Shown here piece by piece: positions 1-64,000 of a DNA stretch of 64,000 bases. The position numbers were made by a program, and so were the translations under genes. Numbering within the stretch: position 1 is the first letter of the stretch; every line of letters begins with the position of its first letter. The DNA is from Methyloversatilis sp. (GTDB taxonomy: Bacteria > Pseudomonadota > Gammaproteobacteria > Burkholderiales > Rhodocyclaceae): assembly GCF_030698125.1 (NCBI RefSeq), contig NZ_JAUYNV010000008.1:62001-126000 (forward strand), read 5' to 3'. Below the pieces are notes generated by a model, which saw nothing but the letters and a program-made list of their open reading frames with translations, was not told the origin of the DNA and did not search any database.

Positions 1-1179
1 GAACTGCAGGGCGACCAGCACTACTTCTCGCCCTGTCCGCGCGGCCTCGAAGCCGTGCTGGCCGACGAACTGGTCGCGCTCGGTGCCGACGCCGTAAAGG
101 CGGTGCCCGGCGGCGTCGCCTTCTCGGGGCCGTGGGCGCTGGTGTATCGCGTCAATCTGGAAAGCCGCATCGCCACACGCGTGCTGTGGCGCGTCGGCCA
201 CGGGCCGTACCGCAAGGAAGACGATATCTTCAAGCTGGCGCTGGGTCTGGCCTGGGAACACTGGTTCTCGCCGCGCTGCACGCTGCGCGTCTACACCACG
301 GCCGTGCGCTCGCCGCTGAAATCGGTCGATTTCGTCACCCTGCGCGTGAAGGATGCGATCTGCGACCGCATGCGCGAACAGACGCGCTCGCGGCCGAGCA
401 TCGACACCGTGGCGCCGGACGTGCGCGTGCATGTCTTCCTGACCGACCGCGATGCCACGATCTATCTCGATACCTCGGGCGAGCCGCTGTACAAGCGCGG
501 CTTCAAGGTGGCGCATGTCGAGGCACCGCTGAAGGAAAACCTCGCCGCCGGCATCATCCTGCTGTCCGGCTGGGACAAGGTCGAACCCTTTTTCGACCCG
601 ATGTGCGGCAGCGGCACCTTCCTGATCGAGGCGGCGCAGATGGCGCTCGACATCGCGCCCGGCCTGGGCCGCGGCTTCGGCTTCGAAAAGCTCACCACCT
701 ATCGCGCCGCAGACTGGCACGCCGTGCGTGACGCGGCGGCCTCGCGTGCCCAGCCCCCGCGCGAACTGCCGATCTACGGCTCCGACATCGCCGGCCGCGA
801 AGTCGCGCGCTGCAAGGAAAACCTGCAGGCCGCGAAACTGCCCTGGGTGGTGCGGGTCGAAGGGGCGGACCTGATGGATCGCGATCCGCCGGCCGACCAT
901 GGCGTGCTGGTGACCAATCCGCCGTACGGCGAGCGAATCGGCGAAAAGCAGGCGCTGGCCACCTTGTATCCGAAGCTGGGCGATCTGCTGAAGCAGCGTT
1001 ACAGCGGCTGGCGCTGCCTGTTCATCACCGCCGACACCGACTTTCCGAAGTTGATCAAGCTGAAAGCCAGCCGCCGCACGCCGTTGTACAACGGCGCGCT
1101 GGAATGCCGGCTGTACGAGTACCGCATGGTCGAAGGCAGTCTGCGCGCGCCGCGTGCCGAGGCGCCGCCGGCAGAATGA
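1..1179 (+). CDS. THUMP-domain class I SAM-dependent rRNA methyltransferase, RlmL/RlmK N-terminal-like (5' truncated by window)
   Basis: Frame open from base 1 (..YFSPCPRGLEAVLADEL..), motifs 'FFDPMCGSGTFLIEAA' and 'VTNPPYGERI' typical of N2-guanine RNA MTases. Confidence 0.85.
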   Translation, partial: ELQGDQHYFSPCPRGLEAVLADELVALGADAVKAVPGGVAFSGPWALVYRVNLESRIATRVLWRVGHGPYRKEDDIFKLALGLAWEHWFSPRCTLRVYTTAVRSPLKSVDFVTLRVKDAICDRMREQTRSRPSIDTVAPDVRVHVFLTDRDATIYLDTSGEPLYKRGFKVAHVEAPLKENLAAGIILLSGWDKVEPFFDPMCGSGTFLIEAAQMALDIAPGLGRGFGFEKLTTYRAADWHAVRDAAASRAQPPRELPIYGSDIAGREVARCKENLQAAKLPWVVRVEGADLMDRDPPADHGVLVTNPPYGERIGEKQALATLYPKLGDLLKQRYSGWRCLFITADTDFPKLIKLKASRRTPLYNGALECRLYEYRMVEGSLRAPRAEAPPAE

Positions 1180-1194
1180 AGGAGAGCCGCAGCG

Positions 1195-1569
1195 ATGAAG
1201 TTGAAAAAGGGTTTGTGCGCGCTCGCCGCCGTCTGCGTGGTGCCGGCCAGCGCTGCGCCCGACGCGCCGCCGGCCGCCGACTGGCACCTCGCCGGCCGCC
1301 TCGGCCTGCTGCAGTTCATCGTCGTGCCGGAGACCTCGGCGCGCGACCGCGCCTACTACGACCGCATCATCGACACGGTGTGCAGCGACGACACTGCCTC
1401 CTGCTTCCTGCGCTTCTTCACCAACGCGAGCGGCGTCGCGATGAGTTTTCCGCTGCCCGATGCGGTGCTGGCCGAACCGACGGTCATGTTCCAGCGCTCG
1501 GCCAAGCACCAGCGCGAACAGTTCCAGTGGAGCTGCCGGCTCGGGCTGGCGGAAAGCACCTGCTTCTAG
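1195..1569 (+). CDS. Hypothetical secreted protein
   Basis: 124 aa ORF with signal-peptide-like N-terminus, upstream purine-rich RBS (ggagagccgcagcg). Confidence 0.5.
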   Translation: MKLKKGLCALAAVCVVPASAAPDAPPAADWHLAGRLGLLQFIVVPETSARDRAYYDRIIDTVCSDDTASCFLRFFTNASGVAMSFPLPDAVLAEPTVMFQRSAKHQREQFQWSCRLGLAESTCF

Positions 1570-1585
1570 AACGTATCGCCGGCGC

Positions 1586-2089
1586 TCATTGATCGCTGCG
1601 CGGCAGCACCCAGCCGGCGCGCGGAAAGTGGCAGGTGTAACCGTGCGGAATGCGCTCCAGATAGTCCTGGTGCTCCGGTTCGGCTTCCCAGAAGTCGCCC
1701 ACCGGTTCCACTTCGGTCACTACCGGCCCCGGCCACAGGCCTGACGCATTCACGTCGGCGATGGTGCGCAGCGCCTCGTCGCGCTGTGCATCCGACACCC
1801 AGTAGATCGCCGACCGGTACGCCAGGCCGCGATCGTTGCCCTGACGGTTCTTCGTCGTCGGGTCATGGATCCGGAAGAAGAATTCGAGCAGTTGCCGATA
1901 GCTGATCTGCGCCGGATTGAACACGATCTCGATGCCTTCGGCGTGCGTGCCATGGCTGCGGTAGGTCGCATTCGGCACATCGCCGCCGGTGTAGCCGACG
2001 CGCGTTTTCAGCACGCCGGGCAGCTTGCGGATCAGGTCCTGCATGCCCCAGAAACAGCCGCCGGCCAGTACCGCGCGTTCGCTGCTCAT
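1586..2089 (-). CDS. msrA: Peptide-methionine (S)-S-oxide reductase
   Basis: '[31 protein letters not shown]' signature. Confidence 0.95.
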
Positions 2090-2550
2090 CGCGGCACCTC
2101 GACCTGGTCGATCCAGTCGCCGTAGCCTTCCGCCGCCATGTCCTTCAAGGGGACGAAGCGCAGCGACGCCGAATTGATGCAGTAGCGCAGGCCGCCACGC
2201 TCGCGCGGGCCGTCGTTGAACACGTGGCCGAGGTGGCTGTCGCCGTGCGCCGAACGCACTTCGATGCGCACCATGCCGAGCGAGGCGTCGCGCAGTTCGG
2301 TCACGTGCGCCGGCTCGATCGGTTTGGTGAAGCTGGGCCAGCCGCAGCCGGACTCGAACTTGTCGGTCGAGGCGAACAGCGGCTCACCCGACACGATGTC
2401 GACATAGATGCCGGGCGCGTGATTCTTCAGGTACTCGCCGGTACCGGGGTATTCCGTGCCGTTCTGCTGCGTGACGCGGTACTGCTCGGGCGTCAGGCGG
2501 GCGAGGGCTTCGGCTGATCTGGTGTAGGTCTTCAATGCTTTACTCCTCAA
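2086..2550 (-). CDS. msrB: Peptide-methionine (R)-S-oxide reductase
   Basis: '[21 protein letters not shown]' and '[11 protein letters not shown]'; overlaps msrA start by 4 nt. Confidence 0.95.
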
Positions 2551-2591
2551 GCGGGCGCTTCATGCAGCGCCTCGTAACGGGCTGAAAATCC

Positions 2592-3008
2592 TCACGCGCG
2601 CAACTGGCTGACCGTCTCCAGGAGCCAGTCGGCTGCCTTGAGCAATGCGTCGAGCAATGTCGCTTCCATGTCGACCACACCTTCATACTCTGATCGATTG
2701 CGACGATTGTGGCAGTTGTCGAGCACGCGCCACACCTCGGGTCCCGCCCCAAGCGTATGCGGCAGGCACTGAAAAACGAGGTATCGGTTGTCCGACCGAT
2801 ATCCTGCCCGGCGAAGCGCAGCCAGCGAGAGCGCGTGCGCCGCGTTGTACGCAAGGTCGAAACGACTTTCGATCGACAGCCCATCGTTGTGCGCATCGCG
2901 CAAACGGGCCGCTGCCGAACGGACCAGCCCGTCGAACTCGCGCTCGTTCGGCGCTTCTGCCTTGAGCTTGCCGGGGCCGACAAGATTACGAAGGTTTGGC
3001 GAGGTCAT
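2592..3008 (-). CDS. HEPN-domain protein (SAV_6107-like), putative toxin of MNT/HEPN pair
   Basis: All-helical 138 aa protein with 'NRRNRSEYEG' motif; overlaps 3' end of nucleotidyltransferase gene. Confidence 0.7.
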   Translation of the reverse strand: MTSPNLRNLVGPGKLKAEAPNEREFDGLVRSAAARLRDAHNDGLSIESRFDLAYNAAHALSLAALRRAGYRSDNRYLVFQCLPHTLGAGPEVWRVLDNCHNRRNRSEYEGVVDMEATLLDALLKAADWLLETVSQLRA

Positions 3009-3594
3009 GCTCGTTGCCGATCAACAGGATTCTGGGTTGCGCCATCACTCGGGTGACAAACGGGTTTTCGTCATCGATTCGCGTGCGCCATTCGGACAGC
3101 GAATAGACACTGGGGTTCACCGGGCGACCAATCGCCGCTTCGGCGCCAGCGAGTGCCGAATAGAGGTCTCCCAATAAAAGGGTGTCGCTGATGACAAGCA
3201 GGTCGACATCGCTGTCCGGACCTTCCGCACCACGCGCGACCGATCCATATATGAAGGCAAGGTGGATCTGTCCTGCAAACGACGCAAGTGCAAGTCGTAT
3301 GTGGTCCGCGACCCCGGACGTTTTCGCGATGAGCCCACGCAACTCGGCAAACACCGGAGAACCAGGATTTGCCTGATACAGCATCTGATTGCCACGTCGC
3401 GTCGCAATGAGCAATCCGGCTGCTGCCAGTCTCTTGAGCTCCCGGTTGACGGCGCCACTCCCCGATCTCGAAAGACGGACGATTTCGTTGGTGTGGAAGC
3501 TTTGGCCAACACGGCCGAAAAGCAGGCCGAGGACGCGCTGCTGCGTGTTCGTAAACAGCGCGGATGAAATGGATAGTGCCGGGTTCGATCCCAT
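2986..3594 (-). CDS. Nucleotidyltransferase-domain protein with N-terminal winged HTH, putative MNT antitoxin/autoregulator
   Basis: 'FIYGSVARGAEGPDSDVDLLVISD' NTase motif (GSxxRGxxxxxSDxDL); ArsR-like wHTH N-terminus; start chosen at MGSNPALS. Confidence 0.75.
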   Translation of the reverse strand: MGSNPALSISSALFTNTQQRVLGLLFGRVGQSFHTNEIVRLSRSGSGAVNRELKRLAAAGLLIATRRGNQMLYQANPGSPVFAELRGLIAKTSGVADHIRLALASFAGQIHLAFIYGSVARGAEGPDSDVDLLVISDTLLLGDLYSALAGAEAAIGRPVNPSVYSLSEWRTRIDDENPFVTRVMAQPRILLIGNEHDLAKPS

Positions 3595-3622
3595 AATGGG
3601 AATGATAAATCCCTTTTTGGGA
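3589..3622. promoter_or_regulatory. Two TCCC-N5-GGGA dyads overlapping the start of the NTase gene (putative operator)
   Basis: tcccataatggga (3589-3601) and tccctttttggga (3610-3622), centres 21 bp apart. Confidence 0.45.
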
Positions 3623-3644
3623 TCGATACAAGCACAACCCTGCC

Positions 3645-6575
3645 TCAGAGTCCGAGTGATTGCTGGCGACCGGGATCCGCCAGCGCTCTCACCCGGGCGT
3701 AACGCAGCAGTTCGGCCAGATGCGCGCCCTTGCTGCGCCAGTCCCGGAAGGCATCCTCGCCCAACAACACGTAGTGCCACTGCCTTTGTTCGCGATGTTC
3801 CGGTGCAAGTGCATTGACGCGTTCACACCATGCGGTGGCTGCCTTGAGCTTGCGCTGCACGTTCGGCGTGCTCAATTGCCCCTGCGCTTTGGTTTCGACC
3901 AGATAGACCGCTTCAGGCTCGCGCACCAGAAAGTCGGGTGAGTAAAAGGCGGGCAGGCCGTCTTCCTTTACGTAACGCAGCCGGGCGAAATCGTGGCGCG
4001 TTTCACTCAGCTTGCAGAAAGCCTCGACCGAACTGTCCGCCTGGGCCCATTCGATGAAGGCTTTTTCGAGACCACCGCTGCGCGTCGGCCAGGGCTGCCG
4101 TTGATAGATGCTCTTGGTGACCGGCAGCGATGCGCTTTCCCGCATCGGAAGTTTTGCCACTTCCGACAGCCGGCGAAAGCGGACTTCCGTTTCTCCCTCA
4201 TCATGAATCGTTTCCGAATCGATCAATGCGACTGCGAATACCCGGGTGATGTGATCGATTACCGGCTGCAGCAGCAACAGACGCCAGTTCTCGGCCTCCA
4301 TCGGGTCGAAGGTCTCGTCGAACAGGCGCTCACGGATATAGGCCTCCAGCCAACCCGTCAGTGCTGCCGTATTGACCTGCAGATAGGGCGTTTGATGATG
4401 CGCGGCAATCCTGTTGCCCTTGGGCAACGGATGACTGAGCGCCTGTGCGATGCGGCGCGTCAGCCGGGCGAGAAAATCGTTGTAGCCGGCGACGTTCATC
4501 ACCGCACCATCGACGCGATAGTCACCGAACAGCGTCGATGTCTGCAGATCCTGTGACACGAATACATCGCCCTTGCCGAGCATGGTGACCAGATCGCTTC
4601 GACTCATCGCAGAGAACGACGGCAGGTCGGTCAGATCGGGCGCCCGATGCTCCACCCATTCATCGGCTTCGCGCAATATGAACGGAATCGCGAAGTCGAA
4701 CGCTTCGTAGCCCTCGCGCAGGCCGACCGATACGAAATCACCGGTACTGCTGGTCAGGTCGCTGTCTTCTGTGGTCGTACCTGCTACACCGGCGGTCATC
4801 AAATCGTCGTAAAAACTCTGGAAGGCGGGGTGTTCGACGATGGACAGTACATCGATCAGGCTGGCCGGCTCCTGTCCGTTGCGGATACGCTCCCGGTTGT
4901 CGCGCTTGATGTCGGCGTAGTCGGGCTCGCGCCACATCAGGCGCAGACCCCGGCCGATGGTCTGCTCCAGCAGTATCTGGGCCTGGCTGGAACGCAGCGG
5001 CACGATGACGCAGATATTATTGACGTCGAAGCCCTCCCGCAGCATCAACACGCTGACGATGACGCGCGGTATCGCGTGCCGGTCAACGTCGAACAGACGT
5101 TCGCGGATCGGCGCCCAGTCCTTTTCGCCCAGTTCCGCCTTCCGGCCGGAATCGATGGCCATCACCTCGTCGGGCGACAGCCCTTCGTCGATCAGGAACC
5201 GCGTGACGAGCGGCGAAACCGTCGTGTCTTCGCACACGACCAGCATCTTCGGGTGGCGTTGCGGGTCCAGTCGCGCAAAATCGACGTCGAGCTTGCGCAG
5301 CTTGGCAAGCCCTGCACGCAGCATCACACGCTGACCATCGGACAGTTTCGGGTTTCCATCCTCGTCCCGCTCGGCCCTGAACTCCAGCGGCAACGCGCCG
5401 ATCTCCTTGCGCCGGTCGAGTACGAGTGACTTCACCAGCCCCGCGGCCATCGCCGACTTGAGGTCGAAATCCACAATCACGTGATTGAAGTAGGCTTTCT
5501 GGCGGTTCCTGCCGGAACCCACATCGTTATAGGGTGTGGCCGAGAAATCCACCTGCACGAAACGCCGCCCCTTGCCGTCGGCGATGCGGTTCAGGCTCTT
5601 CTGCCATTCGACTTCCGTCGTTTCGCCTTCCCGCTTCACTTCATGGATGTGGTGCGCCTCGTCGTTGAACACCATCAGTGCGGGCAGACCGGACAGATGG
5701 TCCAGCACATCGCCGCGTGCGTGCCGTCGGTCCAGCACATCGAGACTGTTGCCGGTGGACTTGCCCGGCATCAGTGGCAACAGCGCATCGATCACTTCAT
5801 GCGGTGCGGCACCGGCACCCGGTGCATCGAGGTCTTCCAGGTCTTCACCCTCGTCCGCTTCGGCCAGCAGATGCCAGTTGGTGATGGCGATCATGCCGTT
5901 GCCCGTGGTTTTCAGACCGATTTCATCCTTGGTGCAGACATTGCCGCGGACGAAGCTGAAGACCGCCTCACGGTGCAGTTCGGGAATGAACAACTCGGCG
6001 TAGCACGCAATGTCGGACGTCGAGAAATCGCGTGCGCCGTCGCGCATCTTGCCGAGGAAGGCGTCGAGCAGCCGGTCGTAGACGATGAGCCCGGGCGCGA
6101 CGATCAGGAAGTGGCGGGTGAAGCGCGCATCGTCGATGCCTTCGTCCTGCATTGCTTTGCGGTTGAGCAGTTGCCACACCATCAGCGCCTGCAACACCCA
6201 GGTCTTGCCGGTGCCGGTGGCCATCTTCATGCAGTACTTCGGGTGCGCGTGCTTTGCCTGACTGATGTCGTGCAGACGGTTGCCCGACAGCAGTGCGTCC
6301 GGCGCCACCGCCTGATACAGCGACTTGAGGTCGGCAGCGGCGAAGACTTCATGCGCCACGATGGTATTCAGGATGGCCTGCCGCTGACCCGGATGAAAAT
6401 TGAATGCGCGTGGCGCACACAGGTCTTCGAGGAACCACCAGCGCAGCAGTTCGGCCGTGGTCGGGGTGACCAGTTCATACAAGTCGGCGCTGCCGTCCTC
6501 CAGCCCGGCAGCGAGCTGTTCGGTACGGCGCGTCAGACCGGCGGCCAGCGCAAGGGCGTCTTCGGCATCCTTCAT
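3645..6575 (-). CDS. Type III restriction endonuclease Res subunit / DEAD-type helicase
   Basis: 'KMATGTGKTWVLQALM' Walker A, 'MVFNDEAHHIHEV' DEAH-like motif, 'QTIGRGLRLMW' motif VI, C-terminal 'YSPDFLVREPEAVYLVETKAQ' PD-(D/E)XK. Confidence 0.85.
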   Translation of the reverse strand: MKDAEDALALAAGLTRRTEQLAAGLEDGSADLYELVTPTTAELLRWWFLEDLCAPRAFNFHPGQRQAILNTIVAHEVFAAADLKSLYQAVAPDALLSGNRLHDISQAKHAHPKYCMKMATGTGKTWVLQALMVWQLLNRKAMQDEGIDDARFTRHFLIVAPGLIVYDRLLDAFLGKMRDGARDFSTSDIACYAELFIPELHREAVFSFVRGNVCTKDEIGLKTTGNGMIAITNWHLLAEADEGEDLEDLDAPGAGAAPHEVIDALLPLMPGKSTGNSLDVLDRRHARGDVLDHLSGLPALMVFNDEAHHIHEVKREGETTEVEWQKSLNRIADGKGRRFVQVDFSATPYNDVGSGRNRQKAYFNHVIVDFDLKSAMAAGLVKSLVLDRRKEIGALPLEFRAERDEDGNPKLSDGQRVMLRAGLAKLRKLDVDFARLDPQRHPKMLVVCEDTTVSPLVTRFLIDEGLSPDEVMAIDSGRKAELGEKDWAPIRERLFDVDRHAIPRVIVSVLMLREGFDVNNICVIVPLRSSQAQILLEQTIGRGLRLMWREPDYADIKRDNRERIRNGQEPASLIDVLSIVEHPAFQSFYDDLMTAGVAGTTTEDSDLTSSTGDFVSVGLREGYEAFDFAIPFILREADEWVEHRAPDLTDLPSFSAMSRSDLVTMLGKGDVFVSQDLQTSTLFGDYRVDGAVMNVAGYNDFLARLTRRIAQALSHPLPKGNRIAAHHQTPYLQVNTAALTGWLEAYIRERLFDETFDPMEAENWRLLLLQPVIDHITRVFAVALIDSETIHDEGETEVRFRRLSEVAKLPMRESASLPVTKSIYQRQPWPTRSGGLEKAFIEWAQADSSVEAFCKLSETRHDFARLRYVKEDGLPAFYSPDFLVREPEAVYLVETKAQGQLSTPNVQRKLKAATAWCERVNALAPEHREQRQWHYVLLGEDAFRDWRSKGAHLAELLRYARVRALADPGRQQSLGL

Positions 6576-8500
6576 GTGCCCGCCTCCACCGTCAGCTGCG
6601 CCTCGGCTTCGAAGCCGAACACGTCGACCGCCCGCACGCATACGCGGCGGCTGCCTGCGCACGCAGGCAGGTCGAGCCGCGCCACGGTTTCCACCCGCAG
6701 CGGATCGCCGTCGTTGCCGGTGTTGCCGCGGTAGTCCTGCCAGACCGAGCGGAATACCTTGCCGTCATAGTCGGGATCGACAGCCCAGTACTCGATCAGC
6801 GCCAGCGGCTCCTTCGCGATGACACCGGCAAGCTTGAGGCGGTTGGCGTCATCCAGATTCAGGGCTTCGGGCGACAGCAGCACGTAGTTGGCCAGCTCCA
6901 CGGTCAGCCGTTCCGAGCCCTCGGCACCCGCGGTACGCATGGCGGACTTCAGCGTCAGATACTGCAGGCTGGAAAAGCGCACCGACCCGCGCGCCTTGTC
7001 GATGCCACCCTTCTTCTTCAGCCGGTCGAGCAGGTCGGGCGGTATCACCAGCACTTCGAGCCGGCTGTCGTTCAGGGCGGCGATGGAGTCGCCGATCGAA
7101 GGTTCGAAGTTCCAGCCCAGCAGCACGACCTTGTCCCAGCCGCCCATCAGGTTGTCGCGCTGGGCGACCGCCTTGCGCAGCGTCGTCGCACCTGTCAGCT
7201 TGTTCGGCGAGTCGACGAATACAAGCGTCCTGCCGCCACCGCCTGCGATACGACCGAGATTGCGCAGCGGACTTTCTTCCGGCGGCAAGGGCAGTGCGCC
7301 GTAGAGCGACAGCACGATGTGCGCAAGATCGCCGATGCGGAAGTTGCGGCCGAAGGCCGACTTCGCTGCCTCGACCTGATAGTCGCCGATGGCCTGGTAA
7401 TAGAAGGGCTTTGCGTTCTGGTCGATCAGCCGCTTGCGGCCGATCATGCAGGCGGGCTTGCCGATGTCGGTCGCGATCCAGCGGCGGCCGAGTTTCTCGG
7501 CGACGGCTGCAGTGGTGGCGGAGCCGGAGAAGAAGTCGGCGACGAGGCCATTCTCTGGGCAGGTATGCTCAATAATCCTGTTCAGTAACTGTTCTGGTTT
7601 CTGTGTTGAATAGTCAAGTCGCTCTTTCGCAGCAGGATTGATAATCGAAACCGCCCACACATCCGCGAGAGGAGCCCCTGTGGTGTCGTCCTCAACACTT
7701 GCGGCCGTTCGCTTGCCAGATTCATCGAATACCGCAAGCTGCTTTTTTCCCTTCCATCGCTTGAGTGTCCCTTCCGACTGATCCTGAAACTCAACGACCT
7801 CAAAGTGTCGCAACTCGGCATCTTTGCCGTACCAAAACAACGTGTCGTGATTGCGCTGGAAGTTTTTTGATTTCGTCGACCATTTGCGGTAATGCCAAAT
7901 AATTTCGTTGATGAAGTTTTGCTTTCCAAAGATTTCGTCGGCGACGACCTTCACGTAGTGCCCCACGTGCCAATCCAGATGCACGTAGATCGACCCCGTA
8001 TCCGCCAACAACTCGCGCATCAGGATCAGCCGCGGCACGATCATCGCGAGGTAGGACGCGGTGCCGTCCGCCCAGGTGTCCGAATAAGCGAACTGTTCGA
8101 TCACGGTCGGCCGCTGTTCCAGTTCGACGCCGGGCAGCGTCACCTTGGTGCGATAGTCCGCCTTTGAATCGAAGGGCGGGTCGATGTAGATGAGATCGAC
8201 CTTGCCGCGCAGGCTGGGCAGCCCGCTGGCTTCATCGCCGGCCAGCAAGGCGGCCATCGCCAGCAGGTTGTCGCCGTAGATCAGACGGTTCACCCACTCC
8301 GATGTGCCGGCATCGAGCGCGTCGCGCCGTGCCTCGCTGCTTATCCAGTCGGTGGCGGCGCTGTCCCGTGCGGGCAGCACCCATTCGCGGGTCTGCAATC
8401 CGACCCGGTGGCGCCCTTCCAGACTTTCGAGAATTCTTTCGGCAACCTGCCGCCCGCGGGCGACGATTTCGGGGAGTTGTTCGAGCAATGATTTGGCCAT
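6572..8500 (-). CDS. Type III DNA methyltransferase Mod subunit
   Basis: 'DLIYIDPPFDSKADY' (DPPF/Y motif IV) and 'DFFSGSATTAAVAEKLGRRWIATDI' (motif I), 4-nt overlap with res. Confidence 0.85.
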   Translation of the reverse strand: MAKSLLEQLPEIVARGRQVAERILESLEGRHRVGLQTREWVLPARDSAATDWISSEARRDALDAGTSEWVNRLIYGDNLLAMAALLAGDEASGLPSLRGKVDLIYIDPPFDSKADYRTKVTLPGVELEQRPTVIEQFAYSDTWADGTASYLAMIVPRLILMRELLADTGSIYVHLDWHVGHYVKVVADEIFGKQNFINEIIWHYRKWSTKSKNFQRNHDTLFWYGKDAELRHFEVVEFQDQSEGTLKRWKGKKQLAVFDESGKRTAASVEDDTTGAPLADVWAVSIINPAAKERLDYSTQKPEQLLNRIIEHTCPENGLVADFFSGSATTAAVAEKLGRRWIATDIGKPACMIGRKRLIDQNAKPFYYQAIGDYQVEAAKSAFGRNFRIGDLAHIVLSLYGALPLPPEESPLRNLGRIAGGGGRTLVFVDSPNKLTGATTLRKAVAQRDNLMGGWDKVVLLGWNFEPSIGDSIAALNDSRLEVLVIPPDLLDRLKKKGGIDKARGSVRFSSLQYLTLKSAMRTAGAEGSERLTVELANYVLLSPEALNLDDANRLKLAGVIAKEPLALIEYWAVDPDYDGKVFRSVWQDYRGNTGNDGDPLRVETVARLDLPACAGSRRVCVRAVDVFGFEAEAQLTVEAGT

Positions 8501-8520
8501 GAGAAGCAGTTGATGAATGA

Positions 8521-8558
8521 ATACAACCAATAGTTGTGTTCACGATACAACAGCTTGT
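8521..8558. promoter_or_regulatory. Repeated ATACAAC dyads between mod and divergent HTH gene (putative controller operator)
   Basis: ATACAACcaataGTTGT (8521-8537) and ATACAACagcTTGT (8545-8558). Confidence 0.4.
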
Positions 8559-8595
8559 TAGGTTGCCATGTGGGCCGAACTTAAGGTCTGGCCGC

Positions 8596-9018
8596 ATGAA
8601 TGACAAAGCCGCCTTTGCCGAAAGACTTGCCGCTGCAATGCAGCGCGCTGGTCTTGAACCACGTCCTTCGGTGCTCGAAAAAGAGTTCAACACCCGCTAC
8701 TGGGGGCGTGCGGTGACTTACCAGGCGGTATCCCGCTGGCTCAAGGGTGGTGCAATACCGTCACAGGACAAGCTTGAGGTGCTGGCCGACCTGCTTGCCA
8801 TCGAACCGCAGGTGCTGCAATACGGCGAAGGTGTGGTCCGCAAGGTAAGGGAGAGGCAGCAGATCTGGGCCGAAGGCATCACGCCCGCCGAACGCGAACT
8901 GATCGAAGCCTTCCTGAAGCTTCCGCTCGCGCAGCGCAAGGTACTGCGCGAGGTCATCCTGGCCTTCGTACAGCTCCATGAAAACCTTCAGGTTCGCGAA
9001 TCTGGCGATTCGCGCTGA
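8596..9018 (+). CDS. HTH (XRE-type) transcriptional regulator, divergent from R-M operon
   Basis: 'YWGRAVTYQAVSRWLKGGAIPSQDKLEVLADLLAIEPQVLQYG' HTH. Confidence 0.7.
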   Translation: MNDKAAFAERLAAAMQRAGLEPRPSVLEKEFNTRYWGRAVTYQAVSRWLKGGAIPSQDKLEVLADLLAIEPQVLQYGEGVVRKVRERQQIWAEGITPAERELIEAFLKLPLAQRKVLREVILAFVQLHENLQVRESGDSR

Positions 9019-9143
9019 TCCGTGGGCCTCCCTTGGCAAAAGCGTGCACAGTCACCTGAAAGCGCCGACAGCACGTCTTTGCTCGCGTGTTTTCTTGAGG
9101 CAAGTTTCCTTGCCGTGCCACGCTTTGGTCACTAAGATCGTAA

Positions 9144-9169
9144 ATGTCACTTAATAGGTAAATTGACAT
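9144..9169. promoter_or_regulatory. Inverted repeat ATGTCA-N14-TGACAT overlapping vapB start (putative autoregulatory operator)
   Basis: atgtcacttaataggtaaattgacat directly at the antitoxin start codon. Confidence 0.4.
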
Positions 9170-9464
9170 GAACGCGTCGGTAATGTCACAAGGTGGCCGA
9201 GTGGTCGTTCCGAAGGAGTACCGCCAGAAGCTGGGCCTGAAGGAAGGCGATGAGGTTATCTGGGTCGAAGTCGATGGCCAGATCGTGCTGACTTCGCGCA
9301 AGCAGCAACTGGAACGCGCCCAAAAGTTCTTCGCTGAGTTGTTCAAGGATTACCAGGGTGGCTCGCTGGTGGATGAACTGATCGCCGACCGACGGGCCGA
9401 GGCGGCGCGCGACGATGCCGAGGCCGCCGAGTTTGCCGCACGGCACGGAAAGCCCGCAGCATGA
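9168..9464 (+). CDS. AbrB/MazE-type antitoxin
   Basis: 'GGRVVVPKEYRQKLGLKEGDEVIWVEVDGQIVL' AbrB swapped-hairpin domain. Confidence 0.8.
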   Translation: MNASVMSQGGRVVVPKEYRQKLGLKEGDEVIWVEVDGQIVLTSRKQQLERAQKFFAELFKDYQGGSLVDELIADRRAEAARDDAEAAEFAARHGKPAA

Positions 9465-9865
9465 AGTACGTGCTGGATGCTTCAGCCTGCCTCGCGTGGA
9501 TACTGAAGGAGCCGGGACAGGCGCGCGTGCTTGAATTGTTGGGTACCGGCGACTGCCTGATTTCGAGTGTCAATGCAGCCGAAGTGGTGTCACGTCTGGC
9601 CCGGTTGGGCCATGCGGAATCCGTCCTGCGTCAGGTCGTCGGCCATCTGAGGGCCGACTGCGTGTCTTTCGACGCCGCGCAGGCAACAGAGGCAGGCGTG
9701 CTGCGCGAGCCGACCCGGCATCTCGGCCTGTCGCTCGGCGATCGCGCCTGTCTGGCGCTGGCGCGTGCGCAGGACGCAGTGGCCATTACCGCTGACCGCG
9801 CCTGGCTGCCGTTGGCGGAACCGCTGGGCATTGCCATCGAGTGCATTCGTCACGAGGCGCACTGA
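9461..9865 (+). CDS. VapC-type PIN-domain ribonuclease toxin
   Basis: 'YVLDASACLAWILKEPG', 'LSLGDRACLALA', 'AITADRAW'; 4-nt overlap with antitoxin gene. Confidence 0.85.
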   Translation: MKYVLDASACLAWILKEPGQARVLELLGTGDCLISSVNAAEVVSRLARLGHAESVLRQVVGHLRADCVSFDAAQATEAGVLREPTRHLGLSLGDRACLALARAQDAVAITADRAWLPLAEPLGIAIECIRHEAH

Positions 9866-9971
9866 TTCCGGCTCCGGTTTCAAGATCGATACGTCGCTGA
9901 CGCGCGGCGACCCGTACGCGGAATACGTTCACGCACGCATCGGATCCTTCGATCTGCGCCCCGCCGCCCCC

Positions 9972-10577
9972 TCACTCGTGTGCCTGCTCCGGATAAATGA
10001 TGATCGACAGGAAGCGGATCGGCACTTCGGTCAGCTTTTCCGGGCCGTGCGGCACATTGCCGTCGAAGGTGAGCGCGTCGCCCGGCTCCAGCGAGTGAAT
10101 GGTCTTGCCGTGGCGGTAGTCGATGCGGCCTTCCAGCATGTAGATGAATTCGGTGCCCGGATGCTCGAACACCGGGAAGGTGGCCGAGGTCTGTTCGATG
10201 GTGATCAGGAAGGGCTCGAACAGCTTGGTCGGCCCCTGGTGGTAGGACAGCAGGTGATAGGTGTGGCCGCTCTTCGTGCCGCGCCGCGCCACTTCCATGC
10301 TTTCGCCGGCTTTCACGAGCTGGGCGCCGCCGCCTTCGGTTTCGTAGTCCTTGAACAGCGCCGACAGCGACACGCCGAGCGCGCGTGCGATGCGCGACAG
10401 CGCGTCCAGGCTGGTGGCGGTCTGGCCGTTTTCGATGCGTGACAGCATGCCGCGGCTGATGTCGGCGCGGTCCGAAATGTCGGCAATCGTCAGTCCGTGT
10501 GCCCGGCGCAACTCGCGGATCGTGGTGCCGAGATAGCGCTCGAGTTCGCCTTCCATCGCACTGTCTTGCGTGCTCAT
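9972..10577 (-). CDS. XRE-family regulator with C-terminal cupin domain
   Basis: 'LTIADISDRADISRGMLSRIENGQTATSLDALSRIA' HTH plus cupin 'EFIYMLEGRIDYRHG..LEPGDALTFDGNVPHGPE'; divergent from mgd operon. Confidence 0.85.
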   Translation of the reverse strand: MSTQDSAMEGELERYLGTTIRELRRAHGLTIADISDRADISRGMLSRIENGQTATSLDALSRIARALGVSLSALFKDYETEGGGAQLVKAGESMEVARRGTKSGHTYHLLSYHQGPTKLFEPFLITIEQTSATFPVFEHPGTEFIYMLEGRIDYRHGKTIHSLEPGDALTFDGNVPHGPEKLTEVPIRFLSIIIYPEQAHE

Positions 10578-10662
10578 TGTTGTGGCCTCCCTGTTCTGGC
10601 TGTGCGCGATTTTACGTGCCAGGTTTCATCGTACGAATTTTTGTTGACTCCTGCTTTAAAAG

Positions 10663-10677
10663 GTTCATGATTTGAAC
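10663..10677. promoter_or_regulatory. GTTCA-N5-TGAAC dyad in regulator/mgdA intergenic region
   Basis: gttcatgatttgaac; lies 17 bp or less from a TTGACT -35-like hexamer at 10644. Confidence 0.35.
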
Positions 10678-10827
10678 TAAAGTTGCTTCACACGAACATT
10701 GTCGTGAAGCGAGTCGCCCACCGGCGGTCGCCCCGCAGCCTGGAACTGCGGAAACCCAACTTCGGAAAATTTCATGCCCTGGCGCCTATTGCGGTTCGGT
10801 CTGTCCAAGTCACATCCGGAACCGCGG

Positions 10828-12015
10828 ATGTTCACGACCCACGACACGCTGAAACCTTCGTACGACGTGGTGATCATCGGCGGCGGCGGCCACGGGCTGG
10901 CCAGCGCCTACTACCTGGCGCGCGACCACGGCATCACCAATGTCGCGGTGCTCGAAAAAGGTTACATCGGCGGCGGCAACACCGGCCGCAACACCACCAT
11001 CATCCGCTCGAACTACCTGACGCCCGAAGGCGTCAAGTTCTACGACAAGTCCGTGCAGCTGTGGCAGGACCTGTCGACCGAGTTCGACCTCAACCTGTTC
11101 TTCTCCACCCGCGGCCACTTCACGCTGGCACATACAGACTCGGCGATGCGCACGATGCGCTGGCGCGCCGAGGTGAACAAGCATTACGGCATCGCGTCCG
11201 AAGTGGTCGGGCCGGAAGACGTGAAGCGCGCCACGCCGCAGATGGACCTGTCCTGTGGCGGCCACGCGCCGATCCAGGGCGCGCTGTACCACGCGCCCGG
11301 CGCGGTGGCCCGTCACGACGCGGTGGCCTGGGGCTACGGCCGCGGCGCCGACATGCGCGGCGCTGAAATCCACCAGCAGACTGCGGTCACCGGCATCGAG
11401 GTGAAGGGCGGCAAGGTGGTCGGCGTGCATACCACGCGCGGCTTCATCGCGACGAACAAGGTGATCTGCGCGGTGGCGGGCTTCACCCCGCGCATCACCG
11501 ACATGGTCGGCATCAAGACGCCCATCTACATCCACCCGCTGCAGGCCATGGTGAGCGAGCCGATGAAGCCCTGGCTCGATTCCATCCTGGTGTCGGGCAG
11601 CCTGCACATCTACGTCAGCCAGAGTTCGCGCGGCGAACTGGTGATGGGCGCGTCGCTCGATCCGTACGAAGTGCAATCGACCCGCTCGACGCTCGACTTC
11701 CCGGAAGGCCTGTCGGCGCACCTGCTCGACATGTTCCCCTTCCTGTCGCACGTGAAGGTGGTGCGCCAGTGGGCCGGCATGGCCGACATGACGCCCGACT
11801 TCGCCCCGATCATGGGCATGACGCCGGTCGAGGGCTTCTATCTCGATTCCGGCTGGGGCACCTGGGGCTTCAAGGCGACACCGGTGTGCGGCAAGACGAT
11901 GGCCTGGACGGTGGCGAACGACAAGCCGCACGAACTGATCACCGGTTTTTCGCTGGACCGCTTCCGCAACTACGCGCTGACCGGCGAGAAGGGAGCGGCA
12001 AGTGTGGGTCACTGA
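10828..12015 (+). CDS. mgdA: N-methylglutamate dehydrogenase subunit A (sarcosine oxidase beta-like)
   Basis: 'YDVVIIGGGGHGLASAYYLARDHGITNVAVLEKGYIGGGNTGRNTTIIRSNY' SoxB-like FAD oxidase; operon context with gmaS/mgsABC. Confidence 0.85.
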   Translation: MFTTHDTLKPSYDVVIIGGGGHGLASAYYLARDHGITNVAVLEKGYIGGGNTGRNTTIIRSNYLTPEGVKFYDKSVQLWQDLSTEFDLNLFFSTRGHFTLAHTDSAMRTMRWRAEVNKHYGIASEVVGPEDVKRATPQMDLSCGGHAPIQGALYHAPGAVARHDAVAWGYGRGADMRGAEIHQQTAVTGIEVKGGKVVGVHTTRGFIATNKVICAVAGFTPRITDMVGIKTPIYIHPLQAMVSEPMKPWLDSILVSGSLHIYVSQSSRGELVMGASLDPYEVQSTRSTLDFPEGLSAHLLDMFPFLSHVKVVRQWAGMADMTPDFAPIMGMTPVEGFYLDSGWGTWGFKATPVCGKTMAWTVANDKPHELITGFSLDRFRNYALTGEKGAASVGH

Positions 12016-12057
12016 AGCTTTGCCCGTATTCCTTCGCCAGACCGCAGGAGCGACGAC

Positions 12058-12315
12058 ATGAAATTGATGACCTGTCCGGTCAATGGCACGCGGCCGGTAT
12101 CGGAATTCGTCTACTGGGGCGAAATCCGCCCGATGCCGGATCCCGACACCTGCAGCGATGACGAGTGGGCCGCCTACGTGTTCAACCGCAATGGCGCACC
12201 CGGCGTGAAGAAGGAGTGGTGGTGCCACACGCCGTCGAACACCTGGTTCATCGCCGAGCGCGATACCGAGAAGGATTTTGTGCTGCGTACCTATCTATAT
12301 GGAGATGACCGGTGA
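12058..12315 (+). CDS. mgdB: N-methylglutamate dehydrogenase subunit B (sarcosine oxidase delta-like)
   Basis: 'MKLMTCPVNGTRPVSEFVYWGE..WWCHTPSNTWFIAERDT' SoxD-like. Confidence 0.85.
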   Translation: MKLMTCPVNGTRPVSEFVYWGEIRPMPDPDTCSDDEWAAYVFNRNGAPGVKKEWWCHTPSNTWFIAERDTEKDFVLRTYLYGDDR

Positions 12316-15212
12316 AGCGCCTGCCCGCCATGCCCGACGAGTGGATTGACCGCAGTACGGTCGTCCGCTTCCGTTTCGAGGGATCCGCTTTCGAAGGTCT
12401 TGCCGGCGACAGCATTTCCAGCGCGCTGTGGGCCGCCGGCCAGCGCGCACTCGGCCGCAGCTTCAAGTACCACCGGGTGCGCGGCATCCTGTCGGCCGCC
12501 AACCATGACGTGAACGTCATGCTGCAGGACGGCCCGCGCCTGAACACCCGCGGCGACGTCGTTGCGCTGCGCGACGGCATGGACCTGACGGCCGTCAATA
12601 CCTTTGGCGGCGTCGCCAACGACCGCGCCCGCGTGCTCGGCCTGTTCGCGCGCTTCCTGCCAGTCGGCTTCTACTACAAGGCCTTCCATTCGAAGCGGCT
12701 GTTCCCGAAATGGGAGCGCATGTTCCGCCGCATCACCGGTCTGGGCGTGCTCGATTTCGACACGCCGCACGTCCGCACGCCCAAGCGCTATGACTTCTGC
12801 GACGTGCTGGTGATCGGCGCCGGTCCGTCCGGCCTGTCCGCCGCCCTGGCAGCGGCCGACGCCGGCGCGAAGGTGGTCATCGTCGACGAGAATGCGCACG
12901 CCGGCGGCAGCGGCCTGTTCCAGCTCGGTGGCGACGCGGCGCGGCGCGAGCACACCCGCGCACTGCTGCAGCGCGTGAAGGCGCACGCCGGCATCCGCCT
13001 GCTCGAAGGCACGTGTGCCGGCGCCTATTACGCCGACAACTGGGTGCCGCTGATCGACGCCGAACGCATGACGAAGATGCGCGCCGCGGCAGTGGTGGTC
13101 GCCAGCGGTGCGTTCGAACAACCGGCCGTGTTCCGCAACAACGACCTGCCGGGCGTCATGAACGGCTCGGCCATGCAGCGCCTGATCTATCGCTACGCCG
13201 TGCTGCCGGCGCAGCGCAGCGTGGTGCTGGCGGCGAACGCCGACGGCTATCGCGTCGCGCTCGACGTGCTGGCGGCCGGCGGTGAAGTCGCCGCCGTGCT
13301 CGACCTGCGCGCCGACGTGCCTGCGTCGCCGCAGCTCGACGTGCTGCGCAGCCGCGGGGTCGAACTGCTCACCGGCCACGCGGTGTACGAGGCGCATGCC
13401 GACGGCCGCGGCGCGCTGGCCGGCGTCACCGTGTGCCGCGTCGATGCGGCGGGCAAGGTGGTCGCCGGTTCGACGCGGCGCATCGATTGCGACGGGCTGG
13501 CGATGAGCACCGGCTGGTCGCCGGCCGCCAACCTGCTGTACCAGGCCGGAACGAAGATGCGTTTCGACGACGGCCTGCAGCAGTTCGTGCCGGATGTGCT
13601 GCCGCAGGGCGTGTTCGCCTGTGGCCGGGTGAATGGTGCCTACCGCATCGAGTCACGCATTGCCGACGGCCGGCGCGCCGGTGCCGCCGCCGCGGCGCAC
13701 ACCGGTTTTCCGAGTGCGATCGATGCGGTGATACAGCCGGAAACCGAATCGCCGTCGCATGCCTGGCCCATCGTTGCCCACCCGGATGGCAAGAACTTCG
13801 TCGATTTCGACGAAGACCTGCAGGTGAAGGATTTCGAGAACGCGGTGCAGGAGGGCTACGACAACATCGAGTTGATGAAGCGCTACTCGACCGTCGGCAT
13901 GGGCCCGAGTCAGGGCAAGCATTCGAACATGACGGCGCTGCGCATCCTGGCGCGCCTGACCGGCAAGTCGCCGCAGCAGGTCGGCACGACCACCGCCCGG
14001 CCGTTCTTCCACCCGGTGCCGCTGTCGCATCTGGCTGGCCGCGGCTTCAGCCCGCAGCGCCAGTCGCCGCTGCACGGCCGCCACGCCAGGCTCGGTGCCG
14101 TGTTCATGCAGGCAGGTGCCTGGGAGCGGCCGGCCTACTACGCGGTCGAGGGTCGCACGGCCACCGACTGCGTGCGCGCCGAAGTGGCACGGGTGCGTTC
14201 GGCGGTCGGTCTGATCGACGTCGGCACGCTGGGCAAGCTGGAAGTGCGCGGTCCGCAGGCGGCCGAGTTCCTGAACCGCGTCTATGCCGGCCGCTATGAC
14301 AACATGAAGGTCGGCAGCACGCGCTATGCGGTGATGTGCGACGACTCCGGCGTGCTGGCCGACGAAGGTGTCGTGGCGCGCGTGGCCGATGACGTCTTCT
14401 ACTTCACGACGACCTCGTCCGGTGCCGCCACCGTGTATCGCGAACTGTCGCGCCTGAACACCGAATGGCGGCTCGATTGCGGTCTGGTGAATCTGACCGG
14501 CGCGTACTCGGCGATGAATCTCGCCGGACCGGCGTCGCGCGCCGTGCTGGCGACGCTGACCGACATGGATCTGTCATCGGCCGCCTTCCCCTACCTCGCG
14601 GTGCGATCCGGCCTGGTGGCCGGCGTGCCGGTGCGCATGATGCGGGTCGGCTTCGTCGGCGAGTGGGGTTACGAAATCCATGCGCCGGCCGAGTACGGTC
14701 CGGTGCTGTGGGATCTGTTGATGAAGGCGGGCGAGGCGTCCGGCATCGGTGCCTTCGGCGTCGAGGCGCAGCGCCTGCTGCGGCTGGAAAAGGGTCACCT
14801 CATCGTCAGCCAGGACACCGACGGCCTGACCCATCCGTTCGAAGTGGGCATGGACTGGGCGGTCAAACTCGACAAGCCCTTCTTCACCGGCCAGCGCTCA
14901 CTGAAAATCATCAGGAAGCTGCCGCTGAAACGCCGGCTGGTCGGCTTCATGCTGCCGGCCAACCACCTCGGTCAGGTGCCGCAGGAATGCCATCTGATCA
15001 TCGGTGACGGCGACATCGTCGGCCGCGTGACGAGTATTTCGTGGAGCCCGAATGTCGGTCGCCACATCGGGCTCGCCTTCGTGCCGCCCGAAATGACCGC
15101 ACCCGGCACGGCGCTGTCCATTCGCGTCACCGATGGAACGATGGTGCCGGCCGAAGTCTGTACGACACCGTTCTTCGACCCGACAGATGCCCGCCAGAAG
15201 GAGGCGACATGA
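12312..15212 (+). CDS. mgdC: N-methylglutamate dehydrogenase subunit C (sarcosine oxidase alpha-like)
   Basis: 966 aa with 'DVLVIGAGPSGLSAALAAADAGAKVVIVDE' and C-terminal GcvT-like aminomethyltransferase domain. Confidence 0.87.
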   Translation: MKRLPAMPDEWIDRSTVVRFRFEGSAFEGLAGDSISSALWAAGQRALGRSFKYHRVRGILSAANHDVNVMLQDGPRLNTRGDVVALRDGMDLTAVNTFGGVANDRARVLGLFARFLPVGFYYKAFHSKRLFPKWERMFRRITGLGVLDFDTPHVRTPKRYDFCDVLVIGAGPSGLSAALAAADAGAKVVIVDENAHAGGSGLFQLGGDAARREHTRALLQRVKAHAGIRLLEGTCAGAYYADNWVPLIDAERMTKMRAAAVVVASGAFEQPAVFRNNDLPGVMNGSAMQRLIYRYAVLPAQRSVVLAANADGYRVALDVLAAGGEVAAVLDLRADVPASPQLDVLRSRGVELLTGHAVYEAHADGRGALAGVTVCRVDAAGKVVAGSTRRIDCDGLAMSTGWSPAANLLYQAGTKMRFDDGLQQFVPDVLPQGVFACGRVNGAYRIESRIADGRRAGAAAAAHTGFPSAIDAVIQPETESPSHAWPIVAHPDGKNFVDFDEDLQVKDFENAVQEGYDNIELMKRYSTVGMGPSQGKHSNMTALRILARLTGKSPQQVGTTTARPFFHPVPLSHLAGRGFSPQRQSPLHGRHARLGAVFMQAGAWERPAYYAVEGRTATDCVRAEVARVRSAVGLIDVGTLGKLEVRGPQAAEFLNRVYAGRYDNMKVGSTRYAVMCDDSGVLADEGVVARVADDVFYFTTTSSGAATVYRELSRLNTEWRLDCGLVNLTGAYSAMNLAGPASRAVLATLTDMDLSSAAFPYLAVRSGLVAGVPVRMMRVGFVGEWGYEIHAPAEYGPVLWDLLMKAGEASGIGAFGVEAQRLLRLEKGHLIVSQDTDGLTHPFEVGMDWAVKLDKPFFTGQRSLKIIRKLPLKRRLVGFMLPANHLGQVPQECHLIIGDGDIVGRVTSISWSPNVGRHIGLAFVPPEMTAPGTALSIRVTDGTMVPAEVCTTPFFDPTDARQKEAT

Positions 15213-15847
15213 ACGCAGTACTGCGCATCAGCCCGTTGTTCGACGTGCAGGCGCCACTCGCCCGGGACTGGACCACCCGCGAACGGATGCAGGTTGTCGC
15301 GCGCTTCGGCGCCGGCGAAGCCGCCAGGCGGGCCAGCGCCGGCATCGGCGACCGGAGTTTCCTGCATCGTACTGGTGTCAAGGGAGCGGGCGCAGCCGCC
15401 TGGCTCAATGCGCAGGGCATCGACACGCCGGCGCAACCGAACAGTTTCCTGCAACTCGCCGACGGCACGCTGGTGGCGCGCCTCGGGCTGACCGAATACC
15501 TGATCGAAGATGCGCCGGGCGGCACGCGTACCGCCGCACTGATGGCGCAGCCGCCGGGCGAGCGCGTGTATCCCGTGCCGCGCTTCGACGCCGCGCTGGA
15601 GCTCACCGGCACGCAGATCCCCGAATTGCTGCGCCAGACCTGCGCCTTCGATTTCTCCACGCTGGCGGCGCCGGCGCTGGTGATGACGTCCATGGTCGGC
15701 GTGGGGGTGACCGCGCTGACGCTCGACAGCGCCGATGGCCCGGTCGTCCGTCTGTGGTGCGACGGCACGTGGGGGGGCTATCTGTGGCTCACGCTGGTCG
15801 AGGTGGCGGGCGATCTGGGCGGTGGCGCGGTCGGCGTCGAAGCTTAA
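15209..15847 (+). CDS. mgdD: N-methylglutamate dehydrogenase subunit D (sarcosine oxidase gamma-like)
   Basis: SoxG-like, overlaps mgdC stop, operon position. Confidence 0.8.
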
Positions 15848-15884
15848 CGGGACTGAACAACAGCGGGCGACAGGGAGAAATGAC

Positions 15885-17225
15885 ATGACACCGAGCGAAG
15901 CAAAGCAGTTTCTGAAAGACAACAAGGTCAGGTATCTGCTGGCACAGTTCGTCGACATCCACGGTTCGGCCAAGACCAAATCGGTCCCGGTCGAACATTA
16001 CGACACCGTGGTGAGCGATGGCGCCGGCTTCGCCGGGTTCGCCATCTGGGGCATGGGCATGACGCCCAATGTCGACGCCGACTACATGGCGGTCGGCGAT
16101 GCGTCGACGCTGTCGCTGGTGCCCTGGCAGCCGGGCTATGCGCGCATCGCCTGCGACGGCCATACGCACGGCACGCCGCACGAATTCGACGCCCGCGTGG
16201 TGCTGAAGAAGCAGCTCGAACAATTCAAGTCGCGCGGCTGGACCTTCTACACCGGCATGGAGCCGGAGTTCTCGCTGCTGCGCAAGGTCGAGGGCAAGAT
16301 CCTGCCGGCCGACGCCGGCGACACGCTGGCCAAGCCCTGTTACGACTACAAGGGCCTGTCGCGTGCCCGGGTCTTTCTCGAACGGCTGTCCGAATCGCTG
16401 CGCGCGGTCGGCATCGACGTCTATCAGATCGACCACGAAGACGCGAACGGCCAGTTCGAAATCAACTACACCTTCACCGACGCGCTGACCTCGTGCGACC
16501 ACTACACCTTCTTCAAGATGGGTGCCGCCGAGATCGCCGCCGACCTGGGCCTGATCTGTTCCTTCATGCCCAAGCCGTTCTCGAACCGCCCGGGCAACGG
16601 TCTGCACATGCACATGTCGATCGGCGAAACGGCGCCCGGCGGCAAGAAGAACCTGTTCGAGGACAAGTCCGACAAGCACGGCCTGGCGCTGTCGAAGCTG
16701 GCCTACCACTGGGCGGCCGGCCTGCTCAAGCACGCGCCGGCGCTGGCTGCGCTGTGCTGCCCGACGGTCAATTCATACAAGCGTCTGGTGGTCGGCCGCT
16801 CGCTGACCGGTGCCACCTGGGCGCCGGCCTACATCTGCTACGGCGGCAACAACCGCAGCGGCATGATCCGCAGCCCCGGCGGCCGGCTTGAACTTCGCCT
16901 GCCCGACGCCTCCTGCAACGCCTATCTGGCCACCGCCGCAGTGATCGCAGCCGGCATGGACGGCGTGAACAACGAGCTCGATCCGGGCGCGCCGAACAAC
17001 GACAACCTGTACGACTACAGCCAGGCCCAGCTCGACGCGGCCGGCATCGGCGTACTGCCGCAGAACCTGCATGAAGCGCTGCTGGCGCTCGAAAAGGACG
17101 AAGTGATCCGGGCTGCACTGGGTCCGGTCGTCGACGAGTTCCTGCGTCTCAAGCACATGGAGTGGGTCGAGTACATGCGCCACGTTTCCGATTGGGAAGT
17201 GCAGAGCTACCTCGAATTTTTCTGA
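15885..17225 (+). CDS. gmaS: Gamma-glutamylmethylamide synthetase (type III glutamine synthetase-like)
   Basis: GS signature '[11 protein letters not shown]', '[32 protein letters not shown]'; context. Confidence 0.88.
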
Positions 17226-17244
17226 TCATCCCCGGAGAACCGAT

Positions 17245-18153
17245 ATGTGTGGAATCGTGGGTTTGCTGGTGAAGACACCGGCACTGAAGGAAAGACTGGG
17301 CGAGTTGATGGTGCCCATGCTGATCGGCATGACCGAACGCGGGCCGGATTCGGCCGGTCTGGCGGTGTTCGCCGATCCGCTGGCCGAGGGCTCGCGCAAG
17401 CTGAGCCTGTATTCCGGGCTGACCGATGAAGGCGCGGATTTCAACTGGCATGGTCTGACGCACGCGCTGAAGGATCACCTCGACGTCGAGGCGATCATCG
17501 ACGTGAAGAACAATCACGCCGTGCTGTCGTTCGCGGTGGCGCCGGACATGATCAAGCGCTGGTTGCGCGAACACCATCCGAAGCTGCACATCCTGAGCAC
17601 CGGTCGCACGATCGACCTGTACAAGGACGTCGGCACGCCGGCCGAAGTGGCCGAGCGCTACGACTTCAAGTCGATGAAGGGCTCGCACCTGGTCGGCCAC
17701 ACCCGGATGGCGACCGAATCGGCGGTGACGCCGGACCGCGCCCACCCGTTCACGGCCGGCGAGGATTTCTGCCTGGTGCACAACGGTTCGCTGTCGAACC
17801 CGAATGACATCCGTCGCAAGCTGCAGCCGCACGGCATCCATTTCGACACCGACAACGACACCGAAGCAGCCTGCCGCTTCCTCGAATGGCGGCTGCGCGA
17901 AGGCGACGAGCTGGAGGCGGCGCTGCAGCGCGGCTTCGACGAGATGGACGGTTTCTACACCTTCCTGATGGGGACGCCGGACAAGCTTGCGCTGATCCGC
18001 GACCCGTTCGCCTGCAAGCCTGCGGTGGTCGCCGAAACCGACGACTACGTGGCGATCGCGTCGGAATTCCGTTCGCTCGCCCACCTGCCCGGCGTCAAGC
18101 ACGCCCACGTGTTCGAACCCGCGCCCGAGGAGATGTACGTATGGAACGCCTGA
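17245..18153 (+). CDS. mgsA: N-methylglutamate synthase subunit A (class II glutamine amidotransferase domain)
   Basis: MCGIVGLL N-terminus with catalytic Cys2; GlxB/GltB-amidotransferase-like. Confidence 0.85.
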   Translation: MCGIVGLLVKTPALKERLGELMVPMLIGMTERGPDSAGLAVFADPLAEGSRKLSLYSGLTDEGADFNWHGLTHALKDHLDVEAIIDVKNNHAVLSFAVAPDMIKRWLREHHPKLHILSTGRTIDLYKDVGTPAEVAERYDFKSMKGSHLVGHTRMATESAVTPDRAHPFTAGEDFCLVHNGSLSNPNDIRRKLQPHGIHFDTDNDTEAACRFLEWRLREGDELEAALQRGFDEMDGFYTFLMGTPDKLALIRDPFACKPAVVAETDDYVAIASEFRSLAHLPGVKHAHVFEPAPEEMYVWNA

Positions 18154-18830
18154 GCTTCGATCTTGCGGCCTCGTCGCTGAGCGACATGAACCGCTTCCTG
18201 CACCGCGACCTGGCCGACGGTGACCGTCGCCACGTGTCGGTGCTGAACCCGGACGGCGCGCACAACATCGCGGTCGGTCTGAATCACCCGGTCACGGTCG
18301 AGGTGCATGGCCATGCCGGCTACTACGCGGCCGGCATGAACAAGCACGCCACCGTGGTGATCCACGGCAGCGCCGGCACCGGTGTCGCCGAGAACATGAT
18401 GAGCGGCACCGTGCATGTGAAGGGCTTCGCGTCGAATGGCGCCGGCGCCACCGCACACGGCGGCCTGCTGGTGATCGACGGCGACGCCGGCCTGCGCTGC
18501 GGCATTTCGCTCAAGGGCGGCGACATCGTGGTTGGCGGCAGCGTCGGCAGCTTTTCCGGCTTCATGGCGCAGGCCGGCCGCATGGTCATCTGCGGCAATG
18601 CCGGCGACGCGCTCGGCGACTCCTTGTACGAGGCGGTCATCTACATCCGCGGCACGGCGAAATCGCTCGGCGCCGATGCGCAGTTCGAGGACATGACCGA
18701 CGCCGACTACGCGGCGCTGGCTGAACTGCTGTCGAAGGCCGGTCTGGACCACGATCCGAAGTCATTCAGGCGCATCGCCTCGGCACGTTCCCTGTACCAC
18801 TGGAACGCCGACGCCGACCAGGAATATTGA
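18141..18830 (+). CDS. mgsB: N-methylglutamate synthase subunit B (GXGXG/GltB alpha-helix-like domain)
   Basis: Repeating G-x-x-G beta-helix pattern (GTVHVKGFASNGAGATAHGGLLVIDGDAGLRCGISLKGGDIVVGG). Confidence 0.85.
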   Translation: MERLSFDLAASSLSDMNRFLHRDLADGDRRHVSVLNPDGAHNIAVGLNHPVTVEVHGHAGYYAAGMNKHATVVIHGSAGTGVAENMMSGTVHVKGFASNGAGATAHGGLLVIDGDAGLRCGISLKGGDIVVGGSVGSFSGFMAQAGRMVICGNAGDALGDSLYEAVIYIRGTAKSLGADAQFEDMTDADYAALAELLSKAGLDHDPKSFRRIASARSLYHWNADADQEY

Positions 18831-18877
18831 GCCGGGCGTACCGGAAACCCGCAGGACTCAGCACCAAAGGACTCAGC

Positions 18878-20242
18878 ATGGACACCAAGCCCGTTACGTT
18901 CAAACGCCCGTCGCTCGAACAGTCGGCCAGTTTCGACCGCAGCGTCATCGACTATATCCAGAATGCGGCCGCACACGGCCTGTACGAAATCCGCGGTCTG
19001 GGCGCCAAGCGCAAGCTGCCGCACTTCGACGATCTGGTCTTTCTGGCCGGTTCGCTGTCGCGCTACCCGCTCGAAGGCTATCGCGAAAAGTGCGTCACCA
19101 AGACGGTGCTCGGCACGCGCTTCGCGAAGAAGCCGATCGAACTCGACATCCCGATCACCATCGCCGGCATGAGCTTCGGCGCGCTGTCGGCCAACGTGAA
19201 GGAGTCGCTCGGCCGCGCCGCGACCGAAATGGGTACCTCGACCACCACCGGTGACGGCGGCATGACGCAGGAAGAGCGCGGCTCGTCGAAGACGCTGGTG
19301 TATCAGTGCCTGCCGTCGCGCTACGGCTTCAATCCGGACGACGTGCGCCGCGCCGACGCGATCGAAGTGGTGATCGGCCAGGGCGCCAAGCCGGGCGGCG
19401 GCGGCATGCTGCTCGGCCAGAAGGTGAATCCGCGCGTGGCCAAGATGCGCACGCTGCCGCAGGGCGTCGACCAGCGCTCGGCCTGTCGCCATCCCGACTG
19501 GACCGGTCCGGACGATCTGGCGATCAAGATCCAGGAACTGCGCGAACTGACCGACTGGGAGAAGCCGATCTATGTGAAGGTCGGCGCGACCCGCACCTTC
19601 AACGACGTCAAGCTGGCCGTGCATTCGGGCGCCGACGTCGTGGTGGTGGACGGCATGCAGGGCGGCACCGCCGCGACGCAGACCTGCTACATCGAGCACG
19701 TCGGCATTCCGACGCTGGCCGCGGTGCGCCAGGCCGTCGATGCGCTGGAAGACCTGAACATGAAGGGCAAGGTGCAGCTCATCGTGTCCGGCGGCATCCG
19801 CAGCGGCCCCGACGTCGCCAAGGCGCTGGCCATGGGTGCCGACGCCGTGGCCATCGGCCAGGGCATCCTGTTCGCGCTCGGCTGCAATTCCGAGAGCTAT
19901 ATCCAGAACGGCGAACACGTGTCGGCCATCGAAGGCTACGACGCGCTGGGCACGGCACCGGGCTTCTGCCACCACTGCCACACCGGCAGGTGCCCGGTCG
20001 GCGTGACCACTCAGGACGCCATCCTGGAGCAGCGCCTGCAGCCGGACGTCGGCGCGCGCCGCGTCAAGAACTACCTGCAGACGATGAACATGGAACTGAC
20101 CACGATTGCGCGTGCCTGCGGCAAGCAGAACGTGCATCACCTGGAACGCGAAGATCTGGTTGCGCTGACGCTGGAAGCCGCCGCCATGGCGCGCATTCCG
20201 CTGGCGGGTACCAGCTGGATCCCGGGTCACAACGGTTTCTGA
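18878..20242 (+). CDS. mgsC: N-methylglutamate synthase subunit C (glutamate synthase/FMN-binding domain)
   Basis: GltS-like 'GGGGMLLGQKVNPRVAKMRTLPQGVDQRSACRHPDW', 'IVSGGIRSGPDVAKALAMGADAVAIGQG', 'CHHCHTGRCPVGVTTQD'. Confidence 0.87.
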   Translation: MDTKPVTFKRPSLEQSASFDRSVIDYIQNAAAHGLYEIRGLGAKRKLPHFDDLVFLAGSLSRYPLEGYREKCVTKTVLGTRFAKKPIELDIPITIAGMSFGALSANVKESLGRAATEMGTSTTTGDGGMTQEERGSSKTLVYQCLPSRYGFNPDDVRRADAIEVVIGQGAKPGGGGMLLGQKVNPRVAKMRTLPQGVDQRSACRHPDWTGPDDLAIKIQELRELTDWEKPIYVKVGATRTFNDVKLAVHSGADVVVVDGMQGGTAATQTCYIEHVGIPTLAAVRQAVDALEDLNMKGKVQLIVSGGIRSGPDVAKALAMGADAVAIGQGILFALGCNSESYIQNGEHVSAIEGYDALGTAPGFCHHCHTGRCPVGVTTQDAILEQRLQPDVGARRVKNYLQTMNMELTTIARACGKQNVHHLEREDLVALTLEAAAMARIPLAGTSWIPGHNGF

Positions 20243-20270
20243 CCCGTGCTGCCATGAGGAGTCTGCGGAC

Positions 20271-20651
20271 GTGACCGGATGGCTCTTCCTGCCGGGCGCC
20301 ATCGTTGCGGAAGTCATCGCGACAAGGGGCTGTCGTCCTTCGATTCGTGCCGTACGAATCGAAGGACGGCAGCCCCTGGCACTGAAGCAGGTGGCCGGCC
20401 TGTCACGTCCGCTGCCCCTGGTCGTGACCGTGGTTGGTTACGTCATCGCGTTTTCGCTGATGTCGCTGTCGCTCAAGACCATTCCGCTCGGCATCGCCTA
20501 CGCGGTGTGGTCGGGTGTGGGCATCGTCGCAATATCAATAATCGGCCTGATCGCATTCGGTCAGCGCCTCGACGCCGCCGCAGTGGCCGGCATTGCCCTT
20601 ATCGTGAGCGGGGTCGCCGTGATCCAGCTCTGTTCGAAGTCGCAGGCCTGA
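20271..20651 (+). CDS. Small multidrug resistance (SMR/EmrE-like) transporter with in-frame palindromic insertion in TM1
   Basis: 'GAIVAEVIAT..ALKQVAGL', 'IPLGIAYAVWSGVGIVAISIIG'; GTG start; 18 extra residues encoded by hairpin 20325-20378. Confidence 0.8.
   Translation: MTGWLFLPGAIVAEVIATRGCRPSIRAVRIEGRQPLALKQVAGLSRPLPLVVTVVGYVIAFSLMSLSLKTIPLGIAYAVWSGVGIVAISIIGLIAFGQRLDAAAVAGIALIVSGVAVIQLCSKSQA
20325..20377 (+). repeat. 24-bp-arm hairpin (one G-T pair, 5-nt loop) inside SMR gene
   Basis: aggggctgtcgtccttcgattcgt-gccgt-acgaatcgaaggacggcagcccct. Confidence 0.95.
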
Positions 20652-20772
20652 ACGCATCACCCCGGACATCACTTTCAAAAGGAGACCCCGACACCGCACA
20701 TCCAACGTTTCCACTCTGCTGCTGACGATTTCATCCCATCAAAAAATTGCACCCATAAAGGAGGAGAGCAAG

Positions 20773-21126
20773 ATGGATCAAGGCAAAAGCAAACACCCCG
20801 CAAACCCCGCGCTCGACCAACGCATCAGTCGCATGTTCGGTCGTGACCGGGCAACGGCGCTATGCGCGCTCGTCGGCCTCTGGCTGGCGCTGGGCTATGT
20901 GTACCTTGCGGTCCCGCACGGCTTTTTCGGCTCGCCCGTCGGCCTTGTGCTGACCGTGGCCGGTGTACTCGTGCTGCTGTTCAACACGGCGTCCGTCGTG
21001 GCGATGCTGCGTCATTACGACGAAGACCGCGCGCACATCTACGGCATCGACATCCACCACCTCGACGAACACCGCGCCCGTGCCCGCAAGGCCGCACTGC
21101 GCCCGGCTCACGTCGACATCGGCTGA
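20773..21126 (+). CDS. Small two-TM membrane protein of unknown function
   Basis: Two hydrophobic segments (ALCALVGLWLALGYVYLAV; GLVLTVAGVLVLLFNTASVVAML); strong RBS ggaggag. Confidence 0.7.
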   Translation: MDQGKSKHPANPALDQRISRMFGRDRATALCALVGLWLALGYVYLAVPHGFFGSPVGLVLTVAGVLVLLFNTASVVAMLRHYDEDRAHIYGIDIHHLDEHRARARKAALRPAHVDIG

Positions 21127-21137
21127 GGAGCGCACCC

Positions 21138-21539
21138 ATGTCCCGCACCATCTACAAACCGCCGGTACAGAAGGGCTTCGGCCAGTTCGTCGATGCGCTC
21201 GTCGTGCTGGCGCTGGTCTATCTGAGCCTGCTCGCGCCGCTGCTGCTCGGTGGTACCGCGGCCGAGTCCGATGCGCCGGCAGACAAGCCGGTCGCCACCT
21301 GGGAGGCCATGCAGCAGAACGAAACCATGGCCGCCCAGTGGCAGAAGCTCGGCTTCGATGCGGAGAAGGCCGAGCCCATCGTCAGCAAGAAGTTCAGCTA
21401 CGAGATCGAAGCCTGGTCGCTCGGCATCACGGTCGCCGTGATCGCCGCGTACTTCTTCTTCGTGCTCAAGGTGTCCGACCGCGAGTACCGCGAAGTCATC
21501 AACGAGCGCTTCGGCCCGCGCACCGGCAAGGAGGACTGA
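21138..21539 (+). CDS. Small two-TM membrane protein of unknown function
   Basis: MSRTIYKPPVQKGFGQFVDALVVLALVYLSLLAPLLLGG...SLGITVAVIAAYFFFVLKV; between two membrane-protein genes. Confidence 0.7.
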   Translation: MSRTIYKPPVQKGFGQFVDALVVLALVYLSLLAPLLLGGTAAESDAPADKPVATWEAMQQNETMAAQWQKLGFDAEKAEPIVSKKFSYEIEAWSLGITVAVIAAYFFFVLKVSDREYREVINERFGPRTGKED

Positions 21540-21542
21540 GTC

Positions 21543-21683
21543 ATGGATTTCTGGACCGCAATGGAATACGCAGCCTGGGGCATTTCGATCGTGCTGGTCG
21601 GCTGGATGCTGGTCGATGCACGTTTCGTCAGCACCACCTACGGCGAAGACTTCCTGCTCAGTTCGCGCGAAGGCGACGAGTAA
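21543..21683 (+). CDS. 46-aa single-TM small protein
   Basis: MDFWTAMEYAAWGISIVLVGWMLVDARFVSTTYGEDFLLSSREGDE; absent from supplied ORF track (too short); tight intergenic spacing. Confidence 0.65.
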   Translation: MDFWTAMEYAAWGISIVLVGWMLVDARFVSTTYGEDFLLSSREGDE

Positions 21684-21733
21684 CCGGTGGTTCGAACCAC
21701 GCACAACGGCGTGCGTGAACACGGGAGAACAAG

Positions 21734-23128
21734 ATGGGAACGACAACTGCAGCAGCAGGCAAGCAGGAGAAGATTTCGCTCCTGAAAGTGTTGGGCCCGG
21801 TGCACGTATGGGCACTGGGCGTGGGCATCGTGCTGGTCGGCGAGTACATGGGCTGGAACTTCTCGGTGGCGAAGGGCGGCGCCTATGGCGCGCTGATCGC
21901 CTGCTGGGTGATCGGCCTGCTCTATACCTGCGTGGCGATGATCGATTCGGAGGTGACGTCGACGGTGGCCGCTGCCGGCGGTCAGTACACGCAGGCCAAG
22001 CACATCATCGGGCCCTTGATGGCCTTCAACGTCGGTCTCTATCTGGTGATGGCGTACACCATGCTGGAGGCAGCCGACGCGCTGGTGGTCGGCGATCTGC
22101 TGAAGGCGGTGGCGGCGCAATACGGCGCCGAACTCGATCCACGGCCCTTCGTGGTGCTGACGATCGCCTTTCTGGCCTGGCTGAACTACCGCGGCGTATT
22201 CATGACGCTGACAGTGAATTTCGTCATCACCGCCTTCGCCGTGCTCGCCATCCTGGTGCTGTTTTTCAGCACCACCGGCATCGCCGGCGGCGAAAGCGTG
22301 CTGCGGCACAGCGAACTGCTGACCGACCTGCCGTATGGCTGGATCGGCGTGCTCGCTTCGCTGCAGTTCGGCATGTGGTACTACCTCGGCATCGAAGGCA
22401 CCTGCCAGGCGGCGGAAGAAGTGCGCTCGGCCGGCCGCTCGATTCCGCTCGGCACCATGGGCGGCATGATGACGCTGCTGATCGCCGCGTCGCTCACCTG
22501 GTACATCTGCACCGGCCTCATTCCGTGGGAATACCTGGGCCAGGCGACGACGCCCCTGTATGACGCCGCGCGGCTGACCGGCAGTGTCGAACTGGAGGTG
22601 ATCCTGTTCATCGGCACCATGTTCGCGGCGATCGCTTCGGCCAACGGCTGCATCAACGACTCGTCGCGTGCCTGGTTCTCGATGTCGCGCGACCGCTACA
22701 TGCCGCACTGGTTCGGCGCCGTGCATCCGCGCTATCGCACGCCCTACCGTGCCATCCTGTTCCTGATCCCGATCGCGGTGTCGTTCGCCTTCACCGGGCT
22801 GCTCGACCAGGTGATCACCTTCTCCATCCTGTCGGGCCTGCTGGGTTACACCTTCATGTCCTTCAATATCGTGCGCTTCCGCCGGCTGTGGCCGCTCGGG
22901 TCGATCGAGCGCGGCTACGTGCATCCGTTTCATCCGGTGCCCGCCATCGTGCTCGGCCTGCTGTGCGGCGCGACCTACTTCGCGACCTATCTGGGCTACG
23001 GCACGTCATTGCTGTCGATCATGGCCTTCTACATCCTGGTGTCGATCTGGTTCGTCGTGCGTCGCTATCCGTACGTGAAGCGCGGCGAGCAATTCACGAT
23101 GCCCTGGCCGCGACCGAAGGGTTACTGA
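21734..23128 (+). CDS. APC-superfamily amino acid/amine permease (ethanolamine-permease-like)
   Basis: ~12 TM protein, 'EYMGWNFSVAKGGAYGALIACWVIGLLYTC', 'YLGIEGTCQAAEEVRSAGRSIPLGT'. Confidence 0.8.
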   Translation: MGTTTAAAGKQEKISLLKVLGPVHVWALGVGIVLVGEYMGWNFSVAKGGAYGALIACWVIGLLYTCVAMIDSEVTSTVAAAGGQYTQAKHIIGPLMAFNVGLYLVMAYTMLEAADALVVGDLLKAVAAQYGAELDPRPFVVLTIAFLAWLNYRGVFMTLTVNFVITAFAVLAILVLFFSTTGIAGGESVLRHSELLTDLPYGWIGVLASLQFGMWYYLGIEGTCQAAEEVRSAGRSIPLGTMGGMMTLLIAASLTWYICTGLIPWEYLGQATTPLYDAARLTGSVELEVILFIGTMFAAIASANGCINDSSRAWFSMSRDRYMPHWFGAVHPRYRTPYRAILFLIPIAVSFAFTGLLDQVITFSILSGLLGYTFMSFNIVRFRRLWPLGSIERGYVHPFHPVPAIVLGLLCGATYFATYLGYGTSLLSIMAFYILVSIWFVVRRYPYVKRGEQFTMPWPRPKGY

Positions 23129-23805
23129 TGACCATCGCGACCATCGCGGCGCTGTTGCTCGCCAGCGCGTGCTTCGCGTGGTGGCACCGGCGCGTGCAGC
23201 GACGATTCGGCGACGAGCGGGCCGCGGTGTATGCGCAGTGCACCGGCCTGTTCGACGCGGTCGACGTGGCCGCTTCGGGTGCGGACTATCCGCGCCTGAG
23301 CGGCCGCTACGGCGGGGCGCAGTTCGAGTTGCAGGCCCTGCTCGATCACGTCGGCTACCGCAAGGTGCCGTCGCTGTGGCTGTCCGTCACGCTGCGCACG
23401 CCGTTGCCGGTGGGCGGCAGCTTCGACCTGTTGATGCGACCGCAGAACATCGAGTTCTGGTCCGCATCGGACAGCATGGACGAGCGCATCGACCTGCCCG
23501 CCGACTGGCCGGTGCACCAGATATCCAAGGTGAGCCCGGCCGGCTGGCGACCGCCGCTGAATACGCTGCGCGAGGCAGCCGGCAGCCTGATCGAAGAGCC
23601 GTCGTTCAAGGAACTGCTGGTGAGCCCGCGCGGCGTGCGCATCGTGTTCCGCGTCGGCGGCGTGCAGCGCGCGCACTACCTGGTGCTGCGTTCGCTGCTG
23701 CCGGACGAGACGCGCGTCGAACCCGAACTGCTGCAACCTCTGCTCGATGCGGCGCTGCGCATCGCCGCGTCGCTCAAGATCACGAGAATGGAGAAAGCCG
23801 CATGA
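23128..23805 (+). CDS. Hypothetical membrane-anchored protein
   Basis: TGATG overlap with permease; N-terminal TM helix. Confidence 0.6.
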   Translation: MTIATIAALLLASACFAWWHRRVQRRFGDERAAVYAQCTGLFDAVDVAASGADYPRLSGRYGGAQFELQALLDHVGYRKVPSLWLSVTLRTPLPVGGSFDLLMRPQNIEFWSASDSMDERIDLPADWPVHQISKVSPAGWRPPLNTLREAAGSLIEEPSFKELLVSPRGVRIVFRVGGVQRAHYLVLRSLLPDETRVEPELLQPLLDAALRIAASLKITRMEKAA

Positions 23806-24119
23806 CATCCGACATCGCATCGGCCGCCGCAGTGGCAACACCTCGTCCACCGCATCCGCTGTTCGTGCTGGCTGCGGCCGCGCTGCTGCCCGGCATGGGC
23901 CAGGTGCTCAACGGCATGCAGGTACGCGCATGGATCATGCTGTTCTTCGCGCTCAGCCTCGGCGTCGTGAGCTGGCACATGACGACGCCCGAACACTCCT
24001 TCGTCGGCCGCCACGCTGGCGGCTTCTTCGTCTACGCCGTCATGGTGATGGACGCCTATGTGTGGGCACGCTACCGGCACACGCTGGCGCGGGTTAGGGC
24101 GGGGGCAGGCGTGGCCTGA
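23802..24119 (+). CDS. Hypothetical small membrane protein
   Basis: 'ALLPGMGQVLNGMQVRAWIMLFFALSLGVVSWHM', 4-nt overlap with preceding gene. Confidence 0.6.
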   Translation: MTSDIASAAAVATPRPPHPLFVLAAAALLPGMGQVLNGMQVRAWIMLFFALSLGVVSWHMTTPEHSFVGRHAGGFFVYAVMVMDAYVWARYRHTLARVRAGAGVA

Positions 24120-24314
24120 ACGCCGCCGTCCGACGCCCCGTCGACCAGATGTGGCGTGCCGGCTGGCATGAACACGCGATCTCCTTCTTTCGGTTGCACC
24201 AGTTGGTCATCCACCGCCATGTTTGCTTCGGCCGTTGCACCCGCAGCACCGACTTGTCCTCTGTGAGGGTGGTCGTTCATCCTGGCGATTACAGCGTTTC
24301 TTCGGTTCCGTGTA

Positions 24315-24713
24315 TCAGTTGCTTCGTCTGCGCACGTATTCGCGCAACCGCTGATAGCGCGTGTCTTGTTCAAGCTCGGAAGCCGCACGCACGATTTCAT
24401 CCAGGCGTTGCGCTAATTCGCGGGGTAACCCGTGTGCGTCGGTCATTACGGCATTCAGCAGAAGTAGTGCGTCCGCTGCGAAGCGCTGACACAAGCCCGA
24501 TTGGTGCAGCCGACGTACTATGTCACCCGGATGTTCAAGCGGTTGCAGCCAGTCTTTCACTGCAGCCAACGCAACGGGGAACTCAGATCGGGCTGCAGTC
24601 GCCAACCTGGGGAATGAATTAGCGATTCGAGGCGTGGCGAGGATGCGGGACTTTGGCCAGACGTGTTGCCAGAACGGCTGAACACGGTTCTTCCAATGGT
24701 ATCGATTCCGCCT
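24315..24713 (-). pseudogene. C-terminal remnant of a larger protein, 5' part missing
   Basis: Frame reads RNRYHWKNRVQPFWQHVWPKSRILATPRIANSFPRLATAARSEFPVALAAVKDWLQPLEHPGDIVRRLHQSGLCQRF...; preceded directly by in-frame TGA at the yhcG stop, no plausible start for the full domain. Confidence 0.55.
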
Positions 24714-25877
24714 TCATTCGCCGTCCTCCGCGGTACCGCGCCGCGCGATCTGTCGCGCTTCCAGTTCACGCCTCGTTTTCTCCAGTTCGGCCTGCAGCAG
24801 TTCAACGTCCGGCAGCACGGTCTGGTATTCGGCGGCCATGATCTTGTTCGGCAGGCCGTCCAGTGCGTAGCGGGCCAGGGCGGATCCGGCCCGTGCGCAA
24901 AGAATCAGGCCGACCGGCGGGTTTTCGTCGGGTAGCGTCCAGTGCTCGCGGGCGTAGTTGCAATACATGTGCATCTGGCCCACGTCGGCATGGGTGAGCG
25001 CGGTCAGTTTCAGGTCGATGATGACCAGACAGCGCAGGCGACGATGAAAGAACAGCAAGTCAACGCGAAACCAGCTTTCGTCGATGCGCAGCCGTCTCTG
25101 GCGGCCGACGAAGGTGAAGTCGCTGCCCAGTTCGAGCAGGAAATCTTCAAGGCGGTGGATCAGCGCGTCTTCGAGATCCGATTCAGAGTACTCGTCCTTG
25201 AGGTCAAGAAACTCGAGAACGTAGGGATCCTTGATGGCGTCGTCTGCCGTGACGAGCTCGCCGGGTTGGGGCTGGCCGCCTTTTTCCAGCATGTCCCGCT
25301 TGTTCTTCGACAGCAGCGCCCGCGTGTAGAACTGGCTGCCGATCTGGCGATCGAGCTGGCGCACGCTCCATCCGCCGCGCAGTGCTTCGGCTTCGTAGAA
25401 CGCGCGCTCCTCGGCGGACCGGGTGCGGCGCATCAGGTGGATGTAATGCGTCCAGGACAGAGGAAACACCTGGGCCAACTGGTGCAGATCGAAATTCCGA
25501 ATCGACGGTTCGGAATTCGGCGGCTGCGCGCCAGGGGGCAATTTCCGAATCAGTGATTCGGAAATGTTTTCGGGCGGATAGGTCTTGTAGAAAAGGCGCA
25601 TGGATTCGAGCGAGTCCACCCCGAAGCCGCGCCCGAAGCGGGCCGACAGGTCGGCGGACAGGCGCTTCAAGAGTGCTTGCCCGTACTCTGCCCGGTCTTT
25701 GCCACCCTGTTCGAACTCGACGATGCGTCGGCCGATTTCCCAGTAAGAGGCCGTCATCAGTGCATTGACGCTGCGCGCGGCGGCCCGCCGGGCGGCCTCC
25801 AGCAGCGCGACGATGTCCGCGTGTACAGCCGTGTAGTCGAGTTTCGGGGGTGAAGAGGGAGGGGTTGGACGTGTCAT
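24714..25877 (-). CDS. YhcG/DUF1016-family PDDEXK nuclease
   Basis: 'ASYWEIGRRIVEFEQGGKDRAEYGQALLKRLSADLSARFGRGF', 'HRRLRCLVIIDLKLTALTHADVGQMHMYCNYAREHWTLPDENPPVGLILCA'. Confidence 0.88.
   Translation of the reverse strand: MTRPTPPSSPPKLDYTAVHADIVALLEAARRAAARSVNALMTASYWEIGRRIVEFEQGGKDRAEYGQALLKRLSADLSARFGRGFGVDSLESMRLFYKTYPPENISESLIRKLPPGAQPPNSEPSIRNFDLHQLAQVFPLSWTHYIHLMRRTRSAEERAFYEAEALRGGWSVRQLDRQIGSQFYTRALLSKNKRDMLEKGGQPQPGELVTADDAIKDPYVLEFLDLKDEYSESDLEDALIHRLEDFLLELGSDFTFVGRQRRLRIDESWFRVDLLFFHRRLRCLVIIDLKLTALTHADVGQMHMYCNYAREHWTLPDENPPVGLILCARAGSALARYALDGLPNKIMAAEYQTVLPDVELLQAELEKTRRELEARQIARRGTAEDGE
25493..25565 (-). repeat. Two palindromes in the coding region of the YhcG variable linker
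   Basis: aattccgaa-tcgacgg-ttcggaatt (25493-25517) and atttccgaatc-agt-gattcggaaat (25541-25565). Confidence 0.9.
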
Positions 25878-26146
25878 GCCCGTCCCTCCGCAGCCAGGGT
25901 GTCGATCCCGTTCGTCAGACTTTTCTCTTTGGCTTCGTGACTGCGCATCGCAACATTCCAGCCCGCCATCATTAACCGGAACGGCGGCTTCTTCAGTGCC
26001 CACGCGTCCGCTTCAAGCCTGTTCTTGATGTTTGCCTGGCGCGGCCGACGCGCGACGAGAACGTTCTCCGTGTTGCTGTGGCCATCGGCGAGCAGGCCGG
26101 GAATCTCGCGCCCAGCCTCGGCGTCGACAGCGGCACATGACGACAT
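25874..26146 (-). CDS. Small hypothetical ORF translationally coupled (ATGA) to yhcG
   Basis: 90 aa; stop TGA overlaps the yhcG ATG. Confidence 0.35.
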   Translation of the reverse strand: MSSCAAVDAEAGREIPGLLADGHSNTENVLVARRPRQANIKNRLEADAWALKKPPFRLMMAGWNVAMRSHEAKEKSLTNGIDTLAAEGRA

Positions 26147-26185
26147 CCGAGTGTTCCTTCGTCCGGTGTCAAGCCAGCGGCCGTT

Positions 26186-27265
26186 CTATTGATCCGCCAG
26201 CCCGGGGAACAGCCAGTCGCCGCCGCCCGACGACCAGGGCTGGACATGTACCCGCGGCGGGCGCTTCAGCGTGGACGATGGTGACTCGCCGAACAGCGCC
26301 TTGTAGTAGGACGAGAACATGCCCATATGCCAGAAGCCCCACTTGCAGGCGGCACTGCCGACCGACATGGTCGGGCCGCCGTGCAGCAGGTCCTTGCGCA
26401 CGCCGTGCAGGCGCACGTAGCGCAGGAAGGTGACCGGGCTGATGCCCAGCACGTTGATGAATGCGTGGTGCAGGCCGCGCCGGCTCATCTTCAGGTGTGC
26501 GCTCAGATCGCTGACCGAAGGCGGCGCGTCGCGGTTGGCGAGTATGTACTGGCGTGCGCGTTCGACGATGGCGCGGTGAATGGCGTGGCCGCCGCGGCTG
26601 CGTTCGGCTTTATCGGAGATCGACAGCAGCGCCGTGAGCGATGCGTTGATGATGGATTCCGACACCGCCTGGCATGAGGCGGCGTGCCGCAGAACCTCGG
26701 GCGTCGCCTGCACGCAACACATGACCTCGTGCAGCACCTGCCGGTAACGCATTGCTGCGCCCGAGTGCAGGGTCTGCATCTGCGTTCGCGCCAGCACGCT
26801 CGCCACTTCACTGGCCACCTCGCGCCCCAGCACCGATTCGGCGTAGGTCTCCAGGGTATCGGCGTCGATCACGGCAACGAAGATGTCGGACATCCTGGGC
26901 GTACGGAAGTGAAGTTCCTCGCCCGGCAGCAGTGTCAGCAGGCTGTCGCGCTGGACTTCCTGCGCCTGCCAGTAACCTTCCGGATGCACGTTCATCGGCA
27001 CGCCGACGGTGTAGGACGACGGACGCGGATGGCCCTTCTCGTCGATCACCTGGTCCATCGATTCGCGGAACAGTTGCACCGGGCCGGTCGTCATTTCGAC
27101 GATACGACCGCGAAACTCGCCGCTGGTCAGCTGCATGTACTCCTGTGACCACTGCGGCAGGCTGTCCGCGTGCTGGCAAGGGTCCTCGGTGACGAAACAG
27201 CACAACTGGGGCACGACTGGCTGCCCATGCGATAGCGTCTCGCCGGTGGATTCAACGGTATTCAC
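26186..27265 (-). CDS. qhpR: AraC-family transcriptional regulator, QhpR-like
   Basis: C-terminal double HTH 'PSVSDLSAHLKMSRRGLHHAFINVLGISPVTFLRYVRLHGVRKDL'; divergent from qhpA; GTG start. Confidence 0.7.
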   Translation of the reverse strand: MNTVESTGETLSHGQPVVPQLCCFVTEDPCQHADSLPQWSQEYMQLTSGEFRGRIVEMTTGPVQLFRESMDQVIDEKGHPRPSSYTVGVPMNVHPEGYWQAQEVQRDSLLTLLPGEELHFRTPRMSDIFVAVIDADTLETYAESVLGREVASEVASVLARTQMQTLHSGAAMRYRQVLHEVMCCVQATPEVLRHAASCQAVSESIINASLTALLSISDKAERSRGGHAIHRAIVERARQYILANRDAPPSVSDLSAHLKMSRRGLHHAFINVLGISPVTFLRYVRLHGVRKDLLHGGPTMSVGSAACKWGFWHMGMFSSYYKALFGESPSSTLKRPPRVHVQPWSSGGGDWLFPGLADQ

Positions 27266-27646
27266 GCTCACTCCCTTCGCCGCTCGTGACCGGCGCAACC
27301 CCTGCTGCGTGGCAGTACGGATGACGCTTCGTGAAGATGGCGGCGTTCGTTGTATCGGCGGGCCTGCGAACGTCTGCACCGGTTGCTGGCCGGCGCGTCC
27401 GGAACCCTCTGAAACCGATGGTAGGCCCGGCGCCCGGGCTCGGCAATACGCGGCCCGACATCATCCGGACGAACGGGCCGATTCTTGATATTGCGGACGG
27501 AACCTCTGGCCGGTTCGCGATAACGCCCGTGCCCACCCCACTCCTATAGTCGATCAACGGCCGGCGGGCTCCGCCAACGCCGTGATCAACAGACGCCGCG
27601 CAGTCAGCGAGCGGCCTTCATCGCCCAACAACTCAAGAGGTACTCG

Positions 27647-29260
27647 ATGCACAGAACAGTACTCAGCAGGACGTCGCCGCGTGCGCTTGCGCTCGCTGCC
27701 GGCCTGGTCACCCAGCTCTACGTCGGGGGCGCCCATGCGGTCGCTCCGGCGCGCGAGGCACTGGTCAACACCAAGTGCGCATCCTGTCACACCGCCAAGG
27801 GGGACGGCAGGTGGGACCGCATCAGTGAAAGCCGTCGCACACCGGAAGGTTGGGATATGACGGTCGCGCGCATGGGCTTCGCTCACGGCGTGAAGATGAC
27901 GCATGACGAGCGCAGCGCCATCGTCAAATACCTCTCGGATGCCTACGGGTTGTCGCCGGACGAATCGGCGGCGCACCGCTACATCGTTGACCGTACGCCC
28001 AGCGTGGTCGAGCACCCGGAGAACAAGCTGATCGGCGACACCTGCGCGCGCTGCCACTCCTACGGGCGCATCGCGGTACAGCGCCGCACCGAGGCGGACT
28101 GGCGCAAGCTGGTGCACTTCCACGTCGGCCAGTTTCCGGCCATCGAAATCCAGGCCGGCGGCCGCGATCGAAACTGGTTCGACATCGCCGTCGGCGACGC
28201 CTCGGTCGAGCTGGGCAAGGTGTATGGCTTCGAGTCCGACAGCTGGAACAAGTGGAAGGCGCAGAAGCCGGCCGACGCGAGCGGCAACTGGCGCCTGGTC
28301 GGCCACAAGCCGGGCGCCGGCGCCTACGAAGGCACGGCCACCGTAACGCGCACCGGCAACGACGCCTATTCGGTCAGCATGACCGTGCGCTACGAGAACG
28401 GCACGAGCGAACAGCTGACCGGATCGGCCCTCGTCTACACCGGTCACGAATGGCGCGCGACGCTGAAAAGCGGCGAACGCGAAATCAACCAGGTCATGAC
28501 GCTGGCCGACGGCGGCCGTGCGCTGTCCGGTCGCTGGTTCGAGTCGGGTTACGACGCGATAGGCGGGGTGCTGCGTGCAGTCCGTGCGGACGGTGCACAG
28601 CCCGCCGTGCTGTCGGTGCAGCCGGCCGCGCTGAAGGCGGGTACTCGCAGTCGCCTGGTCATCAACGGCGTCGGTCTCGACGGCGACGTGAGTCTGGGCA
28701 GTGGCGTGAAGGTGCTGTCGGTGGCCGAGCGCAGCCTTGATCGCGTAGTGGTCGAGGTCGAGTCGGCGAAGGACGCGGTCAGCGGCCCGCGCGAAGTGAA
28801 GGTTGGCGACGCACGCAGCGGCGAAGCGCTCAAGGTCTATCAGCGCATCGACTACGTGAAGATCACGCCCGACCATCCGATGGCCCGTGTCGGCGGCAAC
28901 GGCGGCTCGATGAACAAGGTGCCGGCCCAGCTGGAGGCGCTGGCCTACACCGTAGGGCCTGACGGGAAGCAGGGCACTGCCGACGATCTGTTGCTCGGTG
29001 CCATGCCCGCAGCCTGGTCCTTCGACAACCTGAACAAGGTTGCCGCCGAGATGAAGGACGCCAGATTCGCTGGCCGCATCGACCAGAACGGCCTGTTCAT
29101 GACCAACGATGCGGGTCCCAACCCGCAGCGCAAGTACCGCACCAACAACGCGGGCGAGCTGAAGGTGACCGCAGCGGTCAAGGACGGCACCCGCACGGTC
29201 AAGGCCACTGCGCCGCTGATCGTGACGGTGCAGCGCTTCAATGATCCCCCGATCCGCTGA
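27647..29260 (+). CDS. qhpA: Quinohemoprotein amine dehydrogenase alpha subunit (di-heme)
   Basis: Signal peptide; two heme motifs 'KCASCHTAKGDG' and 'CARCHSYGRIAVQRRTEADW'; operon context. Confidence 0.9.
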   Translation: MHRTVLSRTSPRALALAAGLVTQLYVGGAHAVAPAREALVNTKCASCHTAKGDGRWDRISESRRTPEGWDMTVARMGFAHGVKMTHDERSAIVKYLSDAYGLSPDESAAHRYIVDRTPSVVEHPENKLIGDTCARCHSYGRIAVQRRTEADWRKLVHFHVGQFPAIEIQAGGRDRNWFDIAVGDASVELGKVYGFESDSWNKWKAQKPADASGNWRLVGHKPGAGAYEGTATVTRTGNDAYSVSMTVRYENGTSEQLTGSALVYTGHEWRATLKSGEREINQVMTLADGGRALSGRWFESGYDAIGGVLRAVRADGAQPAVLSVQPAALKAGTRSRLVINGVGLDGDVSLGSGVKVLSVAERSLDRVVVEVESAKDAVSGPREVKVGDARSGEALKVYQRIDYVKITPDHPMARVGGNGGSMNKVPAQLEALAYTVGPDGKQGTADDLLLGAMPAAWSFDNLNKVAAEMKDARFAGRIDQNGLFMTNDAGPNPQRKYRTNNAGELKVTAAVKDGTRTVKATAPLIVTVQRFNDPPIR

Positions 29261-29287
29261 GTGCGGGCCATCACCGGAAAAGCCATC

Positions 29288-30730
29288 ATGACCGAAGCCA
29301 ATCTGCTTTACGTCGATACGCACGCCTTCCACGACGTGGATGTGAAGGGCCGGCGCGTGCTGCTGCACGTGCCCAGCACCGGCATCTTCGATCTGGACGG
29401 TGTGACGGCCGAGGTGCTCGATTTCGTGCGGCCGATGACGACCGTGAGTTTCGAGGCGCTGCTGCAACGCTTCTCGGGCAACGGTTCGCCGACGCTGATC
29501 GCCGGCGCGATCGAGGATCTGAAGTCGCTGGGTGTGCTGCGCGGCGGCCCTGCCGTGGCCGACCGCGGTGCAGGGATCAGCGTGACCGAATTTCCGCTCA
29601 GCACCATCGTGCTGAACGTGAATACCGGCTGCAACCTGAGCTGCACCTATTGCTACAAGGAAGACCTGACCACCCCGTCCAGGGGCGAGAAGCTCGACTT
29701 CGACAAGGCGAAGAAGAGCATCGAACTGCTGCTGAAGGAAGGGGCGAAACGCGACCGCGTCAACGTGGTGTTCTTCGGCGGCGAGCCGCTGTCGAACATG
29801 CGGCTGATCAAGGCGGTCACCGCCTACGCGGAGGAGCGCTGCCGCGAGGAAGGGAAACAGGTCGACTTCTCGCTCACCACCAACGCCACGCTGCTCACCG
29901 AAGAGATCGCCGACTGGTTCAACGAGCACTCGTTCGGCATCTCGATCAGCATGGACGGCCCGCAGGCGGTGCATGACCTGCGCCGCAAGACCGTAGGCGG
30001 CAAGGGCACCTACGAGGTGGTGGCAAAGAAGGCGCGCATGCTGCTGTCGCGCTACACCTCGCGGGCGGTCGGTGCGCGGGTCACGCTGACCGCAGGCTAT
30101 TCCGACGTGGCGGCCATCCACCATCACCTGAAGGACGAACTCGGCTTCGCCGAAGTGGGCTTCGCGCCGGTCACCAGCAACCCGGTCACCACCTTCAATC
30201 TGGTCGGTGACGAGCTGCGCGCGGTGTTCGACGCGATGAAGACGCTGGGCCGCGAATACGTCGCCGCCGCGGTCGAGGGCCGGAACATCGGCTTCTCGAA
30301 CATGCACCAGATGCTGTCCGACCTGTACGAGGGGCGCCGCAAGGCGCTGCCCTGCGGTGCCGGCATCGGCCTGCTGGCGGTCGACCACAAGGGCGACCTG
30401 AACCTCTGCCACCGCTTCACCGGCTCGGCGCTGCCGACCTTCGGCAACGTCGATACCGGCATCGCCAAGGTGGAACTGGGAGCCTTCCTGGAAGCCGCGC
30501 TCGACCGTTCCGAGCGCGGCTGTTCGACCTGCCGCATCCGCAATCTCTGCTCGGGCGGTTGCTACCACGAGTCCTACGCCAACTTCAGTGACCCGCATTC
30601 GCCCGTTTATCACTACTGCGAACTGCTCAGGGAGTGGGTCGATTTCGGCATCGAGGCCTATCTCGAAATCCTCGAAAAGAACCCCGCCTTCCTCCACAAG
30701 CATGTCGCGAACAGGAGCTCCGAACTATGA
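29288..30730 (+). CDS. qhpD: Radical SAM/SPASM QHNDH maturation enzyme (peptide thioether forming)
   Basis: CX3CX2C '[11 protein letters not shown]', SPASM Cys cluster '[23 protein letters not shown]'. Confidence 0.9.
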
Positions 30731-31047
30731 ACCGCTTGAAACCGCTGAACCGCAAGGCCCACCAGATCGAAGCAGCCCCGAACGAGGAGGCGGTCGAGAA
30801 GGTGGTCGCGATGACCGCCGCCGTTGCCGGCTGCTCCACAACTTTCGATCCGGGCTGGGAACTGGACCCCTTCCTTGGCGTGGCCGGTCTGTGCCAGCCG
30901 ATGGAAGCCGACTTGTACGGCTGTTCCGACCCCTGCTGGTGGCCGGCCCAGGTGCCGGACACGCTGCACAACTACCCGGACTGGAACACCGGGAAGGACG
31001 ACGCTGCGCGCGATTGGAACACGCTGCAGAGCGTGTTCCCGAAATAA
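30727..31047 (+). CDS. qhpC: QHNDH gamma subunit (CTQ-containing structural peptide)
   Basis: '[48 protein letters not shown]' Cys/Asp/Trp-rich QhpC pattern. Confidence 0.92.
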
Positions 31048-31079
31048 GCCTGCGAATGCAAACGGAGGAATACCTGCTC

Positions 31080-32189
31080 ATGAAGATCAAGACCACGGCG
31101 GCCGCACTGGCCGCCAGCTTCGGCGTCGCACTGTTCGGCGCCCTCCCGGCCACAGCCCTCGCGGCCAAGGACTACCTGGTGACCGCCGCGCGCCCCAACC
31201 TCGTGTTCGTGATGGACGCGAAGGAACGCAAGGTGGTGAAGACGCACACCATTCCGAACACCTCGATGGGCAACAGCCCGATCACGCTGGTGCATTCGCG
31301 TGACGGCAAGACCGCCTACGTCATCCACAACCGCTGGGAAACCGTGTCCGGCATCGATCTGGACAGCGGCAAGGAAGTGTTCCGCGCCGAACTGTCCGGC
31401 GGCGACATCCGCGGCAAGTCTCCCTTCCCGATGGACCTGAGTCCGGATGGCAAGGAACTGGCCGTCTATGTGAATCCGACCCAACTGCTGCCGGGCGAGT
31501 ACAAGGTGCTCGATCCCTACATCGCGATCTACCGCACCGACGCCGGCACCGACGCCGAGCCGGCACGCAAGCTCAAGGTGCCGCGCCGCGTGTCCACGCT
31601 GGCCTGGTCGGCAAAGGGCGACACGCTGTACGCCTTCAGCTGGGACATGCTCAAGCTCGACCCGCAGACCGGCGCGGTCAAAGGAAAGCACCCGTGGCGC
31701 AGCTGGAAGAACGGCGAGCAGGGCGAGCCGGACACGCTGGCAATCTGGCCGCAGTGGGAACAGACCAATGTGTTCGCCACGCCCTACTACGTTGCCTACG
31801 CGAACAAGCCGGAAGGCGATCCGTCAGCACTCCGCGCCGGCATCTGGACGCTTGACCTCGAAAAGGACACGGTGCATTTCAAGGAGTTCGAGAATGCCGG
31901 CGTCGTGCTGTTCTCGAGCGTGGTGAACCCGGTGCGCCGCGACGAAACCTATACCGTCTATACCCAGCTCACCAAGGTGAACACGAAGACCGGCAGGATG
32001 GACCGCGTCGATCTCGACCACACCTACTACAACGTGAATGTGTCGAGCGACGGCAAGGAGCTGTACATCGGCGGCACCCAGGGCGACATCGCGGTGTATG
32101 ACAGCGCCACGCTGAAGCGCATCGGCAACATCCGCACGCCGGGCGGTGGCGATCAGGTACTCACCTCGCTGCGCATCTTCCAGCGCTGA
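31080..32189 (+). CDS. qhpB: QHNDH beta subunit (beta-propeller)
   Basis: Signal peptide, repeated YVxxxxxxxxxxDxxT/SGK blades, operon context. Confidence 0.88.
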   Translation: MKIKTTAAALAASFGVALFGALPATALAAKDYLVTAARPNLVFVMDAKERKVVKTHTIPNTSMGNSPITLVHSRDGKTAYVIHNRWETVSGIDLDSGKEVFRAELSGGDIRGKSPFPMDLSPDGKELAVYVNPTQLLPGEYKVLDPYIAIYRTDAGTDAEPARKLKVPRRVSTLAWSAKGDTLYAFSWDMLKLDPQTGAVKGKHPWRSWKNGEQGEPDTLAIWPQWEQTNVFATPYYVAYANKPEGDPSALRAGIWTLDLEKDTVHFKEFENAGVVLFSSVVNPVRRDETYTVYTQLTKVNTKTGRMDRVDLDHTYYNVNVSSDGKELYIGGTQGDIAVYDSATLKRIGNIRTPGGGDQVLTSLRIFQR

Positions 32190-32194
32190 GCGGC

Positions 32195-33925
32195 ATGAGG
32201 GCAGAAGCACTGCATGTGCCCGCGGCGGGCGTCGCGCCGGCCGCGGCGGCGCCTGCGGCGCAGGGCGGCCGTCGTCTCGGCGCGCTCTACCGCTGGGCAG
32301 GCGACTTCATCCGGCCCGAGTGGCCGGCGCTGGCCGCCGTGCTTCTGCTGTCCACGCTGGCCGTGCTGGCCGGGCTGGCCCAGCCGCTGCTGACCCGGGC
32401 GCTGATCGACGACGGCATCCTCGCGCACGATCGCGCGGCGGTGCTGGCGAGCGGCGGCTGGATGGTCGGGCTGGCGCTGTTCGCGCTGGCGGTCGGCTTC
32501 GCCTGCCGCCGCATCCACGTGGCGGCGTCGGCCCGCATTCTCCACCGCATGCGCGAATCGCTGTTCGCGCATGTGCTGCGGCTGTCGCCGGCCTTCTTCG
32601 CGCGCATGCGCCAGGGCGACCTGCTGACGCGGCTGGAAGGCGATCTGGGCGAAGTGCAGCGCTTCGCGGTCGACGCCGTGCTGTCGGCGATCAATTCGGT
32701 GCTCACGCTGATCGGCACCGTCGTGCTGCTCTGGCTGCTCAGTCCCAAGCTCGCGTTTTTCCTCGCACTGTTGATGGTGCTCAACAGCATCGTGTTGTCC
32801 TGGGTGCGACCGCGCATCGAGAAGCTGTCGCAACAGTCGCGCGACGCCGGTGTCGAGGTGTCGAGCTTCCTGGTCGAGAAGATCGGCGCGGTGCGCTGCA
32901 TACAGACGCACGCCGCCGAGAAGCGCGAGCGGGAACAACTTGGTGCGCTGCACGGCACGGTGCGCGAGCGTCTGCTGTCGCTGCAGCTGTTCGGCTATCT
33001 GGGCGGCGCCTTTCCCAATCTGCTGCTGTCGCTGGCGGTAATCGGCATCTTCGTCGGCGGCAGCCTGTCGATGCTGGCCGGCGAGGCGCTGACGCTGGGT
33101 ACGCTGGTTGCCTTCGCCACCTGCGTGCAGCGCGCCAGCGCGCCGCTGCATGCGCTGATGGGGCTCTACCTGCAGTGGCAGCGCGTGAAGGTCGGCCTGA
33201 ACCGCGTCGACGAACTGCGCGCGCTCGACGTGCCGGACGATGCGGCTCCCTTGCCGGGCAACGCCTTCCCGGTCGGCGACCTGATGGTGCGCGACCTCGC
33301 CTTCACCTATCCGGGTGCCGCGCGCGCGGCCTTCTCCGGACTGAATCTGACCATTCCCGCCGGTGCGCGCGTGTGGCTGCGCGGTGACTCGGGCAGCGGC
33401 AAGTCCACCTTCATCGATCTGCTGCACCGCCACTTCGAACCGTCGGCCGGCTGGATGTCCATCGGCGGCGTGAACCTGAAAGCCATCGACCGCGCGACGC
33501 TGCGTCGGCACATTGTCGTGGTGTCGCAGGAGGCGGTGCTGTTCACCGGCTCGCTGCTCGACAACATCCGCTACGGCCGGCCTGACGCGAGTCGCGACGA
33601 GGTCGGGCAGGCGGCGCAGGCGGCCGGCGTGAGCGACTTCCTGTCGCGTCTGCCCGACGGGCTGGACGCCATGGTCGGACCGCGCGGCGCCTCGCTGTCC
33701 GGCGGCGAGCGGCAGCGGGTCGCGCTGGCGCGCGCGCTGCTGATGTTGCCGGCCCTGCTGGTGATCGACGAGGGCATCTCCTCGCTCGACGGCGCGCTCG
33801 AACTGCGCACGCTGGCGGCGATCGACGCGCTGCTGCCGCAGGCGACGCGCATCGTGGTGAGCCACCGTGACCTGTCGCAGCTCGCCTTCGACCGCGTCAT
33901 CGATTTTCCGCAGGCCGCCGCATGA
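32195..33925 (+). CDS. qhpF: ABC transporter ATP-binding/permease, peptide-exporter type
   Basis: 6-TM domain + 'LRGDSGSGKSTFIDLL' Walker A, 'LSGGERQRVALARALL' signature; operon context. Confidence 0.85.
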   Translation: MRAEALHVPAAGVAPAAAAPAAQGGRRLGALYRWAGDFIRPEWPALAAVLLLSTLAVLAGLAQPLLTRALIDDGILAHDRAAVLASGGWMVGLALFALAVGFACRRIHVAASARILHRMRESLFAHVLRLSPAFFARMRQGDLLTRLEGDLGEVQRFAVDAVLSAINSVLTLIGTVVLLWLLSPKLAFFLALLMVLNSIVLSWVRPRIEKLSQQSRDAGVEVSSFLVEKIGAVRCIQTHAAEKREREQLGALHGTVRERLLSLQLFGYLGGAFPNLLLSLAVIGIFVGGSLSMLAGEALTLGTLVAFATCVQRASAPLHALMGLYLQWQRVKVGLNRVDELRALDVPDDAAPLPGNAFPVGDLMVRDLAFTYPGAARAAFSGLNLTIPAGARVWLRGDSGSGKSTFIDLLHRHFEPSAGWMSIGGVNLKAIDRATLRRHIVVVSQEAVLFTGSLLDNIRYGRPDASRDEVGQAAQAAGVSDFLSRLPDGLDAMVGPRGASLSGGERQRVALARALLMLPALLVIDEGISSLDGALELRTLAAIDALLPQATRIVVSHRDLSQLAFDRVIDFPQAAA

Positions 33926-34572
33926 CCGTCGTCGTTCGCGTGGGTCTGCTCGACGGTGCGCTGGACCGCAGCATCGGCGACGCGGTGTACGCCGTGTCCG
34001 GCGGCGCGCCGCTGGGCGCCAACGCGCGCGACCACGGCAGCCAGATCGCGCGCTGCGTGCTCGCGCACGCACCGCAGGCGCGGCTGGCGGTGGCGCAGGT
34101 GTTCGGGAGCAGCCGTGAAACCACGGTCGACGCAGTGCTCGACGGCCTCTACTGGCTGATCGGGCAGGGCGTGCAACTGATCAATATGAGCTTCGGCATG
34201 CCGACTGCCAGCCCACGCTTGGCGCAGGCCTGTCGCGACGCCGCCGACGCCGGCATCGTGCTGGTCGCCTCGGCGCCGGCGCGCGGTGCGCCGGTGTATC
34301 CGGCCGCCTTCGCACAGTGCATCGCGGTGACCGGCGACGCGCGCTGCGCATCAGGCGACGTGTCGTGGCTGGCGACCGCCGTGGCCGATTTTGGCACTCA
34401 CCCGCTGATCGAACCCGGCCGCCCGGAGCACGGCGGCGGCGCCAGCATCGCCGCCGCGCGGATGAGCGGGCTGATTGCCGCGCTGCTTGCGCAGGGCGTC
34501 GCGTCGGATGATCTGCGCGCGCGGCTGCAGCGAGCGGCGATCCATGTCGGACCGGAGCGCCGTCATGCGTGA
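33922..34572 (+). CDS. qhpE: Compact subtilisin-like serine protease
   Basis: Asp 'VGLLDGALD', His 'RDHGSQIA', Ser 'GGGASIAAARMSG' triad-like blocks; 'LINMSFG'; operon context. Confidence 0.8.
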   Translation: MTVVVRVGLLDGALDRSIGDAVYAVSGGAPLGANARDHGSQIARCVLAHAPQARLAVAQVFGSSRETTVDAVLDGLYWLIGQGVQLINMSFGMPTASPRLAQACRDAADAGIVLVASAPARGAPVYPAAFAQCIAVTGDARCASGDVSWLATAVADFGTHPLIEPGRPEHGGGASIAAARMSGLIAALLAQGVASDDLRARLQRAAIHVGPERRHA

Positions 34573-36724
34573 TCGCCTGCTGTGGGGCGCCGTGCTGGGG
34601 GCGGCGCTGGGCTGTGCGGTGTTGCCGGCGGCTGGCAATGTGCTGCTTGCAGCCGCCGGTGCCGCCGCACTGTGGGCCGGGGTGGTGCCCGTCCGGCGCT
34701 CCGCGCTGCTGCGCGTCGTGGCCGGCCTGCTGTGGGGCGCGCTGATCGCGCTGGCCATGCTGCTGCTCGGCGACCGCTTCGACGTGCGCTACGTGTGGAT
34801 ATACAGCGGCGCCGAACTGCCGCTGCACCTGAAGCTCGCCAATCTGTGGGGTGGCGACGAAGGTACGACGCTGCTGCTGGCCGCCTTCCTCGCCACACTG
34901 GCGGCACGCGGCGCCGCGCAACGCAGCCAGCGCATCGACATCGCGGCCCTGCTGGCAGCCTGGTATGCGCTGACCGCCGCCTGGCTCGGCCCGTTCGCGG
35001 CGACGCCGGTCGACTGGCTGCACAAGGCGGCGTCGCAGGGCATGAATGCGCATCTGATGAATATCTGGATGCTGGTGCATGCGCCGCTCATTCTCGCCGC
35101 CTACGCATGGACACTGTCGCTGGCCGCTCCCGCGCTGGCGGCACTCGCCGGTCACGACGCGCGCTGGCCGGGCAGTGCGCTGATGCACGCGCGACGCGCC
35201 TGGGCGCTGCTCACCGCCGGCATCGGCTTCGGCATGGTGTGGGCCTTCGAGGACGCGATGTACGGGCAGGTGTGGCACTGGGACCCGGTGCAGACCGCGG
35301 TGTTCGCCGTCTGGTGTCTGCTTGCCGCCCACCTGCACGGCGCCGGCGGCTGGCGGCCCGGCCGCACGATGTGGCGCTGGGTGCCATTCGCCGCGCTGGC
35401 GGCGGCGGCGCTGACCGCGGTCGCGATGGGCGTCACGCGCAACGAGGTGCTGGCCAGTTCGCACCGCTACGTCGGCGCGTCGACCTGGGCGGCCCACATG
35501 ACGCTGGCTGCCCTGCTGTCGGTGGCCGGGCTGGCTGCGTGGCGGCACGGACTGCGCGCGGTGCGACCCCTGCCGAATGCGAAACGCCTGAACCTCGCCG
35601 CCTGGGGCTTGCGCGCGACGCAGCTCATTTTCGTGTTCATCGGCCTGGCGGCAGTGGCGCATCTCGCCTGGGCCTTCTACGCCAGCGCACAGGGCCTGCC
35701 GCGGCCGGACGACCTGAAGCCCTTCTTCGAAACGCTGCGCAACTGGGCACGCGGTTCCGAACTGCCGGCGCTGCGCGCGGCCTTCGCCCAGTGGGACGTC
35801 GATGGGTACGGGCTGGCGCGCCTGCTGCTGCTGCCCATGGTCGCGGCCGGGCTGATCGGCGGCTGGTTCTTCGCGCGCCGGCTGTCGGCGCGGCTGGGCT
35901 GGATCACGCTGGCTGTCGCGACGCTGCTTTGCGCAGTGGTGTTCGTACGGGGCGGCCTGCTGGCGAACGGCTACGCCGGCAGTGGCGTGCTGTCGCAGCA
36001 GATCGTCGCCGTGCTGCCACGCATCGACGCCGCGCTGATCGCGGGCGCCTATCTCGCGCTCGGCTGTGCCGTCTGGAGCCTGCACGGCGCCTGGCGCAAC
36101 CGGCGCACCGCCGGCCATCTGCTGCCGCTCGGCCTGCTGCATCTCGGTGCGGTGGTCGCGCTGTGGGGCGGTCTGCTGGCGACGGCGCTGAATGGCTATT
36201 CGCAGCACCTGATCGATATCGATGGCGACTGGCAACGCGCGCACCAGGGCTATGCCGTTCGCGTCACCAGCCTCGACGTGGACCGCGTGCCCGACGGCGG
36301 TCGCACGCAGGGCAGCGGCAGTTTCCGCGCACTGGCGCAGATCGAGATCGCGACACCGGAGCAGGGCGTGCTGCAGGGGCAGACGCTGTATCGCGACGCC
36401 CGCAGCGCGATCGCCGGCTACGCCGGTCCGGTGCGCCAGATCTGCGAAATCCTCGACTACCGTTATGCGCGCTACGCCGACCAGCCGGGCTATGTGCTGC
36501 ATCCCTTCATCGACCGCGGCTGGGCGCGCGACCTGCAGCTGTGGGTCGCCACCTCGTCCGCGGTGGCGGCGCTCGAGGGCGGGCCGCAGGCCGCACAGGC
36601 GGTGGTGGTGCTGCGTGTGCTGCCTTTCGCGTCGCTGCTGTGGATCGGTTTGACGCTGAGTTCGCTGGGCGCGCTGTGGCTCGCATTGCGCCCGCTGCCC
36701 ATGCACCGGACGCAGCAACGATGA
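34565..36724 (+). CDS. CcmF/CcsA-superfamily polytopic heme-handling membrane protein within qhp operon
   Basis: 'LWGGDEGTTLLLAAFLA' (cf. CcmF WGGxEGSxLLW) and WWD-like 'MYGQVWHWDPVQTAVFAVW'; overlaps qhpE and qhpG. Confidence 0.7.
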   Translation: MRDRLLWGAVLGAALGCAVLPAAGNVLLAAAGAAALWAGVVPVRRSALLRVVAGLLWGALIALAMLLLGDRFDVRYVWIYSGAELPLHLKLANLWGGDEGTTLLLAAFLATLAARGAAQRSQRIDIAALLAAWYALTAAWLGPFAATPVDWLHKAASQGMNAHLMNIWMLVHAPLILAAYAWTLSLAAPALAALAGHDARWPGSALMHARRAWALLTAGIGFGMVWAFEDAMYGQVWHWDPVQTAVFAVWCLLAAHLHGAGGWRPGRTMWRWVPFAALAAAALTAVAMGVTRNEVLASSHRYVGASTWAAHMTLAALLSVAGLAAWRHGLRAVRPLPNAKRLNLAAWGLRATQLIFVFIGLAAVAHLAWAFYASAQGLPRPDDLKPFFETLRNWARGSELPALRAAFAQWDVDGYGLARLLLLPMVAAGLIGGWFFARRLSARLGWITLAVATLLCAVVFVRGGLLANGYAGSGVLSQQIVAVLPRIDAALIAGAYLALGCAVWSLHGAWRNRRTAGHLLPLGLLHLGAVVALWGGLLATALNGYSQHLIDIDGDWQRAHQGYAVRVTSLDVDRVPDGGRTQGSGSFRALAQIEIATPEQGVLQGQTLYRDARSAIAGYAGPVRQICEILDYRYARYADQPGYVLHPFIDRGWARDLQLWVATSSAVAALEGGPQAAQAVVVLRVLPFASLLWIGLTLSSLGALWLALRPLPMHRTQQR

Positions 36725-38115
36725 TTCCACTGCTGATACTCGGTACCGGTCCGGCCGCCAGCCTGCTGGCGATCGCACTCGCGCGGCACGACATACCGGC
36801 GCAGGTGATCGGGCGGCCGCGCACGGCGCCCGCGGTCGAGGGTCTGTCGCAGCGCGTGGTCGCCGCGCTGAAGCAGCTCGGATGTCACGAAGCGCTCGCC
36901 CTGCTCGGCCCGCGCTGGCATCGCGTGTCGAGCTGGAACGCGCAGGAGGTCGAGATGAACGGCGAGTTCGTCGTCGATCGCGTCGCCTTCGACGCGGCGC
37001 TGCTGCGCGACGTGCGGGCGGCCGGCGTCGACTTGCGCGACGGGCTTGTGCGCGAGCTGGAGCGGGGCGAGGGCGGTGGCTGGTGCGTGCGCTGGGAGGA
37101 CGTCGACGGACGCCAGCAGCGCACCGACACCGCACTGCTCGTCGAGTGTCGCGGCCATACCGCGCCGAAGATGGCACCCGATCTCCACGCCGGCCCGACG
37201 CTGGTATCGCTGGGTCGCACCTTCGACGGCGCGCGGGCGCAGCCGCGCACCACCTTCATCGAATCCTTCCCGTCCGGCTGGGCCTGGGGCGGTGTCGATC
37301 CGCAGGGCTGTGCACACATCCAGGTTGTCATGCGGCCGGCCAGCGTGGCCGCCTTCGACGGTGACCTCGATCTCGCGCACGCGGCGGCGCTGGCGCAGCT
37401 CACGCGCCTGCCGCAGCGCTTCGGCAGGCAGCTCAAGGCGACCGGTGCCGCGCGGGCGCGCGGCATACAAGCGGCACTGCGCGGCGCGGTCGCCGGCAAC
37501 GGCTATCTGCGTGTCGGCGACGCCGCCTACACCTGCGATCCGCTGTCCGGCCACGGCATGTTCGAGGCGGCCTCCGGCGCCATTGCCACGGTGCCGGTCA
37601 TCAAGACGCTGCTGCAGCGCCCGGCGCAGGCAGAACTGGCGCGGGGCTACCTGCGCGAGCGCATCGAAGCGGTGTTCTTCTCGCGCATCGAGGTGGCGCG
37701 ACAGCACTACGCAGCCGAGACGCACTGGGAGGACGAGCCCTTCTGGCAGTGGGTGACGCAGCCGGTGGCCACGCGGCCGTCCGTCGCACGCGTCACCGGT
37801 CCGGCTGCGTTCGCAACGTTGCCGGTGGTCGAGGACGGATTCATCGTCGAGCGCCGCGTCGTCGTAAGCGCCGAACATCCGCGGGGCGTGCGCTTCATCG
37901 ACGGTATTGATCTCGGCCGGCTCGACGCGCTGCTGCAGGCGGGCGCAGCGATCGTGCCGGCCGACATCGGCTGTCATCTGGGCGCGCCGGCCGACGCAGT
38001 CGCCCGGGCGCTGCGCTGGCTGCAGACGCATTCCCTTCTTACCCGCGCCGGGCATCGATCCGGCGATTTCACCACCGCAAGAGGAGCGTTTAACGATGAA
38101 AAGAACCCGGTTTGA
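36721..38115 (+). CDS. qhpG: FAD-dependent monooxygenase of QHNDH maturation
   Basis: 'LLILGTGPAASLLAIALARHDIPAQVIG' and 'GYLRVGDAAYTCDPLSGHGMFEAASGA' flavoprotein monooxygenase motifs. Confidence 0.85.
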   Translation: MIPLLILGTGPAASLLAIALARHDIPAQVIGRPRTAPAVEGLSQRVVAALKQLGCHEALALLGPRWHRVSSWNAQEVEMNGEFVVDRVAFDAALLRDVRAAGVDLRDGLVRELERGEGGGWCVRWEDVDGRQQRTDTALLVECRGHTAPKMAPDLHAGPTLVSLGRTFDGARAQPRTTFIESFPSGWAWGGVDPQGCAHIQVVMRPASVAAFDGDLDLAHAAALAQLTRLPQRFGRQLKATGAARARGIQAALRGAVAGNGYLRVGDAAYTCDPLSGHGMFEAASGAIATVPVIKTLLQRPAQAELARGYLRERIEAVFFSRIEVARQHYAAETHWEDEPFWQWVTQPVATRPSVARVTGPAAFATLPVVEDGFIVERRVVVSAEHPRGVRFIDGIDLGRLDALLQAGAAIVPADIGCHLGAPADAVARALRWLQTHSLLTRAGHRSGDFTTARGAFNDEKNPV

Positions 38116-38881
38116 TGTCCTGCTGCCCATGTTGCTGATGGCGGCATTGCCGCTGCCTGCCCATGCTCAGGAGCCCGTGCCAGCCTTCACTGTGAGCGCG
38201 AACGTGGGGGTGTTCTCGCAGTACATCTTCCGCGGCATTTCGTACTCGCAGGAGAAACCCGCGGTGCAGGGCGGCTTCGATCTGGCGCATTCGAGCGGCC
38301 TCTACCTCGGCGTGTGGGGCACCAATGTCAGCGGCGATGCGCTGCCGAACGCGGTGGGCGAGATCGACGTCTATGGCGGCTATGCGCACGCGATCGGCGA
38401 CTTCACGCTGGACGTGGGCTTCCTGCAGTTCCTGTTCCCGGGTGGCGAGTACAACGGCAGCGGCGAGAACTTCAACTCGCTGGAGCTGTATGCCGGGGTG
38501 ACCTGGAAATTCCTGAACGTGAAGTACTCGCAGATGGTGACCGACTACTTCGGCTTCAACGACCGCTCCATGGGCATGGGCCGTGGTGACTCTGACGGTT
38601 CCTGCTACCTGGAGGCGAACGTCAATTACGAATTCCTGCCCGGCTGGACTGCACAACTTCACGTCGGCCGTCAGGACGTGAAGCACTACGACCAATACAG
38701 TTTCACCGACTGGAAGGTGGGCGTGACCCGGAACTTCGAAGGTGGCTGGCAGGCCGGGCTGTCATATGTCGACACCAATGTCGACAAGAACGCCTACCTG
38801 CCGATCTGCAACGGCAATGGCAACGGCTGCAAGCAGCCGGGCGATCCGAACTGGCTGGCCTTCGTCAAACGCACCTTCTGA
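38096..38881 (+). CDS. TorF-family putative porin (TIGR02001-like)
   Basis: Signal peptide then 'FTVSANVGVFSQYIFRGISYSQEKPAVQGGFDLAHSSGLYLGVWGTNV'. Confidence 0.85.
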   Translation: MKRTRFDVLLPMLLMAALPLPAHAQEPVPAFTVSANVGVFSQYIFRGISYSQEKPAVQGGFDLAHSSGLYLGVWGTNVSGDALPNAVGEIDVYGGYAHAIGDFTLDVGFLQFLFPGGEYNGSGENFNSLELYAGVTWKFLNVKYSQMVTDYFGFNDRSMGMGRGDSDGSCYLEANVNYEFLPGWTAQLHVGRQDVKHYDQYSFTDWKVGVTRNFEGGWQAGLSYVDTNVDKNAYLPICNGNGNGCKQPGDPNWLAFVKRTF

Positions 38882-38923
38882 CCGTTCCCGGGGTCTTGCC
38901 GGCATCGATGTGCAGCGCGCGGC

Positions 38924-38947
38924 CGCCCCCGTCCCGGGACGGGGGCG
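38924..38947. terminator. 24-bp perfect palindrome between convergent genes (putative bidirectional terminator stem)
   Basis: cgcccccgtcccgggacgggggcg; no strong T-run. Confidence 0.4.
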
Positions 38948-38977
38948 CGCTGTTCTGTCCTCCCCCGGTGGTCGCTA

Positions 38978-39868
38978 TCAGGGTTCGATGGCGATGCCGC
39001 GCAGCGGCTCGCCCTTGCCGACCTTGCCCAGACGCTTGGCCGCGCCGGTTTTCAGGTCGATCAGGTAGAACTGCGGCGTGGCGTCCTGCGCCGTGCTGGC
39101 GGCGGCGTAGGCGTCGTTGCTGACGTCGGCGATGTCGAAGTGCGCGTCGGCCAGTCCGGCGATGCCGAGCGCGCCGACGGTGAACAGCTTGCCGGTATTC
39201 GGTGACACCACCGGCTGCACACCTTCCACCGAGCCCTGACGCACCAGCGCACCGGTGGCGGCGTCGATCGCGAAATTGGTCGTGAGCTTTTCGTCCTCCT
39301 GGTTGTACGTGTAGCCGGCGGCGACGATGTTCGGCGCCACCGCGGCGTTGATGTCGCCTTCGGCGTAGGTCAGCGTGCCGTCAGGCTGCAGGCCGGCGGT
39401 GTCGGGTGCGGCGTCGACCAGCGCACCGGTATCCGGGTGGGTACGCAGGTTCTGCCGCGTGTCGGACACGATGCGGATGCGGTCGGCGGCCGGATTGAAG
39501 TCGAAGCCGAAGCGCCGACCGTTCAGCGGCGCGGCGAATTTCGCACTGCCGACCGGCTTGAGCTGACCCCGGGCGACATCTACCGTGAAGATGCGGCCGC
39601 TGCTGCCGAGCGCAAACATGACGCCCCGGGCGACCCGGTAGTCGATGCCCAGCAGCTGTTCGCCGCTATCCAGCCCGGTCAGGGCGACATCCGACAAGAG
39701 CCTGCCCGGCTGGCCGGCATTGAAGCTGATCAGGTGGTGCGACTGGGTCACCGCAAATACGGTTTCCTTGCGCGGCGGGCCTTCGATGTCGGGTGTGCCG
39801 GCGCAGGCAGTGAGCAGGCAGGCGGTCGAGGCAAGCGTCAGCAGGGGAAGACGGGCGGCGCTCTGCAT
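38978..39868 (-). CDS. DUF4394-domain secreted protein
   Basis: 'GIDYRVARGVMFALGSSGRIFTVD', 'FGFDFNPAADRIRIVSDTRQNLR'. Confidence 0.8.
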   Translation of the reverse strand: MQSAARLPLLTLASTACLLTACAGTPDIEGPPRKETVFAVTQSHHLISFNAGQPGRLLSDVALTGLDSGEQLLGIDYRVARGVMFALGSSGRIFTVDVARGQLKPVGSAKFAAPLNGRRFGFDFNPAADRIRIVSDTRQNLRTHPDTGALVDAAPDTAGLQPDGTLTYAEGDINAAVAPNIVAAGYTYNQEDEKLTTNFAIDAATGALVRQGSVEGVQPVVSPNTGKLFTVGALGIAGLADAHFDIADVSNDAYAAASTAQDATPQFYLIDLKTGAAKRLGKVGKGEPLRGIAIEP

Positions 39869-40117
39869 GGAGATGTCCTTGATTGAATGAAGGGGCCTGA
39901 CAGCCTCGCGCCTGCGGGTTGCTCACGTCTTCTGGCGCGTGGGCGCAGTCCATGAAGGGTTACGGTCGATTCGCTGCAGCCTTTAGCGCACTCATCAATT
40001 GCCTGTATGAATTTCATGCAACTGTCGCGATCGCGACGCGCAGTGACGTCAAGTTTGTCTGTTTCAGGCGCCCCGACGCCCCCCTCCCGGCTGACGTCTG
40101 GTGCGCGGTGGCATCGC

Positions 40118-40144
40118 TAAAGGGTGACGTCCTGCTGCCGTTAG
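40118..40144 (+). promoter_or_regulatory. Sigma-28 (FliA)-like promoter
   Basis: TAAA-N15-GCCGTTAG (consensus TAAA-N15-GCCGATAA). Confidence 0.4.
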
Positions 40145-40162
40145 CCGGAGCATCGACAGTTT

Positions 40163-40810
40163 GTGGGTAGCGGGATCGTGCGCGTCAAAGGAGTGCGGAA
40201 GCAGGCTTGCATGGCAGGACGGATGACGCGCGCGGCAGGGCTTTCCGCAGTGCTTCTGACGGGTTCCGCGCAGGCCGCAACCGTCACCTTCCAGACCAGT
40301 GAAACTTCGGGGCGCGCGCTCGACAGCGTGGTGCTGACCCTGTTGCCGGTGGCCAGGGGCGCGCTGCCGGCGCCTCGCCCGGCCCGCATCGAACAGGTCA
40401 GGAAGACCTTCGTGCCTCTGGTCAGCGTGGTGCAGACCGGCGCCGCAGTCGAGTTTCCGAACAACGACACGGTGCGTCACCATGTGTATTCCTTTTCGGC
40501 GTCCAAGGTATTCGAGCTGAAACTGTATGCCGGTACCCCAGCAAAGCCGGTGGTGTTCGACAAGCCGGGCGTTGTCGTGCTCGGCTGCAATATCCACGAC
40601 AAGATGCTTGCCTACATCCTGGTTGCCGACACCCCGTGGTTTGCCGTGTCGGGTGACGACGGTACGGCAAAGATCGCCGACCTGCCGCCCGGTGATTATC
40701 TGCTGCAGGCCTGGCACCCGCGGCGTCTCGGCATGCCGGATCTGCCACCGCGTCCGATCAGGGTCAGCGCCGACCTGACCGAGTCGGTGACCGTCGATCT
40801 GAAGCCCTGA
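40163..40810 (+). CDS. Cupredoxin-like periplasmic protein of the type often annotated 'methylamine utilization protein'
   Basis: 'VEFPNNDTVRHHVYSFS' and 'VVLGCNIHDKMLAYILVADTPWF'; ATG at 40211 may be the true start. Confidence 0.7.
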   Translation: MGSGIVRVKGVRKQACMAGRMTRAAGLSAVLLTGSAQAATVTFQTSETSGRALDSVVLTLLPVARGALPAPRPARIEQVRKTFVPLVSVVQTGAAVEFPNNDTVRHHVYSFSASKVFELKLYAGTPAKPVVFDKPGVVVLGCNIHDKMLAYILVADTPWFAVSGDDGTAKIADLPPGDYLLQAWHPRRLGMPDLPPRPIRVSADLTESVTVDLKP

Positions 40811-40814
40811 CGCA

Positions 40815-43232
40815 ATGCGAATGAACAGTCTCAAATGGCGCATTGCCGCCTGTTGCGCACTGCTGCTGCTGGTGGTGCAGGCCGGCGGACTGCTGATGTT
40901 CGGCCAGCTCGGCCGCGCCAGCGCGCTCAACGATGTGCGTGCCGAACTGCAGACGGCCGATCGGGTCCTGTCCCGCCTGCTCGAACAGCGCGCCAGCCAG
41001 CTGACCCAGGCCGCCCGCGTGCTGGCCGCCGACTACGGCTTCCGTGAGGCGCTGACCAGTCGCGACAACGAAACGATCGTGTCGGCGCTCGGCAATCACG
41101 GCGGGCGGATCGAAGCCAGCCTGATGATGCTGCTCGGCCTCGACGAAAGCGTCACCGCGGTTTATCCGGACGAAGCGCAGGGCGTTGCGCCGCAACTGCA
41201 CGGCCTGATCGAGAACGCACGCAATGGCGGATCGGGGAGCGGTCTGGTCATCATCGACGGCACGCTGTACCAGGTCGTGGTGGTGCCGGTACTCGCGCCA
41301 CTGCCGGTGGCCTACGTCGTGACCGCATTCATCGTCGATCAGCCGTTCGTGCAGGACCTCAAACGGGTGTCCGGCCTCGACCTGAGCTTCCTGAGCCGGG
41401 TCGAAGGCGATGAATGGGTGCTGGCAGCCAGTTCGCTCGCCGATACGCTGCAGCCGGGGCTGCTGGCTGCCTTCCGCGGGCACGGCGGGGCGCTGCCGGA
41501 GATGCTGTCGCTCGACGGCAAGGACTACGCAAGCCGGCCCAAGATCATCGAAGCGGGTACGCTGCAGCACATCACGGTCGTGCTGCAGCTGTCGCTCGAT
41601 CGCGCGCTTGAACCGTGGCAGCGCCTGTACGACAACTGGCTGCAGCTGTCGCTTGCCGGCATGCTGTTTGCGCTGGTGGCCAGCGCGCTGCTCGGGAGAT
41701 CGATCGCGTCGCCGGTAGCCCGGCTGGCGCAGTTCGCGCGCCGCGTCGGCAAGGGCGAGTACGGCGTGCCGCCGGTGATGGACCGGCGCGACGAGATCGG
41801 CCAGCTGGCCGACGCCTTCTCGCACATGACCGACGCCATATCGACGCGCGAGGCGCGCATTTCGGAGCTGGCCTACCGCGACACGCTGACCGGTCTGCCG
41901 AACCGAGCGTACTTCGTCGAGCGGCTGACCGATGGTGTGCGGGACGCGAAGACGCGCGACGGCGCGCTGGCGGTGCTGACGCTCGACATGGACCGTTTCA
42001 AGATGGTGAATGACGCGCTCGGCCACGGCCTGGGCGACCTGCTGCTGGTCGAAGTGGGCAAGCGGCTGCGCGACACGCTGCGCGACGTGCGTGATCAGGT
42101 CGCGCGCCTCGGCGGCGACGAATTCGCCGTGCTGCTGCCGGGCGCCGATGCGCACAAGGCCTGGGGCGTGGCGATGCGCATCGCCGAAGCGCTCGATCAG
42201 CCGATGAGCCTTGAAGGGCAGATGGTCGACGTCAGCGCCAGCATGGGCATTTCGTCGTTTCCGGAGCACGGTGACGACGTGCAGGCGCTGCTGCGCCACG
42301 CCGACGTCGCCATGTATCAGGCGAAACGCCACAACAGCGGCGCGGCGATCTATGACCCGCGCCACCATGAACGCAACGTGGAACGGCTGTCGCTTCTGAC
42401 CGAACTCCGGGCGGCCGTCGAGCACGATGAACTGGTGCTGTACTACCAGCCCAAGGTCGCGCTGGTGCCGGGCCGCCAGCATCACGTCGAAGCGCTGGTG
42501 CGCTGGATCCATCCGACGCGCGGCTTCATTCCGCCGTTCGATTTCATCCCGTTCGCCGAGCAGACCGGCTACGTCAAGGCGATCACGCTGTGGGTCATGA
42601 ATGCCGCGATCCGCCAGTGCGGCCTGTGGCTGCGGGCCGGTCTCGAGGTGAATGTGTCGCTGAACATTTCGGCGCGCGACCTGCTCAACCCCGATCTACC
42701 GACCAGTTTCATCGAAATGCTGCAGCGCCACGGCTGCGAATCGCGCCTGATCACGCTGGAAATCACCGAGAGCGCGGTGCTCGACGATCCGCTGCGCGCA
42801 CTGGCCAATCTGCAGGCGCTGCGCGACACCGGCTGCCTGCTGTCGATCGACGATTACGGTACCGGCTATTCCTCGCTGTCCTACCTCAAGCAGATGCCGG
42901 TGAGCGAAATGAAGATCGACCGCAGCTTCGTGATGAACCTGGTCGAAAATCCGAACGACGAAATCATCGTACGTTCGACAATCGAACTGGCCCACAACAT
43001 GGGTTTGAAGGTGACGGCCGAAGGCGTCGAGACGGAGGCCGTGCTGGAACGGCTGCGCGAACTCGGCTGCGATCTGGTCCAGGGCTACCTCATCAGCAAG
43101 CCGATTCCCGTGGCAGCGCTTGAAAACTGGTTCCGGGAGTCGCACTGGGCCCTGATTTCGGTTGCCCGGCCGGATACCTGCGCAGACAACGACGAGGTCG
43201 TTGCGAAACCGGAACACGCTGACGCTTTGTGA
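40815..43232 (+). CDS. HAMP-GGDEF-EAL diguanylate cyclase/phosphodiesterase
   Basis: 'RLGGDEFAVLL' and 'VEALVRWIHPTRGFIPP', 'SIDDYGTGYSSLSYLKQMP'. Confidence 0.93.
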   Translation: MRMNSLKWRIAACCALLLLVVQAGGLLMFGQLGRASALNDVRAELQTADRVLSRLLEQRASQLTQAARVLAADYGFREALTSRDNETIVSALGNHGGRIEASLMMLLGLDESVTAVYPDEAQGVAPQLHGLIENARNGGSGSGLVIIDGTLYQVVVVPVLAPLPVAYVVTAFIVDQPFVQDLKRVSGLDLSFLSRVEGDEWVLAASSLADTLQPGLLAAFRGHGGALPEMLSLDGKDYASRPKIIEAGTLQHITVVLQLSLDRALEPWQRLYDNWLQLSLAGMLFALVASALLGRSIASPVARLAQFARRVGKGEYGVPPVMDRRDEIGQLADAFSHMTDAISTREARISELAYRDTLTGLPNRAYFVERLTDGVRDAKTRDGALAVLTLDMDRFKMVNDALGHGLGDLLLVEVGKRLRDTLRDVRDQVARLGGDEFAVLLPGADAHKAWGVAMRIAEALDQPMSLEGQMVDVSASMGISSFPEHGDDVQALLRHADVAMYQAKRHNSGAAIYDPRHHERNVERLSLLTELRAAVEHDELVLYYQPKVALVPGRQHHVEALVRWIHPTRGFIPPFDFIPFAEQTGYVKAITLWVMNAAIRQCGLWLRAGLEVNVSLNISARDLLNPDLPTSFIEMLQRHGCESRLITLEITESAVLDDPLRALANLQALRDTGCLLSIDDYGTGYSSLSYLKQMPVSEMKIDRSFVMNLVENPNDEIIVRSTIELAHNMGLKVTAEGVETEAVLERLRELGCDLVQGYLISKPIPVAALENWFRESHWALISVARPDTCADNDEVVAKPEHADAL

Positions 43233-43320
43233 TCGTCGGTGTGACGCTTTCGACAATGCGAGTCCGGGCCCGATACCTGCTTGCAGTTAAAGTGTCTCGA
43301 AACCATCGGAGCACTGAAAC

Positions 43321-44157
43321 ATGATCAAGCGCCAAGGTCCGCTGGAAGTCATCACGCGAAGACCGGCTGCGGCGACCCACGCAACACCCCTGCTGTTCGT
43401 CCACGGCGCCTACACGGCTGCGTGGTGCTGGGACGAACATTTCCTGCCCTACTTCGCCGACGCCGGCTTCGAGGCGACCGCCTTGTCGCTGTCCGGCCAT
43501 GGCGGCACTCCGGGGCGCGAGTTTCTGGATCTGCTGAGCCTCGACGACTACGTGCGCGACGTGCTCGAACTCATCGACGCCTGCGAGGTGCCGCCGATCC
43601 TGATCGGTCACTCGATGGGCGGCATGGTGGTACAGAAGTGTATGGAAGTGAGACAGGTGTCCGGCGCGGTGCTGATGGCGTCGGTGCCGCCGCAGGGTTT
43701 GTGGGCATCGGCGGTCGGTCTGGCGCTGCGCAAGCCTGATCTGATGTCGGAACTGAACAATCTGTTGACCGGCGGCGGCACATCGCCCGAGGTGCTGCGC
43801 GAAGCCCTGTTCGCCCAGCCGGTGTCGATGGAGCGCCTGCAGCAGATGGCGCGTCGCGTGCAGCCGGAATCGGCGCGCGTGATCTGGGACATGACACTGT
43901 TCGACCTGCCGCAGCCGTCACGCATGCGGCGCGCGCCGCTGCTGGTGCTCGGCGCCGAGTGCGATCCCATCATTCCGCCTTCGCAGATCGAAATGACCGC
44001 CCGCGCACTCGATGTCGAGGCGCGCATCTTCCCCGGCATGGGCCACGGCATGATGCTGGAAGCCGACTGGCGCAAGGTGGCCCGGTGCGTGCTCGACTGG
44101 CTGCCGGTGGCCTGCCGCAGCGCGCGCAGCCAGTCGCAGGGGGCAGGCGTCGTCTGA
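43321..44157 (+). CDS. Alpha/beta hydrolase
   Basis: 'LLFVHGAYTAAWCWDEHFLPYFADAGF' and nucleophile elbow 'IGHSMGG'. Confidence 0.88.
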   Translation: MIKRQGPLEVITRRPAAATHATPLLFVHGAYTAAWCWDEHFLPYFADAGFEATALSLSGHGGTPGREFLDLLSLDDYVRDVLELIDACEVPPILIGHSMGGMVVQKCMEVRQVSGAVLMASVPPQGLWASAVGLALRKPDLMSELNNLLTGGGTSPEVLREALFAQPVSMERLQQMARRVQPESARVIWDMTLFDLPQPSRMRRAPLLVLGAECDPIIPPSQIEMTARALDVEARIFPGMGHGMMLEADWRKVARCVLDWLPVACRSARSQSQGAGVV

Positions 44158-44176
44158 GCGCCTGTCGGGTGCCGCG

Positions 44177-44857
44177 TCAGCGCCCGGCCTTGCTTTCCAG
44201 ATAGCCAAGGATGTCCTGGCGCCGCAGTTGGGGTTCGCCCCGCTGCGGCGTTGAACCCACGATCCGGTTCATCCAGGTCATGTTGTCCTCCATGCGCTGC
44301 ACCACTCGACGCCACTCCCGGGCGGGTCGGCTCGACGGTTCCGGCAGTACGTGGCACTGATCGCAGGCGTCGCGGAAGCTGCGCCCGCGCGTGTCCAGGT
44401 CCGGATAGCGCGCCACATCAATCGGCTTCTGTGCATTACGTCTCAAGTAGCCGATGAGCATGTGTACTTCTTCCTCGTCCGGCGCGCCGCCGCCGCCCAT
44501 CATGTGTTTCATCAGCGCGCCGCGGTTTCCGCTGCCTCGCATGCGCACCACCATCCGGCCGACGATTTTCGGCCATTTGTCGGGGTGGTGCATCGCAGGG
44601 CTCGGCAGGTGGTGGCACTGAACGCAGTAGCGCGCCAACAGCGTCGCAGCGGGTGAATCCGGTTCGGGCAGCGCAGCGGCCGTCATCGTCGGCGGCAGGA
44701 TGCGCGACAGCCAGCCTGCCTGCGGACCGGTCGACCAGCGCGCCTGCACGGCATCAATGATCTGCTGATTCGCGTGGCTCGCTGCATCCGCGGCGGCAAC
44801 GGGTTGCGGACCGGACAGAGTGCACAGCGACGCTAGCAGGATGCAGCAACGGAACAT
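44177..44857 (-). CDS. Di-heme c-type cytochrome-like secreted protein
   Basis: Signal peptide; CVQCH and CDQCH motifs. Confidence 0.75.
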   Translation of the reverse strand: MFRCCILLASLCTLSGPQPVAAADAASHANQQIIDAVQARWSTGPQAGWLSRILPPTMTAAALPEPDSPAATLLARYCVQCHHLPSPAMHHPDKWPKIVGRMVVRMRGSGNRGALMKHMMGGGGAPDEEEVHMLIGYLRRNAQKPIDVARYPDLDTRGRSFRDACDQCHVLPEPSSRPAREWRRVVQRMEDNMTWMNRIVGSTPQRGEPQLRRQDILGYLESKAGR

Positions 44858-45018
44858 GGCAGCGAGATGTACCGGTGGGGAGGAGGTCAGACCTCTTCAG
44901 CGTAGTTCAACGAGACGGCGGACAGAAGCCGCAAACATGTGTGTCACCGGCGATCGGAACCCTCAAGTCGCCGGGGCATGAGCCGATGGCAGTGGACGGT
45001 GTGTTCAGGAAGAGAAAC

Positions 45019-45210
45019 ATGGACCTGTTTGATTTCATGACCGGAAAGTCGCTTGGCCGCCAGGACTACGGCGACGAAGTGCTCGACGCAGGCTGGCTGC
45101 CGCAGCCCGAAGCCGCGCTTGCCAGCCGCCGCCCATCGGTTGCGCGCTCGCACACTGCCGTGTCCGATCCCGATGCGTTCCTGCGTGATATCTATCGTTT
45201 GCAGGAATAA
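45019..45210 (+). CDS. Small hypothetical protein
   Basis: 63 aa MDLFDFMTGKSLGRQDYGDEVLDAGWLPQ...; followed by terminator-like hairpin. Confidence 0.5.
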   Translation: MDLFDFMTGKSLGRQDYGDEVLDAGWLPQPEAALASRRPSVARSHTAVSDPDAFLRDIYRLQE

Positions 45211-45271
45211 GTTGTCGTAATGCCCGCCCGGGCTGCTGCGCAAGGGTGTGCAGCGGCAGCAGCTTGGGTAA

Positions 45272-45302
45272 TATCGCAGACATGCTTTGCGATACCTTTT
45301 TT
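45272..45302 (+). terminator. Rho-independent terminator-like hairpin + T-run
   Basis: tatcgca-N9-tgcgata followed by ccTTTTTT. Confidence 0.55.
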
Positions 45303-45357
45303 AACGTTCTCCGCCGACGGCCTCACCCTCCACCTCTGAACGCACGGGGCGTTGCGC

Positions 45358-47226
45358 ATGACTGATGCGCCGCGCAAGATGGGGCGCTATGCGTTGGGGC
45401 GCGAGATCGGCCGCGGCGAACGCGGCGCCGTATTCGAGGCGACCGAAGCGGGGAGCGGTCGCCTGGTCGCGCTGAAGCTCTTCCGTACCGATCTCGCCGA
45501 TGACGTGCCGGCTTATGTCCGCGCACTCGGCGACCGTCTGCTGCACGCCTCGCAGCTGAATCATCCATGCATCGTGCGCATCATCGAACAAGGCGTCAGC
45601 GCCGATGACGGCACGCCCTGGGTCGCCATGGACCGCGTGGATGCGCGTTCGCTGCGGCAGCTGCTCGACGCACTGCCGCGCCTGTCCTTCGAATGGGTGT
45701 GCAGCATCGGCCTGCAGACCGCCGACGCGCTGGCGCACGCCCACGCCAGCGGTGTCACGCATGGCGGGCTGAAGGCGTCCAACCTGCTGGTCGACGGCGC
45801 CGGCCATGTGTCGGTGACCGACTTTGCGCTGCCCGCCCCGGCCCCGGATGCCTTGCCGGCGATGCCGCAGTATCTTTCACCCGAACAGGTACAGGGGCTT
45901 GCCCCCGACGCGCGTTCCGACGTGTTTTCGCTTGGTGCGCTGCTGTTCGAAATGCTGGCCGGCCGGCCCCCGTTCGGCTCGCCGCTCACCGGCACCTTGT
46001 CCAGCGTGCTGGAAAACATCGCCCACGTGCCCACACCCACGCCCAGCGCGATCGACCCGGACGTACCGGCCGAGCTTGACCTGCTGGTGATGAAGGCGCT
46101 TGCGAAATCGCCGGTCGACCGTTTCCAGACGGCCGCCGAGCTGGCCGACGCGCTGCGCTGGATCCGGCTCGAACCGGTTGCTGCCACGGTATTGAAAGTG
46201 ACCGAGCCGCCGCCGCGTGCGATCGAAAGTCCGGAGGTGGTGGATGGTCCGGAAAGCCTTCGCCGCGGTCAGTCGCAGAAACCCGCGCTGCCGGTCGACG
46301 ACGTGCTGGCCGCACTGGCAGCCGATATCGATGCCTTTTCTGCCCGCGGCTCCGCGCCGCCATCGATCGGCGTGGCGTCAAACGGCGCCACCCAGACCCG
46401 CCTGAAGCCACTGCGCGAGCAGGCGGCGCCGGGGCCGGCGTTCCCGACGCTGCACGATGAACCGGAGGTCACTGCGGGTGCGGCGGCACCCGCAGCGTCG
46501 AACGGCGCGGAGCCCGGTGCGCCGATGCCGGCGCCGGCATCGGCCGCATCGTCGCTGCTGGCCGATCTTGCCGGCGAGGCACAGCGCATCCGAGCGCACA
46601 ACGCGCAGATGCAGCGCGGCGAGCGGGCGGTACGCACCGAAGCGGAACAGGCGCTCGCCACCCGCCTTGTGCTGGTGCGCGACTACCTGACGCAGTTCGC
46701 CGGCCAGCTCAACGTGATCAAGCCGCAGATTGCACGCGACTATCCGCTGCTCGGTATGGGCGTGCTACGCGGCCTGGCCTGGCAGGCGTCCGACGTCAAC
46801 ACCCGCAATCGCGGCCCGGAGGCGCCGGATCAACTGGCCCGGGTGTCACTGGCCTGGCTGCTGCGCGGCCAGGCCCTGATGCGCTGCGAGCGCGAGCCGC
46901 AGGCGGCCAGCGCGCTGCGCGTGGCGCTGCGCGAACACGGCCTGCGCTTTGAGGAACAGGCATCGCGTGACGAACAGAACCGCCTGCGTGCCCAGGTGTT
47001 CGATATCGCGCCCGAAGTGCGCGGCCGGGTCGAACTGAACGCCGATTACACCCGGCTGACGCTGCGCCTGACCTTGCAGAATGTCGAACGTTTCGGCATC
47101 GTGGATTACCAGCCGCCGGCAGAAGACAACGGCACCGAATGGCTGGACGAACTGGCGAAACTGATGCTCGGTCAACCGAGTCGCTTTGCCGCGCTTGCCC
47201 GGCTGATCGTTCCGACACCGCAGTAG
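45358..47226 (+). CDS. Ser/Thr protein kinase-fold protein, probable pseudokinase
   Basis: 'GRYALGREIGRGERGAVFEA', VALK lysine, 'YLSPEQVQG', but HRD replaced by HGG and DFG by DFA. Confidence 0.8.
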   Translation: MTDAPRKMGRYALGREIGRGERGAVFEATEAGSGRLVALKLFRTDLADDVPAYVRALGDRLLHASQLNHPCIVRIIEQGVSADDGTPWVAMDRVDARSLRQLLDALPRLSFEWVCSIGLQTADALAHAHASGVTHGGLKASNLLVDGAGHVSVTDFALPAPAPDALPAMPQYLSPEQVQGLAPDARSDVFSLGALLFEMLAGRPPFGSPLTGTLSSVLENIAHVPTPTPSAIDPDVPAELDLLVMKALAKSPVDRFQTAAELADALRWIRLEPVAATVLKVTEPPPRAIESPEVVDGPESLRRGQSQKPALPVDDVLAALAADIDAFSARGSAPPSIGVASNGATQTRLKPLREQAAPGPAFPTLHDEPEVTAGAAAPAASNGAEPGAPMPAPASAASSLLADLAGEAQRIRAHNAQMQRGERAVRTEAEQALATRLVLVRDYLTQFAGQLNVIKPQIARDYPLLGMGVLRGLAWQASDVNTRNRGPEAPDQLARVSLAWLLRGQALMRCEREPQAASALRVALREHGLRFEEQASRDEQNRLRAQVFDIAPEVRGRVELNADYTRLTLRLTLQNVERFGIVDYQPPAEDNGTEWLDELAKLMLGQPSRFAALARLIVPTPQ

Positions 47227-47343
47227 TGGCACGGTTGATGCATCGAATGACGCATCAACCGGGCGCGTGCGGACCCGACTCAACTTCCCGGAGCGCGCGA
47301 CGTTAGACCTTCAGGTCGGTGCAGCAACATCGGGAGACGAATC

Positions 47344-48324
47344 ATGCGAGGGGCCGAGATGCAGGGGGCTGAGTTTCAGATTCCACTGGCCGAATGCCGC
47401 GAAATCTACAGCGTTGGCGCGGTCGACCGGGCGATGGAATCGGGTGCCACATCACGCAACGAGTCGCTGGTGGCGTACTACGAAAAGATGAAGCAGCTGG
47501 GTGGCGTGCGCTATGTCGTCAAGCCGTCGTCGTTCGACGGACTTGATCCGCTGTACGCCCGCTGTCCGAATTTCGCACCCGTGCTCGACGATCTCAAACG
47601 CTATCTTGCGCTGGCGGTCGCCGGCAACGAGCCGATGCATTTCACGCCCATCCTGCTGCTCGGCGAGCCGGGCATCGGCAAGACCCATTTCGCGAAGCAA
47701 CTCGCCAATGTGCTCGGTACAGGCTTCGAGTTCGTATCGATGTCGTCGCTGACCGCTGGCTGGATCCTGAGCGGCACCTCGTCGCAGTGGTCGCACGCGC
47801 GACCCGGCAAGGTTGCACAGGCGCTGGTGTCCGGCGACTACGCCAATCCGCTGCTGGTGCTCGACGAGGTCGACAAGGCGGGTGGCGACCCGCGCTATGA
47901 CCCGATGGGTGCGCTGTACGGCTTGCTGGAGCAGGACACCGCGCGCCAGTTCAAGGACGAATTCATCGAGGTCGACATGGATGCCAGCCACATCATGTGG
48001 GTGTCCACAGCGAATGACGAGCGATCGATTCCCGAGCCCATCCTGAGTCGCATGAATGTGTACACCGTGCCGCGACCGGATCACGACCAGGCCTGTGCCA
48101 TCGCGCGCACGCTTTACGGCGAGATTCTCGCCGCACATCACTGGGGCTTCGACGAGGATGCGCCGGAAGATGTGATCGACGGTCTGGCCCATGTGCCGCC
48201 GCGCGACATGCGCAAGGTGCTGATGGCTGCTTTCGGCAATGCCAAACTGGAACGGCGTGACCACTTGCTGCCGGCCGATCTGGACGCCGGCCGCGCCACA
48301 CGGCAGAAGAAGATAGGGTTCTAG
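47344..48324 (+). CDS. AAA+ ATPase (Lon-like ATPase domain)
   Basis: 'LLGEPGIGKTHFAKQLA' Walker A, 'NPLLVLDEVDKA' Walker B, sensor 'VSTAND'. Confidence 0.85.
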   Translation: MRGAEMQGAEFQIPLAECREIYSVGAVDRAMESGATSRNESLVAYYEKMKQLGGVRYVVKPSSFDGLDPLYARCPNFAPVLDDLKRYLALAVAGNEPMHFTPILLLGEPGIGKTHFAKQLANVLGTGFEFVSMSSLTAGWILSGTSSQWSHARPGKVAQALVSGDYANPLLVLDEVDKAGGDPRYDPMGALYGLLEQDTARQFKDEFIEVDMDASHIMWVSTANDERSIPEPILSRMNVYTVPRPDHDQACAIARTLYGEILAAHHWGFDEDAPEDVIDGLAHVPPRDMRKVLMAAFGNAKLERRDHLLPADLDAGRATRQKKIGF

Positions 48325-48605
48325 GGTCTGTTGACATTGAATCGCGGGGCGCGCGCGAATCCCGATGCGTCCGGATCAAGGCGGGCCGACGCCGGCTGAC
48401 TGGCCGTCAGGCCAGGAGGCCCAAGGCGGAGCCCGGTGCATCTGGACTCGCGCCCTTCGGGTTGCAGCGTCTGAAGAGCATGGTGCCGGCGCACATCTGG
48501 AAGCTGGTTGCGCCGTACGCGCTGACGCCACTGCCGACCGAACTGCCGACCAGATTGCCGAACGAGCAGGACACCCACGCGCGGCGCGAGGACGATGCCG
48601 GCTGA

Positions 48606-49067
48606 TCAGTGCAACTTCATCGGATCGATCAGGAAGGTTTGGCTGCCGCGCGTCAGATCAAGCTCACCCCGCATCAGGCAGCCGGTTTCCAGATCGATGT
48701 CATTGGCGACCCAGGTTTCGCGCTCTTTCGACACCAGATAGATCAGCACGACATCGCGCGTGACCGGCGGCTGATCGGGTTCGTCGTCGTCGAATTCGGC
48801 CAGCCGCATCAGGCAGCTCAGGCCGACCACATCGATGTCTGGTTGAGCGACCGTTTCCTGCACGAAGCGGGTCACGGCGAGCTCGTCCAGCAAGTCCATG
48901 TGGGCGAGCGCCGCACTGCGGATGCGACCGTGCTCGATGTGCGCCATCAGGGCGGTGGGGCGCGGCGGGTCGCCGCGCGCAAGCAATGCGTCGGCGTGAT
49001 CCTGGCAGGCGCGCAACACGGCGCAAAAACACGCTTCCTCCATTGGCAGCATGATTGTCTCCTCCAC
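48606..49067 (-). CDS. Hypothetical protein
   Basis: 153 aa ORF (MEETIMLPMEEACFCAVLRACQDHADALLARG..); start may be MLPMEEA. Confidence 0.5.
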   Translation of the reverse strand: MEETIMLPMEEACFCAVLRACQDHADALLARGDPPRPTALMAHIEHGRIRSAALAHMDLLDELAVTRFVQETVAQPDIDVVGLSCLMRLAEFDDDEPDQPPVTRDVVLIYLVSKERETWVANDIDLETGCLMRGELDLTRGSQTFLIDPMKLH

Positions 49068-49173
49068 AGAAGTGGGTTGCGTCCATGTGCGCGCCTGATG
49101 GGGAGACTAGACCTGTGACGGGGGAATGTCTTGACGCACTGCCATGGCGGCAGTGCACCAAATGGCCGCGCTT

Positions 49174-49491
49174 TCAGTCGGTTTTCGACAGCGGATCGCC
49201 GACGGTCGGCCGTTGCGAGAAGTCGTGCAGTGCACTGTCGACGCCGGTCGGCGCAATCAGACATTCATCGACACGCGCTCCGGCCGGGCCCCGTTCGGCC
49301 CAGGCAACCAGCGCATCGAGGGCCGCCGGCACACCGCAGGCGAATGCCTCGACCGATCCGTCGCGCCGGTTGCGCACCCAGCCGGTCACGCCGAGCCGGC
49401 GCGCTTCGTTGATCATGGCATAGCGGAAACCCACGCCTTGCACCCGCCCGCGGACGGCGAAGTGAAGCGCCTCGATCTCCGGATCGGCCAT
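49174..49491 (-). CDS. acyP: Acylphosphatase
   Basis: 'FAVRGRVQGVGFRYAMINEARRLGVTGWVRNRRDGSVEAFACG'. Confidence 0.92.
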   Translation of the reverse strand: MADPEIEALHFAVRGRVQGVGFRYAMINEARRLGVTGWVRNRRDGSVEAFACGVPAALDALVAWAERGPAGARVDECLIAPTGVDSALHDFSQRPTVGDPLSKTD

Positions 49492-49495
49492 CGAC

Positions 49496-52141
49496 CTACT
49501 TGACCCGCATGCCCGGCGCCGCACCGCTGTCCGGCGACAGGATGAACAGGCCCGGCACTTCGCCCTTGTCGTCGGATGCCGCCAGCACCATGCCCTCAGA
49601 CAGGCCGAATTTCATCTTGCGCGGTGCGAGATTGGCCACCATGACAGTCAGCCGCCCGACCAGCAGTGCCGGGTCATAGGCCGACTTGATGCCGGCGAAT
49701 ACCTGGCGCGGCGTGTCTTCGCCGATGTCGAGCTGCAGGCGCAGCAGCTTGTCCGCGCCCTCGACATGGTCGGCCGCGACGATCTTTGCGATGCGCAGCT
49801 CGACCTTCGAGAAGTCGTCGATGGAGATGAAGCGCCCCTCTCCCGCATCAGCGGGAGAGGGGCCGGGGGCGAGGGCAGATGCGTTCGTCACCGCGCGCCA
49901 GATCGATTCGAGCACGGCTTCGGTCTGTTGCAGCACCTCGTTGTCCCAGTAGCGCAGTACCCGAATACCGTGCTCCGCCAGTGAGCGATCGCGCTCGCGG
50001 TCCTTCAGCGCGGCGTCGGCGTGCTGACCGCCGTCGAGTTCGACGGCGATTTTCTGTTCTGCGGCATAGAAATCGAGGATGGCCTTCGCGCCACCGCCAA
50101 GATCGAACGGGTGCTGGCGGCGGAACTTCGCGTTGCCGATCTGGCGATCGCGCAGCAAGGACCAGATCAGTGCTTCGGCATCGGTCTGACCGGCGCGCAG
50201 CTTGCGGGCCAGTTCGACCAGCGATGCGGGCGCGGAGGCCGGTTTGCCCTCACCCGTCCGCGCTGGGGCGCGGCCACCCTCTCCCGCTGATGCGGGCGAG
50301 GGATTTGCAGCGTCGCGGGTTTTGTCGGAATCGCCTTGCAACCGCTTTGCGGCGCTGTGGCTTTTCGCCCCCTCTCCCGCATCAGCGGGAGAGGGCTGGG
50401 GTGAGGGCAGCAGACTTTCCTTGTTGGCGTCGACCAGTGCGATCACCTGTTTGGGGTCGATGCGGGTCATCAGGTGCTTGTAGTCGTTGATCGTGTGGCC
50501 GGCGGCGAGCGTGGCGCCGAAGTCGTCCCAGCACACCGGCGCGATGTTCAGGAAGCGCTCGACCTCGGCGGCCAGATGCGGCAGCACCGGCTTGAGCAGC
50601 ACGGTGAGCTGGCGGAACAGTTCGATCGCGGTGCTGCAGACGGATTGCAGTTTTTCGTCCTGGCCGTCCTGCTTGGCGAGCACCCACGGTGCATGGTCAT
50701 TGACGAACACGTTGGCCTGGTCGGCGCAGGCCATGACCTCGCGCAGCGCGCGCGCATAGTCACGCGACTCGTAGGCATCACGGATCGACACCTCGTGCCA
50801 GTGAAATGGCACGGTCGGCGCCGACAACTTGCCCGCAAAGCGCTTCGTGATGAAGCCCGCGCAGCGGCTCGCGATATTGATGTACTTGCCCACCAGATCC
50901 GAATTCACCCGCGCGACGAAGTCGTCGAGGTTCAGGTCGATGTCTTCCATCGAGCCGTTGAGCTTGGCGGCATAGTAATAGCGCAGCCATTCCGGGTTCA
51001 GGCCGAGATCGAGATAGCTCTGCGCGGTGATGAAGGTGCCGCGGCTCTTGCTCATCTTCTCGCCATTGACCGTCAGGAAGCCGTGCGCGTTGATCTGCGT
51101 CGGTGTGCGGTAGCCGGAGTGTTCGAGCATGGCGGGCCAGAACAGGGCGTGGAAGTACAGGATGTCCTTGCCGATGAAGTGAACCATTTCGGTGCCGGCC
51201 GCTTTCGCGCCCGCGGCATCGAGGAAGTCCGCTTCGCTGATGTCATTGCCGAGCGCCTTCTGCTTCGCCACGTAGTGGCGGAAGCTGCCGAAGTAGCCGA
51301 CCGGGGCGTCGAGCCAGACGTAGAAGAACTTGTTGTCGGTGCCCGGGATGCGGAAGCCGAAGTAGGGCGCGTCGCGCGAAATGTCCCAGTCGGACAGGCG
51401 GTTGTCGCCCGGCTCGCCCAGCCATTCCTTCATCTTGTTGGCGGCTTCCGGCTGCAGCCGGTCCGAGCCCTGGGTGAAGTCGCGCAGGAACTGCTCGCAC
51501 TGCGGCGCCGACAGACGGAAGAAGTGGTGTTCGCTGGCGCGCCGCTCGGGCGCCGCGCCGGACACCACCGAATAGGCGTTCTTCAGTTCGGTCGGCGCGT
51601 AGGTGGCGCCGCACACTTCGCAGGAATCGCCATACTGGTCTTTGGCCGAACACTTCGGGCACTCGCCCTTGATGAAGCGGTCGGGCAGGAACATTTCCTT
51701 CACCGGGTCGTAGAACTGCTCGACCGAGCGCTGCGCGATCAGGTCGCCGGCCTTCAGCTTGGCGTAGATGTCTTCGCAGAAGGCACGGTTCTCGTCGGAA
51801 TCGGTCTGGTGGTAATTGTCGAAGCTGACCAGGAAGCCACCGAGTTCGCCCCGGCCCTGTTTCCATGTGGCCTGTACGTCGAGCCCGCCGAAGAAGTCGC
51901 GCGCGTGTTCGTGCAGCACGCGCTCGACCAGCTGGCGCGGTGTGATGCCTTCCTTCTCTGCGCGCAGCATGATGGGTGTGCCGTGCTGGTCGTCGGCGCC
52001 GACGTAATGGACCTCGTGGCCGCGCATGCGCTGAAAGCGCACCCAGATATCTGTCTGGATGTATTCGACCAGATGACCGAGGTGGATGGCGCCATTGGCG
52101 TAGGGCAGGGCGCTGGTGACGAGCAGGCGGCGGCGGGACAT
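49496..52141 (-). CDS. metG: Methionyl-tRNA synthetase with in-frame DUF559 endonuclease-domain insertion
   Basis: '[36 protein letters not shown]', '[10 protein letters not shown]'; C-terminal tRNA-binding domain '[23 protein letters not shown]'; insertion of ~190 aa between them. Confidence 0.93.
49835..49862 (+). repeat. Palindrome R1: cccctctcccgc-atca-gcgggagagggg
   Basis: 12-bp perfect arms, followed by 'ccgggggcgagggcag'. Confidence 0.95.
50277..50302 (-). repeat. Palindrome R2 (opposite orientation): ccctctcccgc-tgat-gcgggcgaggg
   Basis: 11-bp arms, one mismatch; preceded by 'gccctcacccgtccgcgctggggcgcggcca'. Confidence 0.9.
50370..50395 (+). repeat. Palindrome R3: ccctctcccgc-atca-gcgggagaggg
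   Basis: 11-bp perfect arms, followed by 'ctggggtgagggcag' (same orientation and tail as R1). Confidence 0.95.
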
Positions 52142-52315
52142 GGCGGGCGGCGAGGTGGTGGCCAAAGCAGGAAAGCCCGCAATTCTACTGCCCGCGCGCG
52201 GGCTTCCGGGATAAGGACGGCGATGATCGGTTAAACTGGAGTAAATCAATCAGGTATTGCCTGCAGCGGCGCCGCATGACGCGGCCCGGCGGGCACACCG
52301 CCGCCCGGAGTTCAT

Positions 52316-53404
52316 ATGTCCATCAGCGAAGCCCAGGTCCAGAGTGCGCTCAAGGAACTGATCGATCCCAATACCGGCAAGGATTTCATTACCACGCGCA
52401 GCGCGCGGAACATCCGCGTCGACGGCATCGACGTGTCAGTCGACATCGAACTGGGCTATCCGGCGAAGAGCCAGATGGATCACCTGCGCCGGATGGCCAT
52501 CGCCGTGCTGCGTGCGATTCCGGGGGTCGGCAATGTCAGCGTCAGCATGACGCAGAAGATCGTGTCGCACACGGTGCAGCGCGGCGTGAAGCTGCTGCCC
52601 GGTGTGAAGAACATCATCGCCGTGGCGTCCGGCAAGGGCGGCGTCGGCAAGAGCACCACCGCGGTGAATCTTGCGCTGGCGCTGGCTGCCGAAGGCGCGA
52701 CGGTCGGTCTGCTCGACGCCGACATCTACGGCCCGTCGCAGCCGCAGATGCTGGGCATCACCGGCCGCCCGGATTCGCCGGACGGCAAGTCGCTGTCGCC
52801 GATGATGGCCTACGGCATCCAGGCGATGTCGATCGGCTTCCTGATCGACGTCGAAACGCCGATGGTTTGGCGCGGCCCGATGGTGACCTCGGCGCTGGAA
52901 CAGTTGCTGACCGAAACCCGCTGGGAGGATGTCGATTACCTGGTGATCGACATGCCGCCGGGTACCGGCGACATCCAGCTTACGCTGGCGCAGAAGGTGC
53001 CGGTGACCGGCGCCGTCATCATCACGACGCCGCAGGACATCGCGCTGCTGGATGCACGCAAGGGACTGAAGATGTTCGAGAAGGTGGGTATTCCCATCCT
53101 CGGCATCGTGGAAAACATGAGCATCCACACCTGTTCGAAGTGCGGCCACGAAGAGCACATCTTCGGCGAGGGTGGCGGCGCGCGCATGGCGGCCGACTAC
53201 GGGCTCGACGTGCTGGGTTCGCTGCCGCTGGCGATGCAGATCCGCGAACAGGCCGATTCCGGCAAGCCGACCGTGGTGTCCGACCCGGACGGCCGCGTGG
53301 CCGAAATCTATCGCGACATCGCGCGCAAGGTGGCGGTGAAGATCGCCGACAAGGGCAAGGACATGAGCGCCAAATTCCCCAGCATCGTGGTGCAGAACAC
53401 CTGA
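52316..53404 (+). CDS. apbC: Mrp/ApbC-family iron-sulfur carrier P-loop ATPase
   Basis: 'IAVASGKGGVGKSTTAVNLALALAAEGATVGLLDADIYGPSQPQMLG', 'CSKCGHEEHIFGEGGG'. Confidence 0.93.
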   Translation: MSISEAQVQSALKELIDPNTGKDFITTRSARNIRVDGIDVSVDIELGYPAKSQMDHLRRMAIAVLRAIPGVGNVSVSMTQKIVSHTVQRGVKLLPGVKNIIAVASGKGGVGKSTTAVNLALALAAEGATVGLLDADIYGPSQPQMLGITGRPDSPDGKSLSPMMAYGIQAMSIGFLIDVETPMVWRGPMVTSALEQLLTETRWEDVDYLVIDMPPGTGDIQLTLAQKVPVTGAVIITTPQDIALLDARKGLKMFEKVGIPILGIVENMSIHTCSKCGHEEHIFGEGGGARMAADYGLDVLGSLPLAMQIREQADSGKPTVVSDPDGRVAEIYRDIARKVAVKIADKGKDMSAKFPSIVVQNT

Positions 53405-53433
53405 TCGCCAGACGAACCCGGAGGCAAGCCGTC

Positions 53434-53736
53434 ATGAAGCCGAACGCACTGTTGATCGCTGCATCCTGTTGTGTCCTTGCCACGGTCGTTCAGGCCGCCG
53501 ATCCGGCAAAGGGCGGTGAACTGGTGGTCGAGGCGCAGTGCGAAAGCTGCCACATGGACAAGCTGGGTGGCGACGGTTCGCAGATCTATCTGCGCAAGGA
53601 CCGGCGGGTGAACACGCTGGCCCAGCTCGCGACCCAGGTCAGCGTGTGCAATTCGCAGCTCAATACCGGCTGGTTCCCGGAGGACGAGGCGCACGTTGCG
53701 GCCTATCTGAACCAGCGTTACTACAAGTTCAGATAA
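53434..53736 (+). CDS. Monoheme c-type cytochrome-like secreted protein
   Basis: Signal peptide; CESCH motif. Confidence 0.7.
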   Translation: MKPNALLIAASCCVLATVVQAADPAKGGELVVEAQCESCHMDKLGGDGSQIYLRKDRRVNTLAQLATQVSVCNSQLNTGWFPEDEAHVAAYLNQRYYKFR

Positions 53737-53754
53737 GGCACATTCTGCAGGTTC

Positions 53755-53795
53755 GCCAGGCGGGCGCGTCCGCCTGGCACCTCCGCCTGGCACCT
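53755..53795. repeat. Hairpin with duplicated 3' arm
   Basis: gccaggcgg-gcgcgt-ccgcctggc with exact 13-bp tandem repeat ccgcctggcacct x2. Confidence 0.7.
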
Positions 53796-54421
53796 CAACT
53801 CGCCGACCGGCGGCAGAAGCAATACACGAACTGCTGCACCACGCCGGTTGGCGTGTGATGGACTTCGCGGCTGTGCTCCAGCAATTCGAACCGTGCCCCG
53901 AATTGAGCGTGCAGCGCGTTTGCACCATAGCGCATCACCGGCAGGCCGCTGCAGCGCTCCGGGCCGTCCTCCGCGAAGGCCGCTACGATGACGTGGCCGC
54001 CCGGCTTTACCGCCCGCAGCACCGTCGCCACATAGGCATCCCGCTGTGCCGAATCGGTCAGGAAGTGGAATACCGCGCGGTCGTGCCACAGGTCGAAGCG
54101 CCGCGGCGGCAATTCGACTGTGGTGATGTCGGCCTCGATCCATTTCACTTTGGCCGCCGCATCGCCCAGCCTTGCCTGCGCTGCGTGCAATGACGTTGCC
54201 GACAGGTCGAGCACACTCAGATCGGTATGGCCGCGCGCAAGCAGATCGTCGACCAGCGTCGAGGCGCCGCCGCCGACATCGATGATGGCCGCATCGAGAC
54301 CAATGCCGGCACGTGCAATCAGGTCGAGCGAATGCTGCGCGTGCGGCTGGAACCAGCTCACGCTGTCCGGCGCCTTGCTGGCATAGACATCTTCCCAGTG
54401 TTTTTTCGTGCCGTCGTTCAT
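53795..54421 (-). CDS. Class I SAM-dependent methyltransferase
   Basis: 'AAIIDVGGGASTLVDDLLARGHTDLSVLDLS', 'FDLWHDRAVFHFL'. Confidence 0.88.
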   Translation of the reverse strand: MNDGTKKHWEDVYASKAPDSVSWFQPHAQHSLDLIARAGIGLDAAIIDVGGGASTLVDDLLARGHTDLSVLDLSATSLHAAQARLGDAAAKVKWIEADITTVELPPRRFDLWHDRAVFHFLTDSAQRDAYVATVLRAVKPGGHVIVAAFAEDGPERCSGLPVMRYGANALHAQFGARFELLEHSREVHHTPTGVVQQFVYCFCRRSAS

Positions 54422-54903
54422 CGCGCAGCCGCCTTGACGCCTGCCGCGATGGCGTCATCAAGATATCCGCCGTAGAAGTCGGCCTTGCCGGCGCCGACCA
54501 GCGGTGAGGCGACCTGTCGGCCGTGGGCATCGAGAAACAGCACGGTCGGCGCGAACTGCACCTTCATGCGTTGTGCAAACGCCGCCTGCGTCGTCTGGCT
54601 GCCGTCGAAGTCGGTCAGCCTGCGTGCGCTGTTCAGATCGACTTCGCGGATCACCAGCCGGCCGCGTTGAGCGGCATCGCGTGCCAGCGGCGCCAGATAG
54701 TGGCTGCGGACCTCTTCGCAGTAGTGGCAGCCGGGCAGCGAAAACAGCACGACGACCACGACGCCCGGGTTGGCGGCGTCACGCACATCCTTCACCGCAT
54801 TCGTCAGCGTCGGCAGGGCCGGCCCTGCGGTACGCGCCGGCGCGGCGAACAGCGCCGGACTGAGCAACAGTGTCATCAGGGCGACGAGCGCGCGAGCGGT
54901 CAT
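54418..54903 (-). CDS. Thioredoxin-fold periplasmic protein (SoxW-like)
   Basis: 'FSLPGCHYCEEVRSHYLAPL' CxxC motif, signal peptide. Confidence 0.75.
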   Translation of the reverse strand: MTARALVALMTLLLSPALFAAPARTAGPALPTLTNAVKDVRDAANPGVVVVVLFSLPGCHYCEEVRSHYLAPLARDAAQRGRLVIREVDLNSARRLTDFDGSQTTQAAFAQRMKVQFAPTVLFLDAHGRQVASPLVGAGKADFYGGYLDDAIAAGVKAAAR

Positions 54904-55874
54904 TTGTCGAGCGCCTCCTGCTCCATGCGCAGATAGGTGCCGTAGGCGTTGACGCGATTCGCGGCGTCGAAGGCCGGCATCTTTTCCCAGCGGCGCCAGT
55001 CGGTGCGCGCATAGGCTTCGTCGAAGGGCATGAAGTCGCTGACCGCGCGACCCATTTCGGTGCGCAGATAGGTCAGGTAGTCGCGCGTCAGGCCGAGGTC
55101 GCGCGCCGGGTCGGTCGAGGCCGGACCGTGGCCGGTGACCAGCGTGCCGGGCTTGAGCGCAAGCAGCCGGTCCATCGTGGTCAGCCAGCGCTTGCTGTCG
55201 GCGTCACCGACAAAGGGGATGCGGCCGATGAACAGGATGTCTCCCGAGTAGATCACGCCGTCTTCGCGCACCACGACCACCATGTCGTCCGGTGCGTGCG
55301 CCGGGCCCATGTGGATCATTTCGAAACTGATGTCGCCCATGCGGAAGCTGGTGTCGCCCTCCAGCCAGAGGTCGGCGGCGATCAGTCGGGTCTTGCCGTC
55401 GACCCAGGGGTCGAGATCGCGCCGCCGCTGTTCCAGCCGCGCCCGGCCTTCCTCGCCTTCGATGTATTCGCGACCGCTGCGGTGCGCCCAAACTTCGGCG
55501 CCGACCGCCTTGAACGCCTGCAGCCCGTAGAAGTGGTCGGCGTGGTAATGGGTGATCAGCACGCGGCGGATCGGCTGGTCGGTCACGCGGCGGATGGCGG
55601 CGATCAGCGCCTCGCCCAGCGTGGGTGTGCCGAGCGCGTCGATCACGACCACTCCGTCGCCGGTGACGACGAAGCCGGCGTTGGAGTTGTAACCCGCATT
55701 GGCCAGACTGGCCGGGCCGGCTTCACCCTGTACATACCAGCTGTGGGCGCCGACCTGTATCGGCTTGAGCGCCGGATGAACAAGCGGTGCCTCGCCCGCC
55801 ATCGCCCAGTGCGCAAAAAGGACCGCGCAGGTCGCGAAAATTGTCCGCATCGACGGACGACGCAAAAGTGGCAT
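54900..55874 (-). CDS. MBL-fold metallo-hydrolase (SoxH/quinoprotein relay-like)
   Basis: 'ITHYHADHFYGLQAF' HxHxDH motif; signal peptide; next to soxB. Confidence 0.8.
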   Translation of the reverse strand: MPLLRRPSMRTIFATCAVLFAHWAMAGEAPLVHPALKPIQVGAHSWYVQGEAGPASLANAGYNSNAGFVVTGDGVVVIDALGTPTLGEALIAAIRRVTDQPIRRVLITHYHADHFYGLQAFKAVGAEVWAHRSGREYIEGEEGRARLEQRRRDLDPWVDGKTRLIAADLWLEGDTSFRMGDISFEMIHMGPAHAPDDMVVVVREDGVIYSGDILFIGRIPFVGDADSKRWLTTMDRLLALKPGTLVTGHGPASTDPARDLGLTRDYLTYLRTEMGRAVSDFMPFDEAYARTDWRRWEKMPAFDAANRVNAYGTYLRMEQEALDK

Positions 55875-55875
55875 G

Positions 55876-57600
55876 TCAGGCCATGCCCGGGTTGCCGGCC
55901 ACGCCCTGCAATTCGGGCAGGTTCAGCTTGACCGGCTTGACGGTTTTCACATCGCGCAGATAGCGTGCCATCAGATCCCAGATCGGTTCGCCGCCGGCGT
56001 TCTTCGCTTCTTCAGACACCGGCGCCCAGCCGGCGACGCGATAGGTTTTCGATGCTTCGAGCGGCTTGCCGCCGAGCGACATCGCGGTGATGCGGCTGCC
56101 CATCTTCGCGGTCGGGTCGCAGCGGTACTGCAGCCCGCCGACGCGTACCATGTCGCCGCCCTGCTGGTAGTAGGGGTCGGGGTTGAACAGGTTGTCGCAC
56201 ACGTCTTCGAGCACCGTCTTGATGAATTCGCCGGTCATCGGCGTCAGCGTCGTGTACGGATAGGTGATGGCGGTCTGGTCGAGCAGGTTTTCCATCGTGA
56301 TGGTGTCGCCCGGCAGCAGGCTGGTACCCCAGCGGAAACCGGGCGAGAACGCAATTTCGGCGTCCTTCATCTTCATCAGGCCGTCGAGGATGAGCTGGTC
56401 GAAGCTGCCGTTGAAATTGCCGCGGCGATAGAGCAGGCCTTCGGTCACCGCGAGCTTTTCATTCAGCTTCGCTTCATGCGGTGCACGCATCTTCGCGATC
56501 AGCGACGCCATGTCGGCGTCCGGCTGGATCAGGTTGGAAAACACCGGCAGCAGGTGGTAGCGGAAGTCCGACACCTTGCCGCCCTTCACGTCGAAATCGA
56601 GCACGCCGAGGAATTTGCCGTTCGAGCCGGCGTTGGTGACCAGGGTCTGGCCGCCGCCGTTCTTCACGATGACCGGCGCCGGCACGCCGTCGTGCGTGTG
56701 CCCGCCGAGGATGGCATCGACGCCGCGCACCCTGGAGGCCATCTTGATGTCGACATCCATGCCGTTGTGCGACAGCACGACCACCACCTGTGCGCCTTTG
56801 GCGCGTGCGGCATCGACGTGTTCCTGCAGGCTTTCGTCGTTGATGCCGAAGCTCCAGTCCGGCGTGAAGTAGCGCGGATTGGCGATCGGCGTGTACGGGA
56901 AGGCCTGGCCGATGATGGCCACCGGCACGCCGTTGATCGGCTTGATGACGAAAGGCGGGAACACCTGGTCGCCGAAGTCGGTGGTTTTCACGTTCTGCGC
57001 GACGAAGTCGATCTTGCCGGCGAAGTCGCCGTCGACGATCTGCTTCACCCGTTCGGCGCCGTAGGTGAATTCCCAGTGGCCGGTCATGACATCGACGCCG
57101 AGCAACTTGCCGGCGTCGACCATGTCCTGCCCCCGGGTCCACAGCGCAAGGCCGGAACCCTGCCAGGTGTCGCCGCCGTCGAGCAGCAGCGCGCCCGGCC
57201 GGCTCGCCTTCATGCGCTTGACCAACGTGGCGAGGTGAGCGAAGCCGCCGACCTTGCCGTAGGTTTTCGCCGCCTGCGAAAAGTCGAGGTAGGTGAAGGC
57301 GTGTGCCTGCGCACTGCCCGGCGCGATGCCGAACTGCTTCAGCAGCTTTTCGCCGACCAGATGCGGTGGCCGACCCATCATGTCGCCGATGCCCAGATTC
57401 ACGTCCGGCTCGCGGAAGTGGATGGGCATCAGCTGCGCGTGGCAGTCGGTGAAATGCAGCAGGCTCACGTTGCCGAAGCGCGGCAGTTCATACATCTGCC
57501 CGGCCGCGCTCGCAGCCTGGGCGAAGCTGCCATGCAGGGCCATGCCGCCGGCACTGGCGGCCGCCAGTACCTGCAGGAATTCGCGGCGGTTCATGCTCAT
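55876..57600 (-). CDS. soxB: Thiosulfohydrolase SoxB
   Basis: 'VSLLHFTDCHAQLMPIHFREPDVN', 'GGHTHDGVPAPV' calcineurin-like + 5'-nucleotidase domain; Tat-like N-terminus. Confidence 0.95.
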   Translation of the reverse strand: MSMNRREFLQVLAAASAGGMALHGSFAQAASAAGQMYELPRFGNVSLLHFTDCHAQLMPIHFREPDVNLGIGDMMGRPPHLVGEKLLKQFGIAPGSAQAHAFTYLDFSQAAKTYGKVGGFAHLATLVKRMKASRPGALLLDGGDTWQGSGLALWTRGQDMVDAGKLLGVDVMTGHWEFTYGAERVKQIVDGDFAGKIDFVAQNVKTTDFGDQVFPPFVIKPINGVPVAIIGQAFPYTPIANPRYFTPDWSFGINDESLQEHVDAARAKGAQVVVVLSHNGMDVDIKMASRVRGVDAILGGHTHDGVPAPVIVKNGGGQTLVTNAGSNGKFLGVLDFDVKGGKVSDFRYHLLPVFSNLIQPDADMASLIAKMRAPHEAKLNEKLAVTEGLLYRRGNFNGSFDQLILDGLMKMKDAEIAFSPGFRWGTSLLPGDTITMENLLDQTAITYPYTTLTPMTGEFIKTVLEDVCDNLFNPDPYYQQGGDMVRVGGLQYRCDPTAKMGSRITAMSLGGKPLEASKTYRVAGWAPVSEEAKNAGGEPIWDLMARYLRDVKTVKPVKLNLPELQGVAGNPGMA

Positions 57601-57607
57601 TGCGCTG

Positions 57608-58246
57608 TCACTCCGCGTTGACCGGCGACTTCGGATCGAGCAGCAGGGCCACGATGTGGCGGATCTGCTTTTCGTCGAGGATGCCGTGCGTGCCGAAGCG
57701 AGGCATGTTGGTGCAGGCACTGTAGGCGTTCGGATTCCAGATCTTGGCCCACACATACTTCTGCGTGGCTTCGGTGCTGCCGTGCACCTTGCCGTACTGG
57801 TACAGGCTGGGGCCGATGGTGCCGTACGAAATTTCCTTCTTCGTGATGCGGTGGCAGTTGTAGCAGTTGCCGCCATTTGCAGCGTCGGGTTTGTCGGTCC
57901 AGGTCAGACCGCGGCCACTCTGTGCGATCTTTTCGCCTTCCTTCCAGTCGCCGATGTACTTGCCGTCGGATGGCCACTTCACCTCGGCGAGTGCCGCTGC
58001 CTGGAATCGCTCGCGCAGGTCGTCATCGAGGCTGTGCCCGAATTTCGAGCAGGCGACCATGACTTCGTCCTGCGTCAGGCGATCGGTCTTGACGATGCCC
58101 TGTTCGCGGAACGATGCGGCCATGACGGCTGCGGCGTCCTTGTCGTAATCGGCCGAGGAGACTCTGGACGCGCCGGTGCCGGCGCAGCCCGCGACGGTGG
58201 CCAGCACGGCGAGCGCGACTGCGCCCTGACGGATGCGGATATTCAT
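57608..58246 (-). CDS. soxX: Sulfur oxidation c-type cytochrome SoxX
   Basis: 'NGGNCYNCHRIT' heme, 'GTIGPSLYQYGK', 'NMPRFGTHGILDEKQIRHIVALLLDPKSPVN'. Confidence 0.93.
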   Translation of the reverse strand: MNIRIRQGAVALAVLATVAGCAGTGASRVSSADYDKDAAAVMAASFREQGIVKTDRLTQDEVMVACSKFGHSLDDDLRERFQAAALAEVKWPSDGKYIGDWKEGEKIAQSGRGLTWTDKPDAANGGNCYNCHRITKKEISYGTIGPSLYQYGKVHGSTEATQKYVWAKIWNPNAYSACTNMPRFGTHGILDEKQIRHIVALLLDPKSPVNAE

Positions 58247-58256
58247 CGTGCTCTCC

Positions 58257-59063
58257 TTAACGCTTGATGGCCGGGGCGATGCTTTCGACCGTGCCGTTGG
58301 CGGTCACGCCCAGATAGCTCGACAGGGCGACGGTCACGTCAGAGCCGTACATGGGGTACGGGAAACGCTGCTGGCGGAAGCAGTCGTTGAGTCGGCGCTG
58401 CATGCTCCACAGCTCGCCCGACGACACGCGGTAGGCCGGCCATGAACCGAAGCCGCGCGCGGCGTCCGGGCCCTTGGTCAGATTGGGCAGATCCTGCAGG
58501 CGGATGCGCTTGCCATCCTCGCCGTGACAGGTGACGCAGCCGAAGTCGTGCGTGCCGCCGCGGTAGTTGAAGGCGCGCTTGCCGATTTCGTACATGCGCT
58601 TCTCTTCCGGATGTGCCATCGGCAGGTTGAACTTCATGCCGCGCGATTCGGCCGATATCCACGCGACCAGTGCTTCGATGTTTTTCTGCTCACCTTTGCC
58701 GAACGGGGTCTTCGCCACCTCGTCGGCCGGAATGCCCTGCAGCGTTTCCATGCAGGTCAGCAGGCGGGACTCCAGATCCTGCACGCGGCCGGTATCGGCA
58801 AAATGACGCGGCAGCGTGACGAAGACGCCCTTGACGACGCCCGGCCCCTGCCCGAGGTCGCATTTTTCCAGTGTCGCTTTCTTCGGGCCGCGCGCTTCCT
58901 TCCACAACTCCTCGCCGCGCATTTCCCACAACTCGGCCGGATTGCCCTCGGCCAGCGCCTCGCGGTACTTGGCGATGCCCTCGGCAGTGGCGTCTGCCAG
59001 CACCGGCGTGGCAAACATGAACGCCGACGCGACAACGCAGGCAGCGTATGTGCTGTTCTTCAT
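58257..59063 (-). CDS. soxA: Sulfur oxidation c-type cytochrome SoxA
   Basis: 'FGCVTCHGEDGKRIRLQDLPNL', 'WPAYRVSSGELWSMQRRLNDCFRQQRFPYP'. Confidence 0.93.
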   Translation of the reverse strand: MKNSTYAACVVASAFMFATPVLADATAEGIAKYREALAEGNPAELWEMRGEELWKEARGPKKATLEKCDLGQGPGVVKGVFVTLPRHFADTGRVQDLESRLLTCMETLQGIPADEVAKTPFGKGEQKNIEALVAWISAESRGMKFNLPMAHPEEKRMYEIGKRAFNYRGGTHDFGCVTCHGEDGKRIRLQDLPNLTKGPDAARGFGSWPAYRVSSGELWSMQRRLNDCFRQQRFPYPMYGSDVTVALSSYLGVTANGTVESIAPAIKR

Positions 59064-59153
59064 GATCTCTTCCTCCAGTCCTTGACGGGATGTCCTGGCT
59101 GATGACGGGACCGGCCTGCTTCGGGTCGACCCTCGGTGCAACGACGAGCGGGT

Positions 59154-59465
59154 TCAGGCCACGACGACTTCGTCGGTGCGCTTGTCGCCCTTGTTGTCCA
59201 CCCAGCTCACGTTGACCTTGTCGCCCTTGGCGCCGCCGGCGAACTTGAACTGCAGATAAGGGTTCTTCGATACCGCCGGGCCGAACTGGGCGGCCAGCAC
59301 GACGCGGCCGTTGTGGGTGGCCGTCAGTTCGGTGATGTGATGGGCCGGGACCAGGGCACCGGACGCGTCCTTGCGCTGACCGGTTTCCATGTCGTGGCTC
59401 ATCAGTATCTTCACTTCGGTTTCAGTGCCATTGCTGGCGGCGCGGATGCGCATCGGACCTGCCAT
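59154..59465 (-). CDS. soxZ: Thiosulfate oxidation carrier complex protein SoxZ
   Basis: 'MSHDMETGQRKDASGALVPAHHITELTATHNGRVV'. Confidence 0.95.
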   Translation of the reverse strand: MAGPMRIRAASNGTETEVKILMSHDMETGQRKDASGALVPAHHITELTATHNGRVVLAAQFGPAVSKNPYLQFKFAGGAKGDKVNVSWVDNKGDKRTDEVVVA

Positions 59466-59515
59466 GTCTTGCTCCTTGGGTTGTGCGTGGGATGTGAACG
59501 AATTGCCGACCGCTA

Positions 59516-59986
59516 TCAGCCGCCGCAACCGCCCAGCGTCACCTTGATTTCCTTGGACACCATGTAGAAGCTGCCGCCTGCCTTGACCAGAGCGAACACG
59601 TTCGAGGTCTGGCCCATCTTCACGCGGGTGCTCACGTCGGCCATCGTGCCGGCGGGCAGCGTGAAGCTGGCAGCCAGCATGCTCGGGTTCTTCTCGATCA
59701 GGATGGCGATGAATTCGGTGTCGGCGAGCGCGCTCTTGACGCCAACCGGCACCACGGCACCGTTTTCGGCGATATCGGGGCCGCTGATCTGCACATCCTT
59801 CGAATCGGCGGGCTTGCCGGCACCCAGTGCCTTGAGCGCTTCGTCCATCGCCTTGGCTTCGAACGCTGGCTTGTCCCATCCGGCCGCCTGCGCCTGTTGG
59901 GTCGTGATCAGGCCGGCGGCCACCAGCAGACCGAACAATCCGGCCGCGCTGCCGCTCTTCAGGACTTCCCTTCGCTGCGTGTTCAT
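59516..59986 (-). CDS. soxY: Thiosulfate oxidation carrier protein SoxY
   Basis: C-terminal 'TLGGCGG' swinging-arm motif; Tat-like leader. Confidence 0.95.
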   Translation of the reverse strand: MNTQRREVLKSGSAAGLFGLLVAAGLITTQQAQAAGWDKPAFEAKAMDEALKALGAGKPADSKDVQISGPDIAENGAVVPVGVKSALADTEFIAILIEKNPSMLAASFTLPAGTMADVSTRVKMGQTSNVFALVKAGGSFYMVSKEIKVTLGGCGG

Positions 59987-59997
59987 CCGTTTCCTCC

Positions 59998-61026
59998 TCA
60001 GTTTTCGGGCGAGCCCGACAATATCCATTTGATCAACGCAGCCGTGTCCGCGTCGCTGACATGCGCCTGGGGCGGCATTGCCACATCGCCCCACGTGCCG
60101 CTGCCACCTGCCTTGACACGGCCGATGAGCTGCGATTCTGCCCCCCTGTCGTCTTTGTAGCGCTTCGCGATGTCGCGGAAGGACGGCCCGAGTATCTTGC
60201 TGGCGATGCCGTGACAGCCACTGCAACCGCTCTTCTTCATCAAGTCCATCGCGGGATGCGGCGCGGGCGCTGCCGCAGCGCCGCCGGCACCCTCGCTCGT
60301 CTGCTGCCCCCGTACGGCGCCGATCACCCGGTTCTGATCGGCGAGATTGCCGTGTGCGTCGCGGGCGTAGTCCGGCAGGCTGGACCCCATCGTGATCTGT
60401 GTCTTGCAGTTCTTCATGCAGGCCACGTTCTTCACGTCAGGCTTGCCCTTGATGTCCCACATGCCATGTTTTGTCGTCATGCCGTTGCGGTTCGGCATGC
60501 GTTTCTGAACTTCGGCGATGTTCTTGTCCGACAGCGTGAAGTCGGCCGGCACGATTTCACCCAGATGAAGCAGGTAGGCAAGCACGGCGTACACCTCGTC
60601 CGGGCTCAGCGACTTGGGTGCATTCCACGGCATGGCGCGGTTGATGTAATCCCACAGCGTCGACAGCGTCGGCACCTTCATCAGCGTGCTGCGCTGCGGG
60701 GCGTCCTGCCGGATGTAGGCGCCGACACGGCCGGTTTCGATGTCCTCTTTCGTCGTGCCGCCGACCAGCGGGGTGAAAACCTCGTTGCTTTCGCCGAAGC
60801 TGCCGTGACAGGCCGTGCACTTCGCTTCCCACAGTTCGATGCCCTGATCCACCGAACCCTTGCCGGGTGGCAGGCCCTTGAAATCGGGACGCACATCGAT
60901 GTCCCATGCCTTGACTTCGGACGGGGTGGCCGCACGGCCGACGCCCGGGAAGCTGCTGTTAGCCGAGGCGTTGGCCGCGGCTGCGATCAGGCAGCCCGCG
61001 AGGAGAAGTTCAGAAAACCTGGACAT
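59998..61026 (-). CDS. soxD: Sulfite dehydrogenase cytochrome subunit SoxD-like (di-heme)
   Basis: CTACH and CSGCH motifs; adjacent to soxC. Confidence 0.88.
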   Translation of the reverse strand: MSRFSELLLAGCLIAAAANASANSSFPGVGRAATPSEVKAWDIDVRPDFKGLPPGKGSVDQGIELWEAKCTACHGSFGESNEVFTPLVGGTTKEDIETGRVGAYIRQDAPQRSTLMKVPTLSTLWDYINRAMPWNAPKSLSPDEVYAVLAYLLHLGEIVPADFTLSDKNIAEVQKRMPNRNGMTTKHGMWDIKGKPDVKNVACMKNCKTQITMGSSLPDYARDAHGNLADQNRVIGAVRGQQTSEGAGGAAAAPAPHPAMDLMKKSGCSGCHGIASKILGPSFRDIAKRYKDDRGAESQLIGRVKAGGSGTWGDVAMPPQAHVSDADTAALIKWILSGSPEN

Positions 61027-62341
61027 TGCTCACGTCTCCGCTGTCCGCCAGTTTCCACGACTGGATGGCGTTGTTGTGATAGATCGACCGCGTGCCGCGC
61101 ACTGCGCGCAACTGCGCATAGGTCGGTTGCACGTAACCGGTCTCGTCGATGGCGCGTGACTGCAGGATGGCCGGGCTGCCGTCCCACACCCAGTCGATGT
61201 TGAAGCGGGTCAGCGCCTTTGACAGCACCGGCGTTTCAAGCCGCGCGGTGCGCCAGTTGCGGCCGCCATCGGCCGATACGTCGACCCGCTTCACCTTGCC
61301 GCGGCCCGACCAGGCGAGACCGGTGATGTTGTGGAAGCCCTTGTCGAGCAGGGTCTGGCCGCCGGAGGGCGTCGTGATGACCGACTTGCATTCCTGGATC
61401 GAGGTGTATTGACGGTGCGTGCCATCGGGCATCAGATCGATGTAGTGAACCGCCTCGTCCTTGGTCGCCCACGGCTGGTCGCCGACTTCGATGCGGCGCA
61501 GCCACTTCACCCACGACACACCCTGAACGCCGGGCACCACGAGGCGCAGCGGATAGCCGTTCTCTGGGCGCAGCATTTCGCCGTTCTGGCCCCAGGCGAC
61601 CAGTACGTCGTCCAGTGCGCGATCGAGCGATATCGTGCGGGTCATGCTCGAGCCGTCGGCCCCTTCGGCCAGCACGAACTTCGCGCGCTTGCGGTCGATG
61701 CCGCAGTCGTCGAGCAGCACGGACAGCGGCACGCCGGTGAATTCCGAACAGGACAGCATGCCGTGGGAGTACTGCACGGTCGGCACCGCCACATTGCCCC
61801 ATTCCATGCCGGTATTGGCGCCGCATTCGATGAAGTGGATGCGCGACACCGACGGCAGGCGCATCAGATCGTCCATCGTGTAGACGCGGGCTTCCTTCAC
61901 CAGGCCGTTGATCATCAGCCGGTGACGCGCCGGGTCGATGTCGTGCCAGCCCTGGTGATGGCGTTCGAAATGCAGGCCGGAGGGCGTGATGATGCCGAAC
62001 AGGCCCTGCAGCGGCGAAAACGAGACCGACGAGCCGGCCACGCGGGTCAGGCCGGGGCTTTCGCGGCGGCGCAAGCCCGCTTCGAACTGCGACGGCGCAC
62101 CGTACGGACGTTCGGCGACCGGACGGCCGAGTGTGGTGCTGTGTTCGGGCAGCGTCAGGATGGCGGGGTCGCCATCGGCGGCCCGTGCAACGGACGTCCC
62201 GGCCACGGCCATACTGGCGCTGGCGAAGGCGGTCCGCAGGAAGTCGCGACGCCCGGCAGACACTTCCCGTATCTGCTCCGGCGACAGGAAGCCTTCCGGT
62301 GCGCGCTGGATGCGCCCGGGGCGTGGGGTGATCTGGGACAT
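61010..62341 (-). CDS. soxC: Sulfite dehydrogenase molybdenum subunit SoxC
   Basis: Sulfite-oxidase fold 'IHFIECGANTGMEWGNVAVPTVQYSHGMLSCSEFTGVPLSVLLDDCGI'. Confidence 0.93.
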   Translation of the reverse strand: MSQITPRPGRIQRAPEGFLSPEQIREVSAGRRDFLRTAFASASMAVAGTSVARAADGDPAILTLPEHSTTLGRPVAERPYGAPSQFEAGLRRRESPGLTRVAGSSVSFSPLQGLFGIITPSGLHFERHHQGWHDIDPARHRLMINGLVKEARVYTMDDLMRLPSVSRIHFIECGANTGMEWGNVAVPTVQYSHGMLSCSEFTGVPLSVLLDDCGIDRKRAKFVLAEGADGSSMTRTISLDRALDDVLVAWGQNGEMLRPENGYPLRLVVPGVQGVSWVKWLRRIEVGDQPWATKDEAVHYIDLMPDGTHRQYTSIQECKSVITTPSGGQTLLDKGFHNITGLAWSGRGKVKRVDVSADGGRNWRTARLETPVLSKALTRFNIDWVWDGSPAILQSRAIDETGYVQPTYAQLRAVRGTRSIYHNNAIQSWKLADSGDVSNVQVF

Positions 62342-62343
62342 GC

Positions 62344-62727
62344 TTACTCCTGTTCGGACGCGAGTTCGAGCGACTTGCCCACCTTTTTCAGCGATGCCTT
62401 GCTGGGTCGGTGCGGCATGTTCAGCGAGTTGCCGGAGGCAATCTGGATGCAGACGGTGCGGCAGATCGACGGGAAATTCGGATCAATCAGCTTGTAGAAC
62501 ACCATGGCGCCGTCCTTGCGCCGGCCGACGATGCCGGCGCGGTACAGCATGTTGAGGTGACGGGAAGTGTTGGTCTGGCTCAGACCGGACTGATCCACGA
62601 CATCGGCAACCGAACGTTCGCCGTCGCACAGGCAGTGCAGGATCTTCAGTCTTGCAGGCTCGGCCAGCAGTCCGAAGTAATCGGCCACCGACTCGAAAAC
62701 CTTGTCCAGCTCGGGATCGTAATCCAC
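62344..62727 (-). CDS. ArsR-family regulator (SoxR-like)
   Basis: 'VADYFGLLAEPARLKILHCLCDGERSVADVVDQSGLSQTNTSRHLNMLYRAGIV'; start uncertain (ORF extends to 62772). Confidence 0.88.
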   Translation of the reverse strand: MDYDPELDKVFESVADYFGLLAEPARLKILHCLCDGERSVADVVDQSGLSQTNTSRHLNMLYRAGIVGRRKDGAMVFYKLIDPNFPSICRTVCIQIASGNSLNMPHRPSKASLKKVGKSLELASEQE

Positions 62728-62761
62728 AGCTGCTCCTCGTCTTGTCCTTGTTGAAATCAAA

Positions 62762-62783
62762 CATATGCGCAATTGCGCATATG
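62762..62783. promoter_or_regulatory. 22-bp perfect palindrome, putative SoxR operator
   Basis: catatgcgcaattgcgcatatg in divergent intergenic region. Confidence 0.65.
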
Positions 62784-62924
62784 GTCAAGAATAAATTTAT
62801 TATTTTTTCCACTTGAGACGCGACGCGTTTTTGTCTAGCGTGTCGTTAGCTCGCAAGGTTCTTCACGACAGATGTGGAACAGGCGTGCCCGGATTACCAC
62901 GAAGATTCCACGGAGGAGAATATT

Positions 62925-63245
62925 TTGAAAAAGAAACTGGCTGGCACGGCGCTGCTGTGGCTTGGCCTCTCAATGGCCTGTGCGCAGGCCGCCGATCCGA
63001 ACCTGGGACGCAATCTTGCAGCGACCTGCGCCAATTGCCACGGCACCGACGGCAACAGCGCCGGCGGCATTCCGGGTCTTGCGGGCATGTCGAAAGCCAA
63101 GATGCTCGGCCTGATCAACGAATTCCGCAGCGGCGCCAAGCCGGCGACGATCATGCATCAGCTGTCCAAGGGCTACACCGACAGCCAGCTTGACCTCATT
63201 GCGGACTACTTCGCGTCGCGCACACCGGTCGGAGGTGCGAAATGA
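62925..63245 (+). CDS. c-type cytochrome (FccA/SoxE-like), TTG start
   Basis: 'CANCHGTDGNSAGGIPGLAGMSKAKM'; RBS ggaggag upstream of TTG. Confidence 0.85.
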   Translation: MKKKLAGTALLWLGLSMACAQAADPNLGRNLAATCANCHGTDGNSAGGIPGLAGMSKAKMLGLINEFRSGAKPATIMHQLSKGYTDSQLDLIADYFASRTPVGGAK

Positions 63246-64000
63246 GCGCAGCACGTCGTGGATTCATCAAGGGCACGCTGGGCCTTTCGGCCATGGCGGC
63301 ACTGTACGGCTGCGCCGGCGCCGGCAAGGGCGCCAAGGGCCATGTCGTCGTGGTCGGTGGGGGCTACGGCGGTGCGACCGCCGCGAAGTACATTTCGATG
63401 TGGAGTGAGGGCGGCATCCGCGTGACGCTGGTCGAACGCAACGCGGCGTTCGTATCCTGCCCGATCTCCAATCTGGTGCTGGCGGGCGAAAAGCAGTTGT
63501 CGGACATCACGATCGGTTATGAGGGTCTCGCGAAGTACGGCATCACGGTGGTGCAGGACGAAGTGACTGCGGTCGACGCCGAAAAACGCATGATCAGACT
63601 GGCACGTGGCGGCGACCTCGCCTACGACCGGCTGGTGCTGTCGCCGGGCGTGGACTTCATGTACGAGTCGCTGCCCGGCATGGCCTCGGCAGCGGCGAAG
63701 GAGAACATCCTGCACGCGTGGAAGGCCGGTCCGCAGACTGTTGCGCTGCGCAAGCAACTCGAAGCAATGCCCGACGGTGGCGTATTTGCAATGACCATCC
63801 CGAAGGCGCCCTACCGCTGCCCGCCCGGACCGTACGAGCGCGCCTGCATGGTCGCCCATTACCTGAAGCAGGCGAAGCCGAAATCCAAGGTGCTGGTGCT
63901 CGATGCCAACGAAGAAATCGTGTCGAAGAAGGGCCTGTTCACCAAGGCCTGGGCCGACAGCTACAAGGGCATGATCGAGTACCGGCCGCAGAGCGAGCTG
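63242..64000 (+). CDS. Flavocytochrome c sulfide dehydrogenase flavoprotein subunit (FccB/SoxF-like), truncated by window end
   Basis: 'RRGFIKGTLGLSAMAAL' Tat leader, 'GHVVVVGGGYGGATAAKYI', 'AFVSCPISNLVLAGEK'. Confidence 0.9.
   Translation, partial: MSAARRGFIKGTLGLSAMAALYGCAGAGKGAKGHVVVVGGGYGGATAAKYISMWSEGGIRVTLVERNAAFVSCPISNLVLAGEKQLSDITIGYEGLAKYGITVVQDEVTAVDAEKRMIRLARGGDLAYDRLVLSPGVDFMYESLPGMASAAAKENILHAWKAGPQTVALRKQLEAMPDGGVFAMTIPKAPYRCPPGPYERACMVAHYLKQAKPKSKVLVLDANEEIVSKKGLFTKAWADSYKGMIEYRPQSEL

Follow-up and report, generated by a model that had tools for sequence, protein, structure and literature searches.

The methionyl-tRNA synthetase gene (metG) within a 64,000-nucleotide stretch of Methyloversatilis sp. 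DNA (hereafter the window) carries a DUF559 nuclease domain inside its open reading frame, bounded by short palindromes. We read the metG segment as probably a member of a family of small, selfish mobile elements, each consisting of a bare DUF559 gene between REP-like inverted ends. In the best reading, the nuclease is a predicted Vsr-fold enzyme of the EDxHD/PD-(D/E)XK type, and each end would combine a REP-like palindrome with a CCCTCNCCC tag. Support at the level of sequence is shown by the architecture, the palindrome association, empty sites, patchy recurrence at the same linker, in-frame copies in unrelated genes and purifying selection, and, in one genome (G132), by discrete duplicated copies that have inverted ends and are bordered by 9-bp duplications.

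The open frame of metG spans 49496-52249 (917 aa), and the gene itself 49499..52141 (881 aa from a likely ATG at 52141), all on the reverse strand, as are the domains that follow. The frame is stop-free through to the end of the C-terminal tRNA-binding domain. Within this single frame Pfam identified, in order, tRNA-synt_1g (3e-134), DUF559 (2.6e-28) and tRNA_bind (2e-23). The catalytic core (PF09334, 50861..52123, residues 43-463 of the 917-aa frame) retains its HIGH and KMSKS signatures in invariant columns, and the tRNA-binding domain (metG_C_term; PF01588, TIGR00399) occupies 49499..49831. DUF559 (PF04480, 49889..50218) lies in the linker preceding the latter and matches residues 678-787 with 98.5 bits, against a curated cut-off of 20.6. 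An earlier note, made from the letters of the window, had described metG as intact with an in-frame DUF559 domain, and this is what we found. Its proposal of an in-frame insertion into metG stands as regards the frame, but the segment of about 590 bp (49832..50421) replaces the native linker of ~31 aa seen in empty congeners rather than merely interrupting it. The full-length DUF559 match in metG is the only one in the genome, and no second metG was present among the listed matches. Downstream of metG, positions 45352-48324 hold a serine/threonine protein kinase gene and then an AAA/Lon-type ATPase gene, ordinary as read.

The palindrome at metG, CCCTCTCCCGCNNNNGCGGGAGAGGG, is present in three copies, one of them with one mismatch; chance alone would give none, as judged from 100 dinucleotide-shuffled versions of the window. 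R1 (49836..49861) lies on the 3' side of DUF559 in the direction of the gene and is read through as PSPADAGEG. R2 (50277..50302), inverted relative to R1 and bearing the mismatch, lies on the 5' side, and R3 (50370..50395) lies outside R2. A tag, GGGCGAGGG, is found between R1 and DUF559 (49867..49875) and another, CCCTCACCC, between DUF559 and R2 (50247..50255), both facing inward, while GGGTGAGGG lies outside R3 (50399..50407), such that the R3-R2 pair has outward tags. The three bounding copies previously described, with R2 inverted, were thus located, but R3 is only an extra outer copy, since the inward tags on the two sides of DUF559 belong to R2 and R1. Genome-wide there are 29 such palindromes, and the one complete DUF559 therefore sits among 3 of the 29. 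Five of the six reading frames through the 26-nt palindrome are open. Palindromes so nearly free of stops would help in-frame insertion, and the in-frame position may itself reflect survivorship, not a feature of the element.

Pfam matches on the metG frame included no intein or splicing domain. No Rfam intron matched the cassette or 20 related loci, where nothing reached the gathering threshold and sub-threshold matches were weak and to hairpin-type families only. A model of the whole protein shows disorder (pLDDT about 30) in both linkers flanking DUF559. The open frame, the modelled disorder and the lack of a Pfam splicing domain are all consistent with putative retention of the domain in the mature protein.

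The nuclease core had been described as intact, and it is: the window domain keeps the invariant E15, D49, E60, D62, G63 and H66, among others, along with Q65, and the E-x-D-G-x-Q-H core is present. The domain was modelled with a pLDDT of 89, and the model matched NGO0050 (3hrl; E 8e-7) and, by Foldseek, the catalytic domain of I-Bth0305I (3r3p; prob 1.00, E 1.1e-3, TM 0.66). I-Bth0305I was also matched by sequence profile (hmmsearch E 1.5e-4). Among relatives with a solved structure and a known function, this homing endonuclease is the closest.

A single-copy fusion in one draft genome could at first sight be taken for a long-established domain fusion of the usual kind, or for an artefact of assembly or annotation. 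We consider either very improbable, because the same fusion occurs in independent genomes, ten congeners are empty and the palindromes differ by genus. Among 13 genomes of the genus, the insert is present in three (G000, G003 and G007) and a homologous linker of ~31 residues in the other ten, so the alignment of relatives suggested in the earlier note reveals empty sites and not a segment carried by all. An assembly chimera at metG was ruled out by the same structure in G003 and G007. The fused congeners hold 29, 32 and 20 palindrome copies. Nine of the DUF559-negative congeners hold 0-1, and the tenth, G002, holds 27 but lacks any match to DUF559, perhaps having lost its nuclease or using a different one. 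Two members of other genera of the family Rhodocyclaceae (G013 and G016) carry a palindrome alone in the metG linker, read as PSPAGGEG and PSPSKGEG.

The metG gene of G007 (L019) has a further peculiarity. Directly upstream of its insert, ~360-450 nt have been replaced and are only ~60% identical to all congeners, with flanks on either side at 92-96% identity, which marks a recombination patch next to the insertion. The patch caused a first MetRS tree to place G007 outside its genus, and the tree used below was built without it.

The same linker is filled well beyond the genus. When 399 genomes of the order were searched with the 3' part of metG, fused copies were found in G533, G814 and G673 of a single genus, in which G490 and G643 are empty; in G527, with an empty congener in G098; in G780, with G722 empty; and in G787, with G610 empty. 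Fused copies also occur in G067, from the family of the window, and in a betaproteobacterial MAG from Umea (L193). Every fused frame is intact, and the cores of the linker palindromes differ between genera. Altogether, the metG linker holds DUF559 and palindromes in at least seven genera (g1; G067; G533/G814/G673; G527; G780; G787; Umea2). A 35-sequence MetRS tree requires 10 changes of the fused state, or at least seven by its well-supported branches, and fused copies cluster on it no more than shuffled labels do. The metG DUF559 domains form only two clades (support 98/97 and 90/81). For several cross-family pairs, DUF559 is closer than the MetRS body (71 vs 55% for G527-G787), although G787 and Umea2 have unusually divergent MetRS bodies. 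The one AU test of incongruence between DUF559 and MetRS, placing Umea2 with G787, was not significant (p 0.19). We read this distribution as the pattern of repeated gain or exchange at one site, with loss also possible.

Insertion is not confined to metG: about twenty other host genes were found across bacteria. Hosts with in-frame copies confirmed by Pfam are asnB, ygiQ, tatD, dnaG (near the C-terminus), an N6_N4 methylase, a second methylase, a bioF-type aminotransferase, two hsdM, three hsdS, hsdR, a DUF1156 protein and a selD-type AIRS. Less certain, from flanking protein sequence only, are recG, valS (in Anaerolineales and Rickettsiales), bioA, hrpA, rimM, metH, priA, an hsdR (L099) and further hsdM and hsdS. 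Of 123 DUF559 matches sampled without regard to fusion, 20 are fused in frame to a host gene, 16 of them with a motif palindrome. An empty site is again available for asnB: G030 carries the DUF559 cassette at a first site and a four-unit palindrome array at a second, and its congener G485 is empty at the first and has a palindrome alone at the second.

Two host loci deserve separate mention. The asnB region of G030 (L312) contains a second, truncated asnB N-terminus with palindromes ~2 kb upstream of the DUF559-bearing gene, and its palindrome units of ~41 nt are arrayed such that three units (123 nt) preserve the frame. The hsdS genes of L140, L144, L149 and L227 all have the DUF559 cassette at one shared place, past an ALFKSWFIDF or ALFKDWFVDF segment, making this another recurrent linker site.

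Whether such fusions serve their hosts bears on how selection is read. Among the three fused species, dN/dS is 0.06-0.21 over the 110 aa of DUF559 and 0.10-0.15 for the adjacent tRNA-binding domain, values that mark the DUF559 of metG as under purifying selection. Equally expected of a useful domain, such constraint, together with intact catalytic residues, the many copies in restriction-modification genes and a Caulobacter Vsr-like protein linked to cytosine methylation (PMC12907096), would suit a MetRS-tethered nuclease maintained for its use to the host, for example in Vsr-like mismatch repair or defence. We think this improbable, given a distribution that is patchy within genera, hosts as unrelated as dnaG, bioF, selD and asnB, and copies that are typically bounded by repeats. 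PADLOC defence models matched only a weak, short stretch of DpdF, and PHROGs gave only weak HNH-type matches. For a defence role we found no support beyond the frequency of insertion into restriction-modification genes.

Palindromes of the form CTCNCCC-N2-12-GGGNGAG are concentrated around DUF559. Across the 123 loci there are 4.9 per kb in the 100 bp next to the domain, 1.5 between 100 and 250 bp away and 0.06-0.15 farther out than 250 bp, a roughly 50-fold difference between the nearest and farthest zones. This motif lies within 250 bp of DUF559 at 76 of the 123 loci and on both sides at 49. Of a further 80 loci, picked through an alignment rich in fused copies, 66 have it within 200 bp and 45 on both sides. 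About 38% of DUF559 loci are without the motif, and most of those have some hairpin. Any perfect 8-bp hairpin within 200 bp was found at 111 of the 123 loci (4.76 vs 0.39 per kb in distant flanks, 12-fold). Most CCCTCNCCC tags point inward (44 of 53 upstream, 42 of 60 downstream). A comparison of 369 genomes of the class found palindromes in 62 of the 73 with DUF559 and in 73 of the 296 without (odds ratio 17, p 2e-21, kinship ignored); reversed control patterns were nearly absent. Mapped on the DUF559 tree, stem type (CTCTCCC vs CTCCCCC) changes 17 times, against 22.3 when shuffled, a value reached by 0.05% of shuffles. Coupling between stem type and DUF559 phylogeny is only modest. In another DUF559 lineage (L168, L171, L182 and relatives), flanking peptides such as PPDKGGKGG, PPAPLVRGE and SPLTRGAGG suggest another family of palindromes, one that does not fit the CTCNCCC motif.

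Traces of movement were sought among copies within single genomes. In G132, G448 and G459, similarity between DUF559 copies is confined to the domain and its ends, at 98.3% over 534 nt in G132, 88% over 422 nt in G448 and 71-82% over 406-430 nt in G459. G132 contains three near-identical elements, two of exactly 532 bp and a third of 494 bp, whose ends are inverted repeats of ~80 bp starting CAAAGGTATC. Both 532-bp elements are bordered by exact 9-bp duplications of different targets (GTGCAGATT and GTTTGTAAC), and the duplication at the 494-bp element matches at 8 of 9 positions. The end sequence occurs six times in the G132 genome, precisely as the ends of these three elements. Terminal inverted repeats with target-site duplication were thus found in G132; at metG, loss of the native linker would mask any such duplication. 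A duplication scan of 94 other loci yielded 9 at 8 bp or more against 3.2, a weak excess confounded by repeat arrays. In two G448 elements (L088 and L121), the terminal repeats differ between copies, and the outer arms pair perfectly within each (TTAGTCC/GGACTAA vs TGATTCC/GGAATCA), as if one end had templated the other.

Duplications of 9 bp are typical of DDE transposases, which raises the alternative that another enzyme moves the palindromes and inverted ends, with DUF559 a passenger that hitchhikes or recombines into genic palindromes. Palindromes in DUF559-negative genomes would suit this account, as would those in genes lacking DUF559 (the metG linkers of G013 and G016 and the second asnB site of G485). 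We nevertheless judge it unlikely. All copies of the end sequence in G132 are parts of DUF559 elements, and the close association of DUF559 with palindromes across many genera would be left to explain. Nor do matches to Y1 transposases track the palindromes within the genus. The 85 kb surrounding 20 Y1-transposase loci, some of them from palindrome-rich genomes, contained no motif palindromes. On these grounds a RAYT was rejected as the mover of these palindromes.

Returning to an element that spreads by its own nuclease, we counted in its favor the association and co-occurrence with palindromes, the Y1 control, patchiness, the variety of other hosts, the G132 copies, the I-Bth0305I fold, dN/dS and the asnB empty site. 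Against it we counted the restriction of clear duplications to G132, the fused minority of 20 in 123, the loci lacking the motif, the palindromes in 73 DUF559-negative genomes and in G002, the AU result, and purifying selection. The nuclease would drive spread by cutting either empty alleles or the folded ends of the element, after which repair would copy the element in; homing at metG and transposition to new sites are the modes we envisage. Shorter, palindrome-only copies would be non-autonomous derivatives. With no splicing, DUF559 would stay in the host protein as a tethered passenger. Nearly stop-free ends and a location in flexible linkers would account for persistence inside essential genes, and loss would be rare, since a cell could survive it only through an exact deletion that keeps the frame. 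The earlier proposal of a nuclease-palindrome cassette that preserves the frame of its host is strongly supported by the empty congeners, the recurrence at metG, the other hosts, the G132 elements and the kinship to a homing endonuclease. Its comparison with homing holds for behavior, which is patchy and same-site; cleavage of the empty site is putative.

These data suggest a widespread mobile element that lives inside working proteins and is apparently undescribed. Many palindromic repeat families have no known mobilizing enzyme, and DUF559, tied to palindromes and duplicated with them as a unit, is a testable candidate. If so, read-through would be a third route for a selfish gene into an essential gene, beside introns and inteins. 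The insertions also form a natural series of tolerated domain insertions useful for protein engineering, and annotated DUF559 'fusions' may be insertions rather than functional architectures. An open-access literature search found no report linking DUF559 with palindromes, an absence that is no proof of novelty. Combined with the lack of either known tag, it raises the possibility, which we hold tentatively, of a categorically new class: a minimal nuclease gene, bounded by REP-like ends, that homes into or transposes among linkers of essential proteins, remains unspliced in the mature protein, and supplies the enzyme lacking for a large class of orphan palindromes in several phyla.

Several known systems share parts of this arrangement. 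Rickettsia palindromic elements (RPE; PMC10969869) and intragenic GTAG and CGTC REPs (PMC3733652) likewise place palindromes in frame within linkers or loops of unrelated, often essential genes, such as those for tRNA synthetases and repair. Those are short (about 150 bp or less for RPE) and enzyme-free, whereas here palindromes flank a nuclease gene. Our palindromes carry neither tag: GTAG accompanies 3 and CGTC 14 of 303, with about 40 expected at uniform base composition. For CGTC repeats, the mobilizing enzyme is not known (PMC3733652). Units of REPs with a RAYT transposase (PMC3116915, PMC3733652), or REPtrons, are similar in having a single-copy enzyme gene between inverted copies of a genome-dispersed palindrome. 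Unlike them, the enzyme here is of the DUF559/Vsr fold and not an HUH Y1 transposase, and the palindromes are unrelated and absent at Y1 loci. DUF559 proteins, with NGO0050 (PDB 3hrl) and Caulobacter VsrA (PMC12907096), share the family or fold, but are usually encoded by stand-alone genes. EDxHD homing endonucleases, which include I-Bth0305I (PMC3943268), and inteins resemble the metG element in their related nuclease fold and in one conserved site patchily filled, with relatives empty. The DUF559 element differs from both in its many target genes, its palindromic ends and the lack of any visible DNA-binding extension, and, with no intron or intein around DUF559, it would not be spliced.
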